A stretch of DNA of 32,583 bases. It comes from Planctomycetota bacterium. GTDB taxonomy: Bacteria; Planctomycetota; Phycisphaerae; UBA1845. Where the stretch lies: contig JAJRYY010000079.1 of assembly GCA_024275565.1 (NCBI GenBank), forward strand, positions 1 through 32,583. The letters are read 5' to 3'. Of this stretch, positions 1 to 32,583 are shown in pieces. The first letter of the stretch is position 1; each line of letters begins with the position of its first letter. The notes below the pieces were generated by a model. That model was not told where the DNA came from, did not search any database, and worked only from the letters and a program-made list of their open reading frames with translations. Both the position numbers and the translations under genes were made by a program.

Positions 1-1
1 A

Positions 2-1468
2 TCCTTCGAGGTCAGGGAGATGGTGGCCAGTGAAGGTGTCACCATCGCCAACGCCAGTTACATCGCTCCTCAGGATGTCGGAAATGTTCTTTTCACGGTT
101 GAGGTTCAGGATTTTTCCGGGAACCGTCTCAGCACGACTGCTGCGCTTACGGTGACGTCGGCTGGTCCACTGAGCATCGCAGAAGCGTCTGCCACGCCTG
201 CTCAAGTTCCGCCTGGTACCAGTTCTGTGTTGAAAACCGCCGCTCAAGGTGGAACACCACCCTATACCATATCGTACGCTATCGCAGAAGGAACCAACAA
301 CCCTGGCGGTGGTCTGTCCAGTTTGCAGTGCAGTGGTTTGGGTGAGCTTGAGCAATGTGAGGTCACCTATTCCGCACCGCCGGACACAACCGGTACCGAC
401 CTCGTCAACATCCGAATCGACGACGCTGTTGGAGCTACAGTGAGCACGACGGTCCCTCTGATTATCTCCTCCTCTCAAACGCTGAGCGTGAATGCCAGTC
501 CAGGGTCCACCGTTGTGCAGGATTCCGTCGGATCGACGCAGATTACAGGAACCATCGCAGGCGGAACCCCGCCGTACGACATGTGTTTTCGCTTCGCCAA
601 CGCTGTCCCCACGGGCAGTACGCTTGTGGCTGAGGGGGATTGCAACGATGTGTTCACTGATTTCACGGATTGTAATTGTGGACTGGTGCCGGCTGGGAAC
701 GCCACCAGTGTTGTCCGCACGCGACGTTTTGAGGCTGGCAGCGGGCTTGGTAGTGTCCGCGTCGAAATCATGGTCCGCGATGCCGTGGGCGCAGAAACGT
801 CCGATTTCGCCGTTCTGGATGTCAGCCCATTCTCCGGATCCGGGCAGGTATCCATCGACACGTTCAGTGTTGCTCCCACAGGTTGCGTGACTGCACCAGA
901 CGATCAGTTCTTCATCGCATTGTCTGGAACCCGGAGGGAGGGCAGTGGTCCGGGCGAAATGTTCGAGTTCAAATTCAATGCGGTGGATCCATCGACTGCG
1001 ACCGATGTTGGAGAATTTGAGCTTGCCTCTACGGTTACACAGGGCGACAACGACCTGGCCTTCGATAACCAGTGGAAATTTGTCGGACTGAACCCGCCTC
1101 CGACTGTGCGTTTTGAGTTCAGCCTGCGGGATCTCAGCGCCGGCGTCACAGTCACGGAGCAGGTACTGGTCGATCTCATCCCCACCGGTTCTATCCTTGA
1201 TGGCGTTGCGATGACCCCGGTGGTTGATTTCGATGTCTGCGAGGACAACATCATCAACCTCGCGGCCACGCCTGATCCGGCTGATAATCCGGACCTTGAC
1301 TACACCTGGACCCTTCCGGACGGTTCGCCCTGCCCGGCGGCGGATTGCGTCGATAATGATCTCATCATCGACCTGAGCGCTGTCCTGCCCGTCGACCTTG
1401 ACGATTTTACCGGTACTTATACCGTCACATTGGCCCGGCCTGACAACAATGGATGCACCGATGCTTAA
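2..1468 (+). CDS. Ig/PKD-like repeat surface protein, 5'-truncated; upstream part of a gene split by an in-frame TAA
   Basis: The frame is open at the left window edge, so the true start lies outside; the ATG at position 20 is internal. The visible 488 residues are beta-rich, Ser/Thr/Gly/Asp-rich repeats with the recurring element GGTPPY (near nt 250 and 560), as in Ig-like, PKD or SprB-like modules of secreted proteins. Paired cysteines are frequent, which fits an extracytoplasmic protein. The frame ends at TAA (1466-1468), but the same frame continues without another stop to 3937 with the same composition: the residues after the stop read AVDVTVRRNPTSDAGGPYP, a normal continuation of a PKD-like domain. 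I therefore read 2-3937 as one gene with a nonsense codon. The cause may be real decay, a base-call error or recoding. Role inferred: cell-surface or secreted structural/adhesion protein. No enzymatic motif was seen. Confidence 0.75.
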   Translation, partial: SFEVREMVASEGVTIANASYIAPQDVGNVLFTVEVQDFSGNRLSTTAALTVTSAGPLSIAEASATPAQVPPGTSSVLKTAAQGGTPPYTISYAIAEGTNNPGGGLSSLQCSGLGELEQCEVTYSAPPDTTGTDLVNIRIDDAVGATVSTTVPLIISSSQTLSVNASPGSTVVQDSVGSTQITGTIAGGTPPYDMCFRFANAVPTGSTLVAEGDCNDVFTDFTDCNCGLVPAGNATSVVRTRRFEAGSGLGSVRVEIMVRDAVGAETSDFAVLDVSPFSGSGQVSIDTFSVAPTGCVTAPDDQFFIALSGTRREGSGPGEMFEFKFNAVDPSTATDVGEFELASTVTQGDNDLAFDNQWKFVGLNPPPTVRFEFSLRDLSAGVTVTEQVLVDLIPTGSILDGVAMTPVVDFDVCEDNIINLAATPDPADNPDLDYTWTLPDGSPCPAADCVDNDLIIDLSAVLPVDLDDFTGTYTVTLARPDNNGCTDA

Positions 1469-1711
1469 GCGGTCGATGTTACGGTCCGCAGGAATCCGAC
1501 CTCGGACGCTGGCGGACCCTATCCGTCCACCTGCTCCGACGGACTCACGCCTGTCGCGATTGCTGGTAACACTGAATTCGATGAAAGTGTTCTCTGGACC
1601 ACCAATGGAAATGGGGTTTTCGACGATCCCACGGCGGTCGCCACGAATTATACTCCCTCAACCACGGATCCTGATCCTGTCACACTGACGCTGACAGCCG
1701 TCGCATTTTCG

Positions 1712-3937
1712 GTGTGTACAGACAGCAGTGATACGGAGATGGTCGATCTCCAGCCCGCACCTGTCCCGGTTCCGGCATCGACTGATATTCAGACGTGCGA
1801 TCTGAACCCGGTCACACTGGACGGGTCTGCCTCTCTGAACAACAGCGGTTGCAACTGGAACTGTCCTGTCGGTATCGTGGTTCCGGACGGCGTCGATCCG
1901 AGCATCGCCGAGTTTACACCCTCGACGAAGGGTATCGTCAACACCTGTACGCTGGTTTGTGACCCCGTCGCTCCGTGCGCGAATCAGCTTACAGCCCTCG
2001 TGGATATTACGTCTGTCCTCACCCCTGTTGCCAACCCGATGGCAGAATCCAACACAGTCTGCGCCGTTGATCCCGACACGGTCGCCCCGGTGCGACTCAC
2101 GGGCAGCAATACCGAATTCGCATTTGGCGTTCAGTGGACCAACATAGAACCTGGCGGCGGGATGGCCTCCGACGGTCAATTTGTCCCCGATGCGACCACA
2201 GCTGCTCCCATGTATCTGCCCGGTCCCAACGACGTCACGAACGGCGAGGTTTTTCTCCGCATGACCGCTCTCGCAGACGTCGGTTCACCCTGTGCCAATG
2301 GGTTCACGGACCTTAGCATCAGCATTCCAACGGTTCCAAAGGTCACAGACCCTGCCCTGCCGGCTGATGTTGGCGTATGTGCGCTGACGAACAGTGGTGA
2401 CGCTACATTCAGTGTTGCGGTGAATGAACCTCTTCTGAATTTCCAGTGGCAGTTTGCCGCCGATTGTCAAAACTATATTGATCTCCCGGACGCCTCCGTT
2501 TCTGGAACATCCGGCGAAAACACCGACACGCTCATCATCGCGGAGGCAGACCTCGCCAGCAATCAATCAGGGTGTTACCGATGTCGCCTGACCAACATCC
2601 AGTCGTTCGCCTGCCCGGAAGTCTTTTCAAGGGTGTCGACGCTCTGCGTCAATACTGTCCCCATTTGCAGTCTGAATGGCCTGAACTGCCCTGGCATCCA
2701 GGTGTGTGGCGACAATGTGGTCGATGGGACGGAAGAGTGTGATCCTGGTGCGGTGGGTCAGAATACTGCCACCTGTGATCGAAATTGTACGCTCGCTGTG
2801 TGCGGTGACGGCTTTACCAATACAGCCGCTGGCGAAGAGTGCGACGATGGGAACAATGTCGATGGCGACGGTTGCCAGGGTGATTGCATGAACCCTGTGT
2901 GCGGTGATGGAATTACGGATGCAGGCGAAGAATGCGACGATGGCAATTTGAGCAACAACGATGCATGCCTGAACGATTGTACGAATGCGACGTGTGGTGA
3001 TGCGTTTGTACAAATTGGTGTGGAAGATTGCGATCTCGGGTCCGCATTGAACGGACTGTCGACAACCTGCTGCACTGCGGGTTGCGATTTTGTGACAGGT
3101 GGTACAAGCTGCGACGACAACGATGTCTGCAACGGAACAGACACCTGCAATGGTGTGGGAACCTGTGATGTGGGTGTTGCGCTCAATTGCAATGATGGTG
3201 TTGGTTGCACGGACGATTCATGCGATCCGGTGCTTGGCTGCATGAACGTTGCGGATGATGACAATTGCGATGACAACGATGTCTGCAACGGGCTTGAGAC
3301 CTGCGACGCTGTGCTTGACTGTCAGGCTGGGACAGCCCTGAACTGCGACGATGGCGTAGGATGCACAGATGATTCGTGCGATACGGTCCTTGGCTGCATA
3401 AATGTTGCAGATGATGCCAATTGCGACGACAACGATGTCTGCAACGGACTTGAGACCTGTGACGCTGTCCTTGACTGTCAAGCCGGGACAGCCCTCGTCT
3501 GCGATGACAGCATCATGTGTACGATCGACTCCTGTGATCCTGTCACTGGTTGCGTCAATTTTGAAAGTGACGCATTCTGCAGCAACAGTTTCTTCTGCGA
3601 TGGACCGGAAACCTGTGATCCTGGTGCAATTGGCGCGGACCTGAATGGCTGCGTGCTTGGGACGCCCCCGTGTACGTTTGGTCTGCTTGGCGACTGCGAA
3701 ATCGCCGCGTGCAACGAATTTGACGATCAGTGTCAGGTGGATGACATGACGATGTTCCCGTGTGATTCCGATGACGACTGTAACATTTTCGGGAATGCTG
3801 GAGGTGCGACGTGCAACCTCGGAACCAACATATGCGAGTTCCCGTGCACCGTTGACGACGATTGCAACGACATCAACAACCTCGGTGATAATGGAGTTTG
3901 CAATGGTGGAACAAGCCTTTGTGAATGCACACCATAG
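1712..3937 (+). CDS. Cys-rich DUF4215-like repeat protein; downstream part of the same split gene
   Basis: This is the continuation of the 2-1468 frame. Coherent protein sequence begins at 1469, directly after the TAA; 1712 is only the first possible start (GTG, no ribosome-binding site), so independent translation is doubtful. From about 1712 to 2700 it has more Ig/PKD-like domains. From about 2702 to 3110 it has repeats of the type CGDGxxxxGEECDDGNxxxxDGC, the hallmark of DUF4215 / Myxococcus Cys-rich repeats found in secreted proteins of deltaproteobacteria, planctomycetes and marine bacteria. From 3116 to about 3583 it has three 52-residue repeats containing CDDNDVCNGxETCD, followed by a Cys-rich end. 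It lacks the C-terminal hydrophobic/basic tail seen on the next two exported proteins. Likely an extracellular, disulfide-stabilised repeat protein; ligand unknown. Confidence 0.75.
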   Translation: MCTDSSDTEMVDLQPAPVPVPASTDIQTCDLNPVTLDGSASLNNSGCNWNCPVGIVVPDGVDPSIAEFTPSTKGIVNTCTLVCDPVAPCANQLTALVDITSVLTPVANPMAESNTVCAVDPDTVAPVRLTGSNTEFAFGVQWTNIEPGGGMASDGQFVPDATTAAPMYLPGPNDVTNGEVFLRMTALADVGSPCANGFTDLSISIPTVPKVTDPALPADVGVCALTNSGDATFSVAVNEPLLNFQWQFAADCQNYIDLPDASVSGTSGENTDTLIIAEADLASNQSGCYRCRLTNIQSFACPEVFSRVSTLCVNTVPICSLNGLNCPGIQVCGDNVVDGTEECDPGAVGQNTATCDRNCTLAVCGDGFTNTAAGEECDDGNNVDGDGCQGDCMNPVCGDGITDAGEECDDGNLSNNDACLNDCTNATCGDAFVQIGVEDCDLGSALNGLSTTCCTAGCDFVTGGTSCDDNDVCNGTDTCNGVGTCDVGVALNCNDGVGCTDDSCDPVLGCMNVADDDNCDDNDVCNGLETCDAVLDCQAGTALNCDDGVGCTDDSCDTVLGCINVADDANCDDNDVCNGLETCDAVLDCQAGTALVCDDSIMCTIDSCDPVTGCVNFESDAFCSNSFFCDGPETCDPGAIGADLNGCVLGTPPCTFGLLGDCEIAACNEFDDQCQVDDMTMFPCDSDDDCNIFGNAGGATCNLGTNICEFPCTVDDDCNDINNLGDNGVCNGGTSLCECTP
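3116..3583 (+). repeat. Three 156-bp (52-residue) tandem Cys-rich repeats
   Basis: The sequence GACAACGATGTCTGCAACGG recurs at 3116, 3272 and 3428, exactly 156 bases apart. Each unit encodes a Cys-rich 52-residue module. The second and third copies are closest to each other; the second half of the last copy diverges. The exact period and high DNA identity indicate recent internal duplication. Confidence 0.85.
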
Positions 3938-3959
3938 AATGTGAATACACGCCATAGAA
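3920..3959 (+). repeat. 20-bp tandem duplication across a stop codon
   Basis: TGTGAATGCACACCATAGAA (3920-3939) is followed at once by TGTGAATACACGCCATAGAA (3940-3959), 18 of 20 bases identical. The first copy carries the TAG stop of the preceding gene and the second copy is untranslated. Confidence 0.8.
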
Positions 3960-4032
3960 CATGAGCGCGTTGTTGACCGAATGGATGAAATACAAACGAC
4001 GGACACCAGATAAGACAGAACAGGCTGATCCA

Positions 4033-5772
4033 ATGAAGATCAAAACAGTGGCATTCCAGACTACGAAACAATTGTCCATCGCAGCGTCCTTCATCGCCAT
4101 GGCGTCTGTATCAGCCAATGCACAAACGGCGGCGGATCTGTGCGATGATGCTGTGGTGCAGTCGCAATGCGTTGAGTCGATCCCCACTTCCGAGCTTGTA
4201 AACGTCTTCGGTTATGAGGAAGGTGATACTGGCCGACGGCTTCGTCGCAGGAATCTTCGGGTCGCGAGAATACTCAGCCGGCTGGATATCGACGGCGATG
4301 GGCTTCCGGATCTCGCACCCGACACCGACGGCGACGGACTCCCTGACAACTGGGAGACCGGCGGTATTGAAGGGTTGACCGCTGATCAGCGGAGCGTGGA
4401 CCGCGTGGTCTTCTACCCCGCACCTTCAGCCATCGTTCCCGGCACCCCCCCGACGCCGATATTTTCTCGATTGGCAGTCGCCACCAGCGCCCTCAATCCC
4501 GATACCGATGGCGATGGTATTTCCGATTTCGTCGAGGTATTCGGACTCCTGTTCATTGACGAAAATCGAAACGGTATTCTCGACTCCAGTGAATGGCAGG
4601 ACAAAAATGGTGACGGCCTGCCAAGTCCCGGTGAATTTCCCATCGACAACTCCGGTTCCATTGGGTTGAACCACGATTTCGACGGTTTTATCTTCACAGA
4701 TCCAACCAACCCGGATACGGACGGTGACGGAAAACTCGACCTCACGGAGGACGACGACCCGCTCATCAACCCTCGGGCTTTCGGAAACACCAGCGACGTC
4801 ATCTTCCGCTTCGATCTCGGTGAAGACTTTGCCGATCTCGATTTTGATGGTCTTGGCAACGGCATGGACATGGGCAATGACATTCGACGCTGCCAGTCAA
4901 ACGCCGACATTGGCTGCGACGGACCCAATGTTCAGACCTTCCAGTCCATCGACAATCCGCCAAATGTCGGCGATCTGATCGAAATTTTCCGAAGCGACCT
5001 TCTCGAGGCTGGCGTGGTTCCCGAATCCGCCATTGAAGATCTCCTCGGCGTCGACTGGGACGGCAACGGACTCTGGAGGCTGACGGACGTGCGAACTTGG
5101 CATATCGTCATCGATCCCGATATGCCCGATACGCTCCCGCAGGGCATGTTCGCCGAACTCTTCGCCAACGGCGACGGAACGAACCTCTACGCAACTCAGA
5201 CCTTTGCGGAACTGGCTCAACTCGTGAACGATGACCCCACCTATGACCCATACGGCGGTGGAGCGGCTCGTCGCGGAGACAATCTGGAAACACCTCGCGG
5301 TGTGGGTCTGGGGTGGCAGGATCTTCTCGCACCTTCTGGAACGACCGATTTCCTCCCGGATCCGCGCGTCTGGGCCATCCTCTATTCCTGGCGCATGCCC
5401 GGGTTCGACATCGATGGGGACGGGTTTGTGGGGGCACCAACCCTTTCCTCCACGGCGCAAAATGACGCAAATTGCGACGAAAATGGTGTCTGCACTGCCT
5501 CTGTCGCGCTGGAGCTGCAAGACGGTCGTCTCGTTCTGGTCGATGACGCAGACCGACTCGCCAACATCCAGGACGAACCATTCGACGACCGCATCAACAT
5601 CACCAATCCCGCCTTGCTTGAAGAACCCCAGCAGGACCGGGCGCTTGACGGAAGAATTGTCGCCCCGGTTGGATTTCCCAGTGCCCAGACATTCTGTGGA
5701 ACCATCGGTATGTTTTTTATCGGACTGAACTTCGTCGCCCTGGTGGGAGCAAAACGCCGCTGGCGAAAATAA
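4033..5772 (+). CDS. Secreted thrombospondin-3-like calcium-binding repeat protein with C-terminal anchor-like tail
   Basis: The start at 4033 was chosen because it begins a clear signal peptide: MKIKTVAFQ, a hydrophobic core, then a cleavage-like SANAQ near residue 31. The longer frame from 3961 adds 24 polar residues and would bury it. The mature protein (579 residues with signal) carries several Asp-rich calcium-binding motifs of the type DxDGDGxxD, for example DIDGDGLPDLAPDTDGDGLP (about residues 83-102), NPDTDGDGISD, NPDTDGDGKLD and DIDGDGFVG, as in thrombospondin type 3 repeats. The end reads CGTIGM (C555 onwards), a hydrophobic stretch and the basic tail KRRWRK. This closely resembles the end of the protein at 6750-12662 and suggests the same C-terminal sorting system. 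A rho-independent terminator lies about 150 bases downstream. Role inferred: surface-attached or exported calcium-binding structural protein. Confidence 0.8.
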   Translation: MKIKTVAFQTTKQLSIAASFIAMASVSANAQTAADLCDDAVVQSQCVESIPTSELVNVFGYEEGDTGRRLRRRNLRVARILSRLDIDGDGLPDLAPDTDGDGLPDNWETGGIEGLTADQRSVDRVVFYPAPSAIVPGTPPTPIFSRLAVATSALNPDTDGDGISDFVEVFGLLFIDENRNGILDSSEWQDKNGDGLPSPGEFPIDNSGSIGLNHDFDGFIFTDPTNPDTDGDGKLDLTEDDDPLINPRAFGNTSDVIFRFDLGEDFADLDFDGLGNGMDMGNDIRRCQSNADIGCDGPNVQTFQSIDNPPNVGDLIEIFRSDLLEAGVVPESAIEDLLGVDWDGNGLWRLTDVRTWHIVIDPDMPDTLPQGMFAELFANGDGTNLYATQTFAELAQLVNDDPTYDPYGGGAARRGDNLETPRGVGLGWQDLLAPSGTTDFLPDPRVWAILYSWRMPGFDIDGDGFVGAPTLSSTAQNDANCDENGVCTASVALELQDGRLVLVDDADRLANIQDEPFDDRINITNPALLEEPQQDRALDGRIVAPVGFPSAQTFCGTIGMFFIGLNFVALVGAKRRWRK

Positions 5773-5901
5773 GCGGAACAGCATCATACTGAAAAACGGA
5801 ATAGCATCACGCTGAAACCGGAACCGTATCATGCGGAAAGCGAACAGCGTCGTGCTGAGAGCAATACGGCATCACGCGGAAAGCGAACAGCGTCATGCTG
5901 A
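5773..5901 (+). repeat. Degenerate array of about six 20- to 23-bp repeats
   Basis: Starting right after the stop codon, the unit GCGGAACAGCATCATGCTGA (consensus) recurs about six times with many substitutions, e.g. GCGGAACAGCATCATACTGA at 5773 and GCGAACAGCGTCATGCTGA near 5882. Its AGCATCATGCT core is nearly palindromic. There are no unique spacers, so it is not a CRISPR array. Confidence 0.65.
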
Positions 5902-5902
5902 C

Positions 5903-6385
5903 TCAAGATGAGCGATCGACGGGCCTGTCCGGTGGACGGGTCCGTTTTTTCGTCCCAGCCGCCCGGGCAGCCCGCGACTGATCTTCCCGCGCCATATGGC
6001 CAGCCTCATCCGACACCATCGAACCCCCTGCCGAATCCATTCCCATCGCCCCGCCGGGTGTCCCAGCGCCCCTGCTATGTCTCCCATCAGCCCCGCCGGA
6101 TATTTCAGTACCACTGGATGCTGGATGTTCGTGCAAGGATGCAGGATGCTCGTGCACCTGCTTCACTGCATCTCGATTTTTCCGGTCCCAGTTGCACCCG
6201 CCGGGACCGGCAAATGCTGCGCACACTACAACCGCAACGGGCAGCATTCTCAGCCCACGCTTCATCAACCTGCGCTTTTTCGACCCACCCTTCATCAGCC
6301 CACCCTTCATCAACCCACGATTCTTCAGTTCTGACCGGTCCATTGCACAGTCTGTCCTGTCATTCCTGTATGGCGATCTCTCCAT
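5903..6385 (-). CDS. Possible small lipoprotein (hypothetical)
   Basis: An open frame of 160 residues from the ATG at 6385. That start is favoured over 6403 because AGGAG (6397-6393) lies seven bases upstream, and a TATAAT-like box faces leftwards at 6466-6461. The protein has a long basic N-terminus with repeated LMKGG/LMKRG, then a hydrophobic segment LPVAVVVCAAFAGPGGC whose last Cys (residue 64) could be a lipobox Cys. The rest is polar and low-complexity with a HEHPAS duplication. The n-region is unusually long; internal ATGs (for example 6265) would give a normal signal peptide. No family recognised. The frame is partly built from short repeats (15-bp and 21-bp periods), so it could be a chance frame; the ribosome-binding site and lipobox-like Cys are the only positive evidence. 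Confidence 0.4.
   Translation of the reverse strand: MERSPYRNDRTDCAMDRSELKNRGLMKGGLMKGGSKKRRLMKRGLRMLPVAVVVCAAFAGPGGCNWDRKNRDAVKQVHEHPASLHEHPASSGTEISGGADGRHSRGAGTPGGAMGMDSAGGSMVSDEAGHMAREDQSRAARAAGTKKRTRPPDRPVDRSS
5919..5950 (+). terminator. Rho-independent terminator
   Basis: ACGGGCCTGTCC (5919-5930), loop GGT, then GGACGGGTCCGT (5934-5945): a 12-bp stem with two G-T pairs, running into six T (5945-5950). It fits as the terminator of the + strand gene ending at 5772. It lies inside the 3' end of the possible - strand lipoprotein gene. Confidence 0.8.
6116..6156. repeat. 21-bp direct repeat, two copies
   Basis: GGATGCTGGATGTTCGTGCA (6116-6135) and GGATGCAGGATGCTCGTGCA (6137-6156), 18 of 20 identical with one base between. 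Read on the - strand it encodes the duplicated HEHPAS of the putative lipoprotein. Confidence 0.75.
6254..6328. repeat. Four 15-bp repeats, partly tandem
   Basis: CCCACGCTTCATCAA (6254-6268), CCCACCCTTCATCAG (6284-6298), CCCACCCTTCATCAA (6299-6313) and CCCACGATTCTTCAG (6314-6328). On the - strand the first three copies contain TTGATGAAG or CTGATGAAG, i.e. an ATG in the frame of the putative lipoprotein. Confidence 0.75.
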
Positions 6386-6439
6386 TTCACGACTCCTGAG
6401 CATTTAAGTCCCGTCACGGCCTGCTCTCTTTGCATTCAT

Positions 6440-6466
6440 TATAATCGCGGTACGTTCATTATTATA
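6440..6466. promoter_or_regulatory. Two divergent TATAAT boxes (candidate promoters)
   Basis: TATAAT occurs on the + strand at 6440-6445 and on the - strand at 6466-6461, in an AT-rich patch between the putative lipoprotein gene (-) and the large exported protein (+). No good -35 hexamer is visible at the usual spacing for either, so these are candidates only. Confidence 0.35.
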
Positions 6467-6667
6467 CGTCGCGTCGGCACGCAATATACCCGCATCGCGC
6501 AATATTTGCGCCCCTCACAAGCAGCCTTGCATGTACACATATACCCAGGATCTGGTCGCACTTTTTTAGTGTCAATTGAAATCATTCTCGACCATTGGGC
6601 AGAATCCTCCGATACACCCCGGCAGTGTTTAAGAGCACGGGGCGCCCGGTGTGGGCGGTCTGCGTGT

Positions 6668-6735
6668 GATTGCTTATAGGGTTCTCGGACGAGTGCAATG
6701 CTTCTGTCCGAGAGATTGCTACAAGGTTCTCAGGA
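6668..6735 (+). promoter_or_regulatory. Structured 5' leader: hairpin between imperfect direct repeats
   Basis: TCTCGGAC (6683-6690) and GTCCGAGA (6706-6713) form a perfect 8-bp stem with a 15-base loop. GATTGCTTATAGGGTTCTC starts at 6668 and GATTGCTACAAGGTTCTC starts at 6714; each is followed by GGA or AGGA. The second copy runs into AGGAAAGG, the likely ribosome-binding site of the gene starting at 6750. No known riboswitch was recognised; a leader regulatory element is possible. Confidence 0.4.
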
Positions 6736-6749
6736 AAGGTGTATCCAAC

Positions 6750-9700
6750 ATGACGGTCAAAGCCACTTCTATCAAAAGGTCCTTTATTGCGGCGATCGCG
6801 CTCTCCGTGTGCGCGGTGCCCACATTCGCCACTGATGTTACGATCTCCGGCGCGACGAACGCGTCAGCCATACAGGCTACTCTCTCCGGTGGCGGTGGAA
6901 CAGGAACGATTACGTTCTCGTCGACCGCGACGCTCACCATGGACCAGGGACTTGTCAACGTGACCGGTATTATCGTGAACAACACGGTCACGGGGACCAT
7001 CGATTTCCAGGCATCCACCAACAGGATCGTCTTTGCGGATGCAGCGGGTGCCATGACGCTGACAGGCAATGCACAGCTCACTGTGGCGGGTACCAACACT
7101 GCTGCGGGGTTCGATTTCGCTGCAACAGCGTCCTCGAAGACCCTTACCCTTACCTCCTCGACAGCGGGTACATTCAACACGGCTGTCAATGCGAACAACC
7201 TCGTCATTGGCGGTAGCAATACGCTTGTTTTCGCGACCAGTGGCAACACAGACACCATCAACCACATCAATGTGACTGGGGCAGCGACGCTTCAGTTTAA
7301 CCAGAATGCAACGATCACGACCCTCACGCATGGGGCGGCTGCTACGATCGATCTGAACACTGATGATGTGGACCTCACGATCACGAACAGTACGAATATC
7401 GGTGCCAACAAGCTCACACTGCTCGGATCGGGCGGTGGAACCAACGAAACCTTGAATGGAACCTTCGTCCTCGACAACGCAGCTGGGGAAATCGAGGTCA
7501 CCGCTTCAAACGTACTCGATGCCATCAATGGAATGACCATCACGGTATCAGCCGATGGTGCGACGCTCGACACGAACGAGAGCTTCAGCCCGACGGCTGT
7601 CAACATGACGACCACTTCCGGCGATCTCACGCTTCAGGTCGCCACTGGCAAGACACTGACGACGACCATCGACGTCAACGCGAACACACTGACGATCGCC
7701 GAAACGGGAACGATCAGTACTGTCCAGCTTGACACCACCGCTGCAACCGTCCAGGCCAACGCCTCCGCCACGATCACGACGTTGACGCACACGGCTGCTG
7801 GTACGATCAATCTGGGCGACACAGTTAATCTCACGGTCACAAATGGGATCAACGTGGGAGCCTTCACGATGTCGCTGGCTGGTTCCGGTGCAGGCGCACA
7901 GGACACTTTCACTGCCACGGTCAACCTGAACAATGCCTCATCTGAACTGGAAATCACAGGTGCTGATGTCGACAACATTACCGGTACCACCGTCGTCGTC
8001 GGAGCCAATGGTGCAACTCTCGACACGAACATCAACACCGCCCCGACCGCAGTCAACATGACCGCTGGCGTGGGCGATCTGACGCTCCAGGTCGCCACCG
8101 GCAAGACGATGACAACGACGATCGACGTGAACGACAACTCGCTGACCGTGGCAGAGACCGGAACGGTCAGCACGGTTCAGTTGGATACAGCTGCCGGTAC
8201 GATCCTCGCCAATGCTGCGGGCACCATCACAAACCTCACGCACACGGCTGCTGGCGTCATCACGCTCGGAAACACGATCAACTTCACCGTTACAAACGCA
8301 TTCAATCTGGGAGCCAACAAGCTCACGCTCAACGGTTCGGGCGGTGGTGCTCAGGACACATTTACCGCGACGGTGAACCTGAACAATGCTTCCTCTGAGC
8401 TGGAAATAGCAGGCGTGGACGCAGACAACGTCACGGGCTTTACCGTCACAGTCGCAGCCGACGGTGCAACACTCGACACCAACATCAACACAGCACCCGC
8501 AGCCGTCAACATGACGACGACCAGCGGTGACCTCACACTTCAGGTAGCGGCTGGCAAGACGATGACCACCACGATCGATGTCAATGCCAATACCCTGACG
8601 CTCGCCGAAACCGGAACGGTCAGTACGGTCCAGCTTGACACCGCGGCTGCGACCATCCTCGCATCTGCGGCTGCGACCATCACAACCCTGACACACACCG
8701 CCGCCGGCGTCATCACGCTCGGAGACACCATCGACCTCACCGTGACAAACGCCTTCAATCTCGGAGCCAACAAGCTCACGCTCAATGGTTCCGGTGCTGG
8801 CGGGCAGGATCAATTCTCCGCAACGGTTCAGCTTGACAATGCAGCGTCAGAGCTTGAAATCGCAGGTGCAGACGTGGACAACATCACAGCTTTCACGGTC
8901 ACAGTGTCTGCTGACGGTGCAACACTCGACACCAACATCAACACTGCACCCACGGCTGTCAACATGGACACCACTTCCGGTGATCTCACGCTACAGGTCG
9001 CCACCGGCAAGACTATGACCACGACCGTCGATGTCAATGCCAATACTCTGACACTGGCGGAAACCGGAACGGTCAGCACAATTCAGCTGGATACTACCGC
9101 TGCAACGATTCAGGCCAATGCAAACGCCACCGCCACCACGATCACGCATACTGCGGCGGGAGCGATCAATCTTGGCGACGGGGTCAACTTCACCGTCACA
9201 AATGCCTTCAACCTGGGGGCATTCAAACTGTCGCTGGCGGGTTCTGGTGGAACAGCACAGGACACATTCACAGCCACAGTCAACTTGGACAATGCGTCCT
9301 CTGAACTCGAAATCACCGGGGCGGATGTAGACAATGTCACGGGCACCACGGTGGTCGTCGCAGCCGATGGAGCGACACTCGACGCGAATATCAACACTTC
9401 TCCAACGGCTGTCAACATGACCACCACCAGCGGTGATCTCACGCTTCAGGTCGCCACCGGCAAGACCATGACGACCACCATCGATGTCAATGCCAACAGT
9501 CTGACACTGGCGGAGACGGGCACGGTCAGCACGGTTCTGCTGGATACTGCGGCTGCTACCATCCTTGCAAACGCTGCTGCCACAGTGACAACGCTGACAC
9601 ACACAGCCGCAGGCGTCATCACGCTCGGAAACACCATCAACTTCACCGTCTCCAACACCATCAACCTCGGTGCCAACAAGCTGACGCTCAACGGTTCCGG

Positions 9701-12662
9701 TGGTGGTGCCCAGGATACGTTCACAGCAACCGTCAATATGAACAATGCGGCGTCCGAACTGGAAATCGGCGGAGCAGACGCTGACAACCTGACTGGTTTC
9801 TCGGTGACCGTCGCGGCAGATGGTGCGACCCTAGATGCGAATATCACCACAACCCCAACGGCAGTCAACATGACCGCTGGCAGTGGTGATCTTACGCTAG
9901 AGATAGCCGCAACGACCATGACAACCACCATCGACGTCAACGACAATACGTTGACGATCACCGAGGCGGGTTCGGGCACGGTCAGCACGGTTCAGTTGGA
10001 TACGGCGGGCGGCGTGGTAGATCTGAACACCGCCAAGACAATCACAAACCTCAACGCGACCAATACCTCGGGCTCTGTCACGCTCAACAATGGAGCAACG
10101 CTCTCCGGTACGGTCAATCTGAATGGTGCGGGTGGTACATTCGTCGCCGCTGAAACAGGTACGATCACGACCCTGGTCATCGGAGCCGTCGGAGCGATCT
10201 TCGACGTCAACGAATCCCACACCGTCACGACACTGACACAGAACCAGAACGGAACCATCGACATCGCAGCCACCAAGACGCTGACAGCCACCGCAAACAT
10301 GGGCACTGCGAAGACGCTGACACTTCTGGGTACGGGAACGCTGACCACCGCGTTGGTGAACACCGCTTCCGACCGCCTCGACATTGACGCCGATGTAAGT
10401 ATCACGACGCTGACCGTTTCGGCTGCTGGTATTTTCGATGTCGCGTCGGGCGTCACCTGGACACAATCCGTCGATGCTGCCGGCAACAACCTGACACTTG
10501 CGGGGGCTGGTACGATCCAGGCACTCGACGTGCAGACGCAGAACGCTACGAGAACCGTAACGCTCGAAACAGGAGCGAACATCACCATCACGACGCTGAC
10601 GCCGGACTTCACAGGTGCGGGTGCGGGTGCGGGCATCCTGCTCTTCGCGGGCAATGGAAGCGCAACCATTACCAACGCATTCGCTGACCTGCCCGAAAAC
10701 GGTGACACGATCCAGAAAACCGGTACCGGCAGCCTCACAATCAAGCCGGGGATCACCACATCGTTCGCAAACGGAACGGGTGTCAAACTCGACATTGACG
10801 CTGGAACCGTCGTCATTGGTTCAGCCGGATCAAACGACGATATCACATTCAGCGACGATGCAGACGAAATCACCGTGGCAGGACCGGGAACACTGACGAC
10901 CTTCGGAAGTTTCACCGTTTCAGCCGCCGGAGCGAATGTCAACCTCGACGCAGCCGACGGTTCGATCATCAATCTCAACTCCGCCTCTGGAGCTGAAACA
11001 ATCACAGGCCTCGCCAACGATGATTACCATTTCGGGGATATCACGATCGGCGGCTCGAATGGCGACTATACCATCTCGGACGCCTTCGATTACGTCTCAG
11101 GAAACATCAACGTCAATTCGACCGGATCGTTCATCAACAATCAACCCAGCGGTCAGATCAAATTCTATCCTGGCTCGGCGGTCATTGTCAGCGGAAGTGG
11201 CACGGTCTCATTCAATGGCCAGGCCTCCGGAACTCCGATCATCCTCGACACCACGACTGGAGCAGGCGTCTGGACATTCAACCAGGGCAGCTCCACAAAT
11301 GTGACACTCCAGAACGCGACCGTGACCCGTGGCACATACACAGACACGGGCGGAAAGGCTGCTGAGTGTCAACTCACACTGACAGGCGTCACATACGGTG
11401 CAGATATCATCAACTGGACCGGAACATGCAGCACGACAGGTGGCGGTGGCGGCGGAAGCGGTGGAGGTGGTGACAGCACCACCACAACCGATCCGGACGG
11501 CACGGATGGCGAAGTGGTCGATGATGGAAGCGCCGGGGACGACATGGCAACCGGTGGCGACGACGCGCCCACCGATGGAAATGATCCGACCGACGAAGAT
11601 GTCGCCACAGGCGATGATCCGCCATCACGCATCCCGGTCATCGAAGAATCCGACGATACCGGTCGAGCAGACATCGCCAACGACAGTGTCGAAGTCGTCG
11701 TGGATGGTCTCGATGAAGGCAAGGAAGTGAAACTCGAAACAGATGGCGATGGAATGACCCGCCTCACAGTGGGCGACGAAGGCAACCCAGATCTCACGAT
11801 CACGGTTTCGGGAGTAGATGACGGATCAGCCATGGACCTCAATTTCGAGGAAGATGGGTCTCAAACGCTCACCGTCAACAACACCGACGGAACGCAGGCC
11901 ATCTCAATGAACGTCTCAGGCTCTGGAACAGGATCGGAAATCGCTGTCGCGATCGATGATTCTGGCGACCAGACCGTCACCGTCACCGACAGTGACGGAG
12001 GAGACTACATCGTAGACCTCAACGATCTCCCCACAGCAGCCGACGTCAACTTCCAGATCGATAACCAGGGTGGTGCGTCCGTCGAGGTCACCGACCCATC
12101 GGGAGACGCTCCCAACACCTTCCTGGCTGCCTCCAACGTCGGATCCAGCGTCACATTCGACGTCACATACGACGCTGCACCAGATGTCCAGGCTGCCCGT
12201 ATCCTGCCTGGATTCCCCGGCTTTGAGAATGAGGAAACCCTCGGTGGAAGCGTAACGCTCGATGCAACAGGCCTCACAACCGAGAGCATCATCACCGTTG
12301 CGCTGACCTACTTCGAGGCAGACCTCAACAACATCCGCGAAGCAGACGTCCGCATCCAGCGTCTTAACGTCGCATCCGGCGAGTATGAAATCACCGGAGA
12401 CTTCGACGCCGGTTCGTCTGCTCCGACCGGTTCACTCGGCGACTACGGTGTCGATACCACCAACAACTTCGCATGGGTCGAAACCAACACGCTCGGTAAG
12501 TTTGCAGCCGGTGTCCCACGCGTTGCCCAGGCAGACGGGGGTGCAGCAATGCCAACCTGTGGCGGAGGCGGACTCTGCGGTTCGATGGGTATGCTCTGCC
12601 TGCCCCTGGCGTTCTTCTCGCTCATGGGACTCAAAACCACCACCCGCCGTCGTCGTAAGTAG
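6750..12662 (+). CDS. Giant exported repeat protein (adhesin-like) with C-terminal anchor-like tail
   Basis: The start at 6750 has AGGAAAGG about ten bases upstream and begins a signal peptide (MTVKATSIKRSFIAAIA, cleavage near TFA-TDV, residue 28). The product is 1970 residues, extremely rich in Thr, Ala, Asn, Gly and Val. Six copies of a 151-residue repeat (nt 7318-10035) contain TLTHTAAG, NGSGGGAQDTFTATVNL, ELEIAGAD, DGATLDTNIN and GDLTLQVATGKTMTTTIDVN. Short alternating strands suggest a right-handed beta-helix or similar beta-solenoid; this is inference. After about nt 11430 a Gly-rich linker is followed by an acidic Asp/Thr region and beta-rich domains. The end, CGSMGM (C1943 onwards), hydrophobic stretch, RRRRK, matches the tail of the protein at 4033-5772. 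It has very few cysteines before the tail. Likely a surface fibre, sheath or adhesin; a terminator follows at 12754. Confidence 0.85.
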   Translation: MTVKATSIKRSFIAAIALSVCAVPTFATDVTISGATNASAIQATLSGGGGTGTITFSSTATLTMDQGLVNVTGIIVNNTVTGTIDFQASTNRIVFADAAGAMTLTGNAQLTVAGTNTAAGFDFAATASSKTLTLTSSTAGTFNTAVNANNLVIGGSNTLVFATSGNTDTINHINVTGAATLQFNQNATITTLTHGAAATIDLNTDDVDLTITNSTNIGANKLTLLGSGGGTNETLNGTFVLDNAAGEIEVTASNVLDAINGMTITVSADGATLDTNESFSPTAVNMTTTSGDLTLQVATGKTLTTTIDVNANTLTIAETGTISTVQLDTTAATVQANASATITTLTHTAAGTINLGDTVNLTVTNGINVGAFTMSLAGSGAGAQDTFTATVNLNNASSELEITGADVDNITGTTVVVGANGATLDTNINTAPTAVNMTAGVGDLTLQVATGKTMTTTIDVNDNSLTVAETGTVSTVQLDTAAGTILANAAGTITNLTHTAAGVITLGNTINFTVTNAFNLGANKLTLNGSGGGAQDTFTATVNLNNASSELEIAGVDADNVTGFTVTVAADGATLDTNINTAPAAVNMTTTSGDLTLQVAAGKTMTTTIDVNANTLTLAETGTVSTVQLDTAAATILASAAATITTLTHTAAGVITLGDTIDLTVTNAFNLGANKLTLNGSGAGGQDQFSATVQLDNAASELEIAGADVDNITAFTVTVSADGATLDTNINTAPTAVNMDTTSGDLTLQVATGKTMTTTVDVNANTLTLAETGTVSTIQLDTTAATIQANANATATTITHTAAGAINLGDGVNFTVTNAFNLGAFKLSLAGSGGTAQDTFTATVNLDNASSELEITGADVDNVTGTTVVVAADGATLDANINTSPTAVNMTTTSGDLTLQVATGKTMTTTIDVNANSLTLAETGTVSTVLLDTAAATILANAAATVTTLTHTAAGVITLGNTINFTVSNTINLGANKLTLNGSGGGAQDTFTATVNMNNAASELEIGGADADNLTGFSVTVAADGATLDANITTTPTAVNMTAGSGDLTLEIAATTMTTTIDVNDNTLTITEAGSGTVSTVQLDTAGGVVDLNTAKTITNLNATNTSGSVTLNNGATLSGTVNLNGAGGTFVAAETGTITTLVIGAVGAIFDVNESHTVTTLTQNQNGTIDIAATKTLTATANMGTAKTLTLLGTGTLTTALVNTASDRLDIDADVSITTLTVSAAGIFDVASGVTWTQSVDAAGNNLTLAGAGTIQALDVQTQNATRTVTLETGANITITTLTPDFTGAGAGAGILLFAGNGSATITNAFADLPENGDTIQKTGTGSLTIKPGITTSFANGTGVKLDIDAGTVVIGSAGSNDDITFSDDADEITVAGPGTLTTFGSFTVSAAGANVNLDAADGSIINLNSASGAETITGLANDDYHFGDITIGGSNGDYTISDAFDYVSGNINVNSTGSFINNQPSGQIKFYPGSAVIVSGSGTVSFNGQASGTPIILDTTTGAGVWTFNQGSSTNVTLQNATVTRGTYTDTGGKAAECQLTLTGVTYGADIINWTGTCSTTGGGGGGSGGGGDSTTTTDPDGTDGEVVDDGSAGDDMATGGDDAPTDGNDPTDEDVATGDDPPSRIPVIEESDDTGRADIANDSVEVVVDGLDEGKEVKLETDGDGMTRLTVGDEGNPDLTITVSGVDDGSAMDLNFEEDGSQTLTVNNTDGTQAISMNVSGSGTGSEIAVAIDDSGDQTVTVTDSDGGDYIVDLNDLPTAADVNFQIDNQGGASVEVTDPSGDAPNTFLAASNVGSSVTFDVTYDAAPDVQAARILPGFPGFENEETLGGSVTLDATGLTTESIITVALTYFEADLNNIREADVRIQRLNVASGEYEITGDFDAGSSAPTGSLGDYGVDTTNNFAWVETNTLGKFAAGVPRVAQADGGAAMPTCGGGGLCGSMGMLCLPLAFFSLMGLKTTTRRRRK
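7318..10035 (+). repeat. Six 453-bp tandem repeats inside the giant exported protein
   Basis: The anchor GTCAACATG lies at 7599, 8052, 8505, 8958, 9411 and 9864, each exactly 453 bases (151 codons) apart, with no insertion or deletion. The first and last copies are the most diverged. The outer limits are approximate. Confidence 0.9.
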
Positions 12663-12753
12663 CAGGCGGATAAAAGCAGGTTGCTCAGAACACAAACGGT
12701 GCAATCTGTCATGTAAAACGTTGTATATGTAAAATGTTGTAACCATAATCAAC

Positions 12754-12791
12754 AACGGGTCGCGCCACGATTCAGTGACGCGACCCGTTTT
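12754..12791 (+). terminator. Rho-independent terminator between convergent genes
   Basis: AACGGGTCGCGCCAC (12754-12768), loop GATTCA, GTGACGCGACCCGTT (12775-12789): a 15-bp stem with one C-A mismatch, then TTTT (12788-12791). It ends the giant exported protein gene and may also stop transcription from ispD, though the T-run for the - direction is poor. Confidence 0.8.
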
Positions 12792-12815
12792 CATTTCCAA
12801 AGAACGCCGAAAAGA

Positions 12816-13550
12816 CTACCACTCTGCCTCCTCAAACGCACCAAAGGACTTCACCTTCGGGACTGGTCGTGCTTTAATAATCGCATTGGCAAGCGTAAGA
12901 TCGCCCTTCGTCGTGATCTTCAGATTCGTACGATCAGAGGCGACCACCGACACTTTATGTCCAGCCAGCTCAAATAGCTGTGCGTCATCGGTGATCGCAT
13001 CAAGATCGTCCGGTAGATTTGCAAAAACCTCCACCATCAAGTCACGCTTGAACACCTGCGGCGTCTGCGCCTCATAAACCCGCTCACGCTCAACCGTCCC
13101 ATCGATCACCCCATCAACCACGCGTTTCAGCGTTCCCGTCACAGGGGCACCAAGAATAGCTGCCCCCGTCTTACCCGCCTCGGAAAATACCGCATCGATC
13201 ATCGCCAGCGACACACACGGGCGTGCAGCATCGTGGACCGCAACAAGATCCGCTTCCTCGGACACCTTCTCAAGCCCCTTCTGCACCGAATCCACACGGC
13301 GATCCCCACCCTCAACAAGCATCACGCCCAGAAAACCAAGATTCGGTCCATACTTCGTCTTCATCTGCCCAATATCGGACTGCGACACCACCAGAATCGT
13401 CTGACACACATCCTCCCGATTGATGAAATGCTCCACGGTACGCAAAAACACCGGGCGACCCCCAACTTTCGCGAACGTCTTGTTCTCATTGGCACCGAAG
13501 CGTTCTGCCTTACCAGCCGCTGGAATGATGACGGCAACTTTTTGACCCAT
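12816..13550 (-). CDS. ispD: 2-C-methyl-D-erythritol 4-phosphate cytidylyltransferase
   Basis: A cytoplasmic enzyme of the non-mevalonate isoprenoid pathway that joins MEP and CTP to give CDP-methylerythritol and pyrophosphate. The 244 residues carry the family signatures in order: nucleotide-binding loop PAAGKAERFG (10-19) with K24, GGDRRVDSVQKGL (81-93), VHDAARP (105-111), APVTGTLKR (135-143), AQTPQVFKRD (161-170) and DRTNLKITTKGDL (206-218). Length is normal for IspD (about 230). It lies 82 bases downstream of a YacL-like PIN-TRAM gene on the same strand; the yacL-ispD neighbourhood is known from Bacillus and relatives. The usual partner ispF is not next to it here. High confidence. Confidence 0.95.
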   Translation of the reverse strand: MGQKVAVIIPAAGKAERFGANENKTFAKVGGRPVFLRTVEHFINREDVCQTILVVSQSDIGQMKTKYGPNLGFLGVMLVEGGDRRVDSVQKGLEKVSEEADLVAVHDAARPCVSLAMIDAVFSEAGKTGAAILGAPVTGTLKRVVDGVIDGTVERERVYEAQTPQVFKRDLMVEVFANLPDDLDAITDDAQLFELAGHKVSVVASDRTNLKITTKGDLTLANAIIKARPVPKVKSFGAFEEAEW

Positions 13551-13632
13551 AACCAGAACCTTTCACAGTACGGTTTCACCGCAACACCCATGTTTCACCA
13601 CAGCACCCTGTCAGAATACGCAGCCCGAGACA

Positions 13633-14931
13633 TCAGGACGTCCGTGGCGTATTTCGTGGCCGACGAGATTGCGACGACGGGTCCTCAGCACCCTCAACGC
13701 GCCCGAAGATCATACGCCCGGCAGACGTCTGCAACGAGCTGGTCACTGCAACCGGAACAACCTGTCCGATGCTCTGACGCGCCCCTTCGATGACCACCAT
13801 CGTACCATCCTCAAGGTAACCAATACCCTGTCCATCCGCTTCGCCTGCCTTCAAAATCTTCACCGTCAGACGCTCACCAGGCAGCAACACCGGCTTCAGG
13901 GCATTCGCAAGATCGTTGATATTGATCACATCCACACCACGAACCTGAGCAACCTTGTTCAGATTGTAATCATTTGTCATGATCCGACCGTTCAACGCAA
14001 CAGCCAGGTCCACCAGCCGCTCATCCACCGTCACAGGACCACCAGGTTCCGTCTTCACTTCAACAATTTCAACATCCGCCGCCGGATTCGCCTGAAGCTT
14101 GTTCAAGACATCAAGCCCGCGCCGCCCACGATTCCGCTTCAGCTTGTCAGCACTGTCTGCAACCATCTGAAGCTCGGCTAGCACGAATCTCGGAACGATA
14201 TATTGGCTTTCAAACACACGCGTTTCGGACAGGTCATTGATCCGCCCGTCGATAATCACAGAGGTATCCAGCAGCAAAGGACGCCCACCCTTCGCCTGAC
14301 GACTGAACTCCACATACGGGATCACAAAACGAATATCGTCCTTCGTCTGCAAGATGAAACTGATCGTCAGATAGCAGCAGATCACCCCGATCATCAATTT
14401 CACAGTGCTGATAAATGGGTGGTCCTGATACCCAATCTGCTTCCGTTCGATCCTGCGAATAGGGACATGGCGTTGCTGACCGGTCTTCGGATCAACCTCA
14501 ACGACCAGCTCCTGAACCGCAACTTCACCAAAGACCGGACTCCGCAGGGTGGGAAAGGTCCGCGTCAGAGGATTCACCGCCAGATCCACAATCAGCGACA
14601 GACCATACGCAATGACCATCCCAACAACAAATCCGAAAAACACCCCGGAAATCGCCGTAAGACTCTTCTGCGGCAGAAAAATATCGATCGCAATCACGAT
14701 CAACGCAACACCGATGCAGCTGATAAGCAGCAAATCAGCATTTTGCGTGAACCACGCGATACCACCAGACGCAGATTCGTCACCCACCACAAATGTGATC
14801 GCAACAACACCCAGTGCAAGAACAAACAAAGCGCGCAAAACTATCAGCACAATACGGCTCCAACAGGATAATAGTGGCCGAACGACCACGCTGAAAATAT
14901 GAAAAACATCGATACAAGACGCAAAAAGCAT
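13633..14931 (-). CDS. YacL-like membrane protein with PIN and TRAM domains
   Basis: A 432-residue protein. Residues about 26-50, 67-86, 95-117 and 176-196 are membrane segments. A PIN nuclease domain follows at about 218-345, with acidic residues in LLLDTSVIIDGR (D222, D228), E253, D304 and TNDYNLNKVA (D321). A TRAM RNA-binding domain lies at about 350-412 (LPGERLTVKILKAGEADGQG), then a basic tail. This is the YacL architecture of Bacillus. PIN domains are metal-dependent ribonucleases, so it may be a membrane-tethered RNase; the RNA target is unknown. The start at 14931 is uncertain because the first 25 residues have no obvious role and later starts would also keep the first membrane segment. 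It is probably transcribed with ispD. The 217 bases to the divergent MATE gene show no clear promoter. Confidence 0.9.
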   Translation of the reverse strand: MLFASCIDVFHIFSVVVRPLLSCWSRIVLIVLRALFVLALGVVAITFVVGDESASGGIAWFTQNADLLLISCIGVALIVIAIDIFLPQKSLTAISGVFFGFVVGMVIAYGLSLIVDLAVNPLTRTFPTLRSPVFGEVAVQELVVEVDPKTGQQRHVPIRRIERKQIGYQDHPFISTVKLMIGVICCYLTISFILQTKDDIRFVIPYVEFSRQAKGGRPLLLDTSVIIDGRINDLSETRVFESQYIVPRFVLAELQMVADSADKLKRNRGRRGLDVLNKLQANPAADVEIVEVKTEPGGPVTVDERLVDLAVALNGRIMTNDYNLNKVAQVRGVDVININDLANALKPVLLPGERLTVKILKAGEADGQGIGYLEDGTMVVIEGARQSIGQVVPVAVTSSLQTSAGRMIFGRVEGAEDPSSQSRRPRNTPRTS

Positions 14932-15148
14932 AACCAGCCATCAGGCCGTATCATAATGCAGTACGCCATCACGAAGACAAACCGCCACAATGAAGACAAT
15001 CCGCCCATCCCGATCATCCCGAATCCTCATCACACGCCGGACCCACGGAGTATACCAGCCCCACACACGGGATCAATCGTACGCCAGACAACAGTATCCG
15101 TAACACCGGCTGCAGGGTATGCTCTGAGAACACGATCATTCACTGAAC

Positions 15149-16552
15149 ATGGGGCCGATTGCGACACACATGCCAACACCAGAACCCAATAACAATCGAC
15201 CTGCAGGACTGCACGGATCCGTCGGAACAGCAGTATTCATCCTTGCCCTGCCCATCCTCGGAGAAGAAGTACTCAATTCACTCGTCGGCGTCTTCGACGT
15301 ATACCTCGCAGGGAGGCTTGGCGTAGCAGCAACCTCCGCAGTAGGACTCGCAGCCTATGTCGCCTGGCTGGTATCGATGCTGTTCATGCTCGTCGGGACA
15401 GGAACAACTGCTCTCGTCGCAAGACACACGGGTGCAAGGGACGAAAAACAAGCCAACCACTTCGCAAATCAATCCGCTGCCCTGGCTGTCGGAATGGGGA
15501 TCGGAGCATTCGTACTCATCTGCACAATCGCACCATTCCTCGCATCATGGCAGGAAATGACAGGCGAAACATACACAACCGTCGTAAGATATCTGCGACT
15601 CGAAGCAACAGGATACCTCTTCACAAGCCTCACACTCGTCGGAGCAGCAGCACTGCGCGGTGTCGGCGACATGAAAACACCACTCAAAATACTCGGCATC
15701 GTCAACGTCATCAACATCATCATTTCATCACTACTCGTATTCGGACCAGGCCCGGTCCCATCCCTCGGCATCGATGGAATCGTCATCGGCACCGTCACAG
15801 GACGCGCCATCGGCGGCGCTATGATGCTCGTCGTACTCTGCAGAGGGCGTAGCGGTATCAAGCTGCACCTCTCAATGCTGAAACCCGTCACAAGCGCCAT
15901 CAAAAGAATCATGCGCATCGGCGTACCAGCAGCCGCTGATGGAATCATCATGTGGTCCGGGCACTTCCTGTTCCTGAAATTGATCGCCAATCTCGGGGAA
16001 AAATCTATGAGCGAAGTCTTTTTCGCGACCCACATCGTCGGAATCAGGATCGAAGCATTCACATACCTGCCAGCCGTCGCATGGAGCATCGCAACCGCAA
16101 CCGTCGTGGGACAGTCGCTGGGTGCAGGGGATCCACGACGCGCACTCCGCGCAGGTCACGCAGCCGTCATGCAATGCGGCATCCTCGCCATCGGGCTGAC
16201 AGCCTTCTACTATTTCGGCGCCGACTTCATCTATCAGACCATGCACTCAGACCCACGGGTCCGGGAGATAGGACCACCCGCATTGCGATTGGCTGCTTTC
16301 TTCCAGATTTTCCTCACAACCTCCATCATCTACATAGGCGCCCTCCGCGGCGCGGGAGACACACGCTACCCCCTTCTGATGACCCTGTTCGCCATGGTCT
16401 TTGTACGCTTGCCATTGGGCTACTATTTCGGAATCGTGCTGGATGGAGGCCTGGTGGGAGCATGGATAGGAATGTGCGGAGATATGTTCGTCCGTGGCAT
16501 CCTGGCGACCATCCGATTCTCCCGAGGAAAATGGGTCACAACAAGGATCTGA
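15149..16552 (+). CDS. MATE family efflux transporter
   Basis: A 467-residue integral membrane protein of the multidrug and toxin extrusion family (MatE domains, NorM/DinF type), which exports cationic drugs or metabolites in exchange for Na+ or H+. About twelve hydrophobic segments are arranged as two halves. Typical elements are ALPILGEEVLNSLVGVFDVY (first helix), LVGTGTTALVARHTGA, YLRLEATGYLFT, GAALRGVGDMKTPL and, in the second half, TATVVGQSLGAGDPRRA and GALRGAGDTRYPL. Length is normal. ATG 15149 and ATG 15170 are both possible starts; neither has a strong ribosome-binding site. It is divergent from the PIN-TRAM gene and stands alone. Substrate cannot be told from the sequence. Confidence 0.93.
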   Translation: MGPIATHMPTPEPNNNRPAGLHGSVGTAVFILALPILGEEVLNSLVGVFDVYLAGRLGVAATSAVGLAAYVAWLVSMLFMLVGTGTTALVARHTGARDEKQANHFANQSAALAVGMGIGAFVLICTIAPFLASWQEMTGETYTTVVRYLRLEATGYLFTSLTLVGAAALRGVGDMKTPLKILGIVNVINIIISSLLVFGPGPVPSLGIDGIVIGTVTGRAIGGAMMLVVLCRGRSGIKLHLSMLKPVTSAIKRIMRIGVPAAADGIIMWSGHFLFLKLIANLGEKSMSEVFFATHIVGIRIEAFTYLPAVAWSIATATVVGQSLGAGDPRRALRAGHAAVMQCGILAIGLTAFYYFGADFIYQTMHSDPRVREIGPPALRLAAFFQIFLTTSIIYIGALRGAGDTRYPLLMTLFAMVFVRLPLGYYFGIVLDGGLVGAWIGMCGDMFVRGILATIRFSRGKWVTTRI

Positions 16553-16689
16553 ACCGGGCAGCTTCCACCCGTCGTCCCTGAAATTCTCCGCTAGCACCCT
16601 GGAATTCGCCGCGAGAACCCTGGAATCCGAACTCGGACGATATACAGGGTCCGTGACAGTTTTGGCGGAGACGTGAACGTGAAGGCGTA

Positions 16690-16776
16690 TGTAGCACAGC
16701 CGCCCTCGGCTGTGGCCGTTCTATGCACCACAACCTCCACCGGCTGCAGGATCCCAGCCAGGGGCGGCTGGGCTAC
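16690..16776. repeat. Composite inverted element made of two CAGCC/GGCTG hairpins
   Basis: The 464-base gap 16553-17016 holds this element and the dnaJ promoter. CACAGCCG-CCCT-CGGCTGTG (16695-16714) is a perfect 8-bp hairpin. CCCAGCC-AGGGGC-GGCTGGG (16753-16772) is a second one in inverted orientation. The outer ends TGTAGCACAGCCGCCC and GGGCGGCTGGGCTACA are inverted copies of each other. Related hairpins lie at 21722-21741 and 26750-26774. It resembles REP-type dispersed elements; mobility is not shown. Confidence 0.7.
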
Positions 16777-16908
16777 ATGCAAAGCTTCACCGGATCGTTG
16801 TAACACATCCCCGCCAAAACTGTCACGCACCCCGATTGACAGCTCTGTACGGCTGGCTATTGCTTGCAGTAAGCACGACCCTAGAATGCAATCCTGAGAG
16901 GTACAGGG

Positions 16909-16934
16909 TATAATGTAGGGTCCGCTGTGCGGAC
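16909..16934 (+). promoter_or_regulatory. Candidate dnaJ promoter with hairpin at the transcript start
   Basis: A perfect TATAAT (16909-16914) is followed six bases later by GTCCGC-TGT-GCGGAC (16920-16934), a perfect 6-bp hairpin at the expected transcription start. No -35 match is visible 17 bases upstream. The hairpin could be a 5' stabilising stem or an operator. It does not match the CIRCE heat-shock operator. Confidence 0.5.
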
Positions 16935-17016
16935 CAGGGAAAGTAAAGAGCGTTCGGTACACAGCAGAGCAGGACAACTCCTGCCGCGACCAGACATAGA
17001 CACCAGCGAGTGATAC

Positions 17017-18063
17017 ATGCCAGACGACGATTACTACAAATTGCTCGGAGTCCCACGCGGCGCGAGCGATGTCGAAATCAAAAATGCCTACAGATCGCTC
17101 GTCAAGAAGCACCATCCTGACCGAAACAAGGGCGATGAAGCAGCCGTGAACAAATTCAAAGCCATCCAGGAAGCCTACGAAGTCCTCAGCGACAAGGAAA
17201 AACGCAAGCAGTACGATACATACGGAAAAGTCGGCGTCGTAGAATTCGTCGATTCAGTAAACAAGCAGTATTACAAATGGGGCGAAGATTCCACGATCAA
17301 CGTCGAAGACCTCGACGACCTCTTCGCAGCCTTCGGTGGCGGCGGTGTTGGCGGTCGAGGAAGACGAAGAGGACGCGGATCGAGCATGTTCGACCAGTTC
17401 ATGGGACGGGGACAGCGGCAACCAGGACAGCGCGGACCCGGTCAGGGACCGTCGCAGGCGCGACCTCCACGCCAGCCAAAACCCGGAAAAGATTCTCAGC
17501 GCCCTGTAAAGCTGACCTTCGAGCAGGCGATGTCCGGAGCAACCGTGGACATAACCCTGACCAAACGGAGCGTATCCAACCCGAAAAAAGAGCATCTCAC
17601 CGTAAAAATTCCACCAAATGTCACAGATGGTCAGAAAATTCGCATTCGCGGAAAAGGGGCACCGGGAATCAATGGTGGCCCGCCCGGCGACATGTACATC
17701 GTCTGCAAAGTCCAGCCCCATCCCTATTTCAAACGCGACGGCAAGAACGTAACGCTGACGGTCCCCGTGAGCGTCACGGAGGCGATGCTCGGTGCAAAAA
17801 TCGACGTACCGACCCTCCAGGGGGAAACCACAATCACGATCCCACCGGGCACACGAAGCGGGGCAAAGCTCCGACTCAAAGGAAGGGGAACGACCGCAAA
17901 GGGAAATCAGCCGGCAGGCGATCAACATGTCGTGATACAGATCGTCCCCCCTGCAAAATTGACAAAATCCCAGGAGAAGGCTATCCGGGCATTGGCTGAG
18001 GAACTCGACGAAAATCCACGAAGCGACGTACCATGGGCAACAGATTCGCCCGATCGAGAGTGA
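17017..18063 (+). CDS. DnaJ/CbpA-type J-domain co-chaperone (no zinc finger)
   Basis: A 348-residue J-protein that stimulates the ATPase of DnaK. J domain at 1-72 ([19 protein letters not shown], then the HPD motif at 33-35 in [10 protein letters not shown]). A Gly/Arg-rich linker at about 103-160 follows. Two C-terminal substrate-binding beta-domains cover about 163-330 ([17 protein letters not shown], then [20 protein letters not shown] and [20 protein letters not shown]). The CxxCxGxG zinc repeats of true DnaJ are absent, so it is class B, like CbpA. The linker is long, basic and includes GRGRRRGRG. It is first in an apparent operon with the two-TM protein 16 bases downstream and the SDR; a TATAAT promoter with a hairpin lies 103 bases upstream of its start. 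Confidence 0.92.
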
Positions 18064-18079
18064 AAGTGAGGTCGCAGGT

Positions 18080-18643
18080 ATGACATGGGAACAAGGCGAA
18101 ACAGGACCCCAGAGACTCCGCGCAGGATTCGCGACACTCCTGATCGGAACATCCGTACTCTTCATGGCGTGGGGACTAGCCATCTGGCGGGGGCAGGATG
18201 GCCAGCGAGAGGTCATCTCACGCGAACACAAACTGGAACCACCATCACCAGGACGCATCATGCCAGTCGTCAGTGCGGGCATGATGATGTACGGCATGGT
18301 CCTGATTGTCGTCCTCTTCGCAAGCGTCATCGCCCTGATGAGGATCAGTCGAAACTACCGCAATGCATTCCTGACCACCAGACCGAAACCGACCCCCGTC
18401 TCCGACGTGTGGCAGATGCACAAAACGCCCGACATACCCCTTGAAGATGAACCACCCCCAGAAGCTGGCCCACCACCTGCCGATCGTACACCCACTGCCG
18501 ATGGCCCACCTCCTGAAGCTGGCTTGACCCCTGCTGATGGCTCGACCACCGATTATGATCCGGACCCATCCGAAGGCAAGACAGACAGCAACGGTCCAAA
18601 ATCAGGCGATTCCGACGGAAAACGCCCGCCGGCGGGCGATTGA
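18080..18643 (+). CDS. Hypothetical membrane protein with two TM segments and a Pro/Asp-rich tail
   Basis: 187 residues, no family recognised. GCAGGT lies directly before the ATG and GAGG a little further upstream, supporting the start. Two hydrophobic segments (about 15-35 and 61-86, the latter with MMMYGMVLIVVLFASVIALM) flank a short loop. Residues about 97-187 are a disordered tail of Pro, Asp, Gly and Thr with duplicated pieces such as DGPPPEAG and EPPPEAGPPPAD. With both helices inserted, the tail is probably cytoplasmic together with the N-terminus. It sits between dnaJ (16-base gap) and the SDR, whose ATG overlaps its TGA, so the three genes are probably co-translated. The function cannot be told. 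Confidence 0.75.
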   Translation: MTWEQGETGPQRLRAGFATLLIGTSVLFMAWGLAIWRGQDGQREVISREHKLEPPSPGRIMPVVSAGMMMYGMVLIVVLFASVIALMRISRNYRNAFLTTRPKPTPVSDVWQMHKTPDIPLEDEPPPEAGPPPADRTPTADGPPPEAGLTPADGSTTDYDPDPSEGKTDSNGPKSGDSDGKRPPAGD

Positions 18644-19416
18644 TGTCAGCCAGGGCTGTTTCGGTGAAGACGGATTCCGCAAACGGAGGATCGGCGAAAA
18701 TTGCGCTGGTCACGGGTGCTGCAAAACGCGTGGGACGCGCCATCGCCCTGGAACTCGCCTCCGCAGGCTGCGACATCGCCATCCACTACCACACGTCAGA
18801 GGCTGAAGCTGAAGATACCGCCAGCCTCATCCGCAAGATGTCGCGCCGCTGCCATCTGGTGCAGGCAGACCTAGCCACGGAATCGTCCTGGCAACACATC
18901 GTCACCGAAACGGTCTCAGCCATGGGCGGGCTCAGCATCTTGATAAACAACGCTTCAATATTTGAAGCAACGCTGGAAGACCGATTCGATCTCGCCGCAT
19001 GGGACCGGATGTTCCGCGTCAACCTGACAAGCGCGATCGCCATATCACAGGCGGCTTCGGTGCATTTAAGAGAAGCTGTGGATGGCAACATTGTGAACCT
19101 GACGGACATATCAGCCGATCGCCCCTGGCCGGAACACGTTGCCTATTGCGCCTCGAAGGCAGCGCTGGTCAATGCGACAAAATCGATGGCAAGGGCATTC
19201 TCGCCGGATGTCCGCGTGAACGCTGTTTCGCCGGGAATCGCGATATTTCCGGACCGATACGATGAAGCGACACGCGAAAAACTGGTAGCGAGGGTTCCGC
19301 TCAACCGCGAAGGAACCCCGGAGGAAGTCGCAAAGGCCGTGCGATATCTCACCCTCGAAGCCGGGTACGTCACCGGTCAGATCCTCTCAGTAGACGGTGG
19401 TCGCAGCATCGCGTAA
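18643..19416 (+). CDS. Short-chain dehydrogenase/reductase, pteridine reductase-like
   Basis: 257 residues. The start ATG (18643) overlaps the TGA of the upstream gene; the TTG at 18640 is a less likely start. Rossmann fold with NADPH motif TGAAKRVGRAIA (24-35), NNAS (102-105), D155, Y168 and K172 (YCASK), and the C-terminal GYVTGQILSVDGG of SDRs. The catalytic Ser expected 13 residues before the Tyr is Asp (D155). In PTR1-type pteridine reductases the triad is also Asp-Tyr-Lys with the same spacing, and TGAAKRVGRAIA also fits PTR1/FolM. The likely reaction is NADPH-dependent reduction of a pterin or dihydrofolate/dihydromonapterin. The substrate is inferred from motif only; it could be another SDR. 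Confidence 0.85.
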   Translation: MSARAVSVKTDSANGGSAKIALVTGAAKRVGRAIALELASAGCDIAIHYHTSEAEAEDTASLIRKMSRRCHLVQADLATESSWQHIVTETVSAMGGLSILINNASIFEATLEDRFDLAAWDRMFRVNLTSAIAISQAASVHLREAVDGNIVNLTDISADRPWPEHVAYCASKAALVNATKSMARAFSPDVRVNAVSPGIAIFPDRYDEATREKLVARVPLNREGTPEEVAKAVRYLTLEAGYVTGQILSVDGGRSIA

Positions 19417-19447
19417 CACCCCCACAGCACCGCATGGGCTTGCCAGA

Positions 19448-21667
19448 TCATTTCACGGGTCGGTAGTCTACGCCCAGATGATGGAAGAGGAATGCGTAGG
19501 CGTCGGCTGTCTGGGCGGTTTTCCCGGCAAGCCCCCCACCGCCATGGCCCGCATCCGAGGAGGTCCTGAGGAGGATCGGCGCTTCGGAGTATGTAGCATT
19601 CTGCATGCACGCGGTCATCTTTCGAGATTGCATCGGATCCACGCGTGGGTCGTTTTCACCGGTGATGAACATGGTCGCGGGATATGGCGTTCCGCTGCGG
19701 ACGTTGTGGTATGGTGAATAGGCGTGCATGGCGCGGAAATGGTCGGGGTTTTTCACGGTCCCGAATTCGGGGATGTTGAAGGCTCCGTTGGAGGACAACT
19801 CAACGCGGAGCATGTCGTAGATTCCGACATAGGATACGGCTGCCCTGACGAGTTCGGGGTGCTGGACGAGGGTCGCACCCATCAGCAGTCCGCCATTGCT
19901 GCCGCCGGTGATGCCGAGTTTGTCGGAATTTGTGTATTTTCGTTCGATCAGGTGCTCAATGACCGCGGTGAAGTCGTCGAAGACGTTTTGCTTGTTGGTC
20001 AGATTCCCCTGCCGATGCCATTCCTCGCCATATTCTGCCCCGCCACGGAGATTGGCGATGGCGAATATCACGCCCTGCTCCAGCAGAACGCGTCTGGCTG
20101 CACTCTGATAAGGCGACAAGCTGATCCCGTAGCCCCCATAACCATTCACAATGCAAGGGTTCTTCCCGTCCCGCTTGACGCTCTTGAGCATGAGGATGTT
20201 GACGGGGATTTTCGTGCCGTCCTTTGAGGTTGCGAATTCGCGGACGACTTTTGTGTCGTCAAAGTTGACGGGTGAGGTTGAAAAAAGAGCGGTTTTTTCG
20301 GTCCTGCCCGAGCCTGCGTGCTTTCCAGAACCGGCGTGCTTTTCTGTGCCGGTATGGTTTTCAGTGCCGGCATGGTAGCGGTACCATGCGAGGGGTTGCA
20401 GGTAGGAACCGTTGGCGAAGAGGATGTCGTCGCCGCCGATCAGGGAGGGGCCGTAGACGGATGATACGGGTAGCTGACTGGGTTTCTCAAGCTCATTGCC
20501 ACCAAGGTCAAACACGCGAAATTCGGACGGTCCACCCATCTGATATTTGAGGTAAAGACGGTTTGGCGTCACGGCGATCGTGCTTGAACCAAAGAAGCTG
20601 GAGACGATGGTGTCTGATGATTCGGGGACCACGATTTCCGGTTCACTCTGAGTCAACCGGTCAATTGCGATGCGTAGCACCTTGCCCCTGGGGGCGTTGG
20701 CGCGCGAGATCATGTAGAGGTTGTCGCTGGGTCCGAAGACGGCCTGTACGGTTTTGTCGCCGAATGTGCTGAATTGTGTGTAGAGTCCGTCGGGGTTGCG
20801 GAGGTAATGCGCGAATTCTCCGCCGTCGCCATCCTGAACCGTGACGAGGAGGTGGTTGGTTTCATGGTTCATATTCAGCTGGATTTCGGCGATGCGGGGG
20901 AAATCTTTCCCAATTTCGTAGCGATCGGTGGTGGTCGGGGTCCCCAATGCGTGGAAGTATACCTGCTGGTAGAAGCTCATATCTTCTGCAGAGCGTTCGT
21001 TTCCACGGGGGTAACGTGTGTAGTAGAAGCCGGAGCTGTCTGGCAGCCATGCGAGACTGCCGCCTGCTGTTCCGCCGTTGACGCGGGGGATGATTTCGTG
21101 GAGGCGTTTTCCGGTCACAGCGTCGAAGATGTGTATATCCCCGGATTCAGAGCCGCCTGATGAGAGGGAGACCGCGATCATTGTTGCGTCGGGCGATGGG
21201 ACGAAGAAGTCGATGGATGTGTGTCCGGAAGGGTCCAGTACGTTGGGATCGACGATGATTTTTTCGTCGGAAGTGTCGTTGAGGCTGTTGAGCGTGACGA
21301 TGAATCGCTGCTGCTTCGGGGGCTGGTTCTTGATGGTGAAGACCTTGCCGTTGATGACCTTTACCGATCCGTAGGAGACGGTTTTTGCACTGAGGATTTC
21401 TGCGACGCGCTTTCTGATGTCGTCGATGTGGGGGAGTTTTTCGATCTGTGTGCGTGCGTAGATGTTCTGCTCGCTGCTCCACTGTTTGACCCTCGGGTCG
21501 GACCAGTCTTCCAGCCAGCGATAGTGGTCGACGACTTCCTGACCGTGGTAGGTGTCTGTGACGGTGCGTCTTTCGGTCCTGGGTATCGACGTGCATGCGA
21601 TGGGTATGAGGGACAGGAAAAGGGTTGCGATGCTCAGGGTTGTCATGTCGCGTGGTTTCGTCGTCAT
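19448..21667 (-). CDS. Prolyl oligopeptidase family serine peptidase (S9A), lipoprotein
   Basis: A 739-residue peptidase that cuts short peptides after proline or related residues. The start at 21667 was chosen (CAGGAG about 12 bases upstream); the longer frame to 21778 reads through a dispersed hairpin repeat and is not real. ATG 21646 is also possible. A lipoprotein signal ends at IPIAC (C25), so it is probably anchored in the envelope. N-terminal S9 region with YRWLEDWSDPRV (49-60), a beta-propeller to about 430, then an alpha/beta-hydrolase domain with S590 (GGSNGG), D673 (ENDPRVDP) and H708 (DAGHGGG), the complete catalytic triad. A low-complexity insert of four 6-residue repeats (432-455) lies at the propeller/hydrolase junction. 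Convergent with the SDR gene, 31 bases apart. Confidence 0.93.
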   Translation of the reverse strand: MTTKPRDMTTLSIATLFLSLIPIACTSIPRTERRTVTDTYHGQEVVDHYRWLEDWSDPRVKQWSSEQNIYARTQIEKLPHIDDIRKRVAEILSAKTVSYGSVKVINGKVFTIKNQPPKQQRFIVTLNSLNDTSDEKIIVDPNVLDPSGHTSIDFFVPSPDATMIAVSLSSGGSESGDIHIFDAVTGKRLHEIIPRVNGGTAGGSLAWLPDSSGFYYTRYPRGNERSAEDMSFYQQVYFHALGTPTTTDRYEIGKDFPRIAEIQLNMNHETNHLLVTVQDGDGGEFAHYLRNPDGLYTQFSTFGDKTVQAVFGPSDNLYMISRANAPRGKVLRIAIDRLTQSEPEIVVPESSDTIVSSFFGSSTIAVTPNRLYLKYQMGGPSEFRVFDLGGNELEKPSQLPVSSVYGPSLIGGDDILFANGSYLQPLAWYRYHAGTENHTGTEKHAGSGKHAGSGRTEKTALFSTSPVNFDDTKVVREFATSKDGTKIPVNILMLKSVKRDGKNPCIVNGYGGYGISLSPYQSAARRVLLEQGVIFAIANLRGGAEYGEEWHRQGNLTNKQNVFDDFTAVIEHLIERKYTNSDKLGITGGSNGGLLMGATLVQHPELVRAAVSYVGIYDMLRVELSSNGAFNIPEFGTVKNPDHFRAMHAYSPYHNVRSGTPYPATMFITGENDPRVDPMQSRKMTACMQNATYSEAPILLRTSSDAGHGGGGLAGKTAQTADAYAFLFHHLGVDYRPVK
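20303..20374 (-). repeat. Four 18-bp repeats in the prolyl oligopeptidase gene
   Basis: They encode HAGTEN, HTGTEK, HAGSGK and HAGSGR in tandem (residues 432-455). The insert sits outside the catalytic motifs, in an inter-domain position that could tolerate length variation. Confidence 0.8.
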
Positions 21668-21721
21668 ATGTTTTCTGGCTCCTGCTGTCTTGCTCCGTTT
21701 GAACGGTTTTTTGCGTGTGAT

Positions 21722-21741
21722 CCCAGCCGAGGGCGGCTGGG
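21722..21741. repeat. Dispersed CAGCC/GGCTG hairpin
   Basis: CCCAGCC-GAGGGC-GGCTGGG, a perfect 7-bp stem followed by CCACA. Same family as the hairpins at 16695, 16753 and 26750. It lies in the leader region of the prolyl oligopeptidase gene. Confidence 0.7.
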
Positions 21742-21909
21742 CCACAAGTATTTGCGGCGGGTCGATTCTACGCCCCATCCCTCATGTTCAATGTACACCA
21801 CTGGCAACGCCAAAGCAAATAGAAAACGATTTATTTTCGTATTTTGTACGGCCACCTCCGGCATGGCGTTTTTTTGCGATTGGCCGGGGTTTTTGTCGTT
21901 TTTTGTATT

Positions 21910-21953
21910 GGGAAAACGTGGGTTTTTTTGGGAATTGGGGTGGGGTTGGGGGG
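21910..21953 (+). other. Candidate G-quadruplex in the POP/valS intergenic region
   Basis: Six G-runs occur on the + strand: 21910-21912, 21920-21922, 21930-21932, 21937-21940, 21942-21945 and 21948-21953. The last four are separated by 4, 1 and 2 bases and so satisfy the usual G3+ with 1-7-base-loop rule. The surrounding 21880-21990 is almost only G and T on this strand. Confidence 0.5.
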
Positions 21954-21996
21954 TTGGTTGTGAGGTGGCGTGGAGGGTTGGTTGATCTTCGGGTTC

Positions 21997-22016
21997 CCCA
22001 CCTCTGAAGAGGTGGG
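21997..22016. repeat. Dispersed CCACCTC/GAGGTGG hairpin
   Basis: CCCACCTC-TGAA-GAGGTGGG, a perfect 8-bp stem with a TGAA loop, directly next to the 42-bp tandem array. I associate this hairpin type with planctomycete intergenic DNA. Confidence 0.7.
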
Positions 22017-22017
22017 C

Positions 22018-22290
22018 CACACGAGTCAGGAGGTGTGGTACTCGGGTTCGGTGGTGGTTCACACGAGTCAGGAGGTGTGGTACACGGGTTCGGTGGTGGT
22101 TCACACGAGTCAGGAGGTGTGGTACACGGGTTCGGTGGTGGTTCACACGAGTCAGGAGGCGTGGTACACGGGTTCGGTGGTGTAGTACTCGGGTTCGGTG
22201 GTGGTTCACACGAGTCAGGAGGTGTGGTACTCGGGTTCGGTGGTGGTTCACACGAGTCAGGTGGTGCGGTACACGGGTTCGGTGGTGGGA
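22018..22290. repeat. 42-bp tandem repeat array (minisatellite), six copies
   Basis: The unit begins CACACGAGTCAGGAGGTGTG and ends TTCGGTGGTGGTT. Copies start at 22018, 22060, 22102, 22144, 22207 and 22249. The fourth is 63 bases because a 21-base half unit is duplicated. Copies differ at a few positions (TACTCGGG versus TACACGGG). There are no spacers. Because 42 is divisible by 3, frames stay open through it on both strands; these are not genes. It lies between the prolyl oligopeptidase gene (-) and valS (+). Confidence 0.9.
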
Positions 22291-22457
22291 CGCATGAGCG
22301 CAGTCACCTGAAAACGCTACGCGAGTATGGAAAACTCCTGGTGTGGTTCTGGTCAAATTGCGATGCAACAGGTAGGCTGCGTCCTTTCGTGAATCGAACT
22401 TATTGACCCGCACTCGCAGGAGTGCTTTTTAGTAGACAGAGTGGTGAAGCAGGCGAC

Positions 22458-25400
22458 ATGAGCGCAGAACTCGATACGACTTATAATCCGACTTCCGTTG
22501 AGAAGAATGTCAGTGAGCGGTGGGACGAAGCCAATGCGTTTCGCGCGACACCGGACGATCGCGCGCGCGACAAGCGGTTCGTCGTGATGATTCCGCTGCC
22601 GAATGTGACGGGGCAGCTTCATCTTGGTCATGCGATCAACAATACGCTGCAGGATGTTGTGACGCGGTATCATCGGATGCGCGGGTTCAACTGCTTATAT
22701 CAGCCAGGGACGGATCACGCGGGAATCGCTACGCAGGCTGTCGTTGAGAAGCGTATCTTTGAGGAGGAAGGTAAGTCGCGACACGACCTTGGGCGGGAGG
22801 AACTGGTCCGACGGATCTGGGAGTGGAAGGAGCGGTTTGAGAAGCGCATTCTGGGGCAGCTTAAGTCGATGGGTTGCTCGTGCGACTGGGAGCGGGTGCG
22901 TTTTACGCTGGATGATAAGTACTCTGCTGCTGTGCATGAGACGTTCTTCAAGTGGTTTTCGGACGGGTTGATTTTTCGGGGTGAACGACTGGTCAACTGG
23001 GATACGCATCTGCAGACGGCTGTTGCGGATGATGAGGTTTACCATATCACGGTGAAGGGGCATTTCTGGCATTTCAAGTATCCGTTGAAGGATCCGTCTG
23101 CGGGTGGTGTGACGCATCTTAGTTTTGCGACGACGCGTCCTGAGACGATGCTGGCGGATGTTGCGCTTGCGGTGAACCCGAAGGATGAGCGGTATCAGGC
23201 GCTGGTTGGGAAGACGGTGCTTGTGCCCTTGTTTGATCCGCCGCGTGAAATTCCGATTGTTGCGGATGCGTGGGCTGACCCTGAGAAGGGGACCGGATGT
23301 GTGAAGATTACGCCGGCGCATGATGCGAACGATTATGAGGTGGGTCGGCGTTGCAATCTGCCCATGATTAATGTGATGACGGTGGATGGGAAGGTGAATG
23401 ACAATGGCGGTGAGTTTGCGGGGTTGAGTTTTCCTGAAGCGCGGAAGCAGGTTGTTGCGAAGATGGAAGCGCTGGAGCTGCTGGATAAGATTGATAAGCT
23501 CGACGTGGATCTGCCGCATTCGGACCGTAGCAAGACGCCGATCGAACCGTTGCTCTCGCCGCAGTGGTTTGTGCGGATGGGGGATGTGGATGGTGGTGTG
23601 ACGCTGGGGGATGAGAGTAAGACGCCGGGACTCGCACAGTCTGCGATTGATGCTGTGCAGGATGCTCGCGTTCAGATTTTTCCGGAGCGTTACAGTAAAT
23701 CTTATGTTGACTGGTTGAGCGAGAAGCGTGACTGGTGCATCAGTCGTCAGCTTTGGTGGGGGCATCAGATTCCGGTGTGGTCGCGTTCGGTTGCGGATGA
23801 GGATACGCAGCGGCGGGTGGCGAATGGTATTGGAGATGCGATTGGTGCGGTTGAACGACATGCTGTGCATACAGAGCTGACGCCGGTTGGTGAATACACT
23901 GTTGCGGTCTGCCTTGGTGGTGAGAATCTTGCTGCGATTGAGACGCTTGAGAAGGATGGGTTTGTCCGCGATCCTGATGTTCTCGACACCTGGTTCAGTT
24001 CGCAGCTTTGGCCTTTTGCGACGCTGGGCTGGCCTGAGGAGACTGCGGATGTTGATTATTTTTATCCGGGGACGGTGCTGATTACGTCTCGCGATATTAT
24101 CAGTCTGTGGGTCGCGCGGATGGTGCTCTCGGGTTTGTACAATCGCGGCGAGGTTCCGTTTCGACATGTCTATATCCACCCCAAGATTCTTGATGGGCGT
24201 GGGGAGACGATGAGTAAGTCCAAGGGGAATGGTGTCGATCCGCTCGATATTATTGATGTTTATGGCGCGGATGCGATGCGGTATTCGATGGCGGATATGT
24301 GTACCGAGACGCAGGATGTCCGGATGCCGGTGGAGTATCGTTGTCCGCACTGCGAAGCGCTCACGCCTCAGACCGTCAAGAACATGCAGGCGATGACGGT
24401 GGACTGCAAAGAATGTAATAAAACTTTTGCGACGCAATGGGCGGATGAGGCTGTGCTTGCGGAGCATGTTCGTGGTCGGACTGTTTCGGATAAATTCGAG
24501 ATTGGTCGGAATTTTTGTAATAAGCTGTGGAATGCTGCACGGTTTGCGTTTCTGAATATTGAGGGCGCGAGCTGTACACCGCTCGATATTGCGTCGCTGC
24601 CTACTGAGGATCGGTGGATTCTTGCGAAGCTTTCGGAGACTACGCGCGGGTTGCATGTTGAACTCGGTCGATATCACTTCTCCGCTGCGATTAAGCTGTT
24701 GCGGGATTTCTTCTGGGACAATCTTTGTGACTGGTATATTGAGCTGACGAAGGCGCGGCTTGCTGGTGGTGAGAAAGGTGCGGAAGCGAAGCAGATTCTC
24801 GCGTTTTGTCTCGATCAGATATTGCGACTGCTTCACCCGTTTACGCCCTATATCAGCGAGCGTTTGTGGTCTACGCTGAATGAGATCGCTCCGGAACGCG
24901 GGCTGCCGGGGGTTGCGGAGTTGTCGGGTAGTGAGCTGCTGATACATGCTGAATATCCTCCGATCGAGGGGTACGCGGGGCTTGATGATGCGGATATTCT
25001 GGGTGTGTTTGCGGGGTTGCAGGAGGCGACGCGGGCGATTCGAGAACTGCGGAATAAAAATGGGATTGCTCCGAGGCAAAGTGTGAATGTAACGATCAAT
25101 GCGCCGGCTGCTGATGTCCCTGCGCTGACGGAGCAGGGTGGCATTATTCAGCGGCTTGCGAATATTGAGGCGCTTGTTGTTGCGACGGATGCTGAGAGGC
25201 CTGCGAATTCGGGGACTGCGGTTGTGGGTCAGTTGCAAGTTTTTGTGCATGACATTGGTGACGATGCAGCGGAGCATGCACGGTTGTCGAAGGAGCTTGT
25301 TGAGGTCGAAAATCAGATCGCGAGTAAGGAGAAAAAGCTGTCCAATGAGGGGTTCACGAAGAACGCGAAGGCTGATGTGGTTGAGGCTGAGCGTGGGCGT

Positions 25401-25460
25401 CTTGCTGCGTTGATCGATACGCGTGAAACGATCCAGAAAAGTCTGAATCTGCTCCGATGA
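22458..25460 (+). CDS. valS: Valyl-tRNA synthetase
   Basis: A class I aminoacyl-tRNA synthetase charging tRNA-Val. The start at 22458 was chosen over 22422 (extra 12 residues, no family match). 1000 residues: HIGH-type motif PNVTGQLHLGHA (HLGH 55-58), LYQPGTDHAGIATQ, CP1 editing domain with SFATTRPETMLADVA, DWCISRQLWWGHQIP, DVLDTWFSSQLWPF, and KMSKS as TMSKS at 584-588. The C-terminal end is the coiled-coil arm typical of ValRS. An unusual insert just after the KMSKS region carries two CxxC pairs (C629/C632 and C650/C653), forming a probable zinc ribbon. Slightly longer than the E. coli enzyme (951). Codon use is strongly G/T-ending, unlike the C/A-ending + strand genes at 15-18.6 kb. Confidence 0.97.
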   Translation: MSAELDTTYNPTSVEKNVSERWDEANAFRATPDDRARDKRFVVMIPLPNVTGQLHLGHAINNTLQDVVTRYHRMRGFNCLYQPGTDHAGIATQAVVEKRIFEEEGKSRHDLGREELVRRIWEWKERFEKRILGQLKSMGCSCDWERVRFTLDDKYSAAVHETFFKWFSDGLIFRGERLVNWDTHLQTAVADDEVYHITVKGHFWHFKYPLKDPSAGGVTHLSFATTRPETMLADVALAVNPKDERYQALVGKTVLVPLFDPPREIPIVADAWADPEKGTGCVKITPAHDANDYEVGRRCNLPMINVMTVDGKVNDNGGEFAGLSFPEARKQVVAKMEALELLDKIDKLDVDLPHSDRSKTPIEPLLSPQWFVRMGDVDGGVTLGDESKTPGLAQSAIDAVQDARVQIFPERYSKSYVDWLSEKRDWCISRQLWWGHQIPVWSRSVADEDTQRRVANGIGDAIGAVERHAVHTELTPVGEYTVAVCLGGENLAAIETLEKDGFVRDPDVLDTWFSSQLWPFATLGWPEETADVDYFYPGTVLITSRDIISLWVARMVLSGLYNRGEVPFRHVYIHPKILDGRGETMSKSKGNGVDPLDIIDVYGADAMRYSMADMCTETQDVRMPVEYRCPHCEALTPQTVKNMQAMTVDCKECNKTFATQWADEAVLAEHVRGRTVSDKFEIGRNFCNKLWNAARFAFLNIEGASCTPLDIASLPTEDRWILAKLSETTRGLHVELGRYHFSAAIKLLRDFFWDNLCDWYIELTKARLAGGEKGAEAKQILAFCLDQILRLLHPFTPYISERLWSTLNEIAPERGLPGVAELSGSELLIHAEYPPIEGYAGLDDADILGVFAGLQEATRAIRELRNKNGIAPRQSVNVTINAPAADVPALTEQGGIIQRLANIEALVVATDAERPANSGTAVVGQLQVFVHDIGDDAAEHARLSKELVEVENQIASKEKKLSNEGFTKNAKADVVEAERGRLAALIDTRETIQKSLNLLR

Positions 25461-25533
25461 TGATGGCTATGGGACTTCAATACTGGTTCGCCCTGTTCAA
25501 TGCTCCGTTTCCGGTGCGATGTGGTGTGTGTCT

Positions 25534-26706
25534 ATGAGCGTTCGGTCCGCTTCTTCTACGTCCATTGATCCGGATACTGTGGCTGCTGAGCTGTGTGACG
25601 GGGTTCAGTTGAGCAGTCCAGATCTGGCGGCGATCTGGATTTCGCACCACCATCTTGGGCATCAGGAAGCGCTTCTTGCTTCTGTTCATGCTCGTCTGAA
25701 CCCGCGAAATCTTATCGGATGCTCTGCTCAATCCGTCATTGGTCCCGAGACTGAAATCGAGGATGGACCGGGTGCGTGTCTGTTCGCAGCATCGCTTCCG
25801 GGTGTGCGTGTTTTTCCGTTCCTGCTGGATCAGAACGATCTGGAGCGTCTTGAAGAACCGGCTGAGTTGCACGATCGCCTTGGGGCGACGCCCGATGACA
25901 TCCCGACATTTATCATTCTGCCTGACCCTTTTACGATTCAGTATCAGGCGTGTATCGGGTTGATTGACCAGGCATTCAACGGTTCTACGACGGTTGGCGG
26001 GATCGCAAGCGCCGCGCGTGAACCGGGCAAGAATCGTCTGTTTCTCGGGGATCAATCGTTCCGACAGGGGCTTGTCGGTGTCACGCTCACTGGCGACCTT
26101 CGCACGAGTACCATCGTCTCGCAGGGTTGCCGCCCTATCGGTCCTACATTTGTGATTACGAAGGCGAAGTCGAATGTTATTATTCAGCTTGGTGGGCGTA
26201 ATGCGTATGATGTTTTACACGACATGCACGACAAAGCCAGTGCATCTGATCAGGCGCGTATTCGTGGTGGTTTGCATATTGGAAGACTCATCAATGAGCA
26301 TCAAGACAATCCCGGACCTGGAGATTTTCTGATCCGAAATATTGCCGGGATTGTGGATAATGAGGGGTTGGCTGTCACGGACCATCTGCGTCCCGGGCAG
26401 ACGGTACAATTCCATGTTCGGGATGCAGACACGGCTGAGCACGAATTGCGGTCACTGCTGACCGCGCATGTCGAGCAATCGAATGCGCCGCCAGCCGGGG
26501 CGCTTCTGTTCAACTGTAACGGGCGCGGTAGCGGTCTTTTTGGTGAGCCGAACCACGATATACACCTGATTAACGAGCTACTCCCCGGTACGCCGACCGC
26601 TGGTTTTTTCGCGGGTGGTGAGATTGGTCCCGTCGGCGGGTCAACCTTCGTCCACGGTCTGACAAGCTCACTTATCCTCCTGGATTCGCTTCCTGCGGAC
26701 GATTGA
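25534..26706 (+). CDS. FIST domain protein (FIST_N plus FIST_C)
   Basis: 390 residues from ATG 25534 (ATG 25519 would add five). The N-terminal two thirds have the FIST_N pattern (LIGCSAQSVIGPETEIEDGP, GGIASAAREPGKNRLFLG). The end has FIST_C hallmarks: ALLFNCNGRGSGLFGEPNHD, then GFFAGGEIGPVGG and FVHGLTSSLILL. FIST domains are small-molecule sensing modules, usually found alone or fused to histidine kinases and cyclases, and proposed to bind amino acids or similar ligands. This one has no output domain and no membrane segment, so it is probably a soluble binding protein. It starts 73 bases after valS on the same strand and may be co-transcribed. Ligand unknown. Confidence 0.88.
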   Translation: MSVRSASSTSIDPDTVAAELCDGVQLSSPDLAAIWISHHHLGHQEALLASVHARLNPRNLIGCSAQSVIGPETEIEDGPGACLFAASLPGVRVFPFLLDQNDLERLEEPAELHDRLGATPDDIPTFIILPDPFTIQYQACIGLIDQAFNGSTTVGGIASAAREPGKNRLFLGDQSFRQGLVGVTLTGDLRTSTIVSQGCRPIGPTFVITKAKSNVIIQLGGRNAYDVLHDMHDKASASDQARIRGGLHIGRLINEHQDNPGPGDFLIRNIAGIVDNEGLAVTDHLRPGQTVQFHVRDADTAEHELRSLLTAHVEQSNAPPAGALLFNCNGRGSGLFGEPNHDIHLINELLPGTPTAGFFAGGEIGPVGGSTFVHGLTSSLILLDSLPADD

Positions 26707-26749
26707 TCTGGAATGCGCCCCTGAGAGGGTGAATGGTGTATTGAACTGC

Positions 26750-26774
26750 CACAGTCGGGGGCGGCTGTGCTACA
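26750..26774. repeat. Dispersed CAGCC/GGCTG hairpin
   Basis: CACAGTC-GGGGGC-GGCTGTG followed by CTACA; 7-bp stem with one G-T pair. It lies in the 131-base gap between the FIST gene and the DUF2064 gene, in the orientation of the copy at 16753. Confidence 0.65.
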
Positions 26775-26837
26775 TGCTTCCTCCGTTGATCGTGTATTCC
26801 CGCTTGACCCGACGCGCAGGATCGATACCTTGTCGTC

Positions 26838-27527
26838 GTGGCTGATACGACACTGATCATTTTTGCAAAGCATCCTACGCCGGGCGAGGTGAATACGCGC
26901 CTTTGTCCGCCGCTTACGCCGGACGAGGCTGCACGCGTGCATCGTGTCTGCCTGCAGGCGATTTGTGAACGGGCGTTTCGGAGCTGGTCTGTGAAACCCA
27001 TCATCGCATTTGCACCTGACAGTGCAACATCTGAGATGCGACAGATAACAGGTCCGTTCATCCCCCTCCGCCCTCAGGGCGATGGCGATCTTGGACAGCG
27101 TATTTTTCGGGCTGCGCAAGCGTGCTTTCAGGAGGGTGCGTCACGTGTCATTGTCCTCGGAGTGGACAGTCCCACGATGCCTGATGAGCGGATCGAACAG
27201 GCGGAATCTGCGTTGGACGATGCGGATGTCGTGCTGGGGCCTTGTGCTGATGGCGGATTCTATCTGCTCGGTTTGCGACGTGCGGAGGAGGATATGTTTT
27301 CCGGCGTGGACTGGGGTTCTGACAAGGTGTGTGATCAGACGACTGCTGGTGCTACGGCGGTCGGGTTATCTTGTTCAGTGATCGAACCATGGTATGACGT
27401 AGATCGGTTTGAAGATCTCGTACGGGCGGCTGACGATCTTCGGAAAGCAAATCGTCTCGATGCGTTTGTATTGCTCCGGACCATGGAATCGATCGTTGCA
27501 GATGCGAAAGGCCGAGCAGCCTCATGA
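26838..27527 (+). CDS. DUF2064 / TIGR04282 family nucleotidyl- or glycosyltransferase-like protein
   Basis: 229 residues starting with GTG (26838). GT-A-like fold with the family signatures FAKHPTPGEVNTRL (9-22), GVDSPTMP (108-115; acidic D110) and LGPCADGGFYLLGL (133-146). Members (rSAM/selenodomain-associated transferase 1, CofC-like) resemble nucleotide-sugar transferases, but substrates are mostly unknown. The frequent partners (radical SAM, TIGR04283) are absent here. The TGA overlaps the ATG of the cyclodeaminase-like gene by four bases, so the two are translationally coupled. Confidence 0.88.
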   Translation: MADTTLIIFAKHPTPGEVNTRLCPPLTPDEAARVHRVCLQAICERAFRSWSVKPIIAFAPDSATSEMRQITGPFIPLRPQGDGDLGQRIFRAAQACFQEGASRVIVLGVDSPTMPDERIEQAESALDDADVVLGPCADGGFYLLGLRRAEEDMFSGVDWGSDKVCDQTTAGATAVGLSCSVIEPWYDVDRFEDLVRAADDLRKANRLDAFVLLRTMESIVADAKGRAAS

Positions 27528-28159
27528 CTCTCTCTCGCGAAGAACTGGATCACGCGCTCGATGGTCTTGGTGGTTTTCTGGACGCTGTGGCTGAGCGGTC
27601 ACCCTCACCGGGTGGTGGTGCAGTTGCGGCTGCCTGCGGAGCGTTGGCCTCCGCGATGGGCCGCATGGTTGCTGCATATTCACCGGGGAAACATGGGGAA
27701 TCAGTCGCCATTGAAGAGGTGTCTCGACTTGCTGAACAACTCTCCCGTCTTGACCAGATGATGCGCGAACTGATTGCTGAGGATGCCGATGCGTATCCAG
27801 CCATGGTTGATGCTGGCAGGAAGGCGAAAGCGGATCCCTCATGTCAGGCTGAGTACGACGCTGCCACTGGTGTTGCGATCGCCGTACCGCTGGAACTCAT
27901 GGCGGTGGCTGTTGATATGCTTGGAGCATTGAGTCGATTGCGTCCGGTGGCGAATCGGTATCTGCTCAGCGATCTGGGTGTCGCAGCCATATTGGCAGAA
28001 GCGACGGTCCGCGCCAGTGTGTATATGGTGCGTGTCAACACTGCGTCGATCAAGGATGTTGCGTCACGTCAGAAGATCGATCAGCAGGTGGCGGTGTTTC
28101 GGACCAAATCGCAATCTTTGCTTGAGCTGATCGAGTCTGACTTGGCGCGTACACCATGA
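27524..28159 (+). CDS. Cyclodeaminase/cyclohydrolase (FTCD_C / FchA-like)
   Basis: 211 residues, all helical. The hallmark PSPGGGAVAAACGALASAMG lies at about 27-46. Later elements are EDADAYPAMVDAGRKAK and GVAIAVPLELM, with a C-terminal region rich in Ala that covers SDLGVAAILAEATVRAS. This is the cyclodeaminase domain of formiminotransferase-cyclodeaminase and of bacterial FchA (methenyl-THF cyclohydrolase), i.e. folate one-carbon metabolism in the cytoplasm. The exact reaction is not fixed by sequence; no glutamate formiminotransferase or fhs/folD gene is adjacent. ATGA overlap with the DUF2064 gene. Confidence 0.88.
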   Translation: MTLSREELDHALDGLGGFLDAVAERSPSPGGGAVAAACGALASAMGRMVAAYSPGKHGESVAIEEVSRLAEQLSRLDQMMRELIAEDADAYPAMVDAGRKAKADPSCQAEYDAATGVAIAVPLELMAVAVDMLGALSRLRPVANRYLLSDLGVAAILAEATVRASVYMVRVNTASIKDVASRQKIDQQVAVFRTKSQSLLELIESDLARTP

Positions 28160-28246
28160 CCGCATCCTCCCTCGATTCTGCGTGATTTTGCCCAGTGTAC
28201 TCAACGGGTCAACTCTGGAGGATCTTCTGCCGATATCGAGGTATCC

Positions 28247-28477
28247 ATGTGCGCAGATTCACGATATCCAACGGACAGTGCGGAAGGAAGCAGCGAAAGC
28301 TCAATGCGCGGACGTCGGTGGATCGGAATGCAATTCGAATGCTGTAACGCATACACACGCATCTATCGCAACAGGGATGGGACAGCGTATGTCGGTAATT
28401 GTCCAAGGTGCGCCCGGCGTGTACAGGTTGCGATCGGCAGTGGCGGGACGAACGATCGCTTCTTTCGCGCTGAATGA
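28247..28477 (+). CDS. Small Cys-rich (probably zinc-binding) protein
   Basis: 76 residues; GAGG lies five bases before the ATG. A variable start is followed by [20 protein letters not shown], then [17 protein letters not shown] and a GGT-FF end. Four cysteines (ECC and CPRC) could bind one zinc. I recall small proteins of this layout as common in planctomycete genomes, function unknown; that is memory, not a search. It lies 87 bases after the cyclodeaminase-like gene on the same strand and faces the ESCRT-III operon tail-to-tail. ATG 28304 is an alternative start that keeps the conserved part. A longer overlapping frame (28182-28559) has no family-like features and was rejected. Confidence 0.65.
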
Positions 28478-28504
28478 TGCACTGAGCTTACTGCGATTAT
28501 GTCC

Positions 28505-28546
28505 GATGTGCGCATTGAGGCATAAGATGTGCGCATTCAGGCATAA
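28505..28546. repeat. 21-bp tandem duplication at the operon 3' end
   Basis: GATGTGCGCATTGAGGCATA at 28505 and GATGTGCGCATTCAGGCATA at 28526 are adjacent 21-base units with one mismatch. The second contains the stop codon of the SPFH/propeller gene (28537-28539, - strand). No terminator hairpin was seen in the gap 28478-28536. Confidence 0.8.
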
Positions 28547-30309
28547 GGAACCAGTGTAATGTCCTGAACAGAATGGCCTGTGGTCTGAGCGATGGGGATG
28601 ATGGCGTGCGGTTTTGCAGGGTCACCAATATCGAAGCAAAACAGGCGGTCGCGTGCTTCGTTGGTTGCCACAATGATATCGGCTGCGATCTCCGCCCGCC
28701 TGAGCGTCTGCCCCCCTGCTTCGTATCTACAGGTGAAGGTGTCATCGATCACGCGTGAGAAAATTGCGAGGGATGTATCTGTGTAGAAAAGTCGACGAAC
28801 CGGTCCGAAATCCAGGACGCAGACGGTTTCAGATGCGCGTTGCCGGCCAACATGTATCAGCACGGGATTCTCAACCTCACCCACCTGCCAGTGAATAATT
28901 TTGCCCTCTGCGTTTCCGGCATAGACGCCCTCACGACTCACACATAACGCAGTAATGTTGGCAGTACTGCCCTCGAACACCTCGCACTCAGCATCAGGAT
29001 CGTCTGATCGAAAACGATATACATTTTCGTCGACCGAAAAGTAGATGTAACCTGCTTCAAATAGAGCGCATCGAACGGAGCGTGCGGACTGGGTGAGTGT
29101 GGTGCGGATGGTCTGTCCGGAGTCTGGTTCGCCACGATTGAAACAGATCAGACCAAGTTCTGAATGCGTCGCGAATATGCGGTCTCCTGACAAAGCAACT
29201 GCATTCACGCCGCCCTGTACTGCACGGTCCGTTGGGCAGATATAGCTGATGCTCACACCGCTTCCGTCTGCCGCTACCTCGTACAAACCCGTCGCCGCCC
29301 CCACGAAAATACGATTCGCACCGTCCGCGTCGCGATACCATTGAACAGAGCGAGCTGGTCCGACATCTCCGGACAGGGGAAGCCGGTATTGTGGACGCTC
29401 GGGATCAGCTGGATTGTACCATAGAAGCTCAGCTCCAGAGGCGACGACGATCGATTCAGTGGTGCGTTTTGTGTTTGACTGCACAAACAGAGCAGTATAA
29501 AGCGCTCCTCGATCCGACTCATCAAACGTTTTCAAAAGGTCGGGCAGTTGTACCTGAGAGGATGAATCGGATGCGGTCTGAAGGCGATCGAGAAGATCCG
29601 TCAGATGGTCGGCATGTTGCAGTCGGGCTACCTTTGCAGCCTCCTTCAGTCGCTGATCGGTCTCGAATGATTCTTTTCGTTGAGCGGCTTCTGCACGCGT
29701 GCGGCGAACCTGGCGATATACGAGCGAGTCGATGGCAAGCGTAGATGGTCCGTCAAATTGCAGACCAGCAGCGAAGGATGCAGCCTTGAGAGAAAGTAGA
29801 AACTCATCGGCCAGGGGTCCGGTTTTCGCAGGGTCAATCAGTACTTCGACGCCTCGCCCTTCAGCCAGTTGCGCCAACGCACGGATCACATATGTCTTGA
29901 AATATGCGTGTAAATCGGTTTCGAACACCTGTCGACGACTTGCGAGGATTGCATTCGAGAAGCTTGAAAGATCGCCTTTTTCAGGGATGATTGAAACTCG
30001 AAAAGTTGCTTCTGCGAGGCAACGGTATTGATCGACTGAATGAACAGGGATATCGCTGAAAGTCAGCGTGATGGGCGCAACCCGTACCATAAGAACGCTT
30101 TCAACCTCATCTGCCACGATCGCAGCCCCTGCAGCGATGGAGATGCGATCGCCCTGCCTCCGGGTGACCAATGCAGCAAGGGTGGCTGGCAGATCGTAAG
30201 ATCTTGTCAGCATCCCGAAAAGTTCATCGGGATCGACAACCATTGCAACTGCCTCGGGCAGATCAAAAAAGGCCTTGTGTGTGAGTTTATCATTGTTGAT
30301 TGGACTCAT
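28537..30309 (-). CDS. SPFH (band 7)-like domain joined to a beta-propeller; last gene of the ESCRT-III-like operon
   Basis: 590 residues; GGTGAG lies upstream of the ATG. Residues about 20-195 look SPFH/prohibitin-like: a beta-rich start (VESVLMVRVAPITLTFSDIP, 69-88), a strand with CLAEATFRVSII (97-108), helices with FETDLHAYFKTYVIRALAQL (129-148), then GVEVLID (153-159) and AGLQFDGPSTLAIDSLVYRQ (181-200). A charged helix follows at 198-245. Residues about 265-590 hold repeated beta-strand blades (GLYEVAADGSGVSISYICPT, then ITALCVSREGVYAGNAEGKI), a WD40/PQQ-type propeller. No signal peptide or TM is seen. The gene is 54 bases after the Vps4-like gene. SPFH proteins scaffold membrane microdomains and neighbour PspA-family genes elsewhere, so it may be an adaptor. 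The SPFH call rests on pattern only; the propeller is firmer. Confidence 0.75.
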   Translation of the reverse strand: MSPINNDKLTHKAFFDLPEAVAMVVDPDELFGMLTRSYDLPATLAALVTRRQGDRISIAAGAAIVADEVESVLMVRVAPITLTFSDIPVHSVDQYRCLAEATFRVSIIPEKGDLSSFSNAILASRRQVFETDLHAYFKTYVIRALAQLAEGRGVEVLIDPAKTGPLADEFLLSLKAASFAAGLQFDGPSTLAIDSLVYRQVRRTRAEAAQRKESFETDQRLKEAAKVARLQHADHLTDLLDRLQTASDSSSQVQLPDLLKTFDESDRGALYTALFVQSNTKRTTESIVVASGAELLWYNPADPERPQYRLPLSGDVGPARSVQWYRDADGANRIFVGAATGLYEVAADGSGVSISYICPTDRAVQGGVNAVALSGDRIFATHSELGLICFNRGEPDSGQTIRTTLTQSARSVRCALFEAGYIYFSVDENVYRFRSDDPDAECEVFEGSTANITALCVSREGVYAGNAEGKIIHWQVGEVENPVLIHVGRQRASETVCVLDFGPVRRLFYTDTSLAIFSRVIDDTFTCRYEAGGQTLRRAEIAADIIVATNEARDRLFCFDIGDPAKPHAIIPIAQTTGHSVQDITLVPYA

Positions 30310-30363
30310 GTTCTCTCACCCCCGCGAATCGATATTTGTTTGGTCATTATTCGACTCCGGCTG

Positions 30364-31491
30364 TCATCCAGCAACACCGGTTTCCGCGAAGCGTTCGTAT
30401 CGAACCAGGGATGAGGCATCGACCGATGGCGGCGCTGACTCGATGACAGACAGGACATCGTTCATGTTGATCGGTCGCGGATCATGACCTGCGATGGCGT
30501 CTGTGAATGGTATGGCGGCTGCACGTTGCGCAATGTTTTTGATGTCTGCTCCCGTGTATCCGTCCATCTGATCGCAAAGTGCACTGAAATCGACATCCTC
30601 GTCCAGTGGTTTATTGTCAAAATATATTTCGAGCAGGCGAAATCTTGCGGGAGCATCCGGTAAACCGACGTAAATTTTTGTATCCAGACGCCCAGGCCGA
30701 AGCATCGCGTCGTCGAGCATCCATGGTTTGTTGGTCGCACCCACGAAGAGAATCGCCCGGTCGGATTTCCGATCGAAACCTTCAAGCTCCTGGAGAATCT
30801 GCGGAACCACGCGCTGCATCACCGTGGAACCACCACTTTTACGCTTGGGAACGAGCGCTTCGCATTCGTCTATAAAAATAATGGCGCTTTCCTGTTGCCT
30901 CGCTGCGTCGAACAGTTTTTGTATATTCTGCTCCGCCTCGCCGACCCATTTACTGAGGATCTGGGCTGGACTGATAAGGAAAAAAGTCGCCTTCAGTTCA
31001 TGGGCTATTGCTTTCGCCATCATGGTTTTACCGGTCCCGGGCGGACCATACAGAAGTACACCGCCGCCGATTGAGATACCATAGCGTTTCGCCAGTTCAG
31101 GATGTGAAAGCGGGTAAATCATCTTCAGGCGAATGTCGGATTTTACATCTTCCAACCCTGCAATATCGTCGAACCCAATATCAGGTATTTTTGAAACAAT
31201 CCATTCGTCAGCGTTTGACCCGCCATCACCGCTCTCATCTTCCCGGACACCATGTCTGCCTGCACCCGGGTTTTCCCGCAAGCGATCGCAATCCCTGGCG
31301 AGATCGATCAGCTCGGTCGCGACTTCTTCCCGCTGACGTCGCATATCTTCAGTTTCCGCCGACTCAGCCAGTTCGATCATGCATTCGCCAGCTTCGATCA
31401 GATAGCTTCGCGCAGCAGAAAATTCACCCTTTTTGTATGCGGATACACCCTTGTCTTTCAGTCGCTCGAATGTAGCGTAAGATACGGGCAT
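30364..31491 (-). CDS. MIT-domain AAA ATPase, Vps4-like
   Basis: 375 residues from ATG 31491; the longer frame to 31614 overlaps the upstream gene and adds unrelated sequence. Residues 5-75 form three predicted helices of MIT type (GVSAYKKGEFSAARSYLIEA at 15-34). A linker follows, then a group-I AAA core: FDDIAGLEDVKSDI, Walker A GPPGTGKT (149-156), pore loop SKWVGEAEQNIQKLF (180-194), Walker B IIFIDE (204-209), sensor 1 GATN (251-254), Arg fingers R265/R268 (MLRPGRLD), and DGYTGADI (310-317). The order and the pore-loop sequence match Vps4/katanin/CdvC rather than FtsH. Vps4 hexamers pull on ESCRT-III subunits after the MIT domain binds their C-terminal motifs. It lies 16 bases after the ESCRT-III-like gene. 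High confidence for MIT+AAA; the membrane-remodelling role is inferred. Confidence 0.92.
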   Translation of the reverse strand: MPVSYATFERLKDKGVSAYKKGEFSAARSYLIEAGECMIELAESAETEDMRRQREEVATELIDLARDCDRLRENPGAGRHGVREDESGDGGSNADEWIVSKIPDIGFDDIAGLEDVKSDIRLKMIYPLSHPELAKRYGISIGGGVLLYGPPGTGKTMMAKAIAHELKATFFLISPAQILSKWVGEAEQNIQKLFDAARQQESAIIFIDECEALVPKRKSGGSTVMQRVVPQILQELEGFDRKSDRAILFVGATNKPWMLDDAMLRPGRLDTKIYVGLPDAPARFRLLEIYFDNKPLDEDVDFSALCDQMDGYTGADIKNIAQRAAAIPFTDAIAGHDPRPINMNDVLSVIESAPPSVDASSLVRYERFAETGVAG

Positions 31492-31507
31492 TTTAATTAG
31501 CTTTCGA

Positions 31508-32119
31508 CTATTCCTGTTTTTTCTCAGCTTCGCCTTTAAGTGATGCAAGCTCGGCGCGAAGACCTGAGAGACGGCCCATTTCCTGCTGATGCACAGCCGC
31601 ATCCTCCGCTTCAATCATTCGATCAATATCAGCATCTGTGATGGCTTCATTTGCAGAACTCATTTCGATGTCCTGTTCGGCGATGTCTTCAACCGATTCC
31701 AGAAAAAGCTCCATTCGCTCCTCCATCGTCTGCGACTGCGCCATCGCTTTTTCCCATTCCCCTTGCGTTTTCACCAGATCGGTTTCACCGAACAGCCGCC
31801 CGATTTCAGTGGCCATCAAGCCCATGGAGCTTGCAAAATCGGCTGACGCTTCCGCCTGACGCTTGATAAGCAACGCATTCTTAACGGTCAGCAATTGCCT
31901 TTCGAGCATCTTGCGAATGGTGGCGGTTTTTTTCAACGAATTGCGAATAAACTGGTACTGCTGGTTGTCGCCGATGCGTTTGGCATGCTGGGCATTTTTG
32001 ATGAACTCATCCGTAAATTTACCCTGCTCTTTAATGGATTTTTCTATACGACGAATCCCCTGACGGATCTTTATATCGCGTTCGATCCGTCGCTCTTCGC
32101 TCGACTTAAAAAGTCCCAT
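31508..32119 (-). CDS. ESCRT-III (Snf7/CHMP)-like protein
   Basis: 203 residues from ATG 32119 (MGLFK, the usual short amphipathic start of PspA/ESCRT-III proteins); the frame to 32167 adds 16 unrelated residues. All helical: basic alpha1 about 8-45 (RRIEKSIKEQGKFTDEFIKN), alpha2 about 50-95 (SLKKTATIRKMLERQLLTVK), a short alpha3 with MGLMATEIGRLF (99-110), then acidic helices 115-175, and a last helix with LRAELASLK (187-195). Basic N-terminal and acidic C-terminal halves are the ESCRT-III signature. Residues 90-150 look more like CHMP2/CHMP1 than like PspA, as judged by eye. No TM. ESCRT-III polymers bind and cut or seal membranes. It lies between pspC (88-base gap) and the MIT-AAA gene. 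PspA/Vipp1 belongs to the same superfamily and is the main alternative label. Confidence 0.85.
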   Translation of the reverse strand: MGLFKSSEERRIERDIKIRQGIRRIEKSIKEQGKFTDEFIKNAQHAKRIGDNQQYQFIRNSLKKTATIRKMLERQLLTVKNALLIKRQAEASADFASSMGLMATEIGRLFGETDLVKTQGEWEKAMAQSQTMEERMELFLESVEDIAEQDIEMSSANEAITDADIDRMIEAEDAAVHQQEMGRLSGLRAELASLKGEAEKKQE

Positions 32120-32207
32120 AGCGCATCGTTTCCATCGGTACCGTCTTCCAACAATTCTGTGTCCCAAGATCCGTCACAACAACCAGTGTCACGCCCCGGT
32201 CGCGCAA

Positions 32208-32414
32208 TCAATAATGCTCTTCCTGCGGAACAAGTGCCCACAGGATTAAATAGATAAGCACACCCGAAAATGCGGTGCAAATGCTCAACAGAACGTACAG
32301 AACCCGCACAACCGTCGCATTAACTTCCAGATAGCGGGCCAACCCCGAGCAGACCCCGCCGATTTGCCGGTTGTGTACACTTCTGGTCAGTGTTTTCTTC
32401 TGTGTCGAATACAT
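32208..32414 (-). CDS. pspC: PspC-domain membrane protein
   Basis: 68 residues with the PspC domain: LTRSVHNRQIGGVCSGLARY, then LEVNATVVRVLYVLLSICTA and a second half ending LIYLILWALVPQEE. The domain has an amphipathic start and one long or two short hydrophobic segments in the inner membrane. PspC is a sensor/partner in the phage-shock response, acting with PspA, which is an ESCRT-III relative. The start at 32414 was chosen because GAGGAG (32429-32424) is nine bases upstream; ATG 32420, immediately after the TAA of the upstream gene, would be only three bases from it. Either way it is translationally coupled to the upstream gene. The next gene is ESCRT-III-like. Confidence 0.9.
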   Translation of the reverse strand: MYSTQKKTLTRSVHNRQIGGVCSGLARYLEVNATVVRVLYVLLSICTAFSGVLIYLILWALVPQEEHY

Positions 32415-32420
32415 ATTCAT

Positions 32421-32582
32421 TTACTCCTCAGCGGCTGCCCGTTGTTGCTCTCGGACACGCCTGTCCGCTTCGTCAAATGCTTCACTGGTGTCTTTGATGG
32501 CGCCAGAGTCCAGTTTTTCCCATATATTCAGCACTTCGCGCCCTGCCTGCGAAACGGGGCCAGCCTGATCGTCGTCTCCCAT
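32421..32582 (-). CDS. C-terminal end (or whole small gene) of an unidentified protein
   Basis: An open frame that reaches the right window edge; an ATG at 32582 could be the start (53 residues) or be internal to a larger gene. The visible part is acidic and helical (MGDDDQAGPVSQ, then REVLNIWEKLDSGAIKDT and EADRRVREQQRAAAEE). No domain recognised and no TM. Its TAA (32423-32421) abuts the pspC ATG, and its last codons supply the pspC ribosome-binding site, so it belongs to the same operon. Confidence 0.55.
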   Translation of the reverse strand: MGDDDQAGPVSQAGREVLNIWEKLDSGAIKDTSEAFDEADRRVREQQRAAAEE

Positions 32583-32583
32583 G

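Follow-up and report, generated by a model that had tools for sequence, protein, structure and literature searches.

Does this locus give a planctomycete bacterium an ESCRT-III polymer together with an AAA ATPase of the kind that takes such polymers apart? The window, by which we mean the whole stretch of 32,583 nucleotides analysed, is one entire contig, and at one end of it the minus strand carries five frames, the 5'-most of which runs off the contig. A first-pass annotation had read these, in order, as a small acidic helical protein, PspC, a 203-residue Snf7/CHMP-like protein, a Vps4-like AAA ATPase with an MIT-like N-terminus and an SPFH-like/propeller protein, all on the same strand with gaps of 0 to 88 bases. 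The strand, the order and the spacing (0, 88, 16 and 54 bases along the cluster) were confirmed, with start sites that we picked from the sequence. The features are as follows.

32582-32421, minus strand: C-terminal part of a protein of ~200 aa (53 aa, truncated by the contig end)
32420-32208, minus strand: PspC, a membrane protein of 70 aa (Pfam PspC, E 1.1e-22)
32119-31508, minus strand: predicted ESCRT-III (Snf7/CHMP-type) protein, 203 aa, start MGLFKS (predicted fold and family profile)
31491-30364, minus strand: single AAA-module ATPase, 375 aa from ATG (Pfam AAA, AAA_lid_3, Vps4_C)
31261..31485, minus strand: MIT-like N-terminal domain of the ATPase (family profile against the PDB)
31024..31047, minus strand: Walker A GPPGTGKT of the ATPase (sequence)
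30309-28537, minus strand: predicted SPFH/propeller protein, 590 aa (AF2 model, Foldseek, Band_7)

The predicted ESCRT-III protein

The AF2 model of the 203-aa protein (pLDDT 81.1, pTM 0.46) comprises helices at residues 7-49, 52-112, 115-154 and 162-202, and shows the long α1-α2 hairpin followed by further C-terminal helices that mark the ESCRT-III fold. When this model was compared by Foldseek with 350,542 PDB chains, the best 12 matches all belonged to the ESCRT-III superfamily, led by CHMP2A-CHMP3 (probability 1.00, TM 0.73 by target), and the list also held Asgard ESCRT-III, CHMP1B/IST1, CdvB and Vipp1, with Vipp1/PspA chains at rank 11 and then from rank 19 onward; the best E-value was 8.5e-3, with zero matches at E <= 0.001.

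Searched by itself against Pfam, NCBIfam and the PDB, the window sequence gave zero matches; the case for ESCRT-III rests on the wider family together with the model. The profile of 20 same-order relatives also had zero matches in the PDB, and when those members were scanned singly Snf7 was returned for 9 of them (best E 0.034); significance came only from a cross-class alignment of 34 sequences, composed of 27 of the 38 other-class members and seven from the window's own class, the window included. Pfam Snf7 was matched by 27 of these 34 at E <= 10, the window's member having no such match of its own, and the profile of the alignment gave eight PDB matches, seven of them to ESCRT-III, with Snf7 at E 0.23, CHMP2A at 0.25 and zero PspA/Vipp1 chains at E <= 10. 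Assignment of the protein to a non-ESCRT coiled-coil family had been named beforehand as the outcome that would speak against the reading, and the searches led instead to Snf7 (best E 2.7e-6) and CHMP3 (E 0.0011). The Snf7 gathering cut-off of 27.3 bits was reached by none of ten members shown singly (best 25.8), a set that excludes the best member of the 34-member scan. A Pfam Snf7 search over the window's own genome found nothing, which says little, since none of 14 control genomes exceeded the cut-off in the same search. PspA_IM30 was absent among all 25 Pfam families listed for the 20 same-order members and among the best 25 of the 67 listed for the cross-class alignment.

The family also has the basic core and acidic C-terminal part of ESCRT-III proteins, its mean net charge being +10.1 over residues 1-112 and -13.3 thereafter (n=81), against -4 then -2 for E. 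coli PspA. A MIM1-like C-terminal pattern, L..E[LI]..[LVI][KR], was present in 80 of 81 class members (0.53 in shuffled tails); a looser form occurred elsewhere in the chain too in 76 of the 81, and in 1 of 39 members from other classes. The MIM1 consensus carries R where the pattern of the class members carries E. From the family profiles and the predicted fold we concluded that the 203-aa protein is a putative ESCRT-III of the Snf7/CHMP kind and not PspA/Vipp1, which bears out the label first given to it.

The ATPase

The window ATPase matched Pfam AAA (9.5e-40), AAA_lid_3 (3.5e-7) and Vps4_C (22.5 bits, cut-off 21.3), and its Walker A, Walker B and arginine-finger residues were invariant in 16 of 16 aligned sequences. 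The N-terminal profile of the window type (A10) matched the MIT domain 2mpk best in the PDB (E 4.2e-4), with TPR proteins from E 0.0012 and Calpain-7 at 0.029. For a second ATPase type, found in other classes, the best N-terminal match was to the MIT domain of VPS4B/SKD1 (E 4.8e-4), and the Vps4_C cut-off was not reached in the three sequences scanned. Pfam MIT was absent among the families listed for six ATPases, the window's included. The Vps4_C match itself discriminates little, since the C-terminal end of Cdc48 is similar.

On NCBIfam the window ATPase scored 233.4 bits with CdvC, 231.7 with CDC48 and 227.2 with PAN, the first of these far from the CdvC equivalog cut-off of 650, and CdvC was the first model for none of seven other ATPases scanned. 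By BLAST the window-type ATPases were nearest to Cdc48 in 20 of 20 sequences. In a tree with four references the window type was not placed with Vps4, and the second type joined yeast Vps4 (95/77), a grouping that carried a long-branch warning. Judged by its sequence, the ATPase core does not lie closer to Vps4 than to Cdc48. Of the Vps4-like MIT-AAA protein first described, the AAA motifs, the MIT-like N-terminus and the Vps4_C match stood, and orthology to Vps4 gained no support from the CdvC score, BLAST or the tree.

The SPFH-propeller protein and PspC

The last protein of the cluster is predicted to combine an SPFH-like part (about residues 20-194), a long helix (196-249) and a beta-propeller (284-588), in an AF2 model with a pLDDT of 92.3. 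Foldseek listed mainly propellers for it (best E 9.7e-12), and Band_7 was matched by 16 of 44 members of the family (best E 2.3e-6), the window's own member falling below the cut-off at E 0.17; the initial SPFH-like/propeller description held up. So did the PspC frame, which scored 80 bits against a Pfam cut-off of 25. The accompanying premise that PspA works with PspC probably does not apply here, for a search of this assembly turned up no PspA, which makes a partnership of the two improbable.

Upstream genes and conservation of the cluster

The small acidic protein of the first reading turned out to be a fragment. Its 53 residues align to positions 154-201 of a 202-position family (E 7.4e-16) that is complete (1-201) in three other genomes searched alongside, and the frame is incomplete: the contig ends within the gene, leaving the C-terminal quarter of a ~200-aa coiled-coil protein, basic then acidic, that is full length in relatives. 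There the cluster continues upstream with genes for a ~480-aa protein and for a kinase, either one present in 59 of 63 loci, the kinase being named from motifs and PADLOC kinase models; the gene set as originally seen was correct and incomplete, relatives adding the kinase and two further helical proteins. The ~200-aa family and the C-terminal part of the ~480-aa protein are mutually related (hhalign 96.5%, 9.4e-10), with ten shuffles and a reversal of the comparison at chance level. As ESCRT-III paralogues of the 203-aa family the two found no support, their hhalign scores against it lying within the shuffle and reversal range, and their joint profile reached CHMP2A at E 3.2, behind an unrelated match at 0.032; they are candidates only for further ESCRT-III-like subunits. 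Scattered weak HTH matches and our reading of the sequence suggest a winged helix in the middle of the ~480-aa protein.

The 203-aa protein was matched at E <= 0.01 in 51 of 60 genomes, its own included. After dropping that genome and a match in G052 that is probably due to chance (E 0.007, 23% identity), it is present in 49 of 59 relatives at 68-82% identity, a conservation far above chance. Counting same-strand hits only, and with 80 class loci kept of 95 found, the ATPase lay downstream in 39 of 50 own-class loci and the SPFH-propeller gene in 36 of 50, and PspC was present in 34 of 63; the neighbourhood comparison proposed at the outset thus found the set conserved in relatives. Alignment A6 took 68 of 79 class proteins plus the window's, A7 all 43 plus the window's, A8 65 of 71, A9 15 of 16 N-termini, and A12 26 rows of our choosing. 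In other planctomycete classes an AAA gene lay within ~6 kb of the ESCRT-III gene in 18 of 20 loci. Within the own class, a median of 688 bases (n=53) separated the ESCRT-III gene from the ATPase gene, often with unrelated genes between, so co-transcription is not general in the class. A link of the other-class genomes to anammox bacteria was dropped because the 20 loci have 56-75% G+C, which does not fit anammox genomes.

Comparison with known systems

With archaeal Cdv/ESCRT (CdvB, CdvC/Vps4) the planctomycete cluster shares an ESCRT-III gene beside an AAA ATPase with an MIT-like N-terminus, and its profile and fold reach CHMP3, CHMP2A, Snf7, Asgard ESCRT-III and CdvB; it differs in being bacterial, in an ATPase that attains 233 of 650 CdvC bits, and in adding PspC, the SPFH-propeller protein and the kinase. 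Archaeal Meth_adaptin ESCRT loci also have an SPFH protein in the ESCRT neighbourhood (PMC10936438), whereas in the planctomycete cluster one protein joins the SPFH part to a beta-propeller. Bacterial PspA/Vipp1 and the Psp operon have in common with our cluster the ESCRT-III superfamily and PspC, but here neither a listed PspA_IM30 signature nor a PspA in the assembly was found, and an ATPase with an MIT-like N-terminus stands alongside. Vps4-like AAA genes transferred to bacteria have been described, as have PspA/Snf7 homologues with a TM segment beside AAA genes in longer operons (PMC11237479). Unlike in the planctomycete loci, a TPR/6TM protein takes the place of snf7 beside the transferred genes and the longer operons carry ABC transporter and OmpA-domain genes, and the main text of that paper mentions neither planctomycetes nor SPFH.

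Alternative explanations

An anti-phage defence cluster would agree with the PADLOC matches of the ATPase (IetA, 116 bits at best) and of the kinase (PD-T4-6, up to 185 bits), but these resemble generic hits to AAA proteins and kinases, five further proteins compared with PADLOC had zero matches at E <= 0.001, and the cluster is a conserved locus of its lineage with high identity; we give defence very little credence. A protein-unfolding or quality-control complex is unlikely, if less so: an unfoldase of the Cdc48/PAN kind, carrying a TPR-like adaptor domain, would act with a coiled-coil and SPFH membrane-bound cage, for which FtsH with HflK/C offers a comparison. The AAA core does tie with the Cdc48 and PAN models and has Cdc48 as its closest BLAST match, the N-terminal matches include TPR proteins and SPFH is present, yet no protease gene was noticed in the loci read by eye and the ESCRT-III fold and Snf7 signature would go unexplained. 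We similarly doubt that the 203-aa protein is a divergent PspA/Vipp1 type in a variant phage-shock operon with PspC, next to an unrelated Cdc48-like ATPase. Such an operon would account for PspC, for the Vipp1/PspA chains in the fold list and, given that some PspA loci are accompanied by an SPFH protein (PMC10936438), for the SPFH gene; against it, the fold ranks favour CHMP and Asgard ESCRT-III, the cross-class profile reaches CHMP3, Snf7 and CHMP2A with zero PspA/Vipp1 chains, PspA_IM30 is absent among the Pfam families listed, and on a local model of the 203-aa family PspA-locus frames of E. coli and planctomycete origin scored <= 2.5 bits versus 13.6 for a CHMP3 segment, itself not significant.

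Somewhat better placed, and in our view still only tentative, is the idea that these planctomycetes, dividing without FtsZ, use the cluster as their scission machine, a bacterial counterpart of archaeal Cdv. Canonical FtsZ was not found in this assembly, and FtsZ exceeded the cut-off in 0 of 60 lineage genomes (one partial match) and 0 of 392 phylum genomes (10 weak matches), in a search that exceeded it in 13 of 14 control genomes; Sulfolobus, which lacks FtsZ, is divided by ESCRT-III and a Vps4-like ATPase (PMC7615534), and the 203-aa core protein is strongly conserved. However, the 203-aa family occurs in only 56 of the 392 phylum genomes (15 of the 217 good ones), so the cluster is not a general substitute for FtsZ, the loss of ftsZ in Phycisphaerae was already known (PMC12283558), and no division gene was noticed in the loci read by eye. 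A complementary pattern of FtsZ and ESCRT-III was also rejected, because FtsZ over the cut-off is absent throughout the phylum sample.

A proposed membrane-remodelling machine

We favour the reading of this locus as a bacterial ESCRT-III/MIT-AAA membrane-remodelling cluster, ATP-driven, and put its probability at about 0.78 from sequence comparisons and structural models. The 203-aa protein, basic in its core and acidic in its tail, would polymerise on the cytoplasmic membrane, where PspC and the SPFH protein may anchor it or provide a platform. The ATPase would bind the ESCRT-III tails through its MIT-like domain and its ring would pull subunits out, the resulting change in filament shape deforming, repairing or cutting the membrane, and regulation or co-assembly may fall to the kinase and the other two coiled-coil proteins. 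Repair of the envelope, scission and internal membranes were considered as cellular jobs, and we regard maintenance of the envelope or scission of membranes as the most likely, in cells whose assembly yielded neither PspA nor canonical FtsZ. A bolder version, to which we attach a modest chance, is a complete multi-subunit bacterial ESCRT machine with three ESCRT-III-type subunits, one of them a winged-helix-like fusion, one or two MIT-AAA motors and the SPFH-propeller platform, which would serve membrane scission, perhaps cytokinesis, in planctomycetes that have neither FtsZ nor PspA, and would have been either inherited from before the archaeal/bacterial split or acquired from archaea at an early stage. 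An ESCRT-III-type subunit fused to a winged-helix domain is the architecture of CHMP7.

The pairing of ESCRT-III with a disassembly-type ATPase has so far been described from archaea and eukaryotes, and these predictions would now extend it to planctomycete bacteria. The occurrence of a conserved Snf7-type ESCRT-III beside an AAA protein with an MIT-like N-terminus in several planctomycete classes bears on the origin of the ESCRT motor, and the cluster would provide a bacterial setting for testing ESCRT-III remodelling driven by ATP. In a phylum whose members divide without FtsZ, it is also a candidate for the remodelling or scission of membranes.

Gene cluster in the window

The five minus-strand frames described in the first-pass annotation were present in the order it had given, with gaps of 0, 88, 16 and 54 bases as read from the sequence:

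32582-32421, minus strand, fragment of an acidic protein
32420-32208, minus strand, PspC
32119-31508, minus strand, 203-aa protein, putatively ESCRT-III
31491-30364, minus strand, AAA ATPase
30309-28537, minus strand, SPFH-like/beta-propeller protein

The window is one entire contig (G000:C34) in an assembly that totals 4.40 Mb in 236 contigs, with a completeness rating of 94.95%. The acidic frame is not a complete small protein: it is cut by the contig end, and its residues correspond to positions 154-201 of a 202-position family (the 200-aa family below), which was complete in all three other genomes that the same search covered. The remaining cluster genes were not found elsewhere in the window's own assembly, and a search of that genome for a 480-aa family, which lies further upstream in relatives, was empty, this search having no positive control. 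At 25519-28159 on the plus strand, three genes, which we take to be a FIST-domain protein, a DUF2064-type transferase and a cyclodeaminase-like protein, converge on the cluster; no link to it was seen.

The 203-aa protein and the SPFH-propeller protein

The AlphaFold2 model of the 203-aa protein (pLDDT 81.1, pTM 0.46) consisted of helices at residues 7-49, 52-112, 115-154 and 162-202. Its best 12 Foldseek matches in the PDB all belonged to the ESCRT-III superfamily, among them CHMP2A-CHMP3, Loki CHMP4-7, CHMP1B/IST1, CHMP1B, Asgard ESCRT-IIIB, Vipp1 and CdvB, at modest E-values (best 8.5e-3, none at or below 0.001). Pfam Snf7 was matched by 27 of 34 cross-class members (best E 2.7e-6); for ten members checked singly the best score, 25.8 bits, stayed below the cut-off of 27.3, and three had no Snf7 match at E <= 0.05. 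A cross-class profile gave eight PDB matches at E <= 10, including CHMP3 (0.0011), Snf7 (0.23), CHMP2A (0.25) and, last, FtsA (0.98), with no PspA or Vipp1 chain among the eight. The charge of the family, a basic core with an acidic tail, also agrees with ESCRT-III. The first pass had read the protein as Snf7/CHMP-like, and from sequence and predicted structure we filed it as ESCRT-III on the Snf7/CHMP side.

The SPFH-like/beta-propeller assignment also held: the predicted structure (pLDDT 92.3) has a strand-rich N-terminal part, then a long helix and a propeller, and its 50 listed fold matches were dominated by propellers, with no SPFH chain included; Band_7 was matched by 16 of 44 family members (best 2.3e-6).

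The ATPase

The first-pass annotation had read a Vps4-like AAA ATPase with an N-terminal MIT-like bundle; the AAA motifs were intact, and the comparisons did not show it to be a Vps4 orthologue. Walker A, Walker B and arginine-finger residues were invariant across 16 aligned members, and Vps4_C scored above its cut-off in the window ATPase. The N-terminal profile of this type had as its top PDB match 2mpk, which a figure legend of PMC8851075 gives as a MIT domain. Because TPR proteins came next and the Pfam MIT model was not among the matches listed for the ATPases scanned, a MIT domain is no more than likely for this type. For the core, the CdvC, CDC48 and PAN models tied, and CDC48 or PAN was the first model for seven further ATPases of the window's type and of a second type, which occurs in other classes. 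When compared by BLAST with four reference sequences, all 20 ATPases of the window type were closest to Cdc48 and 15 of 16 of the second type to yeast Vps4. The tree gave the window type a clade of its own on the side of Cdc48 and FtsH; the second type grouped with Vps4 (95/77), a placement flagged for a long branch. We did not assign the window's ATPase to Vps4. For the second type, VPS4B/SKD1 MIT domains were the top match of its N-terminal profile (E 4.8e-4).

Conservation and distribution

The 203-aa protein was matched in 51 of 60 genomes, own included (E <= 0.01), with 68-82% identity in 49 of 59 relatives (own genome and the doubtful G052 left out). A contig scan with patterns from the own-order alignment gave 95 relatives, of which 80 loci were kept. 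The gene set proved to be conserved, its neighbours recurring at most loci with covered flanks: upstream, in 63 loci with at least 5.5 kb, a kinase (59), the ~480-aa protein (59), the full ~200-aa protein (59) and PspC (34); downstream, in 50 loci with 7 kb, the ATPase (39) and the SPFH-propeller protein (36). At one locus (L098) the upstream set sits on the opposite side of the 203-aa gene. Unrelated genes may occupy the gap between the ESCRT-III and ATPase genes, as seen in L032 (presumably a HEPN-like frame) and L041 (presumably a DUF433-like/PIN-like pair). Record titles of the 80 loci were planctomycetes, mostly Phycisphaerae, Phycisphaerales or Planctomycetota, except one 'bacterium' and one Alphaproteobacteria; the latter (L080, JANQQE010000024.1) holds the full planctomycete cluster and its title is probably wrong. 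That the genes come from stray archaeal contigs is argued against by members on the long chromosomes CP070718.1 and CP030884.1.

Across the phylum, the family occurred in 56 of 392 genomes, own included (15 of 217 good ones). The other 55 carriers lay outside the window's class, with no same-class genome of that draw among them, and the distribution is therefore patchy. Of 20 loci taken from these other classes, 18 have an AAA gene (E below 1e-40) no more than about 6 kb away. The 480-aa family was present at 16 (often its first part alone) and the SPFH-propeller protein at 9; the 200-aa family occurred at 6, with two copies at 4 of those. The window's ATPase type occurred at 10 and the second type, upstream of the 203-aa gene, at 16. 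One such lineage (L174:12587-14098) carries the 480-aa family's first part in fusion with an apparent MerR-type helix-turn-helix, as read from sequence. On the complete chromosome of Planctomycetia H1_PLA3 (L129, CP054190.1), no other cluster gene was found on the strand of the 203-aa gene within 10 kb to either side.

Possible mechanism and role

The mechanism of ESCRT-III with Vps4 is established for archaea and eukaryotes. By analogy, the N-terminal domain of the ATPase would bind ESCRT-III tails, the ATPase would draw the subunits through its pore, and PspC and the SPFH protein could serve as membrane anchors. PspC is a companion of PspA, and SPFH is another according to an ESCRT survey (PMC10936438), which also states that ESCRT is confined to archaea and eukaryotes. 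A second survey (PMC11237479) describes Vps4-like genes that occur in bacteria unaccompanied by snf7, as well as some operons that combine PspA/Snf7 with an AAA gene; these two were the nearest published accounts among the best-matching open-access literature. No description of the cluster was found in the best-matching open-access titles and abstracts, and others may have noticed it earlier.

PspA_IM30 had no match in the window's assembly or six other same-family genomes, and was found in 12 of 34 carriers of the 203-aa family, 10 above cut-off. FtsZ was not found above cut-off in 60 lineage genomes (one partial match) or 392 phylum genomes (10 weak matches), with 13 of 14 control genomes positive. 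A partial FtsZ-like frame (G016:C475:4101-4706, E 1.3e-63, below cut-off) is from a 63%-complete relative in a family otherwise FtsZ-less, possibly on a stray contig. Since 336 of the 392 genomes had neither canonical FtsZ nor the 203-aa family, the latter is no general FtsZ replacement; within lineages that carry it, it may act in FtsZ's stead. Because PspC and SPFH accompany PspA and no division gene was noticed in the loci read by eye, we slightly prefer envelope maintenance over division as the role of this cluster.
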